Positions 1 to 64,000 of a DNA stretch of 64,000 nucleotides are shown here, one piece after another. The first letter of the stretch is position 1. Each line of letters opens with the position of its first letter. The notes under the pieces were generated by a model that did not search any database, was not told the origin of the DNA, and worked only from the letters and a program-made list of their open reading frames with translations. A program made the translations under genes and the position numbers. Location of the stretch: assembly GCF_900066015.1 (NCBI RefSeq), contig NZ_LN890655.1, positions 3,388,726 to 3,452,725 of the forward strand, given 5' to 3'. This DNA comes from Candidatus Promineifilum breve. Its GTDB lineage: Bacteria > Chloroflexota > Anaerolineae > Promineifilales > Promineifilaceae.

Positions 1-756
1 CTGCTCATGCGCGTCATGCTGCCGCTGACTTTTCTGGTGCTGGTCGTCTATCTGGCCTTCATCCCGTTCAACTTTCGCGAGCCGTTCGACAACCGCGACG
101 TGCTGATCATCTACAACGGCATGCTCTTCGCCGTCATCGCCCTGCTGGTGGGGGCGACGCCCATCAGCCTGAGCGACCTTTCGCCCACCGTGGCCCGCTG
201 GCTGCGCCGGGGCATCGTGGCCGTGGCCGCCCTGGCCCTCGTCGTCAGCCTCTATGCGTTGGCGGCCATCGTCTATCGCACGGCGCTGGATCGCCTGACG
301 CCCAACCGGCTGGCGTTCATCGGCTGGAACGTGGTCAATATCGGGCTGTTGATCCTGCTGTTGGTCAAACAGGCGCGGGCCGGGTCGGCCGGTTGGCTGG
401 ATGGGCTGCATCGCGCCTTCAGCGTCGGAACCGTGGCCTACACGGTCTGGACGCTGGCGGTGATCGTGCTCTTGCCGTGGCTGTTCGGCATCGACCAGGG
501 GGCGATCGATGCCCTACCCTCGGCGGTACAGGAACTTATCTACGAAGTCCCCGAACCCATCCTGCTAAAATGCGACGGCAGCCCGCACATCTATCTGCTC
601 GATCAGGGGCAGAAGCGGTGGATCGACAACATCGCCACGTTCACCGACCGGGGCTACGTCTGGAAGGATGTGCAATTCCTCCAGTGCGATGATTTGCGCG
701 CCATCCCTGACGGCGAGCCAATTCCGGCTGATGCGGGGCCGCCGCCGCAGCCGTAG
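1..756 (+). CDS. DUF4153-like membrane protein, 5' truncated by window edge
   Basis: The frame is open to the first base, so the gene probably begins upstream; the first ATG in the window is at 7. The visible 251 codons contain about five hydrophobic segments. The stretch around residues 60-125 (arginine-rich loop, then a helix and a motif like LTPNR) resembles the C-terminal part of DUF4153 membrane proteins. After the last membrane segment there is a soluble tail of about 60 residues with the motif LLKCDGSPHIYLL..GQKRWI, like the short GSGPAVYxIENGxKRxI modules of uncharacterised secreted and surface proteins. Function is unknown. It is followed 8 nt after the stop by a perfect-stem hairpin that could terminate it. 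Confidence 0.55.
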   Translation: MLMRVMLPLTFLVLVVYLAFIPFNFREPFDNRDVLIIYNGMLFAVIALLVGATPISLSDLSPTVARWLRRGIVAVAALALVVSLYALAAIVYRTALDRLTPNRLAFIGWNVVNIGLLILLLVKQARAGSAGWLDGLHRAFSVGTVAYTVWTLAVIVLLPWLFGIDQGAIDALPSAVQELIYEVPEPILLKCDGSPHIYLLDQGQKRWIDNIATFTDRGYVWKDVQFLQCDDLRAIPDGEPIPADAGPPPQP

Positions 757-764
757 TAGCCATC

Positions 765-798
765 AGGTGCGACGCACTTTCCGAAGTGCGTTGCACCT
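765..798. repeat. Palindromic repeat, family A, copy 1
   Basis: Arms AGGTGCGACGCACT and AGTGCGTTGCACCT pair around a 6-nt loop with one G-T type mismatch. Two near-identical copies lie at 1607-1640 and 10730-10763. This copy lies 8 nt beyond the DUF4153-like gene and may act as a stem-loop terminator or RNA-stabilising hairpin, although no U-tract follows. Confidence 0.8.
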
Positions 799-885
799 TG
801 CGCTTGTCCCTGTGTCTACCATCTGCTATGATGTCGTTGCAGAAATTCAGACGACGCAGATAATCCGCCGAAGCCGAGGTAGCTG

Positions 886-1155
886 ATGGACACAACGGTA
901 CAAGTTCGACAACGCGGCAGTCTGACCCTGCCGGCCGATTTGCGCGAGCGCTATGGCATCGAGCCGGGTGACACCTTTCGACTGCTCGATCTGGACGGCA
1001 TCTTTGTTTTGACGCCCATGACGCCGATGGTTCCCGAATTGGCGTGGGAGATCGAACGCGCGCGCGTTGAGGCCGGGCTGGATACGGCGGCGTTGCTCAC
1101 AGCGCTGCGCGAAGAGCGGGCGCGCTACGTGGCCGAAACGTATGGCGACGACTGA
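886..1155 (+). CDS. AbrB/MazE-type antitoxin
   Basis: 89 residues. The N-terminal half (residues 4-45) has the swapped-hairpin AbrB/SpoVT pattern: a short strand, 'RGSLTLPADLRERYGIEPGD', then a hydrophobic strand ending in FVLTP. The C-terminal half is helical and charged, as expected for a part that wraps a toxin. The next gene, a PIN-domain protein, overlaps its end by 14 bp in another frame, which suggests translational coupling. By family it should neutralise that toxin and autorepress the operon. The start ATG lies behind a GAGGTAGCTG stretch that serves as ribosome binding site. Confidence 0.85.
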   Translation: MDTTVQVRQRGSLTLPADLRERYGIEPGDTFRLLDLDGIFVLTPMTPMVPELAWEIERARVEAGLDTAALLTALREERARYVAETYGDD

Positions 1156-1597
1156 GTCTCGGAAACCGCGCGTTTTTATCGACGCCGACGTGCTGTTTGC
1201 CGGGTCGGCCTCGCCCTCGGAGCATGGGGCCAGCCTGACGATCCTGCGTATGGCTGAGATCACCCTGCTCGACGCCCTGACCTCGGAGCAGGTGATCGTC
1301 GAAGCCGAGCGCAATCTGGCGGCCAAGCTGCCGGCGACATTGCCAACGTTCCGCTTGCTTGTTGACCGCTGCCTGACGGTCGTCCCTATTCCGTCGGCTG
1401 ATGAGGTGGCGCGGCATCATGGGCTGGCCGAGGCCAACGACTTGCCCATCCTGGTGGCCGCTGTGCAACATGTATGTCCGTGGCTGGTCACGTTCAACGG
1501 CCGTCATTACCGACCGGGCCATCCTGACGTGACGATACTGTTACCAGGGGAGTTTGTGCAGCGGGTGAGATATTTGTTGTCGGCGTTGAATCGGTAG
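1142..1597 (+). CDS. PIN-domain ribonuclease toxin (VapC-like)
   Basis: 151 residues from the ATG at 1142, inside the end of the antitoxin gene. The protein opens with RVFIDADVLFAG, the first strand of a PIN fold with the acidic metal ligand. Further acidic positions follow around E57 (VEAERN) and in LAEANDLPILVAA, where the aspartate before LPI is the usual later ligand. The C-terminal TFNGRHYRP matches the family's last strand and loop. By family it is a Mg-dependent endoribonuclease. The longer frame opening at 1067 was rejected because it runs through the antitoxin and the ATG at 1142 gives a typical PIN N-terminus. Confidence 0.82.
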   Translation: MATTESRKPRVFIDADVLFAGSASPSEHGASLTILRMAEITLLDALTSEQVIVEAERNLAAKLPATLPTFRLLVDRCLTVVPIPSADEVARHHGLAEANDLPILVAAVQHVCPWLVTFNGRHYRPGHPDVTILLPGEFVQRVRYLLSALNR

Positions 1598-1606
1598 CAA
1601 TGCAGA

Positions 1607-1640
1607 AGGTGCAACGCACTTCAGAAAGTGCGTCGCACCT
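1607..1640. repeat. Palindromic repeat, family A, copy 2, between convergent genes
   Basis: Same palindrome as at 765-798 (arms AGGTGCAACGCACTT and AAGTGCGTCGCACCT). It sits between the PIN toxin and the convergent HIT gene. The last five codons and the TGA of the HIT gene are encoded by it. It could act as a bidirectional stem-loop terminator. Confidence 0.8.
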
Positions 1641-2070
1641 GGGTGGCGATGGCGTTCATCAACTCGTCGCTTAGCCGTTCGTCTTCAGGCACACCCAGAT
1701 AGCCGAACACCGCCGGCCCGCGCCGTTCGGCCGGCTGGTCGGTCATGCGCGGAATGACGTGGAAGTGGACGTGGGGGTGCTCGGCCTGCTCGGCGAACTG
1801 GCAGACGTAGGTCTTGGCGCAGCCCACCACCTCGCGCAGCGCGGCTGACGCCCGGCGCAACAGCACGCCCAGTTCGGCCGCTTCCTCGTCGGTCAACTCA
1901 TCGATGGCTTCAATATGCCGCCGCGCCACCAGCACCAGCCAGCCGGGCAACGACGTGTTGTAGCTGTGGACGAGGTCCCAATGGGCGGTGCGGTGGATGT
2001 TGTCCCACGCGGGGGCCTGGGCCGCGTCGCGGCGGGCGATTAATTCACAGGTCAGACAACTCTGGTTCAT
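1621..2070 (-). CDS. HIT family hydrolase
   Basis: 149 residues. The histidine triad HPHVHFH lies at residues 98-104, followed by VIPRM, the diagnostic HIT active site; the middle histidine is the nucleophile in nucleotide hydrolysis or transfer. C5 and C8 (CLTC) near the N-terminus are the zinc-ligand type seen in Hint/Fhit-like bacterial proteins. The substrate within the HIT superfamily (AMP-lysine, dinucleoside polyphosphates) cannot be told. The final VRRTF and the stop are encoded by the palindromic repeat at 1607-1640, so the native C-terminus has been replaced or slightly changed. Confidence 0.9.
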   Translation of the reverse strand: MNQSCLTCELIARRDAAQAPAWDNIHRTAHWDLVHSYNTSLPGWLVLVARRHIEAIDELTDEEAAELGVLLRRASAALREVVGCAKTYVCQFAEQAEHPHVHFHVIPRMTDQPAERRGPAVFGYLGVPEDERLSDELMNAIATQVRRTF

Positions 2071-2099
2071 CCACCCATTTTAGCAGATAAAAAAAGAGC

Positions 2100-2126
2100 T
2101 TGACTTAGCAAAAAGTGTGCTAAACT
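2100..2126 (+). promoter_or_regulatory. Candidate promoter with overlapping inverted repeat
   Basis: TTGACT at 2100-2105 and TAAACT at 2121-2126 (15-nt spacer, short) precede the secreted-protein gene. TTAGCA (2105-2110) and TGCTAA (2118-2123) form an inverted repeat filling the spacer, an operator-like arrangement. Weak evidence without expression data. Confidence 0.35.
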
Positions 2127-2188
2127 TTCGGCGGCATCGTGACATCTTTGAACCCCAGGAAAATCTAAACTTCTAGAGGTGCATACAG

Positions 2189-3406
2189 ATGAAAGGTTTA
2201 CTTGCCAAACGTCCCCTTGCGCTCGGATTAACGCTCGTTGTGCTCATGGTCGGCCTCCTCTTTGCCCGTCAGGCAGTGGCGGCGGGCAACTGGTGGCATG
2301 AGGCCCGGCCCTATCGCGTGCCGTTGGCAGTGCCGGCCGGCGGCATGGCCCGCGCCGATCAGTCGGTTGAGGTCAACCTCGACTTCGGCGCGCTGCTCGA
2401 CGCGTTGGGCCAGCCGCGAGCCATTGATGCCAACTCCATCCAGGTCGTCGAAGTCACGGCCGACGGTCTGACCATTGACGCGGCCGTGCCCTTCCAATTC
2501 GACCCGGCGTCCGATGCCGCTCCGGACCGGCTGCGGGGCACGGTGACCTTCCAACTGAGCGGCGAGACGGCGGCCACGGCCACGCGCCACTATCACGTCT
2601 ACTTCGGCGGCGTCGCCGAGCGGGCCGGCGACGCCCCGGCGGCCCAAGTGACGCTGACCAACACCACCGATCAGGGCTTTGCCGCCTATAAAATCACGAC
2701 CCCTCACGCCGTCTATTTCTATCACAAGGAAGGCGGCGGTTTCTCCGGCCTGGAGGACGATGACGGCAACGACTGGATCGACTGGAATTCCAAGACCGGG
2801 GCAGCGGGCGACTTCCGTGGCATCCCCAATATGGTTCACCCGTCCAACGGCGGCTTCTTCCACCCCGGCCGGAACACGTCCAGCAGCCAGGTCATCAGCC
2901 AGGGGGCGATGAAGGTGACGTTCGAGTCCACCAGCGACAACGGCCAGTGGAAAACGCGCTGGGAGATATTCCCGGACTACGCGCGCCTGACCGTGCTGAA
3001 AACGGCCGGCAAGTATTGGTTCCTCTACGAGGGTACGCCGGGGGGTGTGTTGGATAACCAGGACTTCGTCGTGCGCTCCAACGGCCAGCAGAACGGCGTT
3101 TTTAACAGTTGGATTGGCGATTTGAGTGGCGAGGAGTGGGCCTACATCGCCGACCCCGACGTCGATCGCTCCATCTTCCTGCTCCATCACAGCGAGGATA
3201 GCTTAATCGACTCCTACAAGCCGTCCAACGACCGCAAGATGACCATCTTTGGCTTTGGCCGCAAGGGCAATCGCCGCTACCAGACGGAGGTGGGCGATCA
3301 GTTCAGCTTTGGTCTGGTGAACTCGACCAACTTCAACACGGTGGCCGCGGCGGTGCATGGGGCACTTAATATGGCTGTGGAGGTTGGGGCGGCTGAGCAG
3401 CGTTAA
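2189..3406 (+). CDS. Secreted protein of unknown function
   Basis: 405 residues. An N-terminal signal peptide is clear (residues 1-31: basic start, long hydrophobic core, cleavage probably after ..AVAA). The mature part opens with NWWHEARPYRVPL, then strand-rich sequence through about residue 145 ending in HYHVYFGG, which resembles the N-terminal beta-sandwich of DUF2341-type exported proteins. The rest is rich in aromatic and glycine residues (FYHKEGGGFSGLEDDDG, GIPNMVHPS), suggesting a beta-sandwich or lyase-like fold. I cannot name an activity. It stands alone between a divergent HIT gene and a convergent operon, with a strong 20-bp hairpin 10 nt after the stop. Confidence 0.75.
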   Translation: MKGLLAKRPLALGLTLVVLMVGLLFARQAVAAGNWWHEARPYRVPLAVPAGGMARADQSVEVNLDFGALLDALGQPRAIDANSIQVVEVTADGLTIDAAVPFQFDPASDAAPDRLRGTVTFQLSGETAATATRHYHVYFGGVAERAGDAPAAQVTLTNTTDQGFAAYKITTPHAVYFYHKEGGGFSGLEDDDGNDWIDWNSKTGAAGDFRGIPNMVHPSNGGFFHPGRNTSSSQVISQGAMKVTFESTSDNGQWKTRWEIFPDYARLTVLKTAGKYWFLYEGTPGGVLDNQDFVVRSNGQQNGVFNSWIGDLSGEEWAYIADPDVDRSIFLLHHSEDSLIDSYKPSNDRKMTIFGFGRKGNRRYQTEVGDQFSFGLVNSTNFNTVAAAVHGALNMAVEVGAAEQR

Positions 3407-3416
3407 TCGACAGTCC

Positions 3417-3459
3417 GGCAAGACCTCTGAGGTTGGCCGCCAACCTCAGAGGTCTTGCC
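3417..3459. terminator. Perfect 20-bp inverted repeat between convergent genes
   Basis: The arm GGCAAGACCTCTGAGGTTGG (3417-3436) is repeated in inverse at 3440-3459 with a 3-nt loop. The last codons (RQDL) and the TGA of the leftward nitroreductase-family gene lie inside the right arm. No long T-run follows on either strand, so it may be an RNA-stabilising or bidirectional stop hairpin. Confidence 0.75.
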
Positions 3460-3919
3460 GCACCCGGAAAACGGGATAGTCCGCGGCGACCTTCTCAAAC
3501 TCTGAGAGCGGCGCGTCTTTGTCTACGGCCATATGGGGCCGCGCGCCGGGGGCGATTTTCAGATACGCCTTCAGAATCGGCGGCCGTTGCGCGGGGTCTT
3601 CGTCTTCCAGAAGCACGTGCTCATTCTCGCCATGGCGCAGCGTAGCCCGGCCGCCGGCGGCCTTCAGGTTGTGCACCCAGTTGGCCTCCTCGCCCAGCAT
3701 GGACACGAGGTAGCGCTCGCCGTCGATGACGGTCATCACCAATGGGAAGCTGATGACCTTGCCCGACTTACGGCCCACTACTTCCAGTGTCACCATGTAG
3801 TTGGGGGCGATGCCGGTCGTGTGCAGTTTGGCGGAAATCCCGTTCAGAAATTTGGCGACCCCGTTGGGGCGGCCGCCGCGGTACATCCAGCGTTTGATGG
3901 CCACTGTAGCCTCCGGCAA
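3446..3919 (-). CDS. Deazaflavin (F420)-dependent nitroreductase family protein
   Basis: 157 residues. The pattern matches the DUF385/Ddn split-barrel family: a helical N-terminus ending in FLNGISAKLHTTGI, then VTLEVVGRKSGKVISFPLVMTVIDGERYLV, then WVHNLKAAGGRATLRHGEN, the most conserved block. Such proteins bind F420 or FMN and reduce diverse substrates. It lies 11 nt downstream of an OsmC gene in the same direction, so the two are probably co-transcribed. The last residues are encoded by a hairpin repeat. Confidence 0.85.
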   Translation of the reverse strand: MPEATVAIKRWMYRGGRPNGVAKFLNGISAKLHTTGIAPNYMVTLEVVGRKSGKVISFPLVMTVIDGERYLVSMLGEEANWVHNLKAAGGRATLRHGENEHVLLEDEDPAQRPPILKAYLKIAPGARPHMAVDKDAPLSEFEKVAADYPVFRVRQDL

Positions 3920-3930
3920 AAACTCGGTTT

Positions 3931-4350
3931 CTAACCATTACTTTCTACTTCTATCTCGCCCATTGTGACCGGCGTCCCGCCGCGCAGCGTGTTTTGAATC
4001 TCGGCCACGGTGTCGGTGTGGCGGGCCAGCGCTTCTAGCTCGGCCGCGCCGGCCCGGCCGGTCACTTTGGCCCGGTAGGTGATATTGTAGGCCGGTTCAC
4101 TGGGCGCGCCAAAGTCGCCGTCGACCGTCACCTCGACGGCCGTAACCGCGATGCCGCGCCTATCCGCCTCACGGTAGATATCGTTGCAATAGCACGTCGC
4201 CAGGGCCAGAAAGAGCAACTCGCCGCCGTTGGCGCTGGAGCCATAGCCGGTGGACTTGGGGGGTATTTCGATTGTGTGGGTAGTGTCGTTGGTGGTTAGG
4301 GTGATGTGGTGGTGGTTGTGGGTATTTTGGAGGTGGGCGGAGATTTTCAT
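3931..4350 (-). CDS. OsmC family protein
   Basis: 139 residues. Contains the OsmC/Ohr core: PPKSTGYGSSANGGELLFLALATCYCNDIYREADRRGI (residues about 31-68), in which the cysteine of ATCYCND is the usual peroxidatic position, followed by the VEVTVDG strand. The second conserved cysteine of Ohr is absent, so general OsmC-like is safer than organic hydroperoxide resistance. The N-terminus is histidine-rich (NTHNHHHI). It is followed by the nitroreductase-family gene. A broken copy of its N-terminal half lies at 5666-5803. Confidence 0.85.
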   Translation of the reverse strand: MKISAHLQNTHNHHHITLTTNDTTHTIEIPPKSTGYGSSANGGELLFLALATCYCNDIYREADRRGIAVTAVEVTVDGDFGAPSEPAYNITYRAKVTGRAGAAELEALARHTDTVAEIQNTLRGGTPVTMGEIEVESNG

Positions 4351-4571
4351 GGGGAACCTCTGTCGTTAGCCGACATAGACTGCTTCCTCTAGAACTCTTT
4401 CGCGGATGCGAGGCTTTAGGCACGCTTCGGTGCCGACATCGACCGGCCGCCCAATAGTATACCTCTCTTCTCGTGGCAACGGAATTTGGTATCTGGAAAA
4501 AACGCGATCAGTGGTTTTGAGCATACGCTTGCTGATTTATCTCCATGGGTTCAGCATCCACCGCAAAAGGC

Positions 4572-4600
4572 ACGACAAGTCAACCAATATTCGTTATAAT
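4572..4600 (+). promoter_or_regulatory. Candidate promoter of the TumE-like pair
   Basis: A perfect TATAAT at 4595-4600 lies 18 nt before the ATG of the small upstream gene; a weak ACGACA sits 17 nt upstream at 4572-4577. The leader would be very short, with AGAGG (4608-4612) as ribosome binding site. Confidence 0.5.
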
Positions 4601-4618
4601 CCTCAATAGAGGCAAGCG

Positions 4619-4888
4619 ATGACTCCCTATGAACTGCTGACCGACATTCATGCTCTTGAAGAAGAGCTATTAGACTTCGAGCGTAAGTATGGCATTCGTT
4701 CGGAGACGTTCTACGCCGCTTACATGAGTGGAGAAGAACCGGAAGATGACAACTGGGTGTTGGATTTCGGCGAGTGGGCCAGCGTCTATCGAACCTGGCT
4801 AGAGCGGCAGGCGGAATATCGCAACGCTATCCAACAGATGCAACGCCAGAAAATTAGCCTCTTCGGTCTGATACGCGTCGCGGCATGA
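4619..4888 (+). CDS. Small protein, probable antitoxin of a TumE-like pair
   Basis: 89 residues, acidic and largely helical (LLTDIHALEEELLDFERKYG; EWASVYRTWLERQAEYRNAI). No known domain is recognised. Its ATGA overlap with the following DUF6516/TumE-like gene and its size suggest it is the antitoxin or a partner. It does not look like the HTH antitoxin TumA, so the pair may be a variant architecture. Confidence 0.65.
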   Translation: MTPYELLTDIHALEEELLDFERKYGIRSETFYAAYMSGEEPEDDNWVLDFGEWASVYRTWLERQAEYRNAIQQMQRQKISLFGLIRVAA

Positions 4889-5325
4889 ATAGCGAATTTC
4901 GCACGGCCGAGGACTACGAGCTGTTCCTCTACTCCCTTCCCAATCACTTTTCATCGATTCGCCGTTCGACGTTAACCTTTGTACGGTTGGGAACTTCTCT
5001 GGCCCGTATTCTGGGGGAATTGTTTTTCGATCTTGATATTCGTATTGTTGTTCGCGAGAGGTTTGTTTACCATCGCCTCCCTGCGGTGCTTGATTGGTAT
5101 GGTTATGAAGTGTGGCGGGGAGACACGAAGCTGTACTGGTATGACCCTCAGCCACACCCTAATGATCCCGAATTACAGACCACGTATCCACATCACAAGC
5201 ACGTCCCGCCTGATATAAAGCACCATCGCGTCCCCGCGCCCGGCCTGAGCTTTGTTCGGCCGAACCTGCCACTAATAATCGCTGAAGTCGAACAACTCAA
5301 CAGTAGTGTTGCGGGTGCACAATAG
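4885..5325 (+). CDS. DUF6516 / TumE-like toxin family protein
   Basis: 146 residues. The central block YHRLPAVLDWYGYEVWRGDTKLYWYDPQPHPNDPELQTTYPHHKHVP carries the hallmark of the DUF6516/TumE family: a strand ending in YDPxPH, then a PHHKH motif. The family comprises mRNA-interferase-like toxins. The protein starts inside the stop codon of the upstream small gene (ATGA), so translation is coupled. It is followed directly by remnants of other accessory genes, as expected in a gene-turnover hotspot. Confidence 0.8.
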   Translation: MNSEFRTAEDYELFLYSLPNHFSSIRRSTLTFVRLGTSLARILGELFFDLDIRIVVRERFVYHRLPAVLDWYGYEVWRGDTKLYWYDPQPHPNDPELQTTYPHHKHVPPDIKHHRVPAPGLSFVRPNLPLIIAEVEQLNSSVAGAQ

Positions 5326-5364
5326 ACCTCTTAGGTTCGCCATAAACTAGCTGTACACGTTCAT

Positions 5365-5580
5365 TCATATTGCTACCGGAACCAGGCGGAATACGCGGCC
5401 CAACTTGGCAGCCGTTTCCACATCACCGCGACGTAAGGCATAACGCATGTCGTCTAGCTTATAGGCGTCGTGCACAGACAGGAAGGGTGATCACTCATCC
5501 TCGGTGATGATCAGGGCCACATCCACCTTGGCCGCGAACTCGCCTTCGTGTACCAGTTTGGTCGTGATTTTTTCGGTCAT
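5365..5580 (-). pseudogene. Small 'KLVHEG' family protein with in-frame TGA
   Basis: A 71-codon frame reads from ATG at 5580 to TGA at 5365 but has a TGA at codon 30 (5491-5493). Before it: MTEKITTKLVHEGEFAAKV..EDE; after it: SPFLSVHDAYKLDDMRYALRRGDVETAAKLGRVFRLVPVAI. Both halves match one compact family of about 70-residue proteins, common in Cyanobacteria and Chloroflexota, where a tryptophan is normal at the site (W-SPYLS), so TGG has become TGA. The ribosome binding site GGAG is intact. No selenocysteine insertion element was seen. Too short and interrupted to appear as one ORF. Confidence 0.75.
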
Positions 5581-5665
5581 GGTTTTCTCCGCAAGAAATC
5601 GTCGGACCATCGTCAGCGATGATAATTGAATCCCATACGAACGTCAAAACGGTTTCATAGGGATG

Positions 5666-5803
5666 CGTTGCCAGGGCTAGGAAGAGCAGTTCGCCGCCGT
5701 TGGCGCTGGAGCCGAAGCCGGACGACTTGGGCGGAATGGTGATGGAGTGGGCGGTGTCGTTGGTGGAGAAAATGATGTGTTGGTTGTGGGTGATATTGAC
5801 GTT
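5666..5803 (-). pseudogene. OsmC N-terminal fragment, decayed duplicate
   Basis: In the leftward frame this stretch encodes NITHNQHIIFSTNDTAHS.. followed by IPPKSSGFGSSANGGELLFLALAT, almost the same as residues about 9-53 of the intact OsmC protein at 3931-4350. There is a TAA four codons upstream of the homology and no start codon, and the homology stops right before the cysteine segment. It is a broken partial copy, fused at its end to unrelated sequence. Confidence 0.8.
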
Positions 5804-5865
5804 CTTTGGTTACTCCATTTCCTGGTCTTTAGCTTGGAGCTCGCCTTATTGGCCCGCATGCGGGA

Positions 5866-6396
5866 TTAATCCTCTATACCAAGCGATTCTGGTGGGTGTA
5901 GCTTGATCAATGCGTTTATCAAGGCTTTTTCGGAGAGATCACATTTAACGCTGGGAAACTTGACTAAAACCCGATCCCATCCATACGACCCTTTCTTTTG
6001 CCAAAACCTAGTGTTTCGGTACTTCTTCCGCCAAACTCCTGAACGCCCACATAAAAAACCTGTTGGGCGATTCCGATCATCAAAAATGAGTTCTACCCCT
6101 ACTTTGCCTATCCAGCTCACTTTGTAGTCATCCCAAGACTCTTCCCCAATGCTCCAGCAAATGCAGGGTTCGTAAAGGGGCGGCCCGAAGCGAACAATAT
6201 ATTCTGGATAGAAAGCCTCTTGCAAACGATTCAGTACTCCCCTGACCATTCCGTCGAAACCTTCAGCCGATGCGATCTTTTGGTTCCAACGTTGCTGCGC
6301 TTGTTCCTTTGTGCGCTTCTCGGCTTCGAGTTGCCGCTGGACCTCACGCTCTTTTTCCTCTCTATGATATTTAAGGTATCTAAAGGGGTTTGACAT
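5866..6396 (-). CDS. Hypothetical protein with N-terminal coiled coil
   Basis: 176 residues. Residues 8-45 form a highly charged helix (REEKEREVQRQLEAEKRTKEQAQQ) likely to be a coiled coil. The C-terminal part is a compact tryptophan- and aromatic-rich domain (CICWSIGEESWDDYKVSW; GRSGVWRKKYRNTRFWQKKG). No family is recognised. GGGAGG 11 nt before the ATG supports the start. It is a lone gene among decayed fragments, with lower GC than the neighbouring metabolic genes, which suggests acquisition. Confidence 0.6.
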   Translation of the reverse strand: MSNPFRYLKYHREEKEREVQRQLEAEKRTKEQAQQRWNQKIASAEGFDGMVRGVLNRLQEAFYPEYIVRFGPPLYEPCICWSIGEESWDDYKVSWIGKVGVELIFDDRNRPTGFLCGRSGVWRKKYRNTRFWQKKGSYGWDRVLVKFPSVKCDLSEKALINALIKLHPPESLGIED

Positions 6397-6596
6397 ACTC
6401 TTCAGGCCTCCCTTTTGAGGTAAACAAAGAAAGCTAAGGTGGCGGCCCTTAAAATCAAGACGACGATATAGTAAAACTGAATTGAATCATCGCGTCACAA
6501 GTTTCGATACCTCAACCGCAAAATGAATATCGCCTGGGTTACGCTAACCGAGGTTCTCCTGCGACCGCTACACCACATGAAACGTGGAAGGACCAA

Positions 6597-6621
6597 ATGG
6601 GCGGGCATCACGCCCGCCCAT
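6597..6621 (-). terminator. Stem-loop after gcvP
   Basis: ATGGGCGGGC (6597-6606) pairs perfectly with GCCCGCCCAT (6612-6621) around a 5-nt loop, starting 7 nt beyond the gcvP stop. On the minus strand it is followed by only a short T-run (TTTGG), so it is a moderate intrinsic terminator candidate. Confidence 0.65.
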
Positions 6622-6627
6622 TCAAAC

Positions 6628-9594
<2,967 letters not shown>

Positions 9595-9613
9595 GGTTTT
9601 ATCTCCATTAAAT

Positions 9614-9697
9614 GACCGCCGACCACAGACCGCAGACCACAGACCGCTAGAAGAAGGTCAACCGCGGTCTGTGGTCTGTGGTCGGTGGTCGGCGGTC
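9614..9697. repeat. Inverted heptanucleotide array between gcvH and gcvP
   Basis: Two 34-nt arms (9614-9647, 9664-9697) are inverted copies with two mismatches. Each is built of 7-nt units of the type GACCACA / GACCGCA. The whole forms a long stem-loop in the intergenic spacer of the operon and could alter the ratio of the upstream and downstream messages. Confidence 0.8.
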
Positions 9698-9702
9698 AAT
9701 TC

Positions 9703-10095
9703 CTAATGCTCGCGCGTGGCGCAATACGCCTCATACGCCGTCGCGTCCATCAGCTTGTCCACTTGGGACGGGTTGCTCATGGCGATGCGGACGAGCCACG
9801 TGGTATACGGCTCGCCATTGAGCGATTCGGGCGAGTCGACGGCGGCGTCATTGACGGCCACCACTTCGCCGTCGATGGGCATCAGCACGTCGGACGCGGC
9901 CTTCACCGATTCGACGACGGCGAACGGCTTGCCGGCCTCGAACGTCTCGCCGGGGCCGGGCAGCTCCACGTAGACGATGTCGGACAGGGCATCCTGGGCG
10001 TAGTCACTGATCCCGATGACGGCTTCGTCGCCCTCGACGCGCACCCACTCATCGGTCTTGGCATAGCGCAGGTCGGGCATAATCTTGATACTCAT
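9703..10095 (-). CDS. gcvH: Glycine cleavage system H protein
   Basis: 130 residues, normal for GcvH. It carries the lipoyl arm that shuttles the aminomethyl group between P-, T- and L-proteins. The lipoylation motif VVESVKAASD places the modified lysine at residue 65; the N-terminal YAKTDEWVRVEGDEAVIGISDYAQDALSDIVYVELP block is typical. RBS is AGGAG, a few bases upstream. First gene after the tandem glycine riboswitch, upstream of gcvP. Confidence 0.97.
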   Translation of the reverse strand: MSIKIMPDLRYAKTDEWVRVEGDEAVIGISDYAQDALSDIVYVELPGPGETFEAGKPFAVVESVKAASDVLMPIDGEVVAVNDAAVDSPESLNGEPYTTWLVRIAMSNPSQVDKLMDATAYEAYCATREH

Positions 10096-10116
10096 CGCTA
10101 TTTCTCCTTATTCATC

Positions 10117-10206
10117 AATTAGGAATTACGAATTAGGAATTACGAATTAAGAGTCTGGAATCAGGCTGGGCAGCCATTCCTAATTCATAATTCCTAATTC
10201 CTAATT
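10117..10206. repeat. AT-rich inverted heptamer array in the gcv leader
   Basis: Five 7-nt units AATTAGG/AATTACG/AATTAAG (from 10117) face an inverted set built of AATTCCT/AATTCAT (10176-10206). It lies between the riboswitch terminator and gcvH and could form a stem of about 30 bp with a 25-nt loop in the mRNA leader. Confidence 0.75.
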
Positions 10207-10260
10207 AAAAAAGGACGCCGGGCAAGGTCGCCCGCGCACGGGACGACATTGCCGGCGTCC
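10207..10260 (-). terminator. Riboswitch-controlled intrinsic terminator
   Basis: On the minus strand GGACGCCGGCAATG.. pairs with ..TTGCCCGGCGTCC, then TTTTTT. The GGACGCC arm begins within the GACAGAGGA end of the second glycine aptamer, so ligand binding can compete with hairpin formation. This is the usual expression platform of an ON switch for gcv genes. Confidence 0.85.
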
Positions 10261-10520
10261 TCTGTCATAAACCTGAGAGATTCACGGCGGCCACGCTGCC
10301 GGCCCGCCCGCTTGCCCCTTCGGTAGAACCTTTGTAGGGCGGGTTGGCAACCCGCCCAGCAACGGTATCACTTTCCAGAAGAAACCCGGCCACTCGGTCC
10401 TTTGTGCCTGAGAGATTCGCGGTGGCCACTCTTCCGGCCCACACGCTTGCCCCTTCGGCGACCCCGCGCTGTAGCACAGGTCTCGTAACCTGTGGGGAGA
10501 TTAGGATACTCTCCCGGGCG
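10255..10520 (-). promoter_or_regulatory. Tandem glycine riboswitch upstream of gcvH-gcvP
   Basis: Reading leftward there are two aptamers. Aptamer 1 (about 10395-10520) has CGGGAGAG, GCCGAAGGGGCAAGC and GAATCTCTCAGGC. Aptamer 2 (about 10255-10395) has ACCGAAGGGGCAAGC, GAATCTCTCAGG and the closing GACAGAGGA. These are the conserved glycine-aptamer cores, in the usual tandem order, directly before a terminator and gcv genes. By family, glycine turns expression on. Each aptamer's peripheral stem holds a hairpin that looks like the dispersed hairpin repeats of this genome (see findings). Confidence 0.95.
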
Positions 10521-10583
10521 GCCGCTGCATCCTATTTGGTTGGCAACAACTACTATCCCCTATTCTAGTATACGAGGGGGATA

Positions 10584-10668
10584 ATCGCAATCGCTATCGC
10601 TATCGCTATCGCAATCGATTTCGATCTTCGATTGCGATTGCGACAACGATTGCGATAGCGATAACGAT
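10584..10668. repeat. ATCGCA/ATCGCT inverted hexamer array
   Basis: Six-nucleotide units (ATCGCA, ATCGCT) repeat on the left, and the inverted form (GATTGCGATTGCGA.. GATAGCGATA) on the right, with TTTCGATCTTCGA between. It lies in the divergent region between the gcv riboswitch and the decarboxylase gene, just upstream of the likely leftward gcv promoter (TATACT, 10567-10572 on the minus strand). Confidence 0.75.
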
Positions 10669-10729
10669 GCCTACTTACCGTTTGCACCCGGCCCAACACT
10701 CTGCTACGCTTTTCGCCCATTCAAGAGAC

Positions 10730-10763
10730 AGGTGCAACGCACTTCAGAAAGTGCGTCGCACCC
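10730..10763. repeat. Palindromic repeat, family A, copy 3
   Basis: Same palindrome as 765-798 and 1607-1640, with the loop TCAGAA as in copy 2. Here it lies 27 nt upstream of a start codon, in the 5' leader of the PLP decarboxylase gene, rather than at a gene end. Confidence 0.8.
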
Positions 10764-10789
10764 GGACACCACCACCCTCGGAGGTTCCC

Positions 10790-12142
10790 ATGCGCGACTT
10801 GCTATCCGACTCCGCCCAACGAGCGATTGCCTATCTGGAAGGTCTGGAGGATCGCGCCGTCGCCCCCTCGGCCGCGGCAATCGCCGACCTGGCCCAACTC
10901 GACGGGCCGCTACCGGCCCATTCGACCCCACCGGAAGACGTATTGCGCCAACTCGACGCGCTTGGCTCCCCGGCCACGATGGCGATGGGTGGCCGGCGCT
11001 TCTTCGGCTTCATCATCGGCGGCGCACTGCCGGTCACGCTGGCCGCCAACTGGCTGGCCGGGGCGTGGGATCAGAACTCGGCCCTCTACAACGTGACCCC
11101 GGCCACGGCCAAGTTGGAACAACTGGCGCTCAGTTGGCTGTTGGATCTGTTCGGCTTGCCGGCCGATTGCGGCGGCGGCTTCGTCACCGGGGCCACGGTC
11201 GCCAACTTCACCGCCCTGGCCGCCGCCCGCCACGGTGTGCTGGCGCGTGCCGGCTGGGATGTGGAAGCCGATGGCCTGATCGGCGGGCCGCCGGTCACGG
11301 TCATTGTCGGCGAGGAAGCCCATTCGACGCTCTTCAAGGCGCTGGGGCTGGTCGGTCTGGGCCGCAAGCGCGTGGTGCGCGTGCCGGTCGACCGCCAGGG
11401 GCGGATGCGCGCCGACGCCCTGCCGCCGATCAACGGCCCGACCATCGTCTGCGCCCAGGCCGGCAATCTTCACTCCGGCGCGTTCGACCCGCTGGCCGAC
11501 ATCTGTGACTGGGCGCACGCGGCCGGGGCCTGGGTTCACGTCGATGGCGCGTTCGGTCTGTGGGCGGCGGCCGTGCCCTCGCTGGCCTATCTGACGCCCG
11601 GCCTGGCCGACGCCGATTCGTGGGGCACCGACTTCCACAAATGGCTCAACGTGCCCTACGACAGCGGCCTGGCCGTGGTGCGCGACCGCGACGCGCTGCG
11701 GGCGGCCATGTCGATCACCGCCGAGTATCTGCCGACCGACAGCCCCAATCGCAACCCGTCCGACTTTGTCCCCGAACTGTCGCGGCGGGCGCGGGGCGTG
11801 GAGGTGTGGGCGGCGTTGCGCCACCTCGGCCGCGCCGGGATCGTTGACCTGATCGAGCGCACCTGCCGCCACGCCCGCCGCTTCGCCGAGGGGCTACAGG
11901 CGGCCGGCTACGAGGTCTTGAACGACGTGGTGCTCAATCAGGTCTGTGTCGCCTTCGGCGACGCGGCCACGACCAACCGGGTCATCGCCGCCATCCAGGC
12001 CGACGGCACCTGCTGGGCCGGGCCGACGGTCTGGCAAGGGCGGGCGGCGATGCGTATCAGCGTAAGCTCGTGGGCGACGACGGAGGAGGATGTGGAGAGG
12101 AGTTTGGGGGCGATGATACGGGTGGCTGGAGCAGGAAAATGA
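10790..12142 (+). CDS. Group II PLP-dependent decarboxylase / aminotransferase-like
   Basis: 450 residues from ATG 10790, preceded by GGAGGTTCCC; an in-frame upstream start at 10667 would translate the palindromic repeat and was rejected. Belongs to the group II amino-acid decarboxylase family: GGGFVTGATVANFTAL (phosphate loop), VHVDGAFGLWA (aspartate contacting the PLP ring nitrogen), and the PLP lysine in DSWGTDFHKWLNVPYD at K284. Homologues decarboxylate glutamate, aromatic amino acids or diaminobutyrate; the substrate cannot be told. It is divergent from the gcv operon, and no biosynthetic partner is adjacent. Confidence 0.88.
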   Translation: MRDLLSDSAQRAIAYLEGLEDRAVAPSAAAIADLAQLDGPLPAHSTPPEDVLRQLDALGSPATMAMGGRRFFGFIIGGALPVTLAANWLAGAWDQNSALYNVTPATAKLEQLALSWLLDLFGLPADCGGGFVTGATVANFTALAAARHGVLARAGWDVEADGLIGGPPVTVIVGEEAHSTLFKALGLVGLGRKRVVRVPVDRQGRMRADALPPINGPTIVCAQAGNLHSGAFDPLADICDWAHAAGAWVHVDGAFGLWAAAVPSLAYLTPGLADADSWGTDFHKWLNVPYDSGLAVVRDRDALRAAMSITAEYLPTDSPNRNPSDFVPELSRRARGVEVWAALRHLGRAGIVDLIERTCRHARRFAEGLQAAGYEVLNDVVLNQVCVAFGDAATTNRVIAAIQADGTCWAGPTVWQGRAAMRISVSSWATTEEDVERSLGAMIRVAGAGK

Positions 12143-12211
12143 AGTTATTTGCAATATGAAAACTTGTCATAGACAATATAGTGGCAATATGCTAATATTT
12201 AGGAATTTGAA

Positions 12212-12469
12212 ATGTATCAAGTGTCGTTTTCAAAGGAAGCTCAAAAAGCACTTTTGAAGCTTCCACGCCCGTTAGCGCTTAAGATTCGTGAAAAGTTAAC
12301 GGCAGTGGCGAGAGACCCATATGCCCAACACAACAACGTATCGAAGCTACAGAACCGGCCTGGTTACCGACTGCGGATTGGCGATTGGAGAGTCATCTAT
12401 GAAATTCGGGGCGACGAATTGGTGATTCTAGTAGTCAAGATTGCACCGCGTGGAGAAGTGTATCGATGA
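12212..12469 (+). CDS. RelE/ParE-type toxin
   Basis: 85 residues. MYQVSFSKEAQKALLKLPRPLALKIREKL is the helical hairpin of RelE-fold toxins, followed by the strands YRLRIGDWRVIYEIRGDELVILVVKIAPRGEVYR with the basic residues typical of mRNA-cleaving members. It precedes its antitoxin and overlaps it at ATGA, as in HigBA-type toxin-first operons. AT-rich relative to surrounding genes. Confidence 0.88.
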   Translation: MYQVSFSKEAQKALLKLPRPLALKIREKLTAVARDPYAQHNNVSKLQNRPGYRLRIGDWRVIYEIRGDELVILVVKIAPRGEVYR

Positions 12470-12837
12470 GTATCCAACTAATCCTGAAGGAAGGTCAACC
12501 TGAATATGCTGTCCTTCCCTATGAAACGTATCTGCGCTTAGTCGAAGATGCTGAGATGCTGGCCGACGTGCGCGACTACGACGCGGCCATACAAGCCATC
12601 GCCGAGGGCGAGGAACTGATTCCGGCTGAGGTCGTCTACGCCCTGCTCGACGGCGCAAATCCAATCCGCGTTTGGCGTGAATATCGCGGGCTAAGTCAGG
12701 GCGAGTTAGCGGCGAAAGTCGGTATCAGCCCGTCTTATCTGTCGCAATTGGAATCAGGGAAGCGGGATGGAACGATGGAGGTGTTGTCGGCTGTTGCTGC
12801 TGCCTTAGACGTGACGTTGGACGACTTAGCTGGCTAA
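12466..12837 (+). CDS. HTH (XRE) antitoxin with RelB/Phd-like N-terminus
   Basis: 123 residues. Residues 1-60 resemble Phd/RelB-type antitoxin N-termini (PEYAVLPYETYLRLVEDAEM). Residues about 66-122 are a Cro/C1-type helix-turn-helix: VWREYRGLSQGELAAKVGISPSYLSQLESGKRDGTMEVLSAVAAAL. It would bind the toxin encoded just upstream and repress the pair's promoter. Translation is coupled through ATGA. Confidence 0.88.
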   Translation: MSIQLILKEGQPEYAVLPYETYLRLVEDAEMLADVRDYDAAIQAIAEGEELIPAEVVYALLDGANPIRVWREYRGLSQGELAAKVGISPSYLSQLESGKRDGTMEVLSAVAAALDVTLDDLAG

Positions 12838-12909
12838 CGACGGGATAGATGGTATCTACCACCGGATGGTACAATGTCCGGTGTCAATGAGTTTACCGGA
12901 AGGGGAAAC

Positions 12910-13152
12910 ATGATACAGACCATTGTCCGCGCCAAAGCAATTGTGCAATCAGAGGGTCAGATCGCTATCACTGATCCCGCTCTCCACGTTGGTGAAGAAG
13001 TTGAAGTGTTGATTCTCTTGCCCGAACATTCTCCTGAACCTAAGCTCTCGTTACTTGATGTACTGAACAGTGCTGGCGACCACCGTCTCTTTAAAACAGC
13101 CGAAGAAGTTGACCAATATATCCGCGAAGAGCGCGACTCGTGGGACTTCTGA
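12910..13152 (+). CDS. Small antitoxin-like protein without visible toxin
   Basis: 80 residues from ATG 12910, placed behind GGAAGGGGAAAC, a better start than the in-frame ATG at 12874. Strand-rich N-terminus (IVRAKAIVQSEGQIAITDPALHVGEEVEVLILLPE) looks like an AbrB-type hairpin, and the C-terminus (FKTAEEVDQYIREERDSWDF) is the acidic helix usual in small antitoxins of PIN toxins. No PIN gene follows; alr does. Probably an orphaned antitoxin. Confidence 0.6.
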   Translation: MIQTIVRAKAIVQSEGQIAITDPALHVGEEVEVLILLPEHSPEPKLSLLDVLNSAGDHRLFKTAEEVDQYIREERDSWDF

Positions 13153-13172
13153 GGTAGCATCGCGGCGTTACA

Positions 13173-14360
13173 ATGCTTAACTATCCTACAATCTCTCACA
13201 CGACCGACATCCTCCGCCCCACCCAAGTCGAAATCAACCTCCCCCGCCTGGCCGCCAACTACCGCGCCATCCAGGCCCACGCCGCCCCCGCGGCCGTCAT
13301 GCCCATCCTCAAGGCCAACGCCTACGGCCACGGCCTGGTCGAGGTCGCCCGGCTGATGCAGTCGTTGGGCGCGCCTTATCTGGGTGTGGCCTTCCTGGAG
13401 GAGGGCATCCTGCTGCGCGAGGCGGGCATCACCATCCCCATCCTGGTGCTGGGCGGCATCATCGGCAACCAGATTCCGCTGTTCCTGGCCCACGACCTGA
13501 CCCTGACCGCCTCCTCGGTCGACAAGCTGGGCCAGATCGAGGCCGCGGCGCGGGCCATGGGCGTGCGGGCCAAAGTCCACCTGAAGATCGACACCGGCAT
13601 GGAGCGCATCGGCGTCCACTACTACAGCGCCGGGCCGCTGCTGGAGGCGTCGCTGGCCTGCGATCATTTTCAGGTGGAGGGCATCTTCTCCCACTTCGCC
13701 AACGCCGACGCCGCCGACCAAAGTTACTCCCAATTGCAACTCGACCGCTTCCACGGCGTGCTTGACTTTTACGCCGCGCGCGGCCTGCCCCCGCCGCCGC
13801 TGCGCCACATCGCCAACAGCGCGGCCATCGCCGGCTTCCCGGCCAGCCACCTCGACATGGTGCGGGCAGGTATCCTGCTTTACGGCGTCTACCCGTCGGC
13901 CGACGTGCCGCGCACCATCGCCGTGCGCCCGGCGCTCAGTTGGAAGTCGCGCGTCGTCTACTTCAAGGTGGTGCAACCCGGCCACCCGGTCAGCTACGGC
14001 TCCACCTGGCAGAGCGACCACCCGGTGCGCGTCGTCACCGTGCCCGTGGGCTATGGCGACGGCTACTTCCGGGCCATGAGCGGCCGGGCCGAGGTTATCA
14101 TCCGCGGCCAACGCTATCCGGTGGTCGGCCGCGTCTGCATGGATCAGATCATGGTCAACATCGAGTGGGCGACGGCCTACAACGGTGACGAGGTGATCCT
14201 CATCGGCCAGGCCGAGGACGGCGCGGCCATCACCGTCGAGGAACTGGCCGAGTGGGCGGGCACGATCCCGTGGGAAATCCTGACCAACGTCAATACGCGC
14301 GTGCCGCGGGTGTTTGTGGAGGCGCAGGGGGTCGGTGGGGGAGCAGGGGAGCAGGGGTGA
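13173..14360 (+). CDS. alr: Alanine racemase
   Basis: 395 residues. Interconverts L- and D-alanine for peptidoglycan. The PLP lysine lies in PILKANAYGHG (K47). The second catalytic tyrosine is in VTVPVGYGDGY, and GRVCMDQIMVNI is the conserved C-terminal block. The family's sequence ends near RVPRVFVE; the remaining tail QGVGGGAGEQG is encoded by a G-rich tandem repeat (GGGGAGCA units) that has run into the coding end. It stands 20 nt after the antitoxin-like gene, with a TACAAT-like box just before the ATG. Confidence 0.95.
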   Translation: MLNYPTISHTTDILRPTQVEINLPRLAANYRAIQAHAAPAAVMPILKANAYGHGLVEVARLMQSLGAPYLGVAFLEEGILLREAGITIPILVLGGIIGNQIPLFLAHDLTLTASSVDKLGQIEAAARAMGVRAKVHLKIDTGMERIGVHYYSAGPLLEASLACDHFQVEGIFSHFANADAADQSYSQLQLDRFHGVLDFYAARGLPPPPLRHIANSAAIAGFPASHLDMVRAGILLYGVYPSADVPRTIAVRPALSWKSRVVYFKVVQPGHPVSYGSTWQSDHPVRVVTVPVGYGDGYFRAMSGRAEVIIRGQRYPVVGRVCMDQIMVNIEWATAYNGDEVILIGQAEDGAAITVEELAEWAGTIPWEILTNVNTRVPRVFVEAQGVGGGAGEQG

Positions 14361-14395
14361 ACGGGAGCAGGGGAGAAAGGGAGAAACTCGTTTGA

Positions 14396-14486
14396 GGCTA
14401 TCTGCCACCCGCCACTCGCTACCTGCCACTTGCCACCCGCCACTCGCTACCTGCCACTTGCCACTTGCCACTCGCTACCCGCTACT
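14396..14486. repeat. TGCCACT-type heptamer array
   Basis: Twelve contiguous 7-nt units run from 14403 to 14486 (TGCCACC, CGCCACT, CGCTACC, TGCCACT and variants), with a degenerate unit before them. No inverted arm is present here; related CGGGTGG/GGGTGGC arrays in the opposite sense lie at 17295, 50421 and 52075. The region between alr and the OsmC gene contains nothing else except the G-rich octamers at 14325-14385. Confidence 0.85.
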
Positions 14487-14551
14487 TGACGCCCGATGAG
14501 GATTATGGGTAAATTCCATGCAGAGTACCCAAAAGGAGAGCCGAATAACGA

Positions 14552-14968
14552 ATGGATGCCCTGATCACATTACAAGAAGATTTATTTTTCACCGCCGTGC
14601 CCGATAGCGGCGTCGTCGTCAACATGGAATCGACTCCGCCGGAAGGCAAAGAGCGGCGCGGGGCCAGCCCGATGGAACTGCTGATGATCAGCCTGGCCGG
14701 CTGCACGGCGATGGACGTCGTCTCCATCCTGCGCAAGAAGCGGCAGAATATGACCGGCTTCGAGATTCGCATCCACGGCGATCGCGCGGCCGACCACCCC
14801 CGGCGATTCACCGACTTCGAGTTGGAGTACATCGTCAAAGGGGTGGGGATTGACCCGTCGGCCGTCGAACGGGCCATTCAGCTTTCGACCGAGTCCTACT
14901 GCTCGGTCCACGTCATGCTGGAAAAAGCGGCCCACATTCGGACGCGCTTCACCATTGTGGAAGATTAA
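14552..14968 (+). CDS. OsmC family protein (YhfA-like subgroup)
   Basis: 138 residues. RRGASPMELLMISLAGCTAMDVVSILRKKRQNMTGFEIRIHGDRA is the OsmC core with a conserved cysteine in the helix (AGCTAMD); a second cysteine lies in STESYCSVHVML. The two-cysteine arrangement is consistent with peroxide or thiol-redox activity. First gene of an apparent operon, followed after 12 bp by the RsbRD_N-like gene. Distinct in sequence from the OsmC protein at 3931-4350. Confidence 0.87.
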   Translation: MDALITLQEDLFFTAVPDSGVVVNMESTPPEGKERRGASPMELLMISLAGCTAMDVVSILRKKRQNMTGFEIRIHGDRAADHPRRFTDFELEYIVKGVGIDPSAVERAIQLSTESYCSVHVMLEKAAHIRTRFTIVED

Positions 14969-14980
14969 GACCGGGGGTCT

Positions 14981-15439
14981 ATGTCCTTAATTACCCTGCT
15001 GGAGAATGAAGGTGAGCAGATCGTGGCCGAGGCCGGCGATGCGCTGGGCCGCTCCGACCTGGCGCACTATAAAGAGGCCGGTCAGGCCGTCGGCCAGGAG
15101 CGGTTGGCCGAACTATTTCGCCTGACAGTCGCGGCCGTTCGCGACCGCAACCTGGCGCCGATCATGGATTACATGGCCCAGGTGGCCGACGACCGCTTCC
15201 ACGCCGGCTATGCCATCCGCGAGGTGCAGATCGCCATCAACGTGCTGGAGGAAGCGATCTGGAACCACATCGTGCGCAACACCCCGCCGGACGAACTGGC
15301 CGAGGCGCTGGGGCTGGTGGGCACGGTGTTGGGCGCGGCCAAGGATGCGCTGGCGCGGGCTTACGTCTCGCTGGCCGGCAAGTCCAAAGCGCCGTCGCTC
15401 GATTTGTCGGCTCTGTTCGAGGGGCGCACCAGTGGCTAG
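14981..15439 (+). CDS. RsbRD N-terminal-like sensor domain protein
   Basis: 152 residues, all helical. The pattern LLENEGEQIVAEAGDALGRSDLAHYKEAG..RLAELFRLTVAAVRDRNLAPIMDYMAQVADDRFHAGYAIREVQIAINVLEEAIWNHI resembles the globin-like RsbT co-antagonist N-terminal domain (RsbRD_N), here free-standing without a STAS domain. Its TAG stop spans the left end of the IS5-family element: TA is target sequence and G is the first base of the element. Removing the element recreates the same TAG followed at once by GTG of the next gene, so the protein is unaltered. Confidence 0.7.
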   Translation: MSLITLLENEGEQIVAEAGDALGRSDLAHYKEAGQAVGQERLAELFRLTVAAVRDRNLAPIMDYMAQVADDRFHAGYAIREVQIAINVLEEAIWNHIVRNTPPDELAEALGLVGTVLGAAKDALARAYVSLAGKSKAPSLDLSALFEGRTSG

Positions 15440-16295
15440 AGCCTGTTATGAACTTTTGTAAGGCTGGGATATGCTGGGCGAATGGCACGGAAAGCATATC
15501 CCAGTGATGTCAGCGATGAAGAGTGGGCTTTTACCGTGGGGTATCTGACATTGATGACCGAAGACGCGCCGCAACGCGAGTACGCCCTGCGGGAAGTCTT
15601 CAATGGGCTGCGTTGGCTCATCCGGGCCGGCGCGCCGTGGCGCATGATGCCCAACGACCTGCCGCCGTGGGCCGTGGTCTACCAGCAAACGCAGCGCTGG
15701 TTGAAGGCCGGGGTATTCGAGAGCATGGCCCATGACCTGCGGGCTTTGCTGCGACTGGCCGATGGCCGGAAGAGCCAGCCGACGGCGGCGATTATGGATA
15801 GTCGGACGTTGCAATCGACGCCGGAGAGTGGCGCACGCGCCGGCTATGATGGGGCCAAACGGCGCAAGGGCAGCAAGGTTCACATGGCGGTGGACACGCT
15901 CGGACACCTGTTGACCTTGCACGTCACCCCGGCCAACCAACAAGACCGCGACCAGGTCGGTCAACTGGCACAGCAGATTCAGGCTATCACCGAGGAGTCC
16001 GTTGAGCTTGTCTTTGTCGACCAGGGTTACACCGGTGACGAGCCGGCTGAGGTGGCCCTGGCCCACGGTATTCGCCTGGAGGTCGTTAAGCTGCCGGAAG
16101 CCAAGAAAGGCTTCGTCCTGCTGCCGCGCCGCTGGGTGGTCGAACGCAGTTTCGGCTGGGCGGCTCGCTTCCGTCGTCTGGCCCGAGACTACGAACGACT
16201 GCCTGATACGCTGGCTGGTCTGCATTACCTGGCCTTTGTTATCCTGATGCTTCATCGCGTCGTTACTCTGGTGTCCTATAGTTCATAACAGGCTC
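15439..16295 (+). mobile_element. IS5-family insertion sequence
   Basis: 857 bp bounded by inverted ends GAGCCTGTTATGAACT and AGTTCATAACAGGCTC, with a TA target duplication (15437-15438 and 16296-16297), as in the TA-duplicating IS5 groups. It holds one intact transposase. It sits exactly between the stop of the RsbRD_N-like gene and the GTG of the tocopherol-cyclase-like gene; precise excision would give TAG immediately followed by GTG. Confidence 0.93.
15482..16288 (+). CDS. IS5-family transposase
   Basis: 268 residues, uninterrupted. The N-terminal DUF4096-type domain (SDEEWAF..REVFNGLRWLIRAGAPWRMMPNDLPPWAVVYQQTQRW) is followed by a DDE catalytic core: D in IMDSRTLQST (about 104), D in VFVDQGYTGD (about 180), E in VVERSFGWAARFRRLARDYER (about 221). 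All three residues are present, so the enzyme may be active. Confidence 0.95.
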   Translation: MARKAYPSDVSDEEWAFTVGYLTLMTEDAPQREYALREVFNGLRWLIRAGAPWRMMPNDLPPWAVVYQQTQRWLKAGVFESMAHDLRALLRLADGRKSQPTAAIMDSRTLQSTPESGARAGYDGAKRRKGSKVHMAVDTLGHLLTLHVTPANQQDRDQVGQLAQQIQAITEESVELVFVDQGYTGDEPAEVALAHGIRLEVVKLPEAKKGFVLLPRRWVVERSFGWAARFRRLARDYERLPDTLAGLHYLAFVILMLHRVVTLVSYSS

Positions 16296-16298
16296 TAG

Positions 16299-17294
16299 GT
16301 GATCCACTTTCTGCGCCGCGCGCTCCATCCCGCCCGCTACCACGGCCGTCTGCGTGGGCAGCGCCCGCCTTTTTTCGAGGGCTGGTACTTCAAGGTCATC
16401 GACGCCACCGGCCGGCATCGCTTCGCCTTCGTGCCCGGCGTGTTCTGGAGCAGCCGCCCCCACGCCTTCGTCCAGGTGCTCGACGGCGCGAACGGCACGG
16501 CCCACTATCACGAGTTCCCCGTCGATTCATTCTGGGCGGCCGAGGATCGCTTCGACGTGGCCGTCGGCGGCAATCGCTTCACCCACAACGAGATGACGCT
16601 GCTCATCGACCGGCCGGAGCAACGGGTGAGCGGCACGTTGCGCTTTGGCGGGCTGGTTCCCTGGCCGGTCACGCTGGCCGCCCCGGGCATCATGGGCTGG
16701 TATGCCTGGGTGCCGTTCATGCAGTGCTACCACGGCGTCCTCAGTCTCGATCACACGATTTACGGATCGCTGACCATTGATGGTCAGGAGATCGACTTTA
16801 GCGGCGGTCGAGGCTACATCGAAAAGGATTGGGGGCGCTCCTTCCCCGAAGCGTGGATCTGGTTCCAGACCAATCATTTTGGGCAGGTGGGAACCAGCCT
16901 GACCGCCTCCATCGCCATTATCCCCTGGGTTGTGACCGCCTTCCCCGGCTTCATCATCGGGCTGTGGCACGGCGGCCGGCTCTATCGCTTTGCCACCTAC
17001 ACCGGGGCCAAAGTCGAGCGGCTGGCGGTGACGGAGCAGACCATCGATTGGGTCGTGGGCGATAAGCGTCACCGCCTGGAAATGTTCGTGACGCAGGGGC
17101 CGCATAGCCAGTTCGGGCTACTAAAGGGGCCGGACACCCTGGAGATGGGCAAGCGCGTGGCCGAAACGCAATCGGCCACGGTGGCGGTTCGCCTGACCGA
17201 GCGGGCGTCGGGCCGTGTTCTCTTCGAGGACACGGGCCAACACGCGGGGCTGGAAGTGCATGAGGTGGAGGCGCGGCTGTTAAAGATGATCTGA
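16299..17294 (+). CDS. Tocopherol cyclase-like protein
   Basis: 331 residues from GTG 16299. Belongs to the tocopherol-cyclase/lipocalin-like family: PPFFEGWYFKVID near the N-terminus, GWYAWVPFMQCYHGVLSLDH, and the conserved GGRGYIEKDWGRSFPEAWIWFQTNHF. Plant and cyanobacterial members close the chromanol ring; in non-phototrophs the family is mostly uncharacterised, so a lipid or isoprenoid-modifying role is only inferred. Originally downstream of the OsmC and RsbRD_N-like genes with its start directly abutting the upstream stop. The IS5 element now separates it from any ribosome binding site in that gene. Confidence 0.85.
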   Translation: MIHFLRRALHPARYHGRLRGQRPPFFEGWYFKVIDATGRHRFAFVPGVFWSSRPHAFVQVLDGANGTAHYHEFPVDSFWAAEDRFDVAVGGNRFTHNEMTLLIDRPEQRVSGTLRFGGLVPWPVTLAAPGIMGWYAWVPFMQCYHGVLSLDHTIYGSLTIDGQEIDFSGGRGYIEKDWGRSFPEAWIWFQTNHFGQVGTSLTASIAIIPWVVTAFPGFIIGLWHGGRLYRFATYTGAKVERLAVTEQTIDWVVGDKRHRLEMFVTQGPHSQFGLLKGPDTLEMGKRVAETQSATVAVRLTERASGRVLFEDTGQHAGLEVHEVEARLLKMI

Positions 17295-17329
17295 GGGTGG
17301 CGGGTGGCGGGTGGCGGGTGGCGGGTGGC
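17295..17329. repeat. GGGTGGC heptamer array, 5 units
   Basis: Five exact GGGTGGC units begin at the base after the stop codon of the tocopherol-cyclase-like gene. It belongs to the same sequence class as the arrays at 50421-50462 and, in reverse complement, 14403-14486 and 52075-52116. Confidence 0.9.
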
Positions 17330-17339
17330 TATCTGTGCG

Positions 17340-17360
17340 ATCTGTGAAATCTGTGGATTC
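17340..17360 (-). repeat. Post-stop 21-mer element, copy 1
   Basis: An exact 21-mer (plus strand ATCTGTGAAATC..GGATTC) lies 5 nt beyond the stop of the leftward membrane-protein gene. Exact copies lie 6 nt beyond the stop of the gene at 23642 and 13 nt beyond the stop of the gene at 63258. Confidence 0.8.
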
Positions 17361-17365
17361 TTCTC

Positions 17366-18100
17366 TTACATCAACGTGATGATCATCTGCGTCGCCAGCA
17401 CCCCCAGCACCATCAGGAAGACGACCAGGACGCCATAGGCAAACGGCGACTTCAACCCCAAGGCCCGCGACACGAACAACAGCCGGGGCGGGCCGAACAT
17501 CACGATCAGAACCGCCAACGCCACAATTGTCCACCACCACGCCGCCCCGGTTTGCAGCAGGATCGCCCGCGCCTGAGCGGTAAAAACGACCACCATAACC
17601 GCCGTGGCGACCAGCCCGACCAGCGACCACGCCCCATAGCGCAGCGCGGGAGTGGGCTGGATAGCCGGATTGACCCGCAAGGCGAAGACCGGCACGTAGA
17701 GCATCGCCAGCGCCAGCCACGCCCCCGGCCCGAAGACGAAATAGGAGGCCGATCCGCCTTCGCCCATCTTGGTCGTGTCTACCAGAGAACTGGAGGCGAA
17801 GAAGCCCAATTGCCAGGCAAAGGCCAGCCCGGCAACGAGGGCGAAGGCCACGGCCAGCCCGAAGCGCCACGGACGCGCCGGCCATTCGGCCGTCCCGCCG
17901 GGCGTCGGTTCCAGGCGGCGAAACACGAATACCCCGGCCACGAACAGCAGAAACGCCGCGACGAGGATGAGCGCCCCCCTGCCCCCCGGCGCCTGCATGA
18001 TTGGCCCCAACCAGGGCAGCACCAAATGAGTCGCGGCAAAGGTGGCCGCATCGACGACAAAGGCTAATAGAGTCAGAAAGAGGTAATTGATTTGCTTCAT
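17366..18100 (-). CDS. Integral membrane protein of unknown function
   Basis: 244 residues with about seven hydrophobic helices, including LLAFVVDAATFAATHLVLPWL, ALILVAAFLLFVAGVFVF, FGLAVAFALVAGLAFAW and YGVLVVFLMVLGVLATQMIITLM. No conserved motif or known family was recognised. Convergent with the tocopherol-cyclase-like gene and divergent from the S1 protein gene. Confidence 0.7.
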   Translation of the reverse strand: MKQINYLFLTLLAFVVDAATFAATHLVLPWLGPIMQAPGGRGALILVAAFLLFVAGVFVFRRLEPTPGGTAEWPARPWRFGLAVAFALVAGLAFAWQLGFFASSSLVDTTKMGEGGSASYFVFGPGAWLALAMLYVPVFALRVNPAIQPTPALRYGAWSLVGLVATAVMVVVFTAQARAILLQTGAAWWWTIVALAVLIVMFGPPRLLFVSRALGLKSPFAYGVLVVFLMVLGVLATQMIITLM

Positions 18101-18163
18101 CTAAGGCGGCATTATAACCCAACCCGTCTGAACCCGGCAGTTTGGCGAAAGTAGATCGCGCAA

Positions 18164-18191
18164 TTGACAGCTACATGCCACGCCCTATAAT
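18164..18191 (+). promoter_or_regulatory. Strong consensus promoter
   Basis: TTGACA (18164-18169), 16-nt spacer, TATAAT (18186-18191): both boxes perfect. It faces the S1-domain gene with a leader of about 145 nt, and probably drives the S1-ftsK-ctaA-DUF72 run. The rest of the 240-bp intergenic region shows no clear element. Confidence 0.8.
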
Positions 18192-18341
18192 TCTAATTGT
18201 ATTATTGATCTGGCCTAACGGTATTCAACAGCAGTACCACGATTTCGGCTTATAGAGGTAGTGGGCCGCCGGCCGGCGGCATTGTGGGCGCATTGTGGTC
18301 GGGAAGTCCGCACTGTGTCCGTCACGTAATGGTTGTGCGCA

Positions 18342-19364
18342 ATGAGCGAGGAACAAGGGAGAAGAATCCACGCGGATCCGGTGGCCGATGAGTCCTATTG
18401 GTCGGCCCTATTCCAGATGGAGGATGCATTTCGTCAAGACGAGGCGCCGGAGCAGCATGGCCCGGCCCAGCCGCCGGCGCCGGAGCACGAACCGGCCCCC
18501 GCCCTCACCGGCAACGGCCAACACAATCAGCCCGCCGCCTTCGCGTCACGGGTATCCACCGATCCCTGGCAGTTGGCCCAGGAGTTCATGGACGGCGACC
18601 GCCAATTGCAGCTCAAGGTCACCGGCCATAACAAGGGCGGGCTGCTGGTATCCTGGAACGGTATCCAGGGATTCGTGCCCGCCTCGCAACTGATCGACTT
18701 CCCGCAATTCCACGTGCCGCGCGAGCGGTTGCAATCGCTGGCCGAATGGCGCGACCGGACGTTGCAACTCAAGATCATCGAGGTCAACAAGCCCAATAGC
18801 CGGCTCATCCTCTCCGAGCGGGCCACACTGGTGGCCGCCACGCAGCGCACGAGTTTGCTCAACGTCGTGCAGGTCGGCGAACAGCGCGAGGGGACGGTGA
18901 CCAACCTGACCGACTTCGGCGCGTTTATCGACCTGGGCGGCGTGGAGGGGCTGGTCCACATCTCCGAGATCTCCTGGAGCCGGGTGACCCATCCCAGTCT
19001 GATGCTGAAGCCGGGGCAGGTGGTACGGGTGCTGATTCTCAACGTCGATCCGGGCGCGGCCCGCGTTGCCCTCAGCATGAAGCGGCTGCGGCCCGACCCG
19101 TGGCTGACGGCCGAGGAGCGCTACCGTCCCGACCAGTTCGTGCGTGGTGTGATCGGCACGATCACCACCTATGGCGCGTTCGTCATCCTGGAAGAGGAAT
19201 TGGAAGGGCTGGTGCATATCTCCGAGTTGGCCGAAGGCATGTTCATGCACCCGCGCGACATCGTCCGGCCCGGCGAGGAAGTGACGGCCCGCGTGTTGAG
19301 CGTGGACGGCCGCCATAAGCGCATCGCCCTCTCGCTGCGCGGCGCCGACCCCAAGAGGCCCTGA
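18342..19364 (+). CDS. S1 RNA-binding domain protein (ribosomal S1-like)
   Basis: 340 residues from ATG 18342; an in-frame TTG at 18333 is possible. After a low-complexity proline/alanine-rich N-terminus there are three S1 domains at about 86-160, 177-253 and 265-341. The first is divergent; the others carry GTVTNLTDFGAFIDLGGVEGLVHISE and GTITTYGAFVILEEELEGLVHISE. It resembles the short RpsA-like proteins of Gram-positive-type bacteria, expected to bind mRNA on the ribosome or act in RNA metabolism. Seven bp upstream of ftsK. Confidence 0.88.
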   Translation: MSEEQGRRIHADPVADESYWSALFQMEDAFRQDEAPEQHGPAQPPAPEHEPAPALTGNGQHNQPAAFASRVSTDPWQLAQEFMDGDRQLQLKVTGHNKGGLLVSWNGIQGFVPASQLIDFPQFHVPRERLQSLAEWRDRTLQLKIIEVNKPNSRLILSERATLVAATQRTSLLNVVQVGEQREGTVTNLTDFGAFIDLGGVEGLVHISEISWSRVTHPSLMLKPGQVVRVLILNVDPGAARVALSMKRLRPDPWLTAEERYRPDQFVRGVIGTITTYGAFVILEEELEGLVHISELAEGMFMHPRDIVRPGEEVTARVLSVDGRHKRIALSLRGADPKRP

Positions 19365-19371
19365 GCCGCCT

Positions 19372-21591
19372 ATGGCGCGCACGGGTTCGCCCTCCGGCCG
19401 GCCGCCCAAGAAGCGGCCCGATCCGCCGGTTGAGCCGACACCACTTTCCTGGGACGAGCGTCTGGTTGACGGGCTGGCGGCGCGCCGCCGCGAAGTCGCC
19501 GGCGTTCTCCTCATCCTGCTGTCTCTCATCACCCTGTTGGCCCTCGCGGGGCTGGCCGACCTGGGGTGGCTGGCCTGGTGGACGCGGCTGTTGCGCCAGA
19601 TTTTCGGCTGGGGGGCGTTCATCGTCGCCCTGCTCATCGCTGCCGCTGGGGCGCGCCTGCTGCTCGGCCCCCTGGCGCGGGTCAACCTGTCGCCGTCCAA
19701 GGTGCTGGGCGTGGGCATCATCATCGTCGCCGTCATGGGCATCAGCCACCTGGCCGGCGGCTACTCGTTGCGCGACGCCTTCGCCGGGCGGGGCGGCGGG
19801 CTGGTGGGTTGGGCGCTATCGGAGCCGCTTTTTGATTTTCTGGGCTTCTTCCTGGGCCTGCTAGTCTATGCCGCCCTGTTCGCCTGGGCGCTGATGTTGC
19901 TGACCGGCCGCACCTGGGCCGATGTAGCGCGCGCGCTGGTGGCCCTCTCCGAGCGGCTGGCGGGCTGGGCCGACCGGCTGGACCCGGATCGCATCGACGT
20001 GATCGGCCACGCCGAATTGAGGACGCCGGACGCCGCCGGCGCCGTGATCCCGGCCGACCGGCTGCAAACGATCATCGATGAGCCGCAAGCCATCGACCCC
20101 GCCCGCCGCGATCCCCGCCTGCCGGTCCTCGACTTGCTGGAGCGCAGCGAAACGCTGACCCACGCCCGCGACGAGATCGAGTGGAAGAGCAAGCGCATCG
20201 AGGATACGCTGTTCGATTTCGGCCTGCCGGCCAAGGTGGTCGAGGTGCTGCGCGGCCCGGCGGTCACCCAGTTCGGCGTCGAGCCGGGCTACGTGGAGCG
20301 CCCCGGCCCCGACGGCGAGATCAAGCAGCAAAAGGTGCGCGTGAGCCAGATCGCCGCGCTGCAACGCGACCTGACGCTGGCCCTGGCCGTGTCGCGCTTG
20401 CGCATCGAAGCCCCCGTGCCCGGCCGCAGCGTGGTGGGCATCGAGGTTCCCAACGGGCAGACGAGCGTCGTGCGCTTGCGCGGCCTCATCGAATCGCCGT
20501 CGTTCGGCCGTCTGGGTTCGTCGCTGGGCGTGGCTCTGGGCCGCGACGTGGCCGGCGCGGCGGTGGCGACCGACCTGGCCCGGCTGCCCCACCTGCTCAT
20601 CGCCGGGACGACCGGCTCCGGCAAATCGGTCTGCATCAACGCCTTCATCGCCTGCCTGGTATTCAACAATGCCCCCGAACAGTTGAAGCTGGTGATGATC
20701 GACCCCAAGAAGGTCGAACTGGTGCGCTTCAATGGCCTGCCCCACCTCATCGGCAACGTCGAGGTCGATGCCGACCGGGCCGTGGGCGTGCTGCGCTGGC
20801 TCACCTCGGAGATGGAACGCCGCTACGAGTTGTTCGAGAGCGTCAGCGCCCGCAATATCGGCGGCTACAACCGCAAATTCGGCGCGGCCGGCCAAGCCCA
20901 CCTGCGCCTGCCCTACATCGCCGTCTTCATCGACGAACTGGCCGACCTGATGCACACCTACCCCGGCGACGTGGAGCGCAACCTGTGCCGGTTGGCGCAG
21001 ATGGCGCGGGCCACGGGCATCCATCTGGTCGTCGCCACACAGCGGCCGTCGACCGACGTCATCACCGGGCTGATCAAGGCCAACTTCCCGGCCCGACTGT
21101 CGTTTGCCGTGGCCTCCGGCGTCGATTCGCGGGTCATCCTCGACACGGTGGGCGCGGAGAATCTGATGGGCAAGGGCGACATGCTTTATCAGGCCCCCGA
21201 TGCCCCCGCGCCGGCCCGCGTGCAGGGCGTCTACGTCACCGACACGGAGATCGATCGCGTCGTCGGCCATTGGCGGGCGGCCATGCCCGACCACGCGCCC
21301 CAGCCGCCGCCGTGGGAGCCGCTCATCGCCCGCTATGCCCTGCTGGACGAGACCGATAGTTTGCTGGAATCGGCCGTGGAACTAGCCAAGAAGCACGACA
21401 ACCTGTCCGTCTCGTTCCTGCAGCGCCGCCTGCGCCTGGGCTACCCGCGCGCCGCCCGGCTGATGGAGCACCTGCACGAGATGGGGCTGGTCGATGACCC
21501 GCAGACCGGCGGCAAGACGCGCCGCTCGTTCGTCAACGAAGATGACGATGACCCCATCGGCGATTATCTATCCGATTCAGAAGAGTTATAA
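19372..21591 (+). CDS. ftsK: DNA translocase FtsK/SpoIIIE
   Basis: 739 residues. Four or so membrane helices between residues 35 and 185 anchor it at the septum. The motor domain follows, with Walker A GTTGSGKSVCIN near residue 412 and Walker B VFIDELADL near 517. VVATQRPSTDVITGLIKANFPARLSFAV is the standard FtsK block. The C-terminal winged-helix gamma domain (SVSFLQRRLRLGYPRAARLMEHLHEMGLV) reads KOPS-type polarity sequences. The protein should pump chromosome ends during division. Short linker between membrane and motor parts. Confidence 0.96.
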   Translation: MARTGSPSGRPPKKRPDPPVEPTPLSWDERLVDGLAARRREVAGVLLILLSLITLLALAGLADLGWLAWWTRLLRQIFGWGAFIVALLIAAAGARLLLGPLARVNLSPSKVLGVGIIIVAVMGISHLAGGYSLRDAFAGRGGGLVGWALSEPLFDFLGFFLGLLVYAALFAWALMLLTGRTWADVARALVALSERLAGWADRLDPDRIDVIGHAELRTPDAAGAVIPADRLQTIIDEPQAIDPARRDPRLPVLDLLERSETLTHARDEIEWKSKRIEDTLFDFGLPAKVVEVLRGPAVTQFGVEPGYVERPGPDGEIKQQKVRVSQIAALQRDLTLALAVSRLRIEAPVPGRSVVGIEVPNGQTSVVRLRGLIESPSFGRLGSSLGVALGRDVAGAAVATDLARLPHLLIAGTTGSGKSVCINAFIACLVFNNAPEQLKLVMIDPKKVELVRFNGLPHLIGNVEVDADRAVGVLRWLTSEMERRYELFESVSARNIGGYNRKFGAAGQAHLRLPYIAVFIDELADLMHTYPGDVERNLCRLAQMARATGIHLVVATQRPSTDVITGLIKANFPARLSFAVASGVDSRVILDTVGAENLMGKGDMLYQAPDAPAPARVQGVYVTDTEIDRVVGHWRAAMPDHAPQPPPWEPLIARYALLDETDSLLESAVELAKKHDNLSVSFLQRRLRLGYPRAARLMEHLHEMGLVDDPQTGGKTRRSFVNEDDDDPIGDYLSDSEEL

Positions 21592-21600
21592 TTCAATCTC

Positions 21601-22617
21601 ATGCGAACGTTTTTCGGCAATCGAACCAATTTCACGCGCTACGCCTGGTTTGTGCTGGGATTTATGATCCTGGTCATCCTGTGGGGCGCGTTCGTGCGGG
21701 CCACCGGCTCCGGCGCGGGCTGCGGCAGCCATTGGCCGCTGTGCAACGGCGTGGTCGTGCCGCGCGCGCCGCGCATCGAGACGCTCATCGAGTTCACCCA
21801 CCGCATCACCAGCGGGTTCTCCGGCATCCTGGTGCTGGTCATGTTGGGCTGGGCCTTTCGCCTCTATCCCAAGGGCCACATCGTGCGCCGGGCGGCGGCC
21901 TTCTCGACGCTGTTTGTCATCACCGAGGGGCTGGTTGGCGCGGGGCTGGTCCTGTTCGAGTGGGTGGCCGACAACGAATCCGTCGCGCGGGCGATCTCGA
22001 TGGCCGTCCATCTGGTCAATACCAACCTGCTGCTGGCGGCGATCACCTTGACGGCTTGGTGGGCGGGCGCAGACGCCGGGGCCGGTGAGGCCACCGGAGC
22101 CAAAGATCAACCACCCGCCAACTACGTCCTGAAATGGCGCGGGCAGGGGCGAACCGGCTGGTTGCTCGGCGGCGCGTTGGGGCTGTTGCTGCTGCTGGGC
22201 GTCAGTGGGGCCATCACCGCCCTGGGCGATACGCTCTTTCCTTCGGGCACATTGCGCGAGGGCATCGCCGCCGATTTCCTGCCCACGGCCCATTTCCTCG
22301 TCCGCCTGCGCGTCTACCATCCCATTCTGGCCGTGCTGACCGGCGTCTACCTGTGGTTCGCTGGGCCGGCCATCGCCGCGGCCCGGCCGGGCATCGGCGC
22401 GCTGACCTTCTCGCGGGCTATCCGGGTGCTGGTGGTGGTGCAACTCCTGGCCGGTGTCGTCAATATCCTGTTGAATGTTCCGGTGTGGATGCAACTGATC
22501 CATCTGCTGCTGGCCGACTTGATGTGGATTACCGTCGTGTTATTGGCGGCGGTGGCTCTGTCGCAACCGGCGGCCAGTATGCAGCCTGTTGCCCTGGCCC
22601 CGCTGGCCGTTGATTGA
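21601..22617 (+). CDS. ctaA: Heme A synthase (CtaA/COX15 family)
   Basis: 338 residues with eight hydrophobic helices. Conserved histidines are visible in FTHRITSGFSG, AVHLVNTNLLL, TAHFLVRLRVYHPILAV and IHLLLADLMW, matching the heme-ligand histidines of the two four-helix halves. The first extracellular loop has the cysteine pair in GCGSHWPLCNG. The enzyme oxidises heme O to heme A, implying an aa3-type oxidase in the organism. It starts 9 bp after ftsK; no ctaB or cox genes are in view. Confidence 0.93.
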   Translation: MRTFFGNRTNFTRYAWFVLGFMILVILWGAFVRATGSGAGCGSHWPLCNGVVVPRAPRIETLIEFTHRITSGFSGILVLVMLGWAFRLYPKGHIVRRAAAFSTLFVITEGLVGAGLVLFEWVADNESVARAISMAVHLVNTNLLLAAITLTAWWAGADAGAGEATGAKDQPPANYVLKWRGQGRTGWLLGGALGLLLLLGVSGAITALGDTLFPSGTLREGIAADFLPTAHFLVRLRVYHPILAVLTGVYLWFAGPAIAAARPGIGALTFSRAIRVLVVVQLLAGVVNILLNVPVWMQLIHLLLADLMWITVVLLAAVALSQPAASMQPVALAPLAVD

Positions 22618-22632
22618 GCGCCACAGGTGCAT

Positions 22633-23418
22633 ATGGACAACTACCACGTCGGCACAATGGGCTTCGGCTATAAGCCGTGGCAAGGGACATTCTACCCCGA
22701 CCGGTTGCCCAAGACGCAGCAGTTGGCCTATTACGCCACGCGCTTCAACGCGCTGGAGATGGATTCGACCTTCTACGGCACGCCGCGCCTGGCCTCGGTC
22801 GAGCGCTGGCGCGACACGACGCCCGACGGCTTCCGTTTTTGCCCCAAAGCGCCGCGCGAGATCACCCACGATCTGCGGCTGGCCCCCACCACCCAGGCGT
22901 TTCTGGACAACTTTCTGGACACGATGCGCCTGCTGGGCGACCGGCTGGGGCCGATTGTCTTCCAGTTCCCGCCCGACTTCGCCGTGGCCGAGCGCGACAA
23001 TCTGGCCGCCTTTCTGCCCCACCTGCCGCCCGATCTGCGCTTCGCCGTGGAATTGCGCCACCGCTCGTGGTGGAGCGACGAGACGGCCGACCTGTTCCGC
23101 GCCCACAACGTCTGCTGGATCGCCGCCGATTACATCTATCTGCCCAAGGAGATACGGCGTACGGCCGATTTCCTCTATGTGCGCTTTCTGGGCCGCCACG
23201 GGCAATTCGACGACAAGTCCCACGAAGTGCTCGACAAGACGGCCGAGTTGCAAGACTGGCTCAGCCAAATCGAACCCCATCTGCCCGCCGTGACCGACGT
23301 CTACGCCTTCTTCAACGACGACTACGCCGGCCACGCCCCGGCCACGGCCGAGCGGTTCATGCGGCTGGTGGGCCTGGACCCCGGCGCCGGCCCGCCCCAA
23401 CAGGGCCGCTTGTTCTGA
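22633..23418 (+). CDS. DUF72 family protein
   Basis: 261 residues from ATG 22633 (a GTG two codons earlier is possible). Matches DUF72: GFGYKPWQGTFYPDRLP, YYATRFNALEMDSTFYGTP, FCPKAPREITHD, FQFPPDF, AVELRHRSWW and YAFFNDDYAGHAPATA. The family has a TIM-barrel fold and unknown biochemical function. It ends the rightward run that starts at the S1 gene and is followed by a strong intrinsic terminator. Confidence 0.92.
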   Translation: MDNYHVGTMGFGYKPWQGTFYPDRLPKTQQLAYYATRFNALEMDSTFYGTPRLASVERWRDTTPDGFRFCPKAPREITHDLRLAPTTQAFLDNFLDTMRLLGDRLGPIVFQFPPDFAVAERDNLAAFLPHLPPDLRFAVELRHRSWWSDETADLFRAHNVCWIAADYIYLPKEIRRTADFLYVRFLGRHGQFDDKSHEVLDKTAELQDWLSQIEPHLPAVTDVYAFFNDDYAGHAPATAERFMRLVGLDPGAGPPQQGRLF

Positions 23419-23429
23419 GGCCTATATAA

Positions 23430-23465
23430 AAGCCCGCCCCTGAATTTTCAGGGGCGGGCGTTTGT
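23430..23465 (+). terminator. Intrinsic terminator after DUF72 gene
   Basis: GCCCGCCCCTGAA (23432-23444) pairs perfectly with TTCAGGGGCGGGC (23447-23459), then GTTTGTTCTT on the plus strand. A-rich sequence upstream (ATATAAAA) would give a weak T-run on the minus strand. Confidence 0.88.
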
Positions 23466-23516
23466 TCTTCAGGGCTTATCCGGCTGATTACCTTGTTACA
23501 TTGGTAACCACGATTT

Positions 23517-23579
23517 GTTCGTAGTCAGGCGCTTCAGCGCCGTCTGTGAAGAACGCAACTAAAGTTGCTGACTACGAAC
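23517..23579. repeat. GTTCGTAGTCA inverted repeat with nested hairpin
   Basis: GTTCGTAGTCA (23517-23527) and TGACTACGAAC (23569-23579) bracket a nested GGCGCTTCAGCGCC hairpin and an AACTAAAGTT palindrome. Typical of the composite stem-loop repeats in intergenic DNA of this genome. Confidence 0.75.
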
Positions 23580-23614
23580 CTCAGAATTCTTGTGTAACAG
23601 AGTATTTATCCGCC

Positions 23615-23635
23615 ATCTGTGAAATCTGTGGATTC
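23615..23635 (-). repeat. Post-stop 21-mer element, copy 2
   Basis: Exact copy of the 21-mer at 17340-17360, 6 nt beyond the stop of the leftward DUF4013 gene. Confidence 0.8.
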
Positions 23636-23641
23636 TCCCGC

Positions 23642-24361
23642 TTAGGCGACGCCCGTCAGCGAGCCGCCGGCCTTGTTGCCCAGCACCTTGGCCGCGATCT
23701 GACCATACAGGTGGCCGGTCACGAACGAGATGAACGGGGTGGCAGCCAGGCCAATGACGAAAGCGGCGATCCAGCCCAGGCACGGGACGACCGACAGGAC
23801 GCCGGTCACCAGTGAAACGGCAATGGCGGCGACGACCGAAACCAGGAAGACCATCAGAATATCGGCCATGTTGGCGCGCATGAGGCCGAATACCTCACTG
23901 AAGCGGAACAACGCGCCGAAATCGTCCTTGATGGCATACTGGATGAGGATGGCCGGCATCAGCAGCAGCAGGGCAATGACGAACAGGAAAACCAGGCATA
24001 ACATGCCCAGGCCGCCGGTGGTGGCGATGAGGCCGGCGGCGTTTTCGCTGCCGGTCACGCTGGCCAGCCCGCCCGTCGCGGCGGCGCCGACGATCATCAG
24101 CAGGATAAACGGCAAGGTGTAGACGATCTCCGCCACGGTGACGAAGAAACCATCGCGCAGCAGACCGCCCCAATCATCCCACTCGGGCAGGCCATCCCAC
24201 TCGCCGCCCATCACGCGGCGAATGATCTTGACCACGTACCCCTGCAAGATGAGGGCCGGGACGATGAGAAACGACAACACTGACATGAGGACGCCGATGA
24301 GCAATTTGCTCAGCCACGTCTTGTCTTCGGTCACATAGCGAACAGCTTTATTGATATCCAT
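23642..24361 (-). CDS. DUF4013 family membrane protein
   Basis: 239 residues from ATG 24361, preceded by AGGAGATTTATC; the longer frame from 24469 has no ribosome binding site and was rejected. Five to six membrane helices. GYVVKIIRRVMGGEWDGLPEWDDWGGLLRDGF is the hallmark DUF4013 segment (membrane helix followed by LPEWDDW), and SEVFGLMRANMADILMVFLV the conserved middle. Family function unknown; it is common in Archaea and Chloroflexota. Confidence 0.87.
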   Translation of the reverse strand: MDINKAVRYVTEDKTWLSKLLIGVLMSVLSFLIVPALILQGYVVKIIRRVMGGEWDGLPEWDDWGGLLRDGFFVTVAEIVYTLPFILLMIVGAAATGGLASVTGSENAAGLIATTGGLGMLCLVFLFVIALLLLMPAILIQYAIKDDFGALFRFSEVFGLMRANMADILMVFLVSVVAAIAVSLVTGVLSVVPCLGWIAAFVIGLAATPFISFVTGHLYGQIAAKVLGNKAGGSLTGVA

Positions 24362-24495
24362 GATAAATCTCCTTGATAGACTACTGAGAATAATACGCGC
24401 GCGCGCCGGGAAGGTTGCGCCAATCCAGAGCATCATAAACGCATCGACGGCATGCGTCAACAAACACAACGGGTGGAACTACTTGTCATAAGCAG

Positions 24496-24585
24496 ACACA
24501 GAGATCACCGAGGAGTCACAGAGAGCATGGAGGCATAAAGGCGCTCTCTCTGTGACTCTCTGTGATCCCTCTGTGGGCTCTGTGT
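24496..24585. repeat. CACAGAG-type imperfect inverted repeat
   Basis: The left part (ACACAGAGATCACCGAGGAG..) and right part (GTGATCCCTCTG..GCTCTGTGT) form a long imperfect stem with a short loop around ATGGAGGCATAAAGG. It lies in the divergent region between the DUF4013 gene and fmt. The rest of this 296-bp gap shows only a CGCGCGCG run at 24399-24406. Confidence 0.7.
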
Positions 24586-24657
24586 AACAATGCAACTTCA
24601 TCAAAGCCTTGTCGAGTGGAAATAGGCAATTAATCAGGGCCATGCTAGAATGATCGT

Positions 24658-25593
24658 GTGGCAAGAGTCATCTTCATGGGCACACCGGAGTTTGCCGTGC
24701 CGTGCCTGAATGTCCTCATCGCGACGCAGCAGGTCGTCGGCGTCGTCACCCAGCCCGACCGGCCGGCCGGGCGCGGCAACCGGCTGCGGCCGTCGCCGGT
24801 GAAGCTGGCTGCCGAGGCGGCCGGCATCCCCGTCTACCAGCCCCGGTCATTGAAGAAAGAAGAGGCCGCCGAACCATTGCGCGCCTGGCAGCCGGACGTC
24901 ATCGTCGTGGCCGCCTTCGGCCAGATACTGCGCCCCCACGTCCTCTATCTGCCGCCGCGGGGCAGCCTCAACGTCCATGCCTCGCTGCTGCCGCGCTGGC
25001 GCGGCGCGGCCCCCATCCAGCACGCCCTCCTGGCCGGCGATACGCTCACCGGCATCACCCTGATGCAAATGGACGAAGGGTTGGACACGGGGCCGATGTT
25101 GGTGCGGGAATCGCTGGTCATCGACCCGCGCGAGACGGCGGCCACGCTCCACGATCGCCTGGCCGCGCTGGGGGCCGACATGCTGCGCCGTTGGCTGGAT
25201 GACATTCTGACCGGGCGCGTCTCCCCTACAGTGCAGGACGAGGCCGCCATGACCTACGCGCCGATGATCGACAAGGCAGCGGGGGCGATAGATTGGACGC
25301 GCGATGCCGCGACAATCGACCGGCTGGTGCGGGCCATGACCCCCTGGCCCGGTGCGTTCACGGAGTGGGCCGGGGAAACGCTCAAGATCACGCGGGCACG
25401 GCCATTGGCCGGCGCGGCGACGGGGCATCCGGGGTACGTTGTACGAGCGGCCGAAGGGGTGGCCGTCGCCACCGGCGACGGGCTGTTGCTACTGGACGAG
25501 GTGCAACCGCCGGGCAAGCGGCCGATGCCCGCCGCCGACTTCGCCCGTGGGCGGCCCGATTTTCTGGGCGCGGTGCTGGGCGCGGCCGGTTGA
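24658..25593 (+). CDS. fmt: Methionyl-tRNA formyltransferase
   Basis: 311 residues from GTG 24658. Transfers formyl from 10-formyl-THF to initiator Met-tRNA. Seen: VIFMGTPEFAVP at the N-terminus, the folate-binding SLNVHASLLPRWRGAAPI block (residues 103-120) with the catalytic asparagine-histidine pair, and the following D in MQMDEGLDTGPML. The C-terminal OB domain is complete (VVRAAEGVAVATGDGLLLLDEVQPPGKRPM). Followed after 23 bp by panE. def, usually adjacent, is absent. Confidence 0.95.
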   Translation: MARVIFMGTPEFAVPCLNVLIATQQVVGVVTQPDRPAGRGNRLRPSPVKLAAEAAGIPVYQPRSLKKEEAAEPLRAWQPDVIVVAAFGQILRPHVLYLPPRGSLNVHASLLPRWRGAAPIQHALLAGDTLTGITLMQMDEGLDTGPMLVRESLVIDPRETAATLHDRLAALGADMLRRWLDDILTGRVSPTVQDEAAMTYAPMIDKAAGAIDWTRDAATIDRLVRAMTPWPGAFTEWAGETLKITRARPLAGAATGHPGYVVRAAEGVAVATGDGLLLLDEVQPPGKRPMPAADFARGRPDFLGAVLGAAG

Positions 25594-25616
25594 ACGCCGC
25601 GACCGGATAAGCGACG

Positions 25617-26678
25617 ATGAACATTCTGGTCTATGGGGCGGGGGCGGTCGGTGGCTATTTGGGCGGCAAGCTGGCCCAGAGCGGGCAGCGCGTCACGCTC
25701 ATCACCCGGCCGGACACGGCGGCGGCCATCACCGGCGACGGATTGACCATCACCGAGGGGGACGCGACATTCACGCCCCCGCTGTGCGCCGTGGGCCATC
25801 CGGCGGCGGCCTTTACCGATTCGACCGCCTACGATCTCATCATCCTGGCGATGAAGTCCTACGACGTGGCCGAGGCCGTGGCCCAACTGGCGGCCCTTTG
25901 CCCCAACCCGGCGCAGGTCATGGGCACGCAAAACGGCATCGGCGTGGAGGAGATGGTCGCCGGCTGTTTCGGGGCGGGGCGCACGTTGGCCGGGGCGGTG
26001 ACCATCCCCATCAGCCGCCAGGGGCCGAACCGGCTGGTGGTGGAGCGCGCCGGACGGGGGCTGGGCATCGCCCCCGTCGCGCCGGGCCAGGCGGTGGACG
26101 AATGGGTGGCCCTGTTCCGCGAGGCGGGCATCAATGCCGGGGCACGCGCCGATTACCGGGCCATGAAATGGTCGAAAGCGTTCCTCAATATCATGGGCAA
26201 CGCCACCTCGGCCATCCTGAACCGGCCGCCGGCCGAACTATACCGGCTGCGGGCCATATTTGATCTGGAGATGAGCATGTTGCGCGAGACGTTGGCCGTG
26301 ATGCGACGCCTGGAGATTGCCGTGATCAACCTGCCGGGAGCGACGGCCCGCCCATTGGCGCGCACGCTGGCCTATGCGCCGCGGCCGTTGCTGCGGCTCA
26401 TCTTCTCCCAGGTCATCATCCACGGCCGGGGGGACAAGATGCCGTCGTTCCACATCGATCTGGCGAGCGGCAAGGGGCGCAGCGAAGTGGTCTTTCACAA
26501 CGGGGCCATCGCCGCCGCGGCCGAGCGGGCCGGGCTGGCCGCGCCGGTCAATGCCGCGCTGAACCGGGTGCTGTTGGGGTTGGCCCAGGGTGAGTTAACG
26601 CCGGCCACGTTCGACGGCCGCCCCGACCGGCTGGTGGCGGTGGTGGAACGCTTTCGCTCAGGCGAGGTAGATTTATGA
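25617..26678 (+). CDS. Ketopantoate reductase family (PanE/ApbA)
   Basis: 353 residues. The NADPH-binding motif is GAGAVGGYLGG (residues 7-17). MKSYD (about 82) and RAMKWSKAFLNIMGNATSA (catalytic lysine, about 182) match the ketopantoate reductase fold. The C-terminal half is longer and more divergent than E. coli PanE, so the true substrate may be another 2-keto acid. Its stop overlaps the ATG of the class II aldolase gene (ATGA), suggesting a shared pathway, possibly pantoate formation from an aldol product; that is inference. Confidence 0.88.
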   Translation: MNILVYGAGAVGGYLGGKLAQSGQRVTLITRPDTAAAITGDGLTITEGDATFTPPLCAVGHPAAAFTDSTAYDLIILAMKSYDVAEAVAQLAALCPNPAQVMGTQNGIGVEEMVAGCFGAGRTLAGAVTIPISRQGPNRLVVERAGRGLGIAPVAPGQAVDEWVALFREAGINAGARADYRAMKWSKAFLNIMGNATSAILNRPPAELYRLRAIFDLEMSMLRETLAVMRRLEIAVINLPGATARPLARTLAYAPRPLLRLIFSQVIIHGRGDKMPSFHIDLASGKGRSEVVFHNGAIAAAAERAGLAAPVNAALNRVLLGLAQGELTPATFDGRPDRLVAVVERFRSGEVDL

Positions 26679-27421
26679 GTTCAGCTTATGCCCGCGACCC
26701 GCGCGAGACCGCCTTGCGGGCCGAGATCGTTCGCGTGGGGCAAATGATGTATGAGCGCGGCCTGCTTAGTGGCTTCGAGGGCAATCTGTCCGTGCGCCTC
26801 GACGATGGCCGCATCCTGATCACCCCGTCGGGCCTGCACAAGGGGCTGTTGCGCCCCGAGCAACTGCTGATCGTCGATGCCGCCGGGCAGGTTATCGGCT
26901 ACCCGACCGAGGCCCGGCGCGAGCTGCGGCCGACCAGCGAGCTGCCCATGCACCTGGAGACCTACCGGCGGCGGCCGGACGTGCGGGCCGTGGTGCATGC
27001 CCACCCGCCCATTACCGTGGCCCTGTCCATCGCCGGCATCCCCATGGACACGCCGCTGCTGCCGGAGGTCATCGTCTTGCTGGGCCTCATCCCCACCGCG
27101 CCCTACACGCTGGCCTCCAGTGAAGAGGGCGCGCTGGCGATTCGCGACCTCATCGGCGGCCACGATGCCATCATCCTGCAACGCCACGGCACGCTGACCG
27201 TCGGTGAAACGCTAGTGCAAGCCTTCATGCGCCTGGAGACCGTGGAGCAGAACGCCCGCATCCACTTCATGCTGGCCCAATTGGGCGCGGGCGGGCCGCT
27301 GGAGCCAAAGGAAGTGCAGCGCCTGCTACAGATGCGCCGCCGCATGGGCCTGGAACGCCCCGGCGACGCGGCCGAATTCCAACGCCTCTGGGGCACTTCC
27401 CCCGACTCCCTCTCTCCCTAG
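26675..27421 (+). CDS. Class II aldolase/adducin family protein
   Basis: 248 residues. Zn-dependent class II aldolase fold: GFEGNLSVRLDDGRILITPSGLHKG, then the metal-binding VVHAHPPITVAL and later QRHGTLTVGETLVQAFMRLETVEQNAR. Relatives are L-fuculose-1-phosphate or ribulose-phosphate aldolases and adducin-like decarboxylases. Translationally coupled to the upstream ketopantoate-reductase-like gene. Its TAG stop is part of the CCCCTAG heptamer array that follows; the terminal SPDSLSP may be repeat-derived. Confidence 0.88.
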   Translation: MSSAYARDPRETALRAEIVRVGQMMYERGLLSGFEGNLSVRLDDGRILITPSGLHKGLLRPEQLLIVDAAGQVIGYPTEARRELRPTSELPMHLETYRRRPDVRAVVHAHPPITVALSIAGIPMDTPLLPEVIVLLGLIPTAPYTLASSEEGALAIRDLIGGHDAIILQRHGTLTVGETLVQAFMRLETVEQNARIHFMLAQLGAGGPLEPKEVQRLLQMRRRMGLERPGDAAEFQRLWGTSPDSLSP

Positions 27422-27468
27422 CCCCTAGCCCCTAGCACCTAGCCCCTAGCCCCTAGAACCTAGCACCT
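27415..27468. repeat. CCCCTAG heptamer array joining two convergent genes
   Basis: CTAG recurs every 7 nt from 27418 to 27463 (seven units of CCCCTAG/CACCTAG/AACCTAG). The TAG at 27419-27421 ends the rightward aldolase gene, and the CTA at 27446-27448 is the TAG stop of the leftward O-antigen ligase-like gene. Confidence 0.9.
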
Positions 27469-28759
27469 CTTCCCGATTCATCGCCGCCAGCACGCCCAGC
27501 GCCAGCCAGAACACGATCCCCGGTTTCGATCCCAGCGCCAGCGCGTCGGCCAGGCCGAAGACGTGGACGGCGGCCAGCCCGGCCAACACCCCCAGGGCGG
27601 CGGCCCGCAAGCCCACGTCGCGCCGCGCCACCCGCCAGCCGGCCACGGCGGCGACCATGAGCAGCGCCCCGTAGGCCACCAATCCTGGCAGCCCCACGTC
27701 GAGCGCCGTCTGCAAAAAGATGTTGTGGGCGTGAGCGATATCCTGGCCGGGCGTGAAGGGGAGCGGGTAGAGCCGAAACACCACCTGGCGAAACGCCCCC
27801 AGGCCGACGCCGGTGTAGGGGAAGTCGGCCACGGCGCGGACGGCCCACGGCCAGATTTCCTTGCGATAGTTGAGCGTAACCAGCGAGCCGACGGCCGTTT
27901 CCGACGGCGGATTCAGCCAAAGATCGCGCAGTTCGGCCGGGCCAATCCAGAGGACAGCCCCCAGCCCCACGACGGCCATGATACCCACCCCGGCCCACAT
28001 CGCCGCGCGGTAGGTCGATGGCGGCAGCACGACGGCCCAGAGGATCAGGAGGATAAACAATCCGGCCACCGCGCCCACCCAGCCGCCGCGCGATTGGGTC
28101 AGGATGAGGATGGCGATTGCCCACAAGGCGGCCAACCCCAGCCCCAGGCGCAGCCACGACGATGACCGCCCGGCGCGGGGAGCCAACAGGAGGGAGATGA
28201 TGACCGGCAAAAAGAGGCAGATGAGGCCGGCCAGTTGGTTGGGATGAACCGTGAAACCGGCCAGCCCCGGCAGCGATTGCGCGCGAAAGGGATTGAGTTG
28301 AACGAGGATGGGTATCTTGGGGATTTCCTGCAATCCGATAACCCCGACCAGACTAAAGCCCAGGCCAATCGCCACCATCGCCGCCACCGCCCAGCCCACG
28401 CGCCGCCGCGAGTGGGCGGCCAGGGCCACAAAGCGCCAGACGGCCAGCCCCAGGATCAGGCCCGTCGCCTTGGGCAGCGTCTCCGCCGGGTCGGCCGTCG
28501 CCAAGATGCCGACGCCCAGTGTGATCCCCCACACAATCATGACGGCATCGAAAGGCGTCGATACTGGTCGTCGGCTGAATAGCGCCGCCAGCCACATGGC
28601 GGCCAGGGCCAACAGGGCGGCGGCGGTGGCCACGGCCGATAGCTCCGGAGCCAGCAGGAACGGGGCGGCCAGAACCAAAACAACGCCCTCCAGCGCGATC
28701 AGCCGGTTGGAGCGGCGCTCCTCGGTTGGGGGTTGGGTTAGGCCGGGAACGAGGTTCAT
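27446..28759 (-). CDS. O-antigen ligase/polymerase-like membrane protein 1
   Basis: 437 residues with about 11 helices. The Wzy_C/O-antigen ligase signature is the large loop after PWAVRAVADFPYTGVGLGAFRQVVFRLYPLPFTPGQDIAHAHNIFLQTALDVGLPGLVAYGALL, where the H-x-H-N-x-x-L pattern is diagnostic. It should transfer or polymerise lipid-linked glycans on the outer membrane face. Last gene of the leftward polysaccharide cluster; its final residues and stop (VLGSRG) come from the heptamer array. Confidence 0.87.
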   Translation of the reverse strand: MNLVPGLTQPPTEERRSNRLIALEGVVLVLAAPFLLAPELSAVATAAALLALAAMWLAALFSRRPVSTPFDAVMIVWGITLGVGILATADPAETLPKATGLILGLAVWRFVALAAHSRRRVGWAVAAMVAIGLGFSLVGVIGLQEIPKIPILVQLNPFRAQSLPGLAGFTVHPNQLAGLICLFLPVIISLLLAPRAGRSSSWLRLGLGLAALWAIAILILTQSRGGWVGAVAGLFILLILWAVVLPPSTYRAAMWAGVGIMAVVGLGAVLWIGPAELRDLWLNPPSETAVGSLVTLNYRKEIWPWAVRAVADFPYTGVGLGAFRQVVFRLYPLPFTPGQDIAHAHNIFLQTALDVGLPGLVAYGALLMVAAVAGWRVARRDVGLRAAALGVLAGLAAVHVFGLADALALGSKPGIVFWLALGVLAAMNREEVLGSRG

Positions 28760-28789
28760 CGACCAGCGGGCCGCGGCGACGGTTCGGAC

Positions 28790-30226
28790 TTAATAGGCGC
28801 CTTTGCCGCGTACCACGACCCAGGGTGTCTTGAGCAGGATGTAGATGTCCATCCACAACGAATAATTCTGGACGTAGTAGAGGTCTTCCTCGGTATGGAG
28901 GTGGAGTGGCTTGTCGGCGCGGCCGTTGATCTGCCACCAGCCGGTCATCCCTTGGGGCACGGCCAGCCGTTTGTGTTGCCACGGCTCATATTGCCCCACC
29001 AGCCAGGGCAATTCCGGCCGCGGCCCCACCAGGCTCATATCTCCTTTCAGGACGTTGAACAATTGCGGCAGCTCATCGAGGCTGGTATGGCGCAGGAAGC
29101 GACCAATCCGGGTGACGCGGGGATCGTTGGCTTTCTTGAAGAGCAGGTGGCCGTCGTCGGTGTGCTCGGTCATGCCCTCCACCATACTATCCGCGCCGTC
29201 GATCATCGAGCGGAATTTGTACATGGAGAAGAGCCGCCCGTTTTCGCCCACGCGCTGCTGGCGAAACAGGGTCGATCCCTTGGTGTCCAGCTTGATCAGC
29301 ACGGTAATGATCACCATCGGCAGCAGCACGATGAGGGTCAGGATACCGGCCAGCGTCAGATCGAACAGGCGCTTGACGAAGCGCTGCACGTCGTTAAGCG
29401 CCGGATCGCGCAGATTAATCATCGGCAGGCCGCCGAAATCCTCGACCGACGCGCGATAGAGGGCCAGACTAAAATAATCGGGCACGACGCGCACTTGAAC
29501 CGGCAAGTCGTGGAGGGCTAGGACGAGTTCGTTGATCTGGGCGTAGTCGCGCTGGGGCAGGGCGATGACGACGTCGTTGATATTGCTACGCTGAACCACC
29601 TCGCGAACATCTTCGACCCGGCCCAGTACGTGGAGCACGAAGTCTTGATCGACCGCTACCCGGGGAGTAACCTCATCCAAAAAGCCGGCCAGGGTTAGGC
29701 CCATTGATTCGTAATCGCGAATCATTGTGCCCACCCGCTGGCCGACGTCGCCCGCGCCGATGATGAGCACACGATGCTCGGCGGTGGGCACGCGGCTAAT
29801 ACGGAACAGAAGCCGCACCATGACGCGCCAGCCCAACAGCAGGACGAGATCCAGGGCCACGAAGATGATAAATACCCAGCGCGAGAAATCACGATGGGCC
29901 AGGAACAGCAGACCGGCGAATAACAAGGCCGAAGCCACCGTGGCAATTGTCACGATCTGCAATTCGTCCATCACCCGGTAGACGCGCTTGGGATCGTAGA
30001 CCGACAGCACCAGAAACGTCAGACCCCACAGTACCGGCACGACGAGATAGATGAAGGGCATGACCACGGCCGGGCCGCGCAGATTGGTCAGATGAAGAGG
30101 GATGTAGGCAACGAGCCGCAGGGCCGCGAACAGGGCCACGCAAGTCAGCAAAATATCAGTCGCCATCGAAAAGATAGCATAGTTGACCCCGAACCGCCTC
30201 AACATGTCGCCCCTTATCCTTATCAA
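28790..30226 (-). CDS. Polyprenyl glycosylphosphotransferase (initiating sugar transferase)
   Basis: 478 residues. Four N-terminal helices, then a CoA-binding-like Rossmann part (RVLIIGAGDVGQRVG, residues about 152-166), a fifth helix, and the C-terminal bacterial sugar transferase domain: GSTLFRQQRVGENGRLFSMYKFRSM, RIGRFLRHTSLDELPQLFNVLKGDMSLVGPRPELP and GMTGWWQINGRAD. This is the WbaP/WcaJ-type topology that loads the first sugar phosphate onto undecaprenyl phosphate. A good promoter (30377-30405) lies upstream. An alternative start is ATG 30205 (MLRRFGV). Confidence 0.94.
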   Translation of the reverse strand: MIRIRGDMLRRFGVNYAIFSMATDILLTCVALFAALRLVAYIPLHLTNLRGPAVVMPFIYLVVPVLWGLTFLVLSVYDPKRVYRVMDELQIVTIATVASALLFAGLLFLAHRDFSRWVFIIFVALDLVLLLGWRVMVRLLFRISRVPTAEHRVLIIGAGDVGQRVGTMIRDYESMGLTLAGFLDEVTPRVAVDQDFVLHVLGRVEDVREVVQRSNINDVVIALPQRDYAQINELVLALHDLPVQVRVVPDYFSLALYRASVEDFGGLPMINLRDPALNDVQRFVKRLFDLTLAGILTLIVLLPMVIITVLIKLDTKGSTLFRQQRVGENGRLFSMYKFRSMIDGADSMVEGMTEHTDDGHLLFKKANDPRVTRIGRFLRHTSLDELPQLFNVLKGDMSLVGPRPELPWLVGQYEPWQHKRLAVPQGMTGWWQINGRADKPLHLHTEEDLYYVQNYSLWMDIYILLKTPWVVVRGKGAY

Positions 30227-30376
30227 TCACCCTGGCCAGTCCGCACGCAACCTGTCACCGTATCATATGGCTGACAGTACTCGCAACGACCCGCGTCAGA
30301 CACCTCAGGCCCTACCTATTCACAATGATATTGATCATATTGCCGGTCAGTTGTGAAATTGGGTGCAATTGGGGAA

Positions 30377-30405
30377 ATTATAACCGGCTCCTCTTTGAGG
30401 GCCAA
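30377..30405 (-). promoter_or_regulatory. Leftward promoter of the sugar-transferase gene
   Basis: On the minus strand TTGGCC (30405-30400), 17-nt spacer, TATAAT (30382-30377). It gives a leader of about 145 nt for the sugar transferase and ligase genes, separating them from the upstream part of the cluster. The rest of the 250-bp gap shows nothing clear. Confidence 0.65.
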
Positions 30406-30476
30406 GTATCTAAAGCTATATACCAGACATATTTCTGACTGTGCACTTTATCTAGACTGGGTAGAAGCGCCTTTGC

Positions 30477-31136
30477 TCACCAACCGCCATAGGCCACAAA
30501 CGATTTTGTAAGGCCGAACACTTTCTCTTCATACAGCCGGCCGGCGGGAAATAGCGAGGCAAACTCGCCCTTGCGGAGTAGGCTCACCGACCCCACCGAT
30601 TCACGGGCTTGTTGCCGGGTCTCGTGCCGTTGATACCAGCCCAGGTCATAATGGTGCAATAACCAGGCCCGCCATTCCAGAGGGAGCCACTGGAACCCTG
30701 GGAAGAGATAGTGCGGCTCGATAGGGAAGTAATAATTGGGCGTCTGGACGAAATAACGCCGGCCCACACGCTGGACTTCCTCAGCCATGCGCCGCTGCTT
30801 CTTGTTGTCGCCGACGTGTTCAATGACCGAATTGGAAAATACAACGTCAAAGGCATCGTCAGCGAATAGAGCCAGGTTGGTGGCGTCGCCGATAATGCTC
30901 GTAAACCCACTAAACCTGACCGGTTGTGGCTCCAAATTGAGAATCGTTATGTGGATGCCGGCCTCGTCCAGGAAATCCATTCGTTCCCAGAAATCTTGTG
31001 TGCCGCCGACATCGAGGATCGTCAGTGGCCGGGGCACCGACGCCAGTAATTCCAGGAATAACCCAAAGCGCTGGCGACGCATTGACGTAGCCAGGGAATC
31101 GTCGGCCCGGTTATCAGCGATCTTTTTAAATAACAC
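30477..31136 (-). CDS. Class I SAM-dependent methyltransferase
   Basis: 219 residues. Motif I is ILDVGGTQDFWER (residues 40-52), motif II TILNLEP, and motif IV DVVFSNSVIEHVGD, followed by FVQTPNYYFPIEPHYLFPGFQWLP, common in methyltransferases of polysaccharide clusters. The target, probably a sugar or aglycone of the glycan, is unknown. Confidence 0.87.
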   Translation of the reverse strand: MLFKKIADNRADDSLATSMRRQRFGLFLELLASVPRPLTILDVGGTQDFWERMDFLDEAGIHITILNLEPQPVRFSGFTSIIGDATNLALFADDAFDVVFSNSVIEHVGDNKKQRRMAEEVQRVGRRYFVQTPNYYFPIEPHYLFPGFQWLPLEWRAWLLHHYDLGWYQRHETRQQARESVGSVSLLRKGEFASLFPAGRLYEEKVFGLTKSFVAYGGW

Positions 31137-31174
31137 GATCTAAACTCCTTCCCCTGCTGAGAACGACTGTCAGC

Positions 31175-31933
31175 CTAATGACGACCGAAGAGACGTTCCT
31201 CTAATATCCGGGCCAGAAAGATTGGGTTGCCCAGCACATAGCGCCGCCATAATCGTCGCGGTTCGATCAACAGACGCCCTAACCATTCGAGGCTATGGTC
31301 GTTCATCCACAATGGCGCGCGTTGCACCTGGCCCGAAAGATAGTCAAAGGCCGCGCCTGTGGTCAGGGCGACATTGACCTTGAGGTCTTGCCAATTATCG
31401 CGCAACCATTGTTCCTGAAGCGGCATTCCCATCCCCACCACCAGAATGTTCGGTTGGCAACGATTGATGTCGTGCACAACGGCCTCATTTTCGGGGTGAC
31501 CTCTTGTCTTATTGAAATAGCCATGCTGTACGCCAACGATTTTTAGGTCCGGAAGTCGCTCCAGGAGGCGGTCGGCGGCTGTCTGGGCGTTGCCGGGCTG
31601 CGCGCCAAGGAAGTACAGTGAATAGCCTCGATTGTTAGCGAATTCGGCCAATTGCCATAACCAATCAGCGCCGGTGATACGCTCGGGAATGTGATGGCCC
31701 AGCAGCCGCGCGCCGAGGATGACGCCGGCTCCATCGCAGAATACGATTTCGGCCTCGTTCCAGGTGTCGCGTAACCAGGGATTGTCAACGGCCAAATTAA
31801 GCCCATGCACATTCACGTAAAACGCCAGCGCGCGCCGGCGTTGGTCGATGACATCGGCCAGACATTGGTGCAGTTCGTCCACCGTTAATGGATGGACGTG
31901 AACGCCGAGAATGGCAATCGTTTGAGCGGGCAT
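31175..31933 (-). CDS. WecB/TagA/CpsF family glycosyltransferase
   Basis: 252 residues from ATG 31933 behind AAGGTGAAC; longer frames to 32056 would overlap the preceding gene by 120 bp and were rejected. Family features: ILGVHVHPLTVDELHQCLADVI, VNVHGLNLAVDNPWLRDTWNEAEIVFCDGAGVILGARLLG, GADWLWQLAEFA, and PNILVVGMGMPLQEQWL. Such GT26 enzymes add N-acetylmannosamine-type sugars to lipid-linked acceptors. It starts 2 bp after the upstream stop, so it is in the same operon. Confidence 0.92.
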   Translation of the reverse strand: MPAQTIAILGVHVHPLTVDELHQCLADVIDQRRRALAFYVNVHGLNLAVDNPWLRDTWNEAEIVFCDGAGVILGARLLGHHIPERITGADWLWQLAEFANNRGYSLYFLGAQPGNAQTAADRLLERLPDLKIVGVQHGYFNKTRGHPENEAVVHDINRCQPNILVVGMGMPLQEQWLRDNWQDLKVNVALTTGAAFDYLSGQVQRAPLWMNDHSLEWLGRLLIEPRRLWRRYVLGNPIFLARILEERLFGRH

Positions 31934-31935
31934 GT

Positions 31936-33318
31936 TCACCTTACTGATAAGCCGCCCCAGGTTCCCGGGTCGTCGGCCGCAAAACATCTGTTGGCGACCA
32001 GAGCCGCCCCCCACATGACCCAGACGACGAATGTCAATGATTGATCCCACCACCACGCATCGGCTATCTCGCGGATATTAAATGCCAGGAAGGCCACCGC
32101 CAATGCGATCCAGAACGAACCAAGCTCTCGGCCGGCAGGCCGGCGCAATCCACGAATCACCGCCTGCCATATTGAAATCCACAGACCCAGGTAGAGGCCC
32201 AGGCCGACGATGCCGTGTTGGAAGAGCGTCCCCAGATAACTGCTGTGGGTTCCGGCGGCATAAATGCTCCCCCCACCGGGAATTCGTACCGGGACGCCCC
32301 AGCCGGCGATCAGATGATCGGGCAAAAGCTGCAGCGTCACGACGTAAATGTTGAAGCGCACCAGCCAACTGGACGGCCGGAGATCAACAAAAGTTGCCTC
32401 AAGCGTGTCAAAAATGAGCCCATGGGCGATGTAGCCTAGCAGGACCGCCGCACCCATCGCGGCCAGCATCAGCGCGATGATAAGTGGGCGATTATGCCCG
32501 CGCAACAGACCCCAGCGCAGCACCACATACAGCGGAATAGCCGCGACAAAGGCCACGTAGGAGATTCTGGATTCCGTGAAGAGCAGACAAGCGAACAAGC
32601 CCAACGCCACACCGGCAAACAGGATACGCGCCACCCCGCGCGATAGTATCATCCGCCAATGGATGAGCGGAATGAGAAGCAGGCAGACCATGCTCAGCGA
32701 ACTGAACTCGAGGGACAATCCCCTCAACCGGATGACAAACAGGCCCACTTCGTCAGACTGGGAACCGAAGGTACGGATGGCAATCGACGAGAAGAAAGCC
32801 GAGCCGTCAATCAGCGATTGCGGCAAGACAAACCCAATGCCGGAAGTGAAACTGCCCCGCCACAGGCCCGACAAGTAGATGAAACCGGCGATAGCCATGT
32901 AGACAGCCAGGATGGTCAAGGCCCGGACGATTAGCCACCACTCCCGGCGGGTTTTAATGCAGTTATAGATCAGGATGAGGATAATCGCCTGCGACCATAT
33001 AGTCGCTGTCTCTTTCAGGTAAATATCGAGGAAATCACGATCAACCCAAAAGATGGGCACGAGCCACCAGATCGCCAGGAGAATGGCGATGACCGCCGTC
33101 GAATTCAACTGCACCCGCCAATCGGCGCGGATGAGAAAACGAAATAATTCGTAGAGCGCGAAGAAAGGCAAGAGAAGTTGCTCGATGCCTAACGCCCACC
33201 AGACGGGCCACAGCAGCGCGTAATACACCAGATTATGGGCGAACGAAGTGGAAACAAAGGGAATACGCGCCCGTTCGGCCCATGGGGCGGGAGAGGATGG
33301 CGCCATCGAGGAATTCAT
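31936..33318 (-). CDS. O-antigen ligase/polymerase-like membrane protein 2
   Basis: 460 residues from ATG 33318; the longer frame from 33369 overlaps the upstream glycosyltransferase gene. About 12 helices. The periplasmic loop contains LLPDHLIAGWGVPVRIPGGGSIYAAGTHSSYLGTLFQHGIVGLGLYLGLW, where the H-S-S-Y-L / Q-x-G-I-x-G pattern matches the Wzy/WaaL family. One of three such proteins in the cluster. Confidence 0.85.
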   Translation of the reverse strand: MNSSMAPSSPAPWAERARIPFVSTSFAHNLVYYALLWPVWWALGIEQLLLPFFALYELFRFLIRADWRVQLNSTAVIAILLAIWWLVPIFWVDRDFLDIYLKETATIWSQAIILILIYNCIKTRREWWLIVRALTILAVYMAIAGFIYLSGLWRGSFTSGIGFVLPQSLIDGSAFFSSIAIRTFGSQSDEVGLFVIRLRGLSLEFSSLSMVCLLLIPLIHWRMILSRGVARILFAGVALGLFACLLFTESRISYVAFVAAIPLYVVLRWGLLRGHNRPLIIALMLAAMGAAVLLGYIAHGLIFDTLEATFVDLRPSSWLVRFNIYVVTLQLLPDHLIAGWGVPVRIPGGGSIYAAGTHSSYLGTLFQHGIVGLGLYLGLWISIWQAVIRGLRRPAGRELGSFWIALAVAFLAFNIREIADAWWWDQSLTFVVWVMWGAALVANRCFAADDPGTWGGLSVR

Positions 33319-33328
33319 GGGCACGTTA

Positions 33329-34612
33329 TTATATCCGAACGTCGGGCTGGGCTTGCTGTGTCGGCCCATCCGCGAATTGGCTGCCGACCCCAGACCCCAA
33401 ACCGGCTTCGTAGGCCGTTAGATAAGCTGATGTAACGGCTTCAAGTGAATAAGATCGTGCCTTTTCGCGGCAAGCCCAACTCATGCGCGAACGTTTCTCC
33501 GGCTCCGCGACCATCTGCCGGATTTTCTGCTGCAATGATTCTACCTGACCCGGCTCGACCAAAAATCCAGTTTCGCCCTCAATGATCAGTTCCGGCATAC
33601 CGCCGATGTTGGCGGCGATGACCGGCTTACCATAGGCATAGGCCTCGATGATCGAAATGCCGAAGACTTCATGGACGATCGACGGCATGACGAGGGCATC
33701 CGACTGGCTGATCAGCCTGTCCTTCTCAGCGCCGCTCACGTAGCCGTGGAATCTCATCCGCGGAACGCCGGCATAGGTGGCGCGCAAGGCGGCCTCACTG
33801 GTGCCGGTGCCGGCGATGTCCAGATGGAGCTGCGGCATCTCACTCATCAGGCCCGCGAAGGCCTGGCATAATACGTCGATCCCTTTCTCTCTCTCCAATC
33901 GGCCCAGATACAGTAATCGGAATGATGCGGAGTCTGCCGGCAGGCCGACGGGCAGCGAATCAAGTTCGCGCGTGCTCAGCCCATGCGTATTGGGCACGAC
34001 AAACTGGCGGGCGCGGTCGAAGAAGCCCATGCCCGTGATGATCTGCTGATTGAACCGGCTGGGGAACGTGGCGACGTTGACCTGGCGCGAGTAGCGGGCG
34101 CGCATCATTTGGTAAGGTCGCAAGGCCCAATGCCGCCGTTGAGCCATGCGGCCGATAGTCGATTGGAGCAAGCCTTCCGGGCTGATCAACTCATAATCGT
34201 GACAGGTCTGGATGATGGGGCGGCTATCTTCGGCCGCGGCCGCGCTCCACACCGCCGGGGATATTCCCCGCAGCTTGTGAACGTGGATAACGTCCGGTTG
34301 CTCCTGTCGGATCAGCCGGCGCATCATCCGGAAAGTAGACGGATTCCAGATATCGATGGTTTGCCAGATGACGCGTTTCCAAATCGGCTGGGCGTCTTTG
34401 TTTTTCACCCAATATAAATTGCGGGGCCGGAAGGAATAGATCTTGATGCCGTCGTCTCCGGTTGCCACCTGCGGTTCAGGTTTGTCGTGGGTGGTCACGG
34501 CCACAACCTCGATGCCCTGCCGCGTCAGGCCCTGGGCCAGGTGCATAGCCGCGATCGCCGCCCCACCGCCCACGCGCACATCCATCAGGTAGGAAACCAG
34601 AAGAACTTTCAT
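33329..34612 (-). CDS. Glycosyltransferase family 4
   Basis: 427 residues, GT-B fold. N-terminal GGAAIAAMHLAQGLTRQGIEVVAVTTH acceptor-domain pattern, then the C-terminal nucleotide-sugar domain with FRLLYLGRLEREKGIDVLCQAF and the acidic E-x7-E site in MPSIVHEVFGISIIEAYAYGKPVIAANIGGMPELI. Donor and acceptor sugars are unknown. Its ATG overlaps the stop of the flippase gene (34609-34612), so translation is coupled. Confidence 0.92.
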   Translation of the reverse strand: MKVLLVSYLMDVRVGGGAAIAAMHLAQGLTRQGIEVVAVTTHDKPEPQVATGDDGIKIYSFRPRNLYWVKNKDAQPIWKRVIWQTIDIWNPSTFRMMRRLIRQEQPDVIHVHKLRGISPAVWSAAAAEDSRPIIQTCHDYELISPEGLLQSTIGRMAQRRHWALRPYQMMRARYSRQVNVATFPSRFNQQIITGMGFFDRARQFVVPNTHGLSTRELDSLPVGLPADSASFRLLYLGRLEREKGIDVLCQAFAGLMSEMPQLHLDIAGTGTSEAALRATYAGVPRMRFHGYVSGAEKDRLISQSDALVMPSIVHEVFGISIIEAYAYGKPVIAANIGGMPELIIEGETGFLVEPGQVESLQQKIRQMVAEPEKRSRMSWACREKARSYSLEAVTSAYLTAYEAGLGSGVGSQFADGPTQQAQPDVRI

Positions 34613-36105
34613 CGATTAGTCTGATGCAGCAATGAGAAAATGCGCCCCACTTCCGGCAAACGGAATAACCACGCCGCGCCGGCCGTCAGGAGCAGGCAAC
34701 CGGCGCCGCCGGCTAAGGCTGTTAGCCAGACGTTCAGCGTTGAACCGGTATTTTCGTCGATAAAATAAACGATGAGAGCCGTTCCGGCCAGGGCGATGAG
34801 GGCCACGCCGAGCAAGCGCAACGCCTCATCGACTGTCCAGCCGGCAGCGTCTAAATCGCCCATCACCCGCGCGTAGAGCCAATAAGTGCCGACGCTGAGC
34901 GCCGCGATATAGGCCAACCCGAAGGCCGGCAAGCCGACGCCGAAGGTGACAAGCATGCTCACCGATCCGATCAGGGTAATGGTATAAAGAAGTGAATAGA
35001 TAAGCAAGTCACGGCTTTTACCACGGGCGAAAGCCAGGGCAAAGGGAATGCGATTAAAGGCCAGGATGGGAATGGCGAAAGCGTAGAAGCGCAAAGCCAG
35101 GGCCACCAATTGGGTGGACTCGGCCGTGAATCGGCCGCGCTCGAAGACGATGGTGATGAGCTGTGTCGGCAGCACGGCGAAAATCACCATCATCGGCACA
35201 GACAGGAGGAGCAGGATACGCGTGTCTCGCCGCCAATTGGCCGCCGCCCCGGCCACGTAGGTTTGAATGGTCGAGATGACAAAACCGCGAAAGACAAACC
35301 GCTCCATCATCTGGAAGATACGCGCGGCGTAGGTGACGGCCGTGACCGCGCCGGGGCCGAGGTAGGAGGCGATGGCCCGCTCGGCCGTACTGGCGCCAAT
35401 TAATACGCCTTGCCCCACCAGCGGCAAACCCACGATGCGCGCCATGCGCCGCAAGCCGTCGCCGGCCGGCCACGCCGGCCGGAAGCGCCGCCCCATGCCC
35501 ATCAATCCCACAAAGCCCAGCAGCATCTCCACCGCGGCGCCGGCAGCCAAGCCGATCGCCGCCAGCGTCAGGTTTTGATCGGCGGCCGACATCCAGACCA
35601 GGCCCATCGAAACGAATACGCCCGCCACGCGGGCGAAGGAAGGGATGTGGTTTTTGCCGTGCCGGTAGTAAATGGCTCGTTGGGTCTCGGCCAGCGCCAG
35701 GAAGGCGATGAGCCAGGCCAGGATAGCCGCCAGTGGGACGCCCAACTGCTGTGTCTCGGCCGTTGCCCCGGGCACGCTCAACGGAAACCACCAACGACTT
35801 GTCAATGACATGAGCAGCGCGGCGATGAACGAAAAGACCCCGATGACCGTCAGCGCCTGCGAGTAGATCAAATCCTCGTCCACCTCGTCGTTGAACAGGC
35901 CGATTAGAGAATTGGTCAGGCTTTGGAACGCGCCCCGGCCGATGACCAGAGGCAGACTCCACGCCGCGTAGAGGCTATCCGAGTGTGCGCCCAGTCCCAA
36001 CGCGGCCGCCAGGACGACGTCCAGCACGAACATCGAAGCCCCCTCGATGGCGAACAGCCCATTGAGAACGGCCGAGCGTTGCAAGAAACGTGTAGATTGG
36101 CTCAT
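34609..36105 (-). CDS. MurJ/MviN-like lipid flippase
   Basis: 498 residues from ATG 36105 (MSQSTRFLQRSAVLN); upstream in-frame starts to 36225 run into the TPR gene. About 14 helices with the MviN/MurJ pattern: GAHSDSLYAAWSLPLVIGRGAFQSLTNSLIGLF at the N-terminus and TIVFERGRFTAESTQLVALALRFYAFAIPILAFNRI in the second half. In this context it more likely exports the cluster's lipid-linked oligosaccharide than lipid II; that is inference. Confidence 0.85.
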   Translation of the reverse strand: MSQSTRFLQRSAVLNGLFAIEGASMFVLDVVLAAALGLGAHSDSLYAAWSLPLVIGRGAFQSLTNSLIGLFNDEVDEDLIYSQALTVIGVFSFIAALLMSLTSRWWFPLSVPGATAETQQLGVPLAAILAWLIAFLALAETQRAIYYRHGKNHIPSFARVAGVFVSMGLVWMSAADQNLTLAAIGLAAGAAVEMLLGFVGLMGMGRRFRPAWPAGDGLRRMARIVGLPLVGQGVLIGASTAERAIASYLGPGAVTAVTYAARIFQMMERFVFRGFVISTIQTYVAGAAANWRRDTRILLLLSVPMMVIFAVLPTQLITIVFERGRFTAESTQLVALALRFYAFAIPILAFNRIPFALAFARGKSRDLLIYSLLYTITLIGSVSMLVTFGVGLPAFGLAYIAALSVGTYWLYARVMGDLDAAGWTVDEALRLLGVALIALAGTALIVYFIDENTGSTLNVWLTALAGGAGCLLLTAGAAWLFRLPEVGRIFSLLHQTNR

Positions 36106-36124
36106 GGTCGGTCGAGGGGCTACC

Positions 36125-37108
36125 TTATTGCTGTTCAAACCATCGATTGGCAGCCCGGTCGTCGGGATCCAACTCCAGCACGCGAGCATACAGCGCCGCG
36201 GCCGTCGCCTGGTGACCGGCCTCATCGTAGACCCAGGCCAGGGAGATATAGGCCCATTTAATATCCGGTTCGCCGGCGATGGCCTGACGAAGGACGCGGT
36301 CGGCCTCTTCCAGATCCCCCTTTAATTTCCACGTCAATTCGCCATAGCGGACCAATGACACATAGTCGACCGGTTGGCGAGCGGCGAGGGCCGTGAACTC
36401 CGCCAGGGCCTCAGCCTCGCGTCCCAAATAGAGCAAGCTTTCGCCGCGCAGGAAATGTGATCTCAACCGGCTCCATTCGTGGAGATAGTTGTCTTGAGCG
36501 ATGGCCCGATCGACCAGGGCTAGAACGGCTCCCCAATCGACCGGGGCAGGTTGTTGTATAGCTATCTCCGCCATCCGGTAGAGGAGATCGCTGTTGGCCG
36601 GCGCGGCTGAGGCGCCGTCACGATAGACAGCCATGGCCTGGTTGGCATCGCCCTGCACCTCGTAGATCGTGCCCGCGCGCAGCCAGGCCTCGGCCGTGGC
36701 CGGCGCCACGGTAATGGCGCGCTCATACCAGCGCAACGCTTGGGGGTTATCGCCGGCGTCTTCGGCCGCTTGGCCCATTGTCAGTAACTCCGTCGCCATC
36801 GTCTCGGTCTGACGCCAGGCGGCCACCGCGCCCTCTTCCTCATCCAGCGACAGGCGCGCATAACCCAACGCCCGCCAGGCTGAGGTATCAGCGGGATTCA
36901 ATTTGGTGGCCTGCTCCAGGAAAGCGGCCGCGCGTTGCGCCGTTTCGCTGTCCGGTTGTTGGCTGTTGCGGGCGTTATTGTAGGCCAGGAATCCGGCGTT
37001 GCGGGCCAGAGAACCGAGCAGGGGCCTAAGCCCCGCTACCGTCCAGACAGCAAAAAGGGCGGCGACAAGGAGCGGTAAAGCCAAACGGCGCGGCACCGGA
37101 TAATTCAT
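36125..37108 (-). CDS. Membrane-anchored TPR repeat protein
   Basis: 327 residues from ATG 37108. One N-terminal helix (LALPLLVAALFAVWTVAGL), then tetratricopeptide repeats, for example NPADTSAWRALGYARLSLDEEEGAVAAW, NPQALRWYERAITVAPATAEAWLRAGTIYEVQGDANQAM and KWAYISLAWVYDEAGHQATAAALYARVLELDPDD. Within the polysaccharide operon it may scaffold the assembly complex. The C-terminus ends right after the last repeat. Confidence 0.85.
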   Translation of the reverse strand: MNYPVPRRLALPLLVAALFAVWTVAGLRPLLGSLARNAGFLAYNNARNSQQPDSETAQRAAAFLEQATKLNPADTSAWRALGYARLSLDEEEGAVAAWRQTETMATELLTMGQAAEDAGDNPQALRWYERAITVAPATAEAWLRAGTIYEVQGDANQAMAVYRDGASAAPANSDLLYRMAEIAIQQPAPVDWGAVLALVDRAIAQDNYLHEWSRLRSHFLRGESLLYLGREAEALAEFTALAARQPVDYVSLVRYGELTWKLKGDLEEADRVLRQAIAGEPDIKWAYISLAWVYDEAGHQATAAALYARVLELDPDDRAANRWFEQQ

Positions 37109-37139
37109 AACGAATGAACGACATACGCACGCCCGTTGA

Positions 37140-38375
37140 TCAGGCGACGGGTTGGCGGGCCGTCCGCCACCATGTGACGGCCAGAATAGCCGCGGCACTC
37201 AGCAGCAAACCAGCCAGCCCGGCGATCGCGGTCGTGATGATCAAATTAGGCCGCTCCATTTCCGTTGGTGGTACGGCCAGGCTGGCGACCTTTAGGCTGC
37301 TGTCTGAATCATCGGCCTGGATACGCGCCTCATCGATCTTGCGCGCCAGCGTGATATACGTCTCACTGGCGACGTCGCGATTGCGGGATAACTCCTCAAA
37401 TTGATGGAATAGATCCTGCTTTTCCCGCTGAAGCTCGAAGATTTGCGGTTCCAACTCAAGCAGCTTGACGGCGATCTCGTTGCGGCTGGCCTCGGTCGCC
37501 TGGGCCAGGTTATCGAGCAAGGTTAATTGATCGCTCCGGTTGGTGGTTGTCAGTGCGGTTTCCGCGTTTGTTTGCAGTTGGATAGCATTCGACGGGCTGG
37601 GCGTGGCCTGTGGCGTTTCATAGACGGTCAGTTGCAATAGCAGCGCGGTCAATTGATCGGCCCAGGTGATCGCATCGCCCGTCCCTCCCTCGATTTGGCG
37701 GCGCAGGCTGCGAATGTCGTCGAGTACCAGCCCAAGGCGGCGTTGATCGGCCAAATAAGTTGCCTGAAGGTCATTCAGCGAGTTCAGTTGATTATCGACG
37801 ATACCCATGCGACTGCCGGACTGGAATTCGACCAGGGCGCTCTCGGCGGCCTGTAGCTGGCCTTCTGTCCCGGCTAATTGATTTCTAAAAAACTCCACCT
37901 CGCCGCCCGGCGCGCCATAGATCGTATCGACCACATCGACAAAAGCCACGGCCCAGGCATTGACCAGATCGGCCGCCAACTGTGGGTCATCGGCTTGAAC
38001 GACCAGCCGCACCAGCCGCGGGTCGACCCCACTCTCCACGTCGATCATGTCCCGTAAGGTAGCCATCGAATCGATTTGGCCGCCCGAAATCGTATAGGCT
38101 TCTTCCAGCAATGTGGACAGAACGGCATCGCTCATAGCCAACTCCGGATAGGCCTGAAGCAGGACGTCGAGATCGATGGTAGTGACAATTCGCGGGTCGA
38201 ACTGGAGACGTTGCGTCGGATCGGTAACGGCCACCAGGGCCACAGCCTTATAGTTTAATTGCGAGAAAAATAAGACAACCGCGACGAGCACTCCGACGAC
38301 GACGGCTCCCAAAATGACCCACCACCGCCGCAGAACTGCTTCCACGTAGGGGCGCAGGTCAATCGTTTCATCCAT
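37140..38375 (-). CDS. Wzz/chain-length determinant-like protein
   Basis: 411 residues. Two membrane helices flank a long periplasmic part: WWVILGAVVVGVLVAVVLFF (residues 19-38) and LIITTAIAGLAGLLLSAAAILAVTWW near the C-terminus. Between them lies a helical coiled-coil region (EFFRNQLAGTEGQLQAAESALVEFQ; ELEPQIFELQREKQDLFHQFEEL). The proline-rich stretch typical before TM2 is represented by AVPPTEMERPNL. It has no fused tyrosine kinase and no separate kinase is in the cluster. It sets glycan length by family. First gene behind the promoter at 38412-38440. Confidence 0.88.
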   Translation of the reverse strand: MDETIDLRPYVEAVLRRWWVILGAVVVGVLVAVVLFFSQLNYKAVALVAVTDPTQRLQFDPRIVTTIDLDVLLQAYPELAMSDAVLSTLLEEAYTISGGQIDSMATLRDMIDVESGVDPRLVRLVVQADDPQLAADLVNAWAVAFVDVVDTIYGAPGGEVEFFRNQLAGTEGQLQAAESALVEFQSGSRMGIVDNQLNSLNDLQATYLADQRRLGLVLDDIRSLRRQIEGGTGDAITWADQLTALLLQLTVYETPQATPSPSNAIQLQTNAETALTTTNRSDQLTLLDNLAQATEASRNEIAVKLLELEPQIFELQREKQDLFHQFEELSRNRDVASETYITLARKIDEARIQADDSDSSLKVASLAVPPTEMERPNLIITTAIAGLAGLLLSAAAILAVTWWRTARQPVA

Positions 38376-38411
38376 AATGCCTCCAGCTTAGATCAACAAT
38401 CCAACCTTTTC

Positions 38412-38440
38412 ATCTTACATGAGCCATTACGTTCGGGCAA
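38412..38440 (-). promoter_or_regulatory. Leftward promoter of the wzz operon
   Basis: On the minus strand TTGCCC (38440-38435), 17-nt spacer, TAAGAT (38417-38412), about 35 nt before the Wzz-like gene. The -35 box is inside a GGGCATCATTTGCCC stem-loop that could be the end of the upstream ligase transcript. Confidence 0.5.
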
Positions 38441-38457
38441 ATGATGCCCACAACTGC

Positions 38458-39855
38458 TCACGCGGCCGGCGGGGTTGGGGATGAATCCAATTCTATTTGT
38501 CGCGGTCGGCCGGCCGAACGGGCGACGAGCGCGGCCACCAGCCCCACCAGCAGGGCGCTACGCAATTCGACCAGCGGATTGGGGGCCAGATCGAGCAAGC
38601 CCAATGACCAGAAGGCCAGCCACAGACCCGTCTCCGGAGCGAAGCGGCCCAACGCGCCCGCCCTTAGGACGGGGCCGGCCACCAACCACAGCCATAAGGC
38701 CAACGCCGCCACGCCCAATTCGGCCGCCAGGCGCAGCGGCACGGCATGGACTAACCCGGCCCAGGGGTCGTACCGGCGCGCGGCGGCCAGGTAATTGCCC
38801 AGCCCCACGCCGGCCAGCGGTTGGGCGGCGATGAGTTGCAGACTGATGGCCGTATCGCGGCGGCGTTCATTGACCGAACGGGTCTCGATCGGCGTTTCGA
38901 GGTGGGCCACGCGGCCGACGACGGCGTCGCCATAGACCGCCAAGAAGAACAGGGCCATCAGCAACAAGGCCGCCCACACGCCCCAACCCAGCGGCGGGCC
39001 GCCCCGCCACGACCGCCGGCCATCGCGCAGCCAGGGCAGTAGATTGATCGCCAATCCCAGCCCCAGACAGAGCGCCGCCCAGCGCGACAGAGTGGTCAGC
39101 AGCGCGGCGAAACCGATGGCGACGACCACGGCGGCCACCCCGCGCCGCGCCCGCGTCGCGTCCCGGCTGATGACGAAGAGCGACAACATGAGCGGGACGA
39201 GCGTGCCGGCCAGCGCGTTGGGGTGGGTGGCGAACCCGTAGCCGCGCAGCCAACGCGCCGCGCCGCGCATGACCACGGAGATGCCGCTGACCTGGGGATC
39301 AAGCGCGCTCTCGCCCAGAAATTGCAACCCTAAATCGCGCTGCCCGACGAACTGCCCCACGGCGACGGCCGCTTGCGCCAGGACAACGACGGCGATAATC
39401 GGCAGCAGATCGACGCGTTCGTTGACCACGTACAGGTAGACCCAGAACAAATGGATCAACAACAGCAACAGGCGCAGGACAGCCGCCGGGCTGCAACTCC
39501 CCAGTGGGCAAAGGCGCAGGGTGGAGAACAAGCCCAGCAGCGCCAGGCCCAGCAGCGGCCCGGTGACCCGACCCCACCCCCAACTGAGAGAACGTAGGCC
39601 ACCGCCCCTGACTCTGGCGGCCAGCCAGGCGGCGGCCGAAATGGGCGGCAAGAGGGAGAGCGCCCCGATAATGACCGGCTCATTGCTCCCTCCGGGCAAG
39701 CGCCACAACGGCCACCAGGTCAACACGCCGCCCATCTCGGCCACGCTGTTGGTGCCCAGCAGCAATGTCAGATAGACGGCGAAACTGTAATAGGCCAGGC
39801 GCGGCAACCAACCGCTTGTTGACGGTGGCTTGTCCTCGGTTGGCAATGCGATCAT
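38458..39855 (-). CDS. O-antigen ligase/polymerase-like membrane protein 3
   Basis: 465 residues with about 11 helices. Contains RRRDTAISLQLIAAQPLAGVGLGNYLAAARRYDPWAGLVHAVPLRLAAELGVAALALWLW, with the ligase loop pattern (arginine-rich segment, GVGLGNY, VH-x-V-x-L). The H-N-x-x-L histidine context differs from copy 1. It ends 82 bp upstream of the Wzz-like gene. Confidence 0.85.
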   Translation of the reverse strand: MIALPTEDKPPSTSGWLPRLAYYSFAVYLTLLLGTNSVAEMGGVLTWWPLWRLPGGSNEPVIIGALSLLPPISAAAWLAARVRGGGLRSLSWGWGRVTGPLLGLALLGLFSTLRLCPLGSCSPAAVLRLLLLLIHLFWVYLYVVNERVDLLPIIAVVVLAQAAVAVGQFVGQRDLGLQFLGESALDPQVSGISVVMRGAARWLRGYGFATHPNALAGTLVPLMLSLFVISRDATRARRGVAAVVVAIGFAALLTTLSRWAALCLGLGLAINLLPWLRDGRRSWRGGPPLGWGVWAALLLMALFFLAVYGDAVVGRVAHLETPIETRSVNERRRDTAISLQLIAAQPLAGVGLGNYLAAARRYDPWAGLVHAVPLRLAAELGVAALALWLWLVAGPVLRAGALGRFAPETGLWLAFWSLGLLDLAPNPLVELRSALLVGLVAALVARSAGRPRQIELDSSPTPPAA

Positions 39856-39873
39856 GCGCCCACTACGCGCCCG

Positions 39874-40302
39874 TCACTCGCGGCTCAGGCCGGGGCAGGT
39901 GGTCGGCAGCCCATGCGCTTGCAGCACGCCGGGATAAAACTGCTGGGCGTAGTGAAACAGATCGGCCAGCGACATCGTTTTCCAGACCGGCCCCTTCAGC
40001 GTCACCAGGTCGGCGCCGATGGCCTTGGACAGGCGCATCTCCCCCAGGAGCAGGCAATGGAGCGTGTCGGCCGTCAGCCCCACCTCAATGGTCGGCTGCA
40101 AATTAGTCGCTCCGTAGAGCAATTGCACCGGCGCCTTGCGGGCGTTGATGGTGATGGCCGCCGCGGGGGCGGAGCAGACGAAGGTGATCGCCAGCGATGC
40201 CTTCAGCAGCGCGTCGGACGCCTTAGGATCATGCCGCTCGATGATGCCGAATAACTCCTGGAAGCTGGCGTAGAGTTGGCTATCGCTTTGATAGATGGGC
40301 AT
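39874..40302 (-). CDS. SCP-2 sterol-transfer family protein
   Basis: 142 residues from ATG 40302. The fold pattern ASLAITFVCSAPAAAITINARKAPVQLLYGATNLQPTIEVGLTADTLHCLLLGEMRLSKAIGADLVTLKGPVWKTMSLADLF matches the SCP-2 lipid-binding domain, with the alternating strands and the final KGP..K helix. Likely binds lipids or fatty acyl groups. It starts 27 bp after the HTH/duplicated-domain gene and precedes the polysaccharide cluster. Confidence 0.8.
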   Translation of the reverse strand: MPIYQSDSQLYASFQELFGIIERHDPKASDALLKASLAITFVCSAPAAAITINARKAPVQLLYGATNLQPTIEVGLTADTLHCLLLGEMRLSKAIGADLVTLKGPVWKTMSLADLFHYAQQFYPGVLQAHGLPTTCPGLSRE

Positions 40303-40328
40303 CGGCTCCGCTCCTCCGGCTGCGGCGA

Positions 40329-41135
40329 CTACTGCGATTCTTCCGTCGCGCTCAGCCGTTGCTTGAGCTGCTCGGCCTGGAACTGTAGCGAGTAGGTGAT
40401 CATATACCAGACCCCCTTCCACGTGTCGGGGTCGAGCAGGTCTTCCCGCGATGCGCCCTGGAACGTGCTCAGGATCTGCTTGGCGAAATCGGGCGTGATG
40501 CGGTCGAGGCTCGACTTGCCCAACTGCCACAGGCGGCCGGGCTGGATCGGTTCGGGCACGACCTGATTGATGGTGTCCGACATCTTGCCGCGCACCTGAT
40601 CGGCCTGGAAGCGGGCCGAATAGGTCATCATGTAGGCCAGCCCCTTCCACGTTTCCAGATCGAGCAGGTCATCGGCCGACATGCCCTGGAAATTGCGCAG
40701 TACGTCCAGTTGCATATCCGGCGTCAACTTCTGGGCGTTGTCGCGCACCATCGCCAACAGGCGGGCGGGCGAGTAGGTGGCCGCGTCGCCTGTGGCCGGT
40801 TTGCTCTCCACCAGGCGCTGCAATTCGGCCACCTGGGCATTGAGTTCGTTCACCAGGACGCGCAATTGCTCGGCCTCTTCTTCGTCCGTGGTGGCGACCG
40901 GCGACGCTGTGGCTGAGCCGAAAGCGGCCACGCCTTGCTCGCGATATTTGCGGACGATGTAGCCGACTTGGCCTTCGGTCAAGCCATTGGCCGCCGCCGC
41001 TTCGGCCTGACTTTGGCCGGTGTCCACGGCCAGCAAGGCCGCCGCCCGTTGACCCTCGATGTCGTGCCGCGTCGCGGCCAGTTGTTCGATGACCGGCCGC
41101 GTTTCGGCCGTCAATAGTCCCTCAGGTGTTGCCAT
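40329..41135 (-). CDS. HTH protein with a duplicated C-terminal domain
   Basis: 268 residues from ATG 41135. Residues about 30-75 form a Helix-turn-helix of transposase/Psq type (GQSQAEAAAANGLTEGQVGYIVRKYREQGVAAFG). A short coiled coil follows (ELNAQVAELQRLVES). Two related modules of about 65 residues come next, sharing LTPDMQLDVLRNFQGMSADDLLDLETWKGLAYMMTYSARFQADQ and ITPDFAKQILSTFQGASREDLLDPDTWKGVWYMITYSLQFQAEQ. No family name is known to me. Upstream is a TATAAT on the minus strand preceded by an AGCGAAA/TTTCGCT inverted repeat (41181-41196) that could be its operator. Confidence 0.65.
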   Translation of the reverse strand: MATPEGLLTAETRPVIEQLAATRHDIEGQRAAALLAVDTGQSQAEAAAANGLTEGQVGYIVRKYREQGVAAFGSATASPVATTDEEEAEQLRVLVNELNAQVAELQRLVESKPATGDAATYSPARLLAMVRDNAQKLTPDMQLDVLRNFQGMSADDLLDLETWKGLAYMMTYSARFQADQVRGKMSDTINQVVPEPIQPGRLWQLGKSSLDRITPDFAKQILSTFQGASREDLLDPDTWKGVWYMITYSLQFQAEQLKQRLSATEESQ

Positions 41136-41235
41136 GATGTCTCCTGTTCCAGTCAAAATTGGCCTGGTGTTTACCATTATAGCGAAAGTTTTCGCTCGCG
41201 TCTTGCGCCATTCACGCCCTGTCGGGACAGGTCAA

Positions 41236-41265
41236 TTGACAGTCGCCGCCCGCCTATGATACTAT
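41236..41265 (+). promoter_or_regulatory. Promoter of the phasin-like gene
   Basis: TTGACA (41236-41241), 18-nt spacer, TACTAT (41260-41265), giving a leader of about 100 nt for the phasin-like gene, which has AGGAG before its ATG. Confidence 0.65.
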
Positions 41266-41370
41266 CCTGGTATGATGCGTTGCGTCATAGTGGAGCCGCA
41301 GTTTACCTCTGTTGCCTGACGGGCGCGCCAACCCCAACGGTTCGCGTTCAATTGCCCAGGAGATTTTTCA

Positions 41371-41751
41371 ATGACCGATCAGATCGAAATAATCGAAGAG
41401 ACGACCGAAGCGACCAATACCCTGCTCAGCGGCTTGCGGCGCGTCTTGATGGCCGCGGTGGGGGCCGTGGTGCTGACCCAGGAGCAGATTGAGGATTTTG
41501 TCGGCAAGCTGGTCGACCGGGGCGAGATCGCTGACGGCGACGCCCGCAAGCTGATCAACGACGTGGTGGAACGGCGCAAAAAGATCGTCCACTCCGGCGC
41601 CAGAAAAGCCGAGGACGAAATGGATCGGCGCATCGAGAGCCTGCTGTGGCGGATGAATATTCCCTCGAAGGGCGAAATCGATTCGCTGAGCGACAAGATC
41701 GCCGAACTGAGCCGCAAAGTTGACGACCTGAACCACCAGTCGCCAGGGTAG
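41371..41751 (+). CDS. Phasin-like polyhydroxyalkanoate granule-associated protein
   Basis: 126 residues, helical. LSGLRRVLMAAVGAVVLTQEQIEDFVGKLVDRGEIADGDARKLINDVVERRKKIVHSGARKAEDEMDRRIESLLWRMNIPSKGEIDSLSDKIAELSRKVDDL is the PhaI/PhaF-type poly(hydroxyalkanoate) granule-associated pattern, with the final coiled coil. It would coat storage granules. The next gene is a PhaR-type regulator, which supports this. Confidence 0.82.
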   Translation: MTDQIEIIEETTEATNTLLSGLRRVLMAAVGAVVLTQEQIEDFVGKLVDRGEIADGDARKLINDVVERRKKIVHSGARKAEDEMDRRIESLLWRMNIPSKGEIDSLSDKIAELSRKVDDLNHQSPG

Positions 41752-41873
41752 GTCGGGCCGGCGCGCGGGCTTGTTGTTGACTTTTGGCGGCCGAGGCTCG
41801 GGCGATGCTTCCTTTGGCATCCAACCCATGAAGGCATATAATGACTTGGTACTGTAAAGGGTGAATACCTCAC

Positions 41874-42437
41874 ATGCCTGTTATCAAACGTTATCCCAAC
41901 CGCAAGCTGTATGACACCGATGCCAAGCGCTATATCACGCTGAATGAGATCGCCGCGCTCATCCGCGCCGGCGCGGAAGTGGTCGTTATGGATCACGCCA
42001 CGGACGAGGATTTGACCGCCGTCGTCCTGACCCAGATCATCTTCGAGCAGGAAAAACAACAAAAAGGCTTCCTCCCCAAGTCCGTTCTAACGAATCTGGT
42101 GCGGGCCGGCGGCGACACCCTCGGCACGTTGCGGCGCGGCCTGACCCTGCCGCTCGACCTCTGGCGTCACGTGGATGAGGAAATCGACCGCCGCGTGCAA
42201 CACCTGATCAGCAAGGGCGAATTGGCAAAGGAGGAAGGGCTGCGCTTGCGCGAGAAGCTCCTCTCGCCCATGTTTGCCGCGCCCGATACGACTGCCCCCA
42301 ACCAGGCCGAACTGGAGCGCATCCTGACCGACCACGGCGTGCCGACCCGCGAAGAACTGGAGCGGCTACATGCCCAACTCGAAAGCCTTTCGGCCAAGCT
42401 GGAAGGCGTGATCGATCAGCGAGCCTCCGCGAGCTAA
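41874..42437 (+). CDS. phaR: Polyhydroxyalkanoate synthesis regulator PhaR
   Basis: 187 residues. The N-terminal PHB/PHA accumulation regulator DNA-binding domain is very clear: VIKRYPNRKLYDTDAKRYITLNEIAALIRAGAEVVVMDHATDEDLTAVVLTQIIFEQEKQ. The C-terminal part is helical and itself phasin-like (EEIDRRVQHLISKGELAKEEGLRLREKLL; TREELERLHAQLESLSAKLEGV). By family it binds both DNA and granules and represses phasin genes. It follows the phasin-like gene after 122 bp. PHA synthase genes are not in the window. Confidence 0.92.
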   Translation: MPVIKRYPNRKLYDTDAKRYITLNEIAALIRAGAEVVVMDHATDEDLTAVVLTQIIFEQEKQQKGFLPKSVLTNLVRAGGDTLGTLRRGLTLPLDLWRHVDEEIDRRVQHLISKGELAKEEGLRLREKLLSPMFAAPDTTAPNQAELERILTDHGVPTREELERLHAQLESLSAKLEGVIDQRASAS

Positions 42438-42501
42438 CGCCGTTCGCGCGGCGGAACAATCCCGGGCCGCTACGCCACCTACTGTATTATCGGATCGCCA
42501 G

Positions 42502-43116
42502 ATGATCACCCTCAACGGCACTATCCAGCGCAAATTCTACTTCCCGGCCGATCTCCTCACGACGCTCATCTATTTCAGTGATCTGAGCCGGGTCACTTAC
42601 CTGTTGCCCCACATCAGCGTCATCGAGGCCTATTCCAGCGACCGGGTGCGTATTCGCTATCAGACGGTTGAACTAGGCGCCTATACCATCAACATTATCT
42701 GCGATTTGGACTCAGTAACCGACCTGGATAAACACGAAATCATCATCGTCCCGTTGTCCGATTGCTCCGAGGTGACGCCGGAGGCCACGCTAAACGCCAC
42801 CACAGCCTACGGCTATTACACCAGCACCGCCCGGCTTTTCCCGGAGGAGGACGGCACGGGCATCGATTACCACTTTGAATTCAAATCTAGTTTGCTGCGG
42901 CCGCGTGGGCTGCGGATGATGCCCAAACGCGTGATCGATCGCATCGCCCAGAGTATCTCCCTCGGTCGGGTCGAGGAGATCGCCGAGGGTTTTATGGAGA
43001 ACGCCATTGAAGCCTTCGACGACTGGCGCGCCGACCAGCCGCGCGATCTGGTGGAGCAATGGCTGGCCGCCCGCGGCCGCGAGCCGGTCGATGCCCAGGG
43101 GCGTAGACTCAAATGA
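42502..43116 (+). CDS. DUF1997 (SRPBCC-like) protein
   Basis: 204 residues. Pattern of DUF1997, a lipid-binding-fold family common in phototrophs and Chloroflexota: FYFPADLLTTLIYFSDLSRVTYLLPHISVIEAYSSDRVRIRYQTVELGAYTINIICDLDSV at the N-terminus, with a long C-terminal helix (RVIDRIAQSISLGRVEEIAEGFMENAIEAF). Function unknown. Followed after 13 bp by a CoxG-like gene with the same general fold. Confidence 0.8.
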   Translation: MITLNGTIQRKFYFPADLLTTLIYFSDLSRVTYLLPHISVIEAYSSDRVRIRYQTVELGAYTINIICDLDSVTDLDKHEIIIVPLSDCSEVTPEATLNATTAYGYYTSTARLFPEEDGTGIDYHFEFKSSLLRPRGLRMMPKRVIDRIAQSISLGRVEEIAEGFMENAIEAFDDWRADQPRDLVEQWLAARGREPVDAQGRRLK

Positions 43117-43129
43117 AGGGGGTGCAGCG

Positions 43130-43828
43130 ATGAAAGTTGAAGGACGGCGCATCGTGGCCGCCAACCGTGAAATTCTCTGGTCGCTCCTCCACGATCCCAT
43201 CGTGTTGCAACGCTGCTGGCCGGGCTGCGAAATCCTGGAGGCCGTCGGGCCGGACGAGTACCGCGCCGTCTTCGAGATTCGCATCGGCCAGGTCGTGGAG
43301 CGTTTCAGCGGCGTGCTTCGCCTGGAGCAGGTCGTGGCCCTCCACGGGTTCAGCTTTGTGGCCGACGGCCGCAACGACGATGGTTCTCTCCAGGCGCGGG
43401 GCCGGATCCAGCTGGAGGACGCCGGCGACGGCACGGCGTTGGGCTACGAAGCCGACGGGGTGGCGACCGGCCGCCCGGCGGCGGTGTCGTCGCGCCTGAT
43501 GATGACCACGGCCCGCGCCTTCGCCCGCCGCGGTCTGGACGCGCTGGAAAAAGAAATCGCCATTCGTACGCGGGTCTACACCACCACCACGGCCGTCGCG
43601 CCGGATGAGGCCAATGTTGTCCCGGCCGTGAAGGATGTCCGTCACATGCTTCAAATGCGCCGCTGGTTGATTCTGGCCCTGACCTTGCTGGGCGCGCTGG
43701 TTCTGTGGCGCGGTCTCGAACGGCGGCAAGCGCGCCGCGTGGCCCGCCAGGCTGTCGCGCTATTGACACAAGCTCCCGTCGAGGAGGCCATTATAGCCGC
43801 CGGCGATGCCTTCCCGGAGGCCGCCTGA
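43130..43828 (+). CDS. CoxG-like SRPBCC protein with C-terminal membrane anchor
   Basis: 232 residues from ATG 43130 behind GGGGG; the frame open from 43007 overlaps the DUF1997 gene. Residues 1-150 match CoxG (carbon monoxide dehydrogenase subunit G-like): ILWSLLHDPIVLQRCWPGCEILEAVGPDEYRAVFEIRIGQVVERFSGVLRLEQV. One helix near the C-terminus (LILALTLLGALVLWRGL) would anchor it in the membrane. CoxG recruits CO dehydrogenase to the membrane in Oligotropha. A molybdenum hydroxylase does occur in this window, but 17 kb away, so a link is only a possibility. Confidence 0.78.
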   Translation: MKVEGRRIVAANREILWSLLHDPIVLQRCWPGCEILEAVGPDEYRAVFEIRIGQVVERFSGVLRLEQVVALHGFSFVADGRNDDGSLQARGRIQLEDAGDGTALGYEADGVATGRPAAVSSRLMMTTARAFARRGLDALEKEIAIRTRVYTTTTAVAPDEANVVPAVKDVRHMLQMRRWLILALTLLGALVLWRGLERRQARRVARQAVALLTQAPVEEAIIAAGDAFPEAA

Positions 43829-43908
43829 ACCCGGCGGAGTCGGCCGCCGGCCCCGATGGCGCGGCCCAACCAGTTGCCGCGTACATCCCCCCTGTCCCCA
43901 CCGGCCCG

Positions 43909-44715
43909 GTGGGCGTCCTCGATTCCGGCGTCGGTGGCCTCTCCGTCCTCGTCCATTTGCGCGTCCTGTTGCCGGGCGAGCACCTGATCTATTTCGCCGA
44001 CCAGGCCCACATCCCCTATGGCCCACGGCCGCCGGCCGAGGTGCGCGCCTACACGGCGGCCATCACCCGCTTCCTGCTGGGCCGCGACGCAAAACTCATC
44101 GTCGTCGCCTGCAACACGGCCACCGCCGCCGCCCTCGACCACCTGCGGCAGACCTTCCCCGACGTGCCCTTCGTGGGCATGGAGCCGGCCGTCAAGCCGG
44201 CGGCGCAGACCACGCGCAGCGGCAAAGTCGGGGTGTTGGCGACGCCGAGCACGCTCAATAGCCACCGCTATGCCGATCTGATGGCCCGCTTTGCCGGCGG
44301 CATCACCGTCTTCGAAGATGCTTGCGCCGGGCTGGTGCAATTGATCGAGGCAGGGGCGCTGGATGCGCCGGAGACGCGCGCCCTATTGCAGCGCGTGGTG
44401 GGGCCGATGCTGGCCGAGGGCGTCGATACGCTCGTGCTGGGTTGCACCCACTACCCGTTCATTCGCCCGCTGCTGCACGAAATCGCCGGCGACGGTGTGA
44501 CGATCATCGATCCGGCCCCGGCGGTTGCCCGGCAAGCCCGGTTTGTGCTACAACAACGTCAACTGGCCGCGCCGGACGATCAGACGGGCCGGGCCTGTTG
44601 CTTCACCAGTGGCCGCGCCGAACAATTGGCCGCCTTCGCCCTGCGCCTGACCGGCTTGAAGTGCGACGCCGCGGCGGTGGTGTGGCGCGGGGATGATTGG
44701 GTGGGCACGTCCTGA
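43909..44715 (+). CDS. murI: Glutamate racemase
   Basis: 268 residues from GTG 43909, which gives MGVLDSGVGGLSVL, the normal MurI N-terminus. The frame is open from 43705, but the upstream part overlaps the CoxG-like gene and encodes low-complexity sequence, so the exact start is uncertain. Converts L- to D-glutamate for peptidoglycan. Catalytic cysteines lie in VVACNTATAAA and LVLGCTHYPFI; IYFADQAHIPYGPRP is also conserved. No ATG is available in frame near the start. Confidence 0.92.
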   Translation: MGVLDSGVGGLSVLVHLRVLLPGEHLIYFADQAHIPYGPRPPAEVRAYTAAITRFLLGRDAKLIVVACNTATAAALDHLRQTFPDVPFVGMEPAVKPAAQTTRSGKVGVLATPSTLNSHRYADLMARFAGGITVFEDACAGLVQLIEAGALDAPETRALLQRVVGPMLAEGVDTLVLGCTHYPFIRPLLHEIAGDGVTIIDPAPAVARQARFVLQQRQLAAPDDQTGRACCFTSGRAEQLAAFALRLTGLKCDAAAVVWRGDDWVGTS

Positions 44716-44741
44716 CAGGCTACGATGAATCGCCACGCACC

Positions 44742-45170
44742 ATGAGCAGACGACGAAACCCCGCCCGCTGGCGAGCCATCGAAGCCCGGTTGAGCCGCGA
44801 AAGTACCATCTGGTTAGCCACCGTGCGCGCCGACGGCCGCCCCCATCTGGTGCCGCTGTGGTACGTCTGGCTGGATGAGAAGCTCTACGTCTGCACCGGC
44901 AGCCGGACGCAGAAATACACCAATATGTACAACAATCAAAACGTCGCCCTGGCCCTGCCCGACGCGGCCAACGTCGTCGTCATCGAGGGCGAGGCCCACA
45001 CCGCCGGCCGCGCCCTGGTCGAATCGCTGGCCGAGCACTTCTATCACAAATACGAGTGGGATTTTCGCTACGATGAGACGGCCGACTGGCGGCTGATCGA
45101 AATCACCCCCTTCAAGATCATGGCCTGGGGCGATGGCTATGATGGGCAAGAGGGGATTCGCGTCTGGTAA
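44742..45170 (+). CDS. Pyridoxamine 5'-phosphate oxidase-like (FMN/F420 split barrel) protein
   Basis: 142 residues from ATG 44742; upstream in-frame starts overlap murI. The fold pattern STIWLATVRADGRPHLVPLWYVWLDEKLYVCTGSRTQKYTNMYNNQNVALALPDAANVVVIEGEAH matches PPOX/F420-dependent family proteins. The substrate cannot be told; relatives reduce biliverdin or other tetrapyrroles, or protect against oxidants. Confidence 0.82.
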   Translation: MSRRRNPARWRAIEARLSRESTIWLATVRADGRPHLVPLWYVWLDEKLYVCTGSRTQKYTNMYNNQNVALALPDAANVVVIEGEAHTAGRALVESLAEHFYHKYEWDFRYDETADWRLIEITPFKIMAWGDGYDGQEGIRVW

Positions 45171-45287
45171 TCCCGGCCGATCTAACGTGAATCCTATCCA
45201 TTGCCGCTATACTACTGAACTGGCGAGGTTTGTTTCCTGCCTCGCCCGCGAATGAACGGGAATTAACGGAACCAAGGATAAATTATT

Positions 45288-47768
45288 ATGCGATTTGATC
45301 GTTTCACGGAACGAGCGCAGGACGCGGCGACGCGGGCCTACGAAATCGTGCGCCGCTATGGCCACTCTCAGGTCGATACCGAGCACGTCTTTCTGGCCCT
45401 GCTGGAGCAAGAAGATGGGGCCGTCCCCCAAATCCTGACCGCGCTGACGGCCGACGGCGCGGCTATGATCGACCGCCTTGACCGCGAATTGCGGGCCAGC
45501 CCCAAAGTGTCGGTCTATGGCGGCGGCGTGGGCCAGGTCTTCTACACCCCGCGCATCCGCACCGTCCTGGAGCTATCGCAGGGCGAGGCCAACCGCCTGA
45601 AGGATGAATACATCTCCACCGAGCACATCTTCCTGGCGATCCTGAGCGAGCGCAACACGCCATCGTCGCGCATCGTCCAGGAGTTCGGCATCACCCGCGA
45701 GCGCGTGCTGGAGGCCATCCAGGAGTTGCGCGGCGGCCAGCGCGTGACCAACCGCCAGGCCGAGAGCCGCTATCGCACGCTGGATAAGTACAGCCGCGAT
45801 CTGACCCAGGCCGCCCGCGACGGCCGCCTCGATCCGGTCATCGGCCGCGACTCCGAAATCCTGCGCGTCATCCAGGTGCTCAGCCGCCGCACCAAGAACA
45901 ACCCGGTGCTCATCGGCGAGGCGGGCGTGGGCAAGACGGCCATCGTCGAGGGGCTGGCCCAAAAGATCATCACCAGCGACGTGCCCGAAAACCTGCTCAA
46001 CAAGCGCGTCGTCGCCCTCGACCTGGGGGCGATGATCGCCGGCAGTCGCTTCCGCGGCGAATTCGAGGAGCGCCTGAAGGCGGCGATGGAAGAGATTCAG
46101 CGCGCCCAGGGCGAGATCATCCTCTTCATCGATGAACTCCATACCGTCGTCGGGGCCGGTTCGGCCCAGGGGGCGATGGACGCCAGCAACATGCTCAAGC
46201 CGGCTCTGGCTCGTGGCGAGTTGCAGTGTGTCGGCGCGACGACGCTGGACGAATACCGCCAGTACGTGGAGCGCGACGCCGCGCTGGAGCGGCGATTTGC
46301 GCCCGTCTTCGTCGACGAGCCGTCGGTCGAAGAGACTATCGAGATGCTCCACGGCCTGCGCGGCCGCTACGAAGCCCATCACAGCGTGGTGTTTTCGCCG
46401 GCGGCCATTGACGCCGCCGTCAAACTGTCGGCGCGCTACGTAACCGACCGCCGCCTGCCCGACAAGGCCATCGACCTGATGGACGAGGCCGCGGCCAAGC
46501 TGCGCGTCGCTTTGCACACGCTGCCGCCGGGCCTGAAGCATCTCAAGACCGAGATCGATGCCCTGTTGGCGGCCGAGGAAGAGGCCAGCGCCGCCCGCGA
46601 CTACGAGCGAGCGCAGGTTAGCAAGGCCGACCGGCTGCGGCTGGAGACCGAGTTCAACCAGTTGCGCGAATCGTGGCAGAGCGAGCAAAAGCTGGACGAG
46701 ATCGTCGATGAACATGACGTGGCCGAGGTGATCGCTTCGTGGACGGGCATCCCCACCTCGCAGATGATGGAGACGGAAACGGTGAAACTGCTGGAAATGG
46801 AAGAGCGGCTCCACGAGCGCATCGTCGGCCAGGAGCAGGCCATCGCCGCCCTGTCCGATGCCATCCGCCGCAGCCGGTCGGGCCTCAGCGACCCGCGCCG
46901 GCCCATCGGCTCGTTCATCTTCCTGGGCAGCTCCGGCGTCGGTAAGACGGAGCTGGCGAAGGCGCTGGCCGAGTTTATGTTCGATGACGAGGACGCGCTC
47001 ATCCGCGTGGACATGAGCGAATACCGCGAGCAGCACACCGTCAGCCGCCTGTTCGGCGCGCCGCCGGGCTACGTGGGCTATGAGCAGGGCGGGCAACTGA
47101 CCGAACAGGTGCGCCGCCGGCCCTACTCCGTCGTCCTGTTCGACGAGATCGAGAAAGCCCACCCCGACGTGTGGAACGCACTGCTGCAATTGCTCGACGA
47201 CGGCCGCCTGACCGACGGCCAGGGGCGGGTGGTCAACTTCCGCAACGCCGTCATCGTGATGACCAGCAACGTCGGCACGTCGTTCGTCAAGAAGTCCGGC
47301 GCGCTGGGCTTTGCCGGCATGGCCGCAGCCGAGAAGGAAAACCACAAGCGCATCGAAGAAGCGCTGAAGCAGACCTTCCGGCCGGAGTTCATCAACCGCA
47401 TCGACGAGATCATCATCTTCGAGCCGCTAACGCAGGAGAACGTGGTCGAGATCGTCAAGCTCCAGGTGAAGGACGTGCAGGCGCGGCTGGCCGAGCACGC
47501 CAATCTGAGCATCGAATTGACCGAGCCGGCGCAGCGCTGGCTGGCCCAGCAGGGTCTTGATAAGGATTTCGGCGCCCGGCCGCTGAAGCGCGCCATCCAG
47601 CGCTACGTGGAGAGCGCCCTGTCGATTCGCCTGCTGAAGGGCGAGTTCAAGTCCGGCGACCGCATCCGCATCGACGCCGACGACGACGGCCTCACCTTCC
47701 TGTTGCTGGAAAGCGCCCCGTTGCCCCAGCCGGTGGAAGCGTTGGTCGAGAGTGTGGCGATTGAGTAG
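45288..47768 (+). CDS. clpC: ATP-dependent Clp protease ATPase subunit ClpC
   Basis: 826 residues. Double Clp_N repeats (residues 1-145), first AAA module with Walker [14 protein letters not shown] and [15 protein letters not shown], a middle region with a UVR-like segment ([18 protein letters not shown]), and second AAA module with [13 protein letters not shown] and [16 protein letters not shown]. The C-terminal D2-small domain is complete. It unfolds substrates for ClpP in the cytosol. It is preceded by GGATAAATTATT and followed by a clear terminator. mcsA, mcsB and ctsR are not adjacent. Confidence 0.96.
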
Positions 47769-47807
47769 GCCGGGTGCGCGGCACGCGGGACAGTGGTTTG
47801 ATTAGCG

Positions 47808-47839
47808 ATAAGGCAGGCGATTGGCCTGCCTTATTTTTT
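47808..47839 (+). terminator. Intrinsic terminator after clpC
   Basis: ATAAGGCAGGC (47808-47818) pairs with GCCTGCCTTAT (47824-47834), followed by TTTTT. A clean rho-independent terminator that also faces the convergent arfB-like gene. Confidence 0.92.
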
Positions 47840-47852
47840 GATCGCGGCGCGG

Positions 47853-48284
47853 TCAGTCGTCCCAGCGGCGTTGGCGCTCCTGCTTCACGGCCCCGCGCCG
47901 CTTCTTGTCCGCCAGCCGTTCCTGCCGCGCCCGGCGCGAGGGGCGGGTGGGGCGGCGTTCTGCCTGGACCGTCAGCGCCTCGGCCAGCAGTTGTTGCAGC
48001 CGGGCGACGGCCGTGGAGCGGTTTTGCCACTGGCTGCGCGACTCCTGCACGTCGATATGGAGCACGCCCCGCCGGTCGAGGCGCGACGCCAGCCGGTCGA
48101 GCAGGCAGGCCCGCGTCGCCTCGTCCAGACTGGGCGAAGTGGCGACGTCGAACAACAGCGTCACCCGCGTGGCCGTCTTGTTGACGTGCTGGCCGCCTGG
48201 CCCGCCGCCGGTCGTGAAGCGAAACTGCAACTCGGCCGCGGGCAGCGCCAGGTTGTCGTTGATGACGATGAGGTCATTCTCCAT
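47853..48284 (-). CDS. arfB: Alternative release factor ArfB-like peptidyl-tRNA hydrolase
   Basis: 143 residues. RF1/RF2-type domain with the catalytic GGQ in TTGGGPGGQHVNKTATRV (about residues 25-42), and the basic C-terminal tail (RPTRPSRRARQERLADKKRRGAVKQERQRR) that enters the mRNA channel of stalled ribosomes. No codon-recognition domain, as in ArfB/YaeJ. Confidence 0.93.
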   Translation of the reverse strand: MENDLIVINDNLALPAAELQFRFTTGGGPGGQHVNKTATRVTLLFDVATSPSLDEATRACLLDRLASRLDRRGVLHIDVQESRSQWQNRSTAVARLQQLLAEALTVQAERRPTRPSRRARQERLADKKRRGAVKQERQRRWDD

Positions 48285-48355
48285 GCAACAGTTTTACCAC
48301 AACTTTTTGGTTTCCATAGACCCGGATATGCTAGGATCATAACCGACCGATCATC

Positions 48356-49291
48356 ATGCTCAACGAAAACGCCTTCGTCCACATCTTTTTCATGGACGGC
48401 GTCGGCCTGGGCCAGGCCGACCCGGCCGAGAACCCATTGGCCGCCGCCGCCATGCCCCACCTGACCGGGCTGCTGGGCGAGGACTGGTATTTGGCCGGGC
48501 GTGAGCGCATCACCGCGCCGCGCGCCTCGCTCGTGCCGACCGACGCCAATCTGGGGCTGCCCGGCCGGCCGCAGAGCGCCACCGGCCAGGCCACCATCCT
48601 GACCGGCCGCAACGTGCCCGCGCTGGTCGGCGAGCATTATGGCCCCAAGCCCAACCCGGCCGTGGCCGAGGTCATCCGCGCCGGGACGCTGTTCCATGAG
48701 GTAGTGGCCGCCGGCGGGCGGGCGGCGCTGCTCACGCCCTATCCCGAACGGTATTTTGCCGCGATTGAGAGCGGGCGGCGTTTGCTCTCGGCCGTGCCGT
48801 TGGCCGCCGACAGCGCCGGGTTGCCGCTGCTGGGCGCGGCCGACCTGCGCGCCGGGCAGGCCATCAGCCCCGATTTCACCGGCGCGGGCTGGCGCGACTT
48901 CCTGGGCTATGACGATATGCCCGTCCTGTCACTGCCGGCGGCGGGGGAACGCATCGCCGCCGTGGCCGCCGGCTATCACTTCAGCTTCTTCGAGCATTGG
49001 CCCACCGACCAGGCCGGGCATCGCGGCACACTGGCCGAGGCCGTGGCCCATCTGGAGGCCATCGACGCCGTGATGGGCGGCCTGCTGGCGGCCTGGGACG
49101 AGGGGCGCGGCCTGCTTATCATCACCAGCGACCACGGCAATCTGGAGGAGAAGGGCCACCGGCAGCACACGCGCAATCCGGTGCCGACCATCCTGTTCGG
49201 CCGCGACCACGCCGGCCACGCGGCGGCGATACACGATCTGACCGACATCGCCACCGTCGTGCGCCGCCATTTGAATTTGCCCATGCCCTGA
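48356..49291 (+). CDS. Metalloenzyme-superfamily phosphatase/phosphomutase-like
   Basis: 311 residues. Alkaline-phosphatase/iPGM superfamily metal sites are visible: HIFFMDGVGLGQ at the N-terminus, PQSATGQATILTGRN with a threonine or serine nucleophile site, HWPTDQAGHRG, and IITSDHGNLE with a later HTRNPVPTILFG. The protein is shorter than independent phosphoglycerate mutase (about 510), so it is a compact member of unknown specificity. Divergent from arfB. Confidence 0.85.
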   Translation: MLNENAFVHIFFMDGVGLGQADPAENPLAAAAMPHLTGLLGEDWYLAGRERITAPRASLVPTDANLGLPGRPQSATGQATILTGRNVPALVGEHYGPKPNPAVAEVIRAGTLFHEVVAAGGRAALLTPYPERYFAAIESGRRLLSAVPLAADSAGLPLLGAADLRAGQAISPDFTGAGWRDFLGYDDMPVLSLPAAGERIAAVAAGYHFSFFEHWPTDQAGHRGTLAEAVAHLEAIDAVMGGLLAAWDEGRGLLIITSDHGNLEEKGHRQHTRNPVPTILFGRDHAGHAAAIHDLTDIATVVRRHLNLPMP

Positions 49292-49347
49292 CCGGCCAAC
49301 GAGCCGGACAGACCATTCACCAAGCAGGTCAATCGAGGAGTAATGAC

Positions 49348-49842
49348 ATGCCGATTACATCAGAGAGTTTTCGCGACGCGCTGCGTCTCTTTCCGGCGGG
49401 CGTCACCATCGTCACCATCAAGTCGCCGGCGGCCGACGTGGTGCACGGGCTGACCGTCTCGGGCTTCGCCTCGGTCTCGCCCGACCCGCCGCTCATTCTG
49501 GTGTCGATTGACCATCGGGCGTCGGCCTACCCGTTGCTGGAAGCGGCCGGGACGTGTTTCGCCGTCAACATCCTGGGGCAGGATCAGATGGAACTCTCCA
49601 ACCGCTTTGCCTGGCTCAAGGATGAAGATCGCTTCGCCGAAGGGGAATGGGACACGGCCGTGACCGGCGCGCCGATCCTGAAGGACGCTATGGCCTGGCT
49701 GGACTGCACCGTCTACTCGCGCTTTTCGGTCGGCAGCCACACCATCTACATCGGCGAGGTGCAGGCCAGCGGCACGCCGCGCCCGGAGGATAAGCCGCTG
49801 CTCTATTGGAACCGGGGCTATCGGCGATTGGTGTTGAAGTAG
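49348..49842 (+). CDS. Flavin reductase (FMN-binding split barrel) family protein
   Basis: 164 residues from ATG 49348 behind GAGGAGTAATGAC; the frame is open from 48997 inside the previous gene. Pattern of HpaC-like flavin reductases: FPAGVTIVTIKSPAADVVHGLTVSGFASVSPDPPLILVSIDHRASAYPLLEAAGTCFAVNILGQDQMELSNRFA, then a YSRFSVGSHTIYIGEVQ strand. It supplies reduced flavin or acts as a nitro-flavoenzyme; no partner monooxygenase is adjacent. Confidence 0.88.
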   Translation: MPITSESFRDALRLFPAGVTIVTIKSPAADVVHGLTVSGFASVSPDPPLILVSIDHRASAYPLLEAAGTCFAVNILGQDQMELSNRFAWLKDEDRFAEGEWDTAVTGAPILKDAMAWLDCTVYSRFSVGSHTIYIGEVQASGTPRPEDKPLLYWNRGYRRLVLK

Positions 49843-49845
49843 ACC

Positions 49846-50385
49846 CTACTCGGTGTCGCCCTCGATCTTTTCCAGGCCGACGGCCATCAGATAGCCGCGG
49901 GCGCGTTCCGTCAGTGGGTAGCGATTGACCAGCTTCCAGAAGCGCGGGCCGTGATTGGCTTCCAGCAGGTGGGCCAGTTCGTGAACGAGGACGTAGTCAC
50001 GCACCCAGACCGGCATTGACGCCAGCCGGTGGCTGAGGCGGATCGTGCCGTCGGACGGCGTACAACTGCCGAAGCGGCTCACATTCTGGTTGGTGACGTA
50101 GCGCACCGACCGCCACTTCAGACGGCCGTCGAAGTACTTCTTGTTCATTTCCTGCGCTCGCCTTTCCAGTAGATCATCGGACTGCGGGGCGGTGCGACCG
50201 CGGCGGCGGATGCGCTTCTTCAGGCTGTCGATGATCGGCACCAGTTCGTCATCGCGCATCGATTCGGGGGCGCGGATGACCAGCACGCCATCCTCCAGCC
50301 GGGCGCTGACCGTCTTGCGCCGCTGCGCGCTGCGGATGACGCGCACCGGCCAATCCTCTTGCGGCGGTTTGTCCATTGTCGTCAT
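49846..50385 (-). CDS. YgjP-like zinc metallopeptidase domain protein
   Basis: 179 residues from ATG 50385; a frame extending to 50493 reads through the CGGGTGG heptamer array (encoding an 'ATRHPPLATRH'-type peptide) and was rejected. Zinc motif HELAHLLEANHGPRFW near the C-terminus, and the preceding FGSCTPSDGTIRLSHRLASMPVWVRDYVLVHELAH, fit the DUF45/YgjP family. A helical insert (DSLKKRIRRRGRTAPQSDDLLERRAQEMNKKYF) carries conserved basic residues. Substrates unknown. Convergent with the flavin reductase gene. Confidence 0.85.
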   Translation of the reverse strand: MTTMDKPPQEDWPVRVIRSAQRRKTVSARLEDGVLVIRAPESMRDDELVPIIDSLKKRIRRRGRTAPQSDDLLERRAQEMNKKYFDGRLKWRSVRYVTNQNVSRFGSCTPSDGTIRLSHRLASMPVWVRDYVLVHELAHLLEANHGPRFWKLVNRYPLTERARGYLMAVGLEKIEGDTE

Positions 50386-50420
50386 ATGTCGGCGGACATT
50401 GTAACACCTGTGGTAGGGGG

Positions 50421-50462
50421 TGGGTAGCGGGTGGCGGGTGGCGAGTGGCGGGTGGCGGGTCG
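50421..50462. repeat. CGGGTGG heptamer array, 6 units
   Basis: TGGGTAG, CGGGTGG, CGGGTGG, CGAGTGG, CGGGTGG, CGGGTCG run in tandem, just upstream of the YgjP-like gene. The same class lies at 17295 and, in reverse complement, at 14403 and 52075. Confidence 0.88.
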
Positions 50463-50465
50463 CCC

Positions 50466-50517
50466 CCGGCGGGTTCAAACCCGCCGCTGCCACACAAAAC
50501 CCGGCTAAAGCCGGTTA
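50466..50517. repeat. Two adjacent short hairpin repeats
   Basis: GGCGGGTTCAAACCCGCC (50468-50485) and AACCCGGCTAAAGCCGGTT (50498-50516) are each near-perfect stem-loops. The first resembles a tRNA T-arm but no tRNA fold surrounds it; the hairpin in the second glycine aptamer at about 10337-10355 has the same form. Confidence 0.7.
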
Positions 50518-50608
50518 GCAGGAGGGTCACACTTCTTCAGTGCGTTTGTGCTCTTTTACAAGTTAATGCGGATACCCGTGTAGGTGGAACTTCCAGTTCC
50601 ACCCGCTG

Positions 50609-51979
50609 GGTCTGTCCTAAATTGTGTGTAAACACCATTTGGTGATGGCCAGGCCATCATAGCTCAAACCGTCCTTCAAACCGAATGGCCAGTTGGTTGA
50701 GGATCTTGGCCCAATCGCGGATGGGGGCTGTCCAGCCACGGGTGACTCGTTGCGTGGCCAGGTACAGCAGCTTACGGGCCGCCTCGGGGGTGGGGAAGGC
50801 GGCCTTGGTCTTCATTACCTTGCGCAACTGGCGATGGTAACTCTCCACGCTGTTGGTGGTGTAGATGATGCGCCTAATCTCAGCCGGATAGTCGAAGAAG
50901 GTCGAGACCTCCGGCCAGTTGGTCTGCCAGGAACGAATGGCCATGGGGTACTTTGTCCCCCAGCGCTGGCCTAGCTGCTCCAGGTTCAACTGGGCCTCGT
51001 CCCGTGTGGCCGCGCGATAGACGCGCTTGAGGTCGGCGACGAACGCCTTGTGGTCGGTCCAGGAGACGTATTTCAGGCTGCTGCGAATCTGGTGGATGAC
51101 GCAGCGCTGCACCTGGGTCTGCGGGAAAACGGCCCGGATGGCCTCGCTGAAACCGTTCAGCCCATCGATACAGGCCAGGAAGATGTCGGCTACGCCCCGG
51201 TTTTGCAGGTCGGTCAGGACGCTCAGCCAGAAGTTGGCCCCTTCGCCGCCGTCGCCCAGCCAATGCCCCAGAATGTCCCGGTGGCCCTCCATATCCACGC
51301 CCAGAACGTTGTAGACAGCCGTGTTGGCCACGCGGCCCTCCCGCCGCAGCTTGATATGGATGGCATCCAGGTAGACGATGGGGTAAATGCGCGCCAACGG
51401 CCGGCTCTGCCACGCCTCCACCAGCGGCCACACCTTCTCGGTGATGGTGCTGATGGTCGTCGCCGAGATGTCTACCCCATACAGCTCGGCCAGCGTCCCG
51501 GCGATGTCGCGGGTCGACAGCCCGCGGGCGTACATGGCCAGCACCTTCTCCTCCAATTCGTTGGTGTTGCCGGCATATTTGGCCAACACCTGCGGCTCGA
51601 ACGCGCCGTTGCGGTCGCGTGGTACCTGGATGCTCGTCTGGCCGGTCGACGTGCGCACCTTCTTGGTATAATGCCCGTTGCGGTTGTTGCCGGAGTTACG
51701 GCCGGCGGCTTCATACGGCTCGTAGCCCAGGTGTTCGCTCAGTTCGCCCTCCAGCATCTGTTCCAGCGTCGAGGCGAAGAGCCGGGCAAAGACCCCTTCC
51801 TTGCCGAAAAAATCGTCCATCGACTGCACCTTGCCCAGTTCGGCCTGCACTGTCTCCGCCGATGGCATATACTCCTGCGGTGATTGGCTTTTCTTCTGCT
51901 TTGTCATCGTGTAACCTCCGACCGTCGCAATGGCTATACTGTAGTTGATTTCTGGTTACACACAATTGCGGACACTACC
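50609..51979 (-). mobile_element. IS256-family insertion sequence
   Basis: 1371 bp. Inverted ends: GGTCTGTCCTAAATTGTGTG on the left and, in reverse complement, GGTAGTGTCCGCAATTGTGT on the right. A 9-bp target duplication CACCCGCTG lies at 50600-50608 and 51980-51988. One intact IS256-type transposase. The target is the loop of a hairpin repeat, not a gene. Confidence 0.88.
50657..51907 (-). CDS. IS256-family transposase
   Basis: 416 residues, uninterrupted. Mutator/IS256 pattern: LASTLEQMLEGELSEHLGYEPYE at the N-terminus, then DDE residues in IVYLDAIHIKLRREG, FLACIDGLNGFSEAI and TTNSVESYHRQLRKVMKTKAAFP. The WP-rich segment VCxHQIR is seen as CVIHQIRSSLKYVSW. Likely functional. Confidence 0.95.
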   Translation of the reverse strand: MTKQKKSQSPQEYMPSAETVQAELGKVQSMDDFFGKEGVFARLFASTLEQMLEGELSEHLGYEPYEAAGRNSGNNRNGHYTKKVRTSTGQTSIQVPRDRNGAFEPQVLAKYAGNTNELEEKVLAMYARGLSTRDIAGTLAELYGVDISATTISTITEKVWPLVEAWQSRPLARIYPIVYLDAIHIKLRREGRVANTAVYNVLGVDMEGHRDILGHWLGDGGEGANFWLSVLTDLQNRGVADIFLACIDGLNGFSEAIRAVFPQTQVQRCVIHQIRSSLKYVSWTDHKAFVADLKRVYRAATRDEAQLNLEQLGQRWGTKYPMAIRSWQTNWPEVSTFFDYPAEIRRIIYTTNSVESYHRQLRKVMKTKAAFPTPEAARKLLYLATQRVTRGWTAPIRDWAKILNQLAIRFEGRFEL

Positions 51980-52051
51980 CACCCGCTGGGTGGACGTGGA
52001 GCTGGAAGCTCCACCTACGTGCCTATATCCGTATTTATTCGTCAATGAGCA

Positions 52052-53488
52052 TCAACCCACCGGATTTCTGAACGCGCCACCCGCTACCCGCCCCCCGCTA
52101 CCCGCCCCCCGCCACTTCTCATAATCCTCCGGCCGGTCGAGATCGTGCAGGACGGCATCCGTATCCACCTCAACCGTCAGCAGGTCATCGGGGTGGCGTT
52201 GCAGCAGGTGGCGCGGCGCGGCTTCCGGGGGCAGGGTCAGTAGTTCGGCGAAATGACGCCGGTCGATGAGCACCGGATTGCCGCGTTGGCCGTGGTGGCT
52301 GGGGGCGACGAAGCCCAAAGGGGAGGCGGCATAGGCGGTCAGCAGTGCATCGAAGACGACCGGCTCCACCATTGGCTGGTCGCCCAGAATGACGAGGATC
52401 GCTTCGATGGTCGGCGGTAGGTGGCGAACGGCCGCCTGCACCGACGCCAGCATCCCTTTCGCATAGTCTTTATTCCACAAGATAGACGCTACACCCGGCA
52501 CGCCGGCGGCCCTTGTCACCGCCTCGCCCTCATGCCCGACGACGACGATCACCTGCGTCACACCCGACGCCGTCGCATTGGCGACGGTCTGCCCCAGCAC
52601 GGTCGTATCGCCCCAGGGCAGGAGCAGCTTGTTGCGCCCCATCCGCCGCGATTCGCCCGCGGCCAGAACGACGGCCGCCACCCGCCGCCGCACTTCCCGC
52701 ACCGACGTCGCGCCCTGCAGCGCGCCGATGACCACCCGATCGATGCGCTGCTCATCGAGCATCAACGCCGCCGCCTCTCGCGCCGCCGCCAGCCGTTCGC
52801 TCGTCTCCACTTTATTGAGGAAGGGGACGATCCGCGCCCCGGCCGGCGCATCCTTCAATCCGCCCCGCGTATCGACCAGCACCCGCGCCAGCCCGGCGGC
52901 CGTCAGCCGCCCCTCGCGCAAGGATGGAAGACCACCCATTCCTGAGCGGCCCTCTTCATTCCTAATTCGTAATTCGTAATTCGTAATTTCTCTTATTCTT
53001 TCTGGCCGGTGGGCAACGTCATCGAGCAATCCTTCCAGCGCATCGAGACCGGCCACGGGCACGAGCAGCGTTGTGCCCAATGGCATGACCGGCTCGTGGT
53101 CGGCCGGGGCTTTGATCGGCCGCATCCGCGCGCCGTCGGCCTCGACCAGCACGAAATCGACATCGGGCCGGGCCAGCAGTTGAGCGGGCAGGTCGGGCGG
53201 CACACCAAGGGCCTTCTCCCCCTCCACCCGGCCGACGACCAGGCAGCGGCCGTGTTGATCCAGCGCGGCGGCCAGCGGCGACAGGTCAGCGGCGGAGACC
53301 ACGGCTGGGGCGCGGTTCATCTGCGCGGCGAAGATGCGTGTGGTGGTGGTGATGACGACGCGGCCGGGCAACTCGGCCGCCAGAGCAAATAGCAGGCTCG
53401 TCTTGCCCCCGCCGCCGACGAAAGCCACCAGTTCCGGCCCGTCGCCGATGCCCAGCGCCGCGGCCAACGACCATCGCCCGGCGGTCAT
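52052..53488 (-). CDS. YqeC-MocA fusion for molybdenum hydroxylase maturation
   Basis: 478 residues. Residues about 1-245 match YqeC (selenium-dependent molybdenum hydroxylase accessory): AFVGGGGKTSLLFALAAEL (P-loop), VVITTTTRIF, VDFVLVEADGARMRPIKAP, and RIVPFLNKVE. Residues about 270-465 match the MocA/MobA-like cytidylyltransferase: AAVVLAAGESRRMGRNKLLLPWG and IEAILVILGDQPMV. Two oddities: a heptamer array encodes 'ITNYELRIRNE' inside the YqeC part (52958-52985), and another encodes the C-terminal tail after DLDRPEDYEKWRG (52075-52116). Last gene of a leftward operon YqeB - two hydrolases - this gene. Confidence 0.9.
   Translation of the reverse strand: MTAGRWSLAAALGIGDGPELVAFVGGGGKTSLLFALAAELPGRVVITTTTRIFAAQMNRAPAVVSAADLSPLAAALDQHGRCLVVGRVEGEKALGVPPDLPAQLLARPDVDFVLVEADGARMRPIKAPADHEPVMPLGTTLLVPVAGLDALEGLLDDVAHRPERIREITNYELRIRNEEGRSGMGGLPSLREGRLTAAGLARVLVDTRGGLKDAPAGARIVPFLNKVETSERLAAAREAAALMLDEQRIDRVVIGALQGATSVREVRRRVAAVVLAAGESRRMGRNKLLLPWGDTTVLGQTVANATASGVTQVIVVVGHEGEAVTRAAGVPGVASILWNKDYAKGMLASVQAAVRHLPPTIEAILVILGDQPMVEPVVFDALLTAYAASPLGFVAPSHHGQRGNPVLIDRRHFAELLTLPPEAAPRHLLQRHPDDLLTVEVDTDAVLHDLDRPEDYEKWRGAGSGGRVAGGAFRNPVG
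52075..52116. repeat. CGCTACC/CGCCCCC heptamer array in the 3' end of YqeC-MocA
   Basis: Six 7-nt units (CGCCACC, CGCTACC, CGCCCCC, CGCTACC, CGCCCCC, CGCCACT) lie inside the last 20 codons of the YqeC-MocA gene, giving a glycine-rich tail absent from the family. Confidence 0.85.
52958..52985. repeat. ATTCGTA heptamer array inside the YqeC coding region
   Basis: ATTCCTA followed by three ATTCGTA units, read leftward as TACGAAT, in frame within YqeC. The same word occurs in the intergenic array before gcvH (AATTACG). Confidence 0.88.
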
Positions 53489-53528
53489 GGCGCAATCGCT
53501 ACCCCAAAGTCGGGGTCAATTCTTCTTA

Positions 53529-53553
53529 ATTCGTCATTCGTCATTCGTCATTC
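53529..53553. repeat. ATTCGTC heptamer array supplying a stop codon
   Basis: Three ATTCGTC units and a degenerate fourth lie between YqeC-MocA and the upstream hydrolase gene. The TGA of the hydrolase (53548-53550 on the minus strand) is inside the array. Confidence 0.8.
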
Positions 53554-54483
53554 CCCAGTCGGCCGCCCAAAGTCCGGAGCAAACTCCGCCAGGAACGCAT
53601 CGACCAATTGCCGGTAGCCCGCCGGGTCAACCTGGATGTCGCGAGCGTGGGGCGCGCCCCAGTCGTTCAGGTGCAGCACGGTCCGGGCCGGATCGCTTTG
53701 GGCGAAGATGTCCTCCGAGTGGGTCGAGAAGGTGTATTCATCCGTCAGCGAATGGATAAGCAGGACCGGCATTTGCGCCTCGGCGACGCTCCGTTCGGGG
53801 GCCACGGCGTCGACGTCAAAGTCGGCGCGCCACTCGGCAATCTGAAACGCGCCGGACAACAGCAGAGGGGCCAGGCCGGGGAACAGTTCATTGGCCTGAT
53901 AACTGACGATCTCGCGCAGCTCGCTATAGGCCGCATCGGCGGCGACGAAGGCCAGTTCGGGCGCGAGGGGAGCCATTTGCAGCGCCGTGGCCGCGCCATA
54001 GGACACGCCGAAGACGCCGATCTGCGACCGTTCCAGCCCGGCGCGGTCGGCGAACCAGTCCAGGGCGACGATAGCGTCCTGTTTCTCATAGAAGCCGTAG
54101 GTGTGGAAGGCGGGCGAACTATCGCCGTGGCCGCGATGGTCATAGGCCAGGATGTCGCAGCCGCGCTCCCAGAACATGGGCGCCCAGTCGAGGACGTGAT
54201 AGCGTGTGCCCTGGTAGCCGTGGAGAAACAGCAGGCCGCACTGGCCGTCGGCCGGGTTGTCGAAGAACCAGCCCGATAGGGTCACGTCGCCGGCGTCGAT
54301 GGTGATGGCCTCCGGCTGCGGCAGGCCGAAGTCGGCCGGGTTGTCGCCCTCGGCCGCGGCCTGGGCTAGATTCTCCGTGTCCGAGGCGATGAGAATGGAT
54401 GAGAAATACCACGTGGCGGCCACGTAGGCGATGACGAGGACGATAGCGATGATGAGGATAATGCTTAAGCCACGACGATTCAT
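53548..54483 (-). CDS. Membrane-anchored alpha/beta hydrolase 1
   Basis: 311 residues. An N-terminal hydrophobic segment (LSIILIIAIVLVIAYVAATWYFSSIL) is a signal anchor. The hydrolase domain has LLFLHGYQGTRYHV, DILAYDHRGHGDSSP, the nucleophile serine in IGVFGVSYGAATAL, the acid in PVLLIHSLTDEYTF, and the histidine in WGAPHARD. About half identical by eye to the next gene upstream, so they are tandem duplicates. Substrate unknown; position between YqeB and YqeC-MocA suggests co-regulation with the molybdenum hydroxylase. Confidence 0.87.
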   Translation of the reverse strand: MNRRGLSIILIIAIVLVIAYVAATWYFSSILIASDTENLAQAAAEGDNPADFGLPQPEAITIDAGDVTLSGWFFDNPADGQCGLLFLHGYQGTRYHVLDWAPMFWERGCDILAYDHRGHGDSSPAFHTYGFYEKQDAIVALDWFADRAGLERSQIGVFGVSYGAATALQMAPLAPELAFVAADAAYSELREIVSYQANELFPGLAPLLLSGAFQIAEWRADFDVDAVAPERSVAEAQMPVLLIHSLTDEYTFSTHSEDIFAQSDPARTVLHLNDWGAPHARDIQVDPAGYRQLVDAFLAEFAPDFGRPTGE

Positions 54484-54548
54484 TGTTCACTCCAAGTTAC
54501 GACCACGGATCACTAAATATTGACCTGCCGATCTCCTGTACCACTGAT

Positions 54549-55490
54549 CTATTGCACCGGCGGCAAGCCAAACGCCGGCGCGAATTCAGCCATGAAGGTG
54601 TCGAAGAGCTGTTTATAGGCGGCAAAATCGGTGCCGATGTCGGCGGCGTGGGACGATCCCCACTCGTTGACGTGCAACACCGTCCGCCTCTGGTCACTGT
54701 TGGCGAAGATCGCTTCGGAGTGGGTATAGGGCGTGAAGTCGTCGGTGCGCGAGTGGATGAGCAGGACGGGCATTTGTGCGTCGGCGATGGCCGTCTCCGG
54801 TGACACGGCCGCCGCGTCCATCCCGGTACGCATTTGGGCGATAGCCAGCACGCCGGGCACGAGGAGCCGGGCCAGGAAGCGGCCGACCTGGGCCTGGCCC
54901 CGCGCGCCGACGATGCCGGCCACGCTGCGATAGGACGAGTCGGCCAGAATGAATGGCGCGTCGGGGATCTTTGGTGCCAGTTGCAGCGCAATGGCCGCGC
55001 CATAGGACACGCCGCCCACGCCGATTTGCCCTTCGGCCAGCCCGGCGCGCTCCTGGAACCAGCGGAACGCCGCCAGCGCGTCCTCCTTCTCAAAATAGCC
55101 GTAGGTGAAAAAACCCGGCGAGCTATCGCCGTGGCCGCGATGGTCATAGGCCAGAATGTCGCAGCCGCGCTCCCAAAACAGGGGCGCCCAGTAGAGAGCC
55201 TGGTAGCGCGAGCCGACGAAGCCATGCATGAACATGACGCCGCACTGGCCCTCGGCCGGGTTGTCGAAATACCAGCCCGACAGCGTGACGTCACCCGACT
55301 GAATCGTGATGTTTTCCGGGGGCGGCAAACCGAAATCGGCCGGGTCGCCGGTGGCGGCGCGTTCCTCGGCCAGCGATGGGGCGGGCGCGGCGATCATCAA
55401 CCCGGCGAACAGCCAGCTTACAACCGCGTAAACCAGCAGGAGCGCCAGAAGGATGCTGCCAAAAACGATCCATAAACTTCTTCGTTTCAT
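54549..55490 (-). CDS. Membrane-anchored alpha/beta hydrolase 2
   Basis: 313 residues from ATG 55490, which overlaps the TGA of YqeB (translational coupling). Signal anchor at residues 5-30, then VMFMHGFVGSRYQALYW, DILAYDHRGHGDSSP, nucleophile in IGVGGVSYGAAIAL, acid in PVLLIHSRTDDFTP and histidine in WGSSHAADI. Tandem paralogue of the gene at 53548-54483. The family includes esterases and peptidases; the activity here is not known. Confidence 0.87.
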   Translation of the reverse strand: MKRRSLWIVFGSILLALLLVYAVVSWLFAGLMIAAPAPSLAEERAATGDPADFGLPPPENITIQSGDVTLSGWYFDNPAEGQCGVMFMHGFVGSRYQALYWAPLFWERGCDILAYDHRGHGDSSPGFFTYGYFEKEDALAAFRWFQERAGLAEGQIGVGGVSYGAAIALQLAPKIPDAPFILADSSYRSVAGIVGARGQAQVGRFLARLLVPGVLAIAQMRTGMDAAAVSPETAIADAQMPVLLIHSRTDDFTPYTHSEAIFANSDQRRTVLHVNEWGSSHAADIGTDFAAYKQLFDTFMAEFAPAFGLPPVQ

Positions 55491-56353
55491 CCAATGCGCT
55501 CCTTTGTTTTGGTAAGGTAGGTGAGCACAGCCTCCACCACGCCGCCGCCGATGGCCAGGGCTTTGTCGGAGATGGTGAAACAAGCGGCCACGTCGCCGCG
55601 CGGGTCGACGTCGCCGATTTTGATCCCCTGGGGCACGGCCGTCCCCGGCGCGATGAGGCCGCGCACCACGCCAGCGAACGGTGCGGCGATGACCTGCCCG
55701 GCCACGTCGCCGATGATCTCCCCTTCGCGCACGCGGTCGCCAATCTCCTTAGTCCAGGCGGCGACACCGGCCACGGGCGCGCGCAGCACGCGCTCGGCCG
55801 CCCGTCCGCCGACCAGGCCGGGTGTGCCGGTATTGGCTTCGGCTGGGCCGTCCCAGATAACCCGGCCGAGGCGGTGGCCGCGGTTGGTCTCGATGACGGC
55901 GTGGCAATCGACGCCGGCGGTGAAGCCCGGCCCCAGGGCGATGACGAGAGGGGCCTGACCGATGGCGGTATCGATGTTGCGTTTCGCCATTCTGGCATCG
56001 ACGACGGACGACGGACGACGGACGACGGCGTGCGGTTCGTGGTCTGTGGTTGGTTGTCTGTCGTCTATAGTTAATCCGGCCGGAACTTCAACCGACGCAA
56101 GCACCGGGATTACGCCGGTCTGGGCGAGTTGTAGTGCTTCCTCGGCGCTAGTCACACGGACGGCGCGCAGGTCTTCGATGGTTATCGCGCCTTCCAGGAC
56201 GGCCGTCGCCAATGCCACCCGCCGCCGGACGACCAACGGGTGGGGCAGTTCGGTGACGATGAGCGGAAAGCCGGCATGATGTAGCCGATAGGCGACGCCG
56301 GTCGCCAGGTCGCCGCCGCCGCGTAAGAGAATGAGGTGGTCGCCGAAGAGCAT
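55487..56353 (-). CDS. yqeB: YqeB-family molybdenum hydroxylase accessory protein
   Basis: 288 residues. Opens with ILLRGGGDLATGVAYRLHHAGFPLIVTELPHPLVVRRRVALATAVLEG, and later PLVIALGPGFTAGVDCHAVIETNRGHRLGRVIWDGPAEANTGTPG, both diagnostic of the EF2563/YqeB selenium-dependent molybdenum hydroxylase maturation family. Between 'VPAGLTI' and 'VVDARMAKRN' lies an insert (DDRQPTTDHEPHAVVRRPSS) encoded by heptamer repeats at 55999-56067, in frame. First gene of the leftward operon; the first hydrolase gene overlaps its stop. Confidence 0.9.
   Translation of the reverse strand: MLFGDHLILLRGGGDLATGVAYRLHHAGFPLIVTELPHPLVVRRRVALATAVLEGAITIEDLRAVRVTSAEEALQLAQTGVIPVLASVEVPAGLTIDDRQPTTDHEPHAVVRRPSSVVDARMAKRNIDTAIGQAPLVIALGPGFTAGVDCHAVIETNRGHRLGRVIWDGPAEANTGTPGLVGGRAAERVLRAPVAGVAAWTKEIGDRVREGEIIGDVAGQVIAAPFAGVVRGLIAPGTAVPQGIKIGDVDPRGDVAACFTISDKALAIGGGVVEAVLTYLTKTKERIG
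55999..56067. repeat. GACGACG/GACCACA heptamer arrays inside yqeB
   Basis: Plus strand: GACGACG units repeated four times, followed by a second set that reads leftward as GACGACA, GACAACC, AACCACA, GACCACG, AACCGCA. The second set uses the same word as the array at 9614-9697. About 70 bp, inside the coding sequence, in frame. Confidence 0.85.
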
Positions 56354-56464
56354 GGGTGAGAATGGTAGCTAGAAGAAGGAAACGCGGCAACCACGTCGCG
56401 CTAAGCTACGCCTTTGTTAGCAAATAGATGACATTTGGCTTGTTTCTATGTGACGATCGACAAT

Positions 56465-56493
56465 TTAAGAGTGATATGAAGGCTAGTTATAAT
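56465..56493 (+). promoter_or_regulatory. Promoter of the large secreted protein gene
   Basis: TTAAGA (56465-56470), 17-nt spacer, TATAAT (56488-56493), with a leader of about 70 nt and GGGAGGG 5 nt before the ATG at 56567. A second TATAAA occurs at 56515. Confidence 0.6.
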
Positions 56494-56566
56494 TACCTCA
56501 CACTCAAGCCTTGGTATAAATTGTTCAAGGTGTGAATTCGTTAGATTCTCGAATCGGGAGGGCTGA

Positions 56567-59500
56567 ATGGACCCAACACTTCCAAAAAGGCGTAGTTTCC
56601 TGTTATTACTCTTAACCCTCCTTATCGTTTCCTTTTTTCTTAACCTAGTAAGCGTGCCGAGCGCCATAGCCTGTTATTCATGGCAACTCGGCGCACGCGT
56701 CGGCCTCAGAGGGAGTGCAGAAATTAGGCATGGCCCGGGTTTTGAGTATGTCGTGCATACCATTGTGCCAAATGACAACTGGCAGGTTGACATAATAGAC
56801 GGCCCCCGCTATGCCAACGGGCAGGAGTGGTGGGATATTAGCCGGAAAAATCTCGATGGTGGTGGCACAGGATGGGTGTATTTTTCGCAAGCAGCCTACG
56901 ACATTTGTGACCCTAACCCGCCCGGCAACGTGTATGTCCAATCGGACATTGAACTTATTCCTGATCCGTACAACGGCTGGCCGCCACACGAGGGAGAAAA
57001 GTTAATTGGCCGGTTCACCCTAGGAAATAACGGCGGACAAAACGTAACGTTGGAGGGGTACGGTATCCGCCTGCGGCGAGATGGCTGGGATTACTGGGAT
57101 TTCCTGAATACCAACCAGGTTACATTAGGCCCGGGGCAGACCGTACGCTTTGACCAGAACAACGAGCGACCGCTCGTGTCAGGGTATTACCGGGCCGAGA
57201 TCACCTGGAAAGTAGCTGGTCAAGATTGGAAGGTGACGTCGGCCAGAGAGTTCAACGTTACCTCACCCCCCCCCGGCAATGTCTACATTAATTCAGACAT
57301 CGAGCTTGTACCTGATCCATATAACGGCTGGCCGCCACATGAAGGCGAAAAACTGATTGGCCGTTTCACTTTGGGCAATAGTGGAGGGCAGAATATCTCC
57401 CTGGAAGGATACGGCATCCGTTTGCGGCGCGACGGTTGGGATTATTGGGATTTCCTGAATACCAACGCGATCACGCTCGGCCCAGGGCAGACCGTGCGTT
57501 TTGATCAGAATAACGAGCGACCGCTCGTGCCCGGACACTACCGAGCCGAGATCACCTGGAAAGTAGCCGGTCAAGATTGGCAAGTGGCGTCGGCCAGGGA
57601 GTTCGATGTCATCCAAACACCTGATCCGGGCAACATCTACGTTCAATCGGATATCGAGCTTCTACCAGACCCCAATAACGGTTGGCCGCCGCACGAGAGG
57701 GAGAAATTAATTGGTCGGTTCACTCTGGGCAACAACGGTGGGCAAGCCGTAACCTTGGAAGGATACGGCATCCGCTTGCGGCGAGATGGATGGGATTATT
57801 GGGATTTCCTGAACAGTAATCCGTCAACACTGGGGCCCGGGCAAACGGTTCGTTTCGATCAAAATAATGAACGACCGCTGGTTCCGGGGCATTATCGGGC
57901 CGAGATAACCTGGAAGGTGACCGGTCAAGATTGGCAGGTTGTATCCCCGAGAGAATTCGACGTTACATCGACCCCTAACCAACCTGGCAACATTTATATC
58001 CATTCCGACATCGAGCTTGTGCCAGATCCAAACAACGGTTGGCCGCCGGATGAGGGGGAAAAGTTGATCGGCCGGTTCACACTTGGCAACAACGGGGGGG
58101 AGAATGTTGTTCTAGAAGGGTATGGTATTCGCCTCCGTCGTGACGGCTGGGAATACTGGGACTTCCTCAATACTAACCCTGTCACACTGGGACCGGGGCA
58201 AACCACACATTTTGATCAAAACAATGAGCGGCCCCTGATATCGGGGCATTATCGCGCCGAGATTACCTGGAAGGTGGCCGGTCAGGATTGGAAGGTTACG
58301 TCGGCAAGGGAGTTTCAAATAGGCGATCCTGTCATTCCTCCTGGCCCGCAAGACGGAACCCTTGTTATTGTTGGGCCGTTAGAAATTAATCCCAATAGTT
58401 TAGATGCTTATGAAACTGCAACCGGTCGATTCACCGTTCGCAATGAGAGCAGTTCGACTGTCGGTCTCTCCAGGTTGGGTATCGGCGGCCGTGGCCCACT
58501 TGGCAATGACATACATGATTTCCCATGGCATTGGTTTATAACCCTGTTGCCCGGCGAAGAATATACCTATCAGGATACTCGTTCATTCACCACATCTGGC
58601 AGTTATTTTTTCTTTCCAGCATACCAATCGGAAAACGGAGAATGGCGTGAAATCTATTCTTCGAATGGAGCGCGGAGCGTTGCCAGCGCCGTCGTAAACA
58701 GCCCTGCGACAGGATCAACCGGTTGGAGCTTAGCTGTTAACTACATGGACGACTCGAACGAGGTAATAGACGTAAGTGGAGGCAACGTAGAACAACTGGC
58801 GTCAGGCAAATTTGTCTTCAAGGATTTCACTCTCGCCAATCGTTCGTTGCACTGCCGGTTTACTCAAATAATCGTAAACGGAACCCCCTTACAGTTTCGA
58901 TCTCCAGGTGGTTGGAGTCAGGATTGGGTAATCGGATTACCGGGAGACAGGGCAACCATTAACACAGGCTTCACTATTCCGGCCAGTCAGTTTGAAATTA
59001 GGAACAGTGTTTTGGCAAAGGATGTTCCGAGTCAGGCTGCTCTTACGCTATGCAATCTTGCTGCTACCGTCCTGGTCGTTTTCAATGGCGACATAAGCTT
59101 GGCGGAAAATGGTGAGCTTACGTCGGTCGACACACTTTGGGGAGGAGTTACTGATGCAATTTTTGATGGAGTTCTGAGCAATGGCGATCCTAACGTGGCG
59201 GTCGAATTAGCCATTATTTATGATGACATTATTCGCGGCGAAGGAAGGGACGCATTTATCAAGATCTTAACCTTTGCCGCTCGTCATCCCGACACTGTGT
59301 CCAAGCTGATATTCAATCTTTTCGGGGTTGCTGTTAAGGAAGGCATCGAGTTTCTCGACGTCATTGGCAAGATTCTAGAATCATGGTTTGCCATAGACGC
59401 CGGCGCCAGATTGATCGAATCTAATTTAACCGAACCGAGTTTGGGCATCGCGGTTGTTTATGCTCAACAGACGCCTTCAAACTTAAAAACGTACACCCAT

Positions 59501-60784
59501 TCGAGTGAGGACGTAGACTCGAAAAATCTGGCCTTGCGGAAGGATAGCGGTGTAAATTGGGCTGGCCTTGCAGGCGGCGGCCAAATTGTTGGTACGTCCA
59601 ATCACTTCGCTGCCGCTGAACAGGCTCGACTTATTGATGGGGATTATTCCAAGGGATGGGAAACTGATAAAGCGTTTAGTGAATATCCTAATTCCACGAT
59701 CATTGAGTTGGCTTCCGAGACACCCGTCACTATAACCGAGATAAGGATTCATCCAGGGCCAATTCAAGATTCTCTGACCGGTGCTGCTCTTAAAGAGTTC
59801 CGAGTCGATTCATCCTTGGATGGTATTGAGTACTTCCCCATTCTATATGGGTCTTTTGGATCAGAGGAGGTTGGCCAGCAAAAGTCCTACACCATTGACC
59901 ATATCCCCGCCCAATACGTCAAAATAATCCCTGAGACTTCACAGGATGCCAATAGTTTAACGCTTGTCATTGGGGAATTGGAAGTATACGGAAATATGGG
60001 TATGCCTGGCGATGAGTATGAACCGGATAACGCCAGCAATGAGGCAGGCGAGGAAACTCCTGATGCCTTTGCTACCCAACACAATGCCAATTACCCCGGC
60101 GATTTAGATTGGGTTCGGTTTAAGGCATTTCCTGGCGCAACCTACACGATTGAGACGCTCGGTCTGGGGAATTCGGCCGATACGATCATTACTTTGTTCG
60201 ATCAGAACGGTACGACTCCTTTAATCGAAAACGATAATGGCGGATCAGGCAACGCTTCAAAGATTGAATGGACAGTCGAATCGTATGGCACGTACTTTGT
60301 CCGCGTACAACAGAGCCTGGGTCAGTATGGGCCGGAGACATCCTATCAGCTATCGATACGACTGAATCCATCAAATCTATGGTATGCGGAGTATTATGAG
60401 AATCAGTTTTTAGGCGGCGAGCCGGTCGTCATTCGCGCCGATGATAGTATCGATTTTTATTGGGACGATGGTAGCCCATCCCCCGAAGTACCGGCCGATT
60501 ACTTCTCGGCGCGCTGGACTCGCTCTCTACATCTGCCAGCCGGCAGCTATGATTTCTCACTTTATAGAGACGATGGCGCTCGGCTGTGGATTGATGGCGA
60601 GAGCGTTTTTGACAAATGGGAGCATACAGCCGGTTATAATTCCTTCCAGATCTACCTCAGTGAAGGAACTCACTTGTTCCAATTCGAAATGTTTGAAATG
60701 ACCGGAGGGGCGGCCGCAATACTATCTTGGCAGTACGCCGGGGGGAGTCACCAGTTATTCTTGCCAAGCGTGGTTCGTAATTGA
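56567..60784 (+). CDS. Large multidomain secreted repeat protein
   Basis: 1405 residues. Signal peptide (1-35, hydrophobic core LLLLLTLLIVSFFLNLV). Residues about 40-110 look like an SH3b domain (GSAEIRHGPGFEYVVHTI). Four tandem modules of 117-119 residues at 56924-58325 carry SDIELxPDPxNGWPP, LIGRFTLGNNGGQ, YGIRLRRDGWDYWDFLN, LGPGQTVRFDQNNERPL and HYRAEITWKVAGQDW; a fifth, diverged module follows. Then about 300 unassigned residues, an F5/8-type C-like domain (GLAGGGQIVGTSNHF..LIDGDYSKGWETD), a PPC domain (PDNASNEAGEETPD..DLDWVRFKAFPGATYTIE), a PA14-like domain (WYAEYYENQFLGG..YDFSLYRDDGARLWIDG) and the C-terminus QLFLPSVVRN. Lower GC than its neighbours; likely an adhesin or glycan-binding surface protein acquired into the molybdenum-hydroxylase locus. 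Confidence 0.9.
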   Translation: MDPTLPKRRSFLLLLLTLLIVSFFLNLVSVPSAIACYSWQLGARVGLRGSAEIRHGPGFEYVVHTIVPNDNWQVDIIDGPRYANGQEWWDISRKNLDGGGTGWVYFSQAAYDICDPNPPGNVYVQSDIELIPDPYNGWPPHEGEKLIGRFTLGNNGGQNVTLEGYGIRLRRDGWDYWDFLNTNQVTLGPGQTVRFDQNNERPLVSGYYRAEITWKVAGQDWKVTSAREFNVTSPPPGNVYINSDIELVPDPYNGWPPHEGEKLIGRFTLGNSGGQNISLEGYGIRLRRDGWDYWDFLNTNAITLGPGQTVRFDQNNERPLVPGHYRAEITWKVAGQDWQVASAREFDVIQTPDPGNIYVQSDIELLPDPNNGWPPHEREKLIGRFTLGNNGGQAVTLEGYGIRLRRDGWDYWDFLNSNPSTLGPGQTVRFDQNNERPLVPGHYRAEITWKVTGQDWQVVSPREFDVTSTPNQPGNIYIHSDIELVPDPNNGWPPDEGEKLIGRFTLGNNGGENVVLEGYGIRLRRDGWEYWDFLNTNPVTLGPGQTTHFDQNNERPLISGHYRAEITWKVAGQDWKVTSAREFQIGDPVIPPGPQDGTLVIVGPLEINPNSLDAYETATGRFTVRNESSSTVGLSRLGIGGRGPLGNDIHDFPWHWFITLLPGEEYTYQDTRSFTTSGSYFFFPAYQSENGEWREIYSSNGARSVASAVVNSPATGSTGWSLAVNYMDDSNEVIDVSGGNVEQLASGKFVFKDFTLANRSLHCRFTQIIVNGTPLQFRSPGGWSQDWVIGLPGDRATINTGFTIPASQFEIRNSVLAKDVPSQAALTLCNLAATVLVVFNGDISLAENGELTSVDTLWGGVTDAIFDGVLSNGDPNVAVELAIIYDDIIRGEGRDAFIKILTFAARHPDTVSKLIFNLFGVAVKEGIEFLDVIGKILESWFAIDAGARLIESNLTEPSLGIAVVYAQQTPSNLKTYTHSSEDVDSKNLALRKDSGVNWAGLAGGGQIVGTSNHFAAAEQARLIDGDYSKGWETDKAFSEYPNSTIIELASETPVTITEIRIHPGPIQDSLTGAALKEFRVDSSLDGIEYFPILYGSFGSEEVGQQKSYTIDHIPAQYVKIIPETSQDANSLTLVIGELEVYGNMGMPGDEYEPDNASNEAGEETPDAFATQHNANYPGDLDWVRFKAFPGATYTIETLGLGNSADTIITLFDQNGTTPLIENDNGGSGNASKIEWTVESYGTYFVRVQQSLGQYGPETSYQLSIRLNPSNLWYAEYYENQFLGGEPVVIRADDSIDFYWDDGSPSPEVPADYFSARWTRSLHLPAGSYDFSLYRDDGARLWIDGESVFDKWEHTAGYNSFQIYLSEGTHLFQFEMFEMTGGAAAILSWQYAGGSHQLFLPSVVRN

Positions 60785-60834
60785 GAGTGTTCAAATAAAG
60801 CTAGTAGTTGCTCAAGGCTCGGCCTTTTGATCCC

Positions 60835-60905
60835 GAATGGCTACAAATTGATCAGGGGAGACGGATTTGCTTATCCGTGTCCTTGGTCCAAATCCGTAGC
60901 CATTC
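60835..60905. terminator. Composite inverted repeat between convergent genes
   Basis: GAATGGCTAC (60835-60844) pairs with GTAGCCATTC (60896-60905). An inner ACGGAT-TTGCTT-ATCCGT stem (60861-60878) and an ACGGATTTG/CAAATCCGT alternative pairing are nested within. It sits between the large secreted protein gene and the molybdopterin-subunit gene and could terminate either. Confidence 0.65.
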
Positions 60906-60907
60906 TT

Positions 60908-63163
60908 CTACTTGTGCTCTTGCGACCCGAGTTTCTCCACCACCCGCCACGGCAACAACGGTATCTCATCAAACCAAACCCCCGTCGCATCATGCAGCGC
61001 GGCGACGAAGGCCGGGGCCAACGGCATGAACGGCATCTCGGCCATGCCCCGCGCGCCCCACGGGCCGTTGGGGTCGGGAATCTCCACCAGCACTGCGTCC
61101 ACCCGCTCGGGGATGTCCTTGATGCCGGGGATGAGGTATTGGCTCAGGTACGGGTTGGTGACCCGGCCGTCGCGGACGACCAGATTTTCCATCAGCGCGT
61201 AGCCGAAGGCCTGCACCACGCCGCCCTCGATCTGCCCCTCCACGTTGGTGCGGTTGATCACCTGGCCCACGTCGTCGGCGCAGACCACGCGCTCGACGTG
61301 GATGAGGCCGGTTTCGACATCGACGGCCAGATCGACGACCTCGGCCACGTAGCCGTAGCTGAAGTTGGGCATGCTGTAGCCCGTCTGCGGGTCATAGGGT
61401 TGGGTCGGCGGCGGCTTGTAGACGACGTGGGCGATGGACGGGCGGTCTTCGTCAGTCCACTTGGACAGCGCTTCCTCGGCGGCCATGCGGATGGAGTTGC
61501 CGGCCATGAAGGTCATGCGCGAGGCCGACACCGAGCCGGAGTTGCCGCTGCTGGCCGTGTCCGATAGATCCAGTTCGATCATCTCCACCGGCACGCCGGT
61601 CGCCTGGGCCGCCATTTGCTTGAAAGCCGTATGCGCCCCCTGGCCGACCTCGGCCCCGGCGTGACGCAACACCACCCGCTCGATCTCCTTGCCGCCGTGC
61701 AGCTCGATGGTCGCCTCGCATTGCTCCGGCGCGCCGAAGGAGAAGCCGACGTTCTTGAAGGCGCAGGCGAAACCCCGCCCGCGACGGATGGCCGACGGGT
61801 CGGTGGGCAACGTCTGGAAGGCCGAGCGCAGCCCAAAGACGTCGATGACCGGCCGCCCCAGGTCGCGGCTCATGCCCCAACCCGATTCGGCCGCCGCCGC
61901 CTCGATGACTTCGGCCATGCTGACCCCCTTGGGGATGGGCGTCTGCGTCGTCAGCAAGTCACCCTCGCGCAGCACGTTCTTCAGGCGCAATTCGACCGGG
62001 TCCATCTCCAGCGCCTCGGCCAGCTTGTTCATCTGGCATTCGGCGGCAAAAGCCCCCTGTGGCCCGCCAAAGCCGCGAAACGCGCCGCCGGGGATGTTGT
62101 TGGTGGTCACGGCGTAGCTATCGACGTGGGCATTGGGGATGACGTAGGGGCCGGTGACCATCAGGTTGGCGTTGCCGAGTACCTTGGGGCTGGTGTAGGC
62201 GTAAGCCCCGCTGTCGAGGATGAGTTCGGCCTCGACGGCGGTCAGTTTGCCGTCGCGCGTCGCGCCCCATTTGGTCTTCACCCACGCCTCGTGCCGCTTG
62301 TGGTGGCCGATGATGCTTTCCTCGCGCGACCAGATGATGCGCACCGGCCGGTTGATGCCCCGTTCCTGCAGGCGCATGGCCGCCAGTCCCAGAACGATCT
62401 GCAACGACATATCCTCGCGCCCGCCGAATGCCCCGCCGATGGCCGGATAGATAATGCGCACCTGATCGACCAGCAGCCCCAGCGCGTGGGCCACCTGCTC
62501 CTGATCTTTGTGCGTCCATTGGCCGGCGATCTCGACCGTGACCCGGCCTTCCTTGTCGATATAGCCGACGCCGGCTTCGGGCTGCAAGTAGGCGTGCTCC
62601 TGATGGGGCAGGTGGTATTCGCCCTCGACAATGACCTCGGCCTCGTTCCAGCCGGCGGCCATGTCACCCTTGCGGATCAGGTAATGCTTCAGGATATTGC
62701 TGCCGTGCCACGGATGGAGCACCAGCTCGTCCTTCATCGCCTCGCGCACGTCGGTGACGACCGGCCGCTGTTCCCACTCCATGCGGATCAGGCTGCACGC
62801 CTCGGCGGCGATGATTTCGCTTTCGGCGATCACCACGGCCACGTGATCCCCTTCCCACAGGCTGATGTCGGCGTGGGGGTTGCTGCTGCCGGGGCCGACG
62901 AAGACCGGCTGGTCATAGATGCCCAGCCCGTACTCGTTGCGGGGCACGTCCCGCGCGGTCATGACGGCCACGACGCCGGGCAGAGCCTCGGCGGCGCTGG
63001 TGTCCAGCGACAGCAGGCGGGCATGGGGTTGGCCGCTGAAGAGGACGCGGCCGTGCAGCAGGTTCGGCGGTGTCAGGTCGCCGGGATAGTTGGCGCTGCC
63101 GGTTACCTTGTCGCGGGCATCAACGCGTTCCGTGACGCGCGCCCGAAAAATTTGGTCGGTCAT
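60908..63163 (-). CDS. Xanthine dehydrogenase family molybdopterin-binding subunit
   Basis: 751 residues. Ald_Xan_dh N-terminal domain (residues about 15-120) followed by the molybdopterin-binding region: IYPAIGGAFGGREDMSLQ, the GAFRGFGGPQGAFAAECQMN block, RGRGFACAFKNVGFSFGAPEQ, and RHAGAEVGQGAHTAFKQMAAQATG near the active site. GPWGARGMAEMPFMPLAPAF contains the glutamate that acts as general base. The substrate (purines, nicotinate, CO or aldehydes) cannot be told; the AYRxAR motif of CO dehydrogenase is absent. Separated from the flavin/2Fe-2S fusion gene by a hairpin with 21-bp arms. Accessory genes YqeB and YqeC-MocA lie 4.5 kb downstream. Confidence 0.93.
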   Translation of the reverse strand: MTDQIFRARVTERVDARDKVTGSANYPGDLTPPNLLHGRVLFSGQPHARLLSLDTSAAEALPGVVAVMTARDVPRNEYGLGIYDQPVFVGPGSSNPHADISLWEGDHVAVVIAESEIIAAEACSLIRMEWEQRPVVTDVREAMKDELVLHPWHGSNILKHYLIRKGDMAAGWNEAEVIVEGEYHLPHQEHAYLQPEAGVGYIDKEGRVTVEIAGQWTHKDQEQVAHALGLLVDQVRIIYPAIGGAFGGREDMSLQIVLGLAAMRLQERGINRPVRIIWSREESIIGHHKRHEAWVKTKWGATRDGKLTAVEAELILDSGAYAYTSPKVLGNANLMVTGPYVIPNAHVDSYAVTTNNIPGGAFRGFGGPQGAFAAECQMNKLAEALEMDPVELRLKNVLREGDLLTTQTPIPKGVSMAEVIEAAAAESGWGMSRDLGRPVIDVFGLRSAFQTLPTDPSAIRRGRGFACAFKNVGFSFGAPEQCEATIELHGGKEIERVVLRHAGAEVGQGAHTAFKQMAAQATGVPVEMIELDLSDTASSGNSGSVSASRMTFMAGNSIRMAAEEALSKWTDEDRPSIAHVVYKPPPTQPYDPQTGYSMPNFSYGYVAEVVDLAVDVETGLIHVERVVCADDVGQVINRTNVEGQIEGGVVQAFGYALMENLVVRDGRVTNPYLSQYLIPGIKDIPERVDAVLVEIPDPNGPWGARGMAEMPFMPLAPAFVAALHDATGVWFDEIPLLPWRVVEKLGSQEHK

Positions 63164-63181
63164 GGTACTTCCTTAAGAAGA

Positions 63182-63244
63182 GAATCCACAGATTTCACAG
63201 ATTACGCAGATTTCCAGAGAGCGATCTGTGAAATCTGTGGATTC
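63182..63244. repeat. Inverted pair of post-stop 21-mers
   Basis: The 21-mer (63224-63244, same as at 17340 and 23615) has an exact inverted partner at 63182-63202, forming a perfect stem with a 21-nt loop. It lies 13 nt after the stop of the leftward flavin/2Fe-2S gene and 18 nt upstream of the molybdopterin-subunit start. Confidence 0.9.
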
Positions 63245-63257
63245 TTCTATCTTTGTA

Positions 63258-64000
63258 TTAAACCATCTCGGCCGCCGCTTCGTGAACGGCCTCAATAATC
63301 TTGTAATACCCCGTACAACGGCACAGATTGCCGGAGAAAGCCTGCTCGATGTGGCTCAGTTCCGGCGCGGGCTGCTCTTCCAGCAGCTTGGCCCCGGACA
63401 TCAGGAAGCCGGGGATGCAGTAGCCGCACTGCACCGCGCCGGTGTTGATGAAGGCGCGCTGGATGGGATGCAACGCGCCGTTGTCGGCCAACCCCTCGAT
63501 GGTGACGATCGCCGCGCCATGCGCCCGCGCCGCCGGGACGAGGCAGGCCATCACGGCCATGCCGTCGAGATAGACGGTACAGGCCCCGCACTCCCCCTCG
63601 GCGCAGCCCTCTTTCGTGCCCGTCAGCAGCCCTTCCTCGCGCAGCCAGCGCAGCAGCGTCTTCCGCATACCCGGCGCGCTGATCGGCCGGCCGTTGACCG
63701 TGGCCGCGATGGGCGTGTCGGCGTCGAAGCCGGCGGCGTAATCGGCCCCGGTGGGGATGATACCGCCGGTGTCGCCCCACAGCATGGTCGGGTCGGGCCG
63801 CCAATTCTCGCGCTCGCGGCCGTCGCGCAGCGCTAACAGGGCGCGGCGGGTCATCACCTCGACCATCTCCGTGCGGTAGGCGGCCGGGCCGCGGATGTCG
63901 TCAATGGGCCGGGCGGCCGACGCGGCCAGCCCGGCGGCGACGGTGATCTCGTCGTCGGTCAGCGTTTTGCCCAGCAGATAGGACTCGGCCGCCTCGGCGT
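63258..64000 (-). CDS. Flavoprotein / [2Fe-2S] fusion subunit, 5' end off the window
   Basis: The frame is open from the window edge. The upstream visible part (63867-64000) encodes [42 protein letters not shown], the CO dehydrogenase flavoprotein C-terminal domain. A linker follows, then a [2Fe-2S] ferredoxin domain with [19 protein letters not shown] and a second cluster domain with [11 protein letters not shown] and [17 protein letters not shown]. So the FAD and 2Fe-2S subunits, usually separate genes, are fused, FAD part first. The ORF caller's start at 63866 is internal. Partners with the molybdopterin subunit immediately downstream. Confidence 0.9.

What the first reader, a model, noticed from the sequence alone, without database searches (positions are those of the whole stretch)
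52958..52985. Heptamer repeat inside the YqeC reading frame encodes an 'ITNYELRIRNE' insert
Four 7-nt units (ATTCCTA, then ATTCGTA x3) lie in the middle of the YqeC part of a YqeC-MocA fusion. Read leftward they encode ITNYELRIRNE, with flanking GRSGMGG, between HRPERI and EGRLTAAGLARVL. The word matches the intergenic array ahead of gcvH (AATTACG). The gene reads through without a stop, so the array either entered a tolerant loop or was neutral.
Basis: partly seen in the sequence, partly recalled or inferred. Interest (0 to 1): 0.75.

Follow-up and report, generated by a model that had tools for sequence, protein, structure and literature searches.

The report
Heptamer repeats rewriting a protein loop
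A 7-letter DNA repeat that is scattered through this bacterium's genome also sits in frame inside a loop of a metal-cofactor protein; related bacteria carry different 7-letter repeats in the same loop, so short dispersed repeats seem to keep rewriting tolerant parts of ordinary proteins.

Summary
The array is five 7-nt units on the minus strand (AATTACG x3, AATTAGG, terminal AATGAAG; 52954-52988), in frame inside YqeC of a YqeC-MocA fusion, encoding ITNYELRIRNEE. It interrupts a variable loop after HRPE. Homologues in array-free genera have a short loop. Five of six examined congeners keep AATTACG-type units there, intact or decayed. Other genera of the family carry other heptamers starting at about the same codon: AATTGTC/G, CAGTAAT/CGGTNNT, and one double array. 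The loop's word tends to be one abundant in that genome. The same holds in YqeB (same operon) and the DnaE linker, and partly in KsgA. In 1.59 Mb of this genome I found 194 period-7 arrays; 45 lie inside about 23 predicted genes. Arrays have a modal 4 units in several word families, a terminal unit used only last (AATT family) and fixed orientation when paired as hairpins. That does not look like plain slippage. Best reading: a dispersed heptamer-repeat population invades tolerant loops, and only in-frame, stop-free copies survive. The spreading mechanism is unknown; RAYT transposase counts do not track it. New variant of a known kind.

The parts
52954..52988 (-). The array: 5 heptamers AATTACG-AATTACG-AATTACG-AATTAGG-AATGAAG (minus strand), coding ITNYELRIRNEE
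   Evidence: AATGAAG is terminal in 17 of 17 occurrences in the 1.59 Mb sample
52052..53488 (-). Host ORF, YqeC-MocA fusion, 478 aa
52075..52115 (-). Second heptamer array in the same ORF, forming its C-terminal tail (GGCGGGTAGC-type) beyond the MocA domain, which ends near residue 459
53529..53553 (-). AATGACG array at the 3' end of the neighbouring hydrolase ORF (53548-54483); the ORF's TGA stop lies in the array
55487..56353 (-). YqeB (TIGR03309); its own loop holds in-frame heptamer arrays, coding DDRQPTTDHEPHAVVRRPSSVVD
56000..56061 (-). Heptamer arrays (CCGTCGT and GACCACA types) inside YqeB
10117..10149 (+). Left arm of an intergenic AATTACG/AATTAGG inverted pair upstream of gcvH
   Evidence: RNA fold of 10105-10215 -35.5 kcal/mol, z -5.55
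10176..10206 (-). Right arm of the same inverted pair

Best explanation
The insert is one copy of a dispersed heptamer-array family (about 4 units of AATTACG/AATTAGG/AATGACG plus an end unit AATGAAG or AATTCAG) that populates this genome. Shown: intergenic copies are often convergent hairpin pairs, while copies inside genes are mostly single arms. Shown: AATT-family arrays inside genes lie in stop-free orientation and frame, and where domains could be mapped most arrays are outside or at the edge of annotated domains. Inferred: arrays enter many sites and survive in coding sequence only where orientation, frame and protein tolerance allow; the YqeC loop after HRPE is such a site. In this genus one insertion of AATTACG type was inherited and in places decayed. 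Other genera acquired, or had replaced, arrays of whatever word is active in their own genome. The insert most likely has no function in molybdenum-cofactor maturation. The agent that copies arrays to new places is not identified.
For: YqeC loop in 38 family genomes: period 7 is the best period, with codon-shuffle P 0.0005-0.0015 (uncorrected), in 12 genomes of 7 genera, with words AATTACG (g1), AATTGTC/G (g13, g6), CRGTAAT/CGGTNNT (g10, g15, g4) and CGGTATT plus CAATCGT (g35), starting at about the same codon; other genera have a short loop. The word in the loop tends to be abundant in that genome (one-sided P 0.004, 0.05, 0.03). Same pattern in YqeB and the DnaE linker. 194 arrays in 1.59 Mb, 45 inside genes, about 25-fold rarer per kb in coding than intergenic DNA. 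Unit mode 4-5 in the AATTACG family and 4 in others. AATGAAG 17/17 and AATTCAG 6/6 only in last position. Pair orientation fixed: AATTACG convergent 10/10, CCGCCAC divergent 14/14; 0/10 AATTACG arrays inside genes are paired against 20/37 intergenic.
Against: No transposase or polymerase is linked: RAYT counts do not correlate significantly (rho 0.22-0.25, P 0.08-0.12) and G003 has 74 hits with no RAYT found. Functional neutrality is inferred; orthologous intact arrays are 77-87% identical against 71-76% for the rest of the gene, which could mean constraint.
Confidence: 0.72

Rival explanations
1. One ancestral array entered the YqeC loop before the family split, and its word was later overwritten in each lineage by conversion from the arrays active in that genome (concerted turnover at a fixed site).
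For: Arrays start at about the same codon in all genera. G019 (AATTGTC) sits in one supported clade with G057-G059 (CRGTAAT). In YqeB the word differs even inside the genus: CTCGTCA in G003/G004/G006, GACCACA in G005 and the own genome, GACCGCC in G007.
Against: Many genera have a normal short loop without trace of an array, which needs many clean losses. No homology between words to seed conversion. Parsimony gives at least 9 changes of word state, but the tree is poorly resolved.
Confidence: 0.25
2. Ordinary replication slippage expanded a chance 7-mer in place; the array is a local microsatellite with no dispersal.
For: Period-7 excess in bacteria has been ascribed to polymerase slippage (discussed in PMC4692102); arrays vary in length.
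Against: The same words recur at unrelated sites of one genome and differ between genomes. Unit counts peak at 4-5 instead of falling from 2 in the AATTACG family. Special end unit and fixed pair orientation.
Confidence: 0.08
3. The insert is functional: a regulatory or phase-variable switch (loss of one 7-nt unit would frameshift MocA), or an adaptive linker.
For: Seven is not a multiple of three, so unit gain or loss would switch the MocA half off. Array identity is somewhat above the rest of the gene in four congeners.
Against: The unit number is five in G000, G004, G005 and G007, and five degenerate units remain in G006. G003 has a decayed and shortened version. Arrays also sit in housekeeping genes such as dnaE and ksgA. 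Many other genera do without.
Confidence: 0.08

Closest known systems
GGGAATC heptamer repeats of Xanthomonas and GGGGA(C/T)T of Nostoc (PMC4692102)
   Same: Dispersed heptamer arrays, preference for four units, convergent inverted pairs, under-represented between divergent genes
   Different: There the four-unit preference was tied to G-quadruplex formation; AATTACG has no G tracts and still peaks at 4-5 units. Intragenic copies there are 7-11% and no recurrent in-frame loop occupation is described
TAACTGA direct repeats of Beggiatoaceae, Cyanobacteria and Bacteroidetes (MacGregor 2015, PMC4679880)
   Same: 2-6 units; reverse-orientation copies read through in ORFs (LSVISYQ); the CAGTTAT unit seen in YqeC of G016 and G059 is a rotation of the reverse complement of that word
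   Different: There copies in ORFs are mostly near protein ends or in hypothetical proteins, and arrays lie next to start codons; here arrays lie inside conserved enzymes at sites shared between genera with different words
Heptanucleotide repeats of cyanobacteria (Calothrix; mentioned in PMC4692102)
   Same: Several heptamer words per genome, dispersed
   Different: Original paper not read here; coding-sequence colonisation not tested in cyanobacteria
Rickettsia palindromic elements (RPE)
   Same: Dispersed small repeats found both intergenically and in frame inside genes (PMC1950309)
   Different: RPEs are palindromes (25-102 bp in the spacer described), not heptamer arrays; here copies inside genes are mostly single arms
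Heptamer satellites of Chloroflexus aurantiacus, (GATAGRA)n (PMC6749651)
   Same: Heptamer tandem repeats in a member of the Chloroflexi, probably the same phylum as the window
   Different: Different word; insertion in proteins not described in the passages read

Membership tests
Dispersed bacterial heptamer repeats (Xanthomonas/Nostoc/Beggiatoa kind) | Many arrays of one heptamer word family dispersed in one genome | tested here: met
   692 hits against 8 control; 194 period-7 arrays in 1.59 Mb
Dispersed bacterial heptamer repeats (Xanthomonas/Nostoc/Beggiatoa kind) | Mainly intergenic, depleted between divergent genes | tested here: met
   132 intergenic against 45 inside genes; 7 divergent of 130 intergenic with assigned flanks, where divergent gaps are 170 of 908
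Dispersed bacterial heptamer repeats (Xanthomonas/Nostoc/Beggiatoa kind) | Four-unit preference and inverted pairs | tested here: met
G-quadruplex-forming heptamers | G tracts in each unit | tested here: not met
   AATTACG/AATTAGG/AATGACG hold at most GG
REPIN/RAYT system | Repeat abundance dependent on a RAYT (Y1_Tnp) transposase | tested here: not met
   No significant correlation over 52 genomes; G003 has none found but 74 hits
Rickettsia palindromic element | Palindromic element inserted whole, in frame, in genes | tested here: not met
   0 of 10 AATTACG arrays inside genes are paired; the single arm has no RNA fold (z +1.1)
Phase-variation contingency locus | Unit number varies between strains and toggles the frame | tested here: inconclusive
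   Five units in four congeneric species, which argues against; no strain-level or population data available

The most novel reading that the evidence does not exclude
Heptamer arrays are discrete elements of about 36 bp (four units plus an end unit; one arm of a hairpin), copied by an unidentified machinery into new sites, with site preference conserved and word replaced from genome to genome, so that loops and linkers of core enzymes (DnaE, YqeC, YqeB, KsgA) are repeatedly rewritten with genome-specific heptapeptides.
Probability: 0.3. Interest if true: 0.78.

Novelty: new variant of a known kind. Interest (0 to 1): 0.6.

Why it matters
The AATTACG data separate the four-unit preference of bacterial heptamer arrays from the G-quadruplex explanation offered in Xanthomonas, since these units have no G tracts. 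They also suggest a source of new peptide sequence in core enzymes that needs no gene duplication: the same loop filled by different repeat words in related genera. The end unit and the fixed pair orientation give concrete handles for finding how such arrays spread, which is an open question for all bacterial heptamer repeats.

Tried and rejected
Chance: rejected by shuffles and controls. Assembly artefact: unlikely, since the genome is in 3 contigs and independent MAGs carry arrays at the orthologous codon. RAYT as driver: no significant correlation. Structure prediction of YqeC-MocA from a 3-sequence alignment gave pLDDT under 50 for much of the YqeC half including the insert, so it says nothing about the loop; no YqeC structure was found in the PDB sequences, only MocA-like and related nucleotidyltransferases. 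The YqeC tree is poorly resolved. The gene caller for the 1.59 Mb sample was home-made, so gene counts are approximate.

Full report
WHAT IS THERE. The stated sequence is present at 52958-52985 and TRF scores it as period 7, 4.4 copies. In phase with the genome-wide family, the minus strand reads AATTACG AATTACG AATTACG AATTAGG AATGAAG at 52954-52988. It lies in an open 478-codon frame with YqeC (TIGR03172, PF19842) and MocA-like (TIGR03310, PF12804) halves. The PF19842 match ends at residue 163 and the best TIGR03172 stretch stops at profile position 153 of 209 (protein residue 172), at the insert (I168-E179). The same ORF has a second heptamer array as its C-terminal tail. The next ORF takes its TGA stop from an AATGACG array (53529-53553). 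YqeB in the same run of genes has in-frame heptamers too.

NOT CHANCE. ATTCGTAATTCGTA with up to two mismatches occurs 12 times in the window against 0.08 expected. Its complement (AATTACG x2 phase) occurs 692 times in the 5.03 Mb genome against 8 for the reversed control. In 1.59 Mb of the genome, period 7 is the commonest tandem period: 114 exact runs against none in one Markov-5 simulation of half that sample. There are 194 arrays in several word families: AATTACG/AATTAGG/AATGACG, CCGCCAC/TCGCCAC, GACCACA/GACCACTG and others.

THE LOOP IN RELATIVES. Of 52 family genomes, 38 gave a usable YqeC region; in one of them (G056) the aligned sequence stops before the loop. Array-free genera have a short loop such as VCALTGLSPHDP. 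In the own genus, G004, G005 and G007 carry 5-unit AATTACG-type arrays at the same codon; G006 has five degenerate units and G003 a decayed copy. In other genera the loop holds AATTGTC/AATTGTG (G019, G047), CRGTAAT or CGGTNNT (G016, G051, G021, G058, G059), or about six CGGTATT-type units followed by about five CAATCGT units (G053). A codon-shuffle test for period 7 gives P = 0.0005, the floor of the test, in ten genomes, 0.001 in G058 and 0.0015 in G021 (many sequences tested, uncorrected). On a tree built without these columns at least 9 changes of word state are needed, but 21 of 34 inner branches are open.

WORD MATCHES GENOME. Densities of AATTACG, AATTGTC and CAGTAAT are higher in genomes that carry that word in the YqeC loop than in other array-bearing genomes: P 0.004, 0.05 and 0.03, one-sided Mann-Whitney. 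Hits overlap within arrays, so they are not array counts. In a wider sample of the phylum AATTACG is common only in this family and, more weakly, in one other family of the class.

NOT ONLY YqeC. In 1.59 Mb, 45 arrays lie inside about 23 predicted genes: DnaE, KsgA, a Mur ligase, a class A PBP, a P-type ATPase, a tyrosine phosphatase, glycosyltransferases. Where Pfam matches exist, most arrays lie outside or at the edge of the match; those in the P-type ATPase and two membrane proteins fall inside one. In DnaE the same linker holds AATTACG (own), AATGACG types (G006, G004), other words (G007, G040, G047) or two arrays (G011). In KsgA the linker holds GACCACA here and apparently other short repeats in some relatives (judged by eye). 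In YqeB the words differ within the genus.

ANATOMY. Unit number peaks at 4-5 for AATTACG and at 4 for AGACCAC and, leaving aside two-unit hits, for CCGCCAC; arrays in another genus (G045, GATTACG and AATTATG words) are mostly four units too. AATGAAG (17 of 17) and AATTCAG (6 of 6) occur only as the last unit. Where two AATTACG arrays lie within 120 bp they face each other in 10 of 10 cases; CCGCCAC arrays face away in 14 of 14. Intergenic pairs fold strongly (-35.5 kcal/mol, z -5.55, for the pair ahead of gcvH), the single arm in yqeC does not. All ten AATT-family arrays inside genes lie in the stop-free orientation: AATTACG sense, AATGACG antisense; this is required for an open frame and is read as survivorship. 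Of the 12 internal units in G004, G005 and G007, 11 are words that dominate this genome's arrays, and the differences change amino acids.

MECHANISM. Shown: in-frame occupation of a variable loop, word differences between genera at about the same codon, end unit, unit mode, pair orientation. Inferred: insertion from a dispersed population and survival only in tolerant loops. Not shown: the copying agent. RAYT transposases are nearly ubiquitous in the family, do not correlate significantly, and are not found in G003, which still has 74 hits. Slippage alone does not predict the unit mode, end unit or fixed pair orientation.

KNOWN RELATIVES. The Xanthomonas GGGAATC arrays share the four-unit preference, convergent pairs and avoidance of divergent gaps (PMC4692102); their authors linked four units to G-quadruplexes, which cannot apply to AATTACG. 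TAACTGA arrays (PMC4679880) include reverse copies inside ORFs, mostly near protein ends. I found no report of recurrent in-frame occupation of the same loop by different words, within an open-access library only.

LIMITS. Relatives are mostly draft MAGs; no near-identical pair could be compared; the structure model is uninformative for the loop.

Noticed in passing
window 55487-56353 (YqeB): A second molybdenum-cofactor gene in the same run of genes carries in-frame heptamer arrays in a loop whose word differs even between congeneric species.
   Followed up: yes
L052:9153-13331 (DnaE) and L122:4183-5064 (KsgA): Core replication and rRNA-methylation enzymes carry in-frame heptamer arrays in linkers; KsgA linkers of some relatives look filled by 8- or 9-nt repeats instead.
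   Followed up: partly
intergenic CCGCCAC hairpins, e.g. genome C1:2755600-2755667 and 3229812-3229872: Several are flanked by CTTTGCGCCTTTGCGTTAAA-like sequence, suggesting a larger composite element.
   Followed up: no
window 56921-58314: About 3.9 tandem copies of a ~351-bp repeat at 75% match.
   Followed up: no
window 50657-51907: IS256-family transposase directly downstream of the YqeC-MocA gene.
   Followed up: no
L012 (G006), L016 (G021), L147 (G052): YqeC-MocA matches with one internal stop codon each; MAG error or pseudogene not decided.
   Followed up: no
L155 (G053): YqeC loop with two successive arrays of unrelated heptamers (CGGTATT type then CAATCGT type), in frame.
   Followed up: partly
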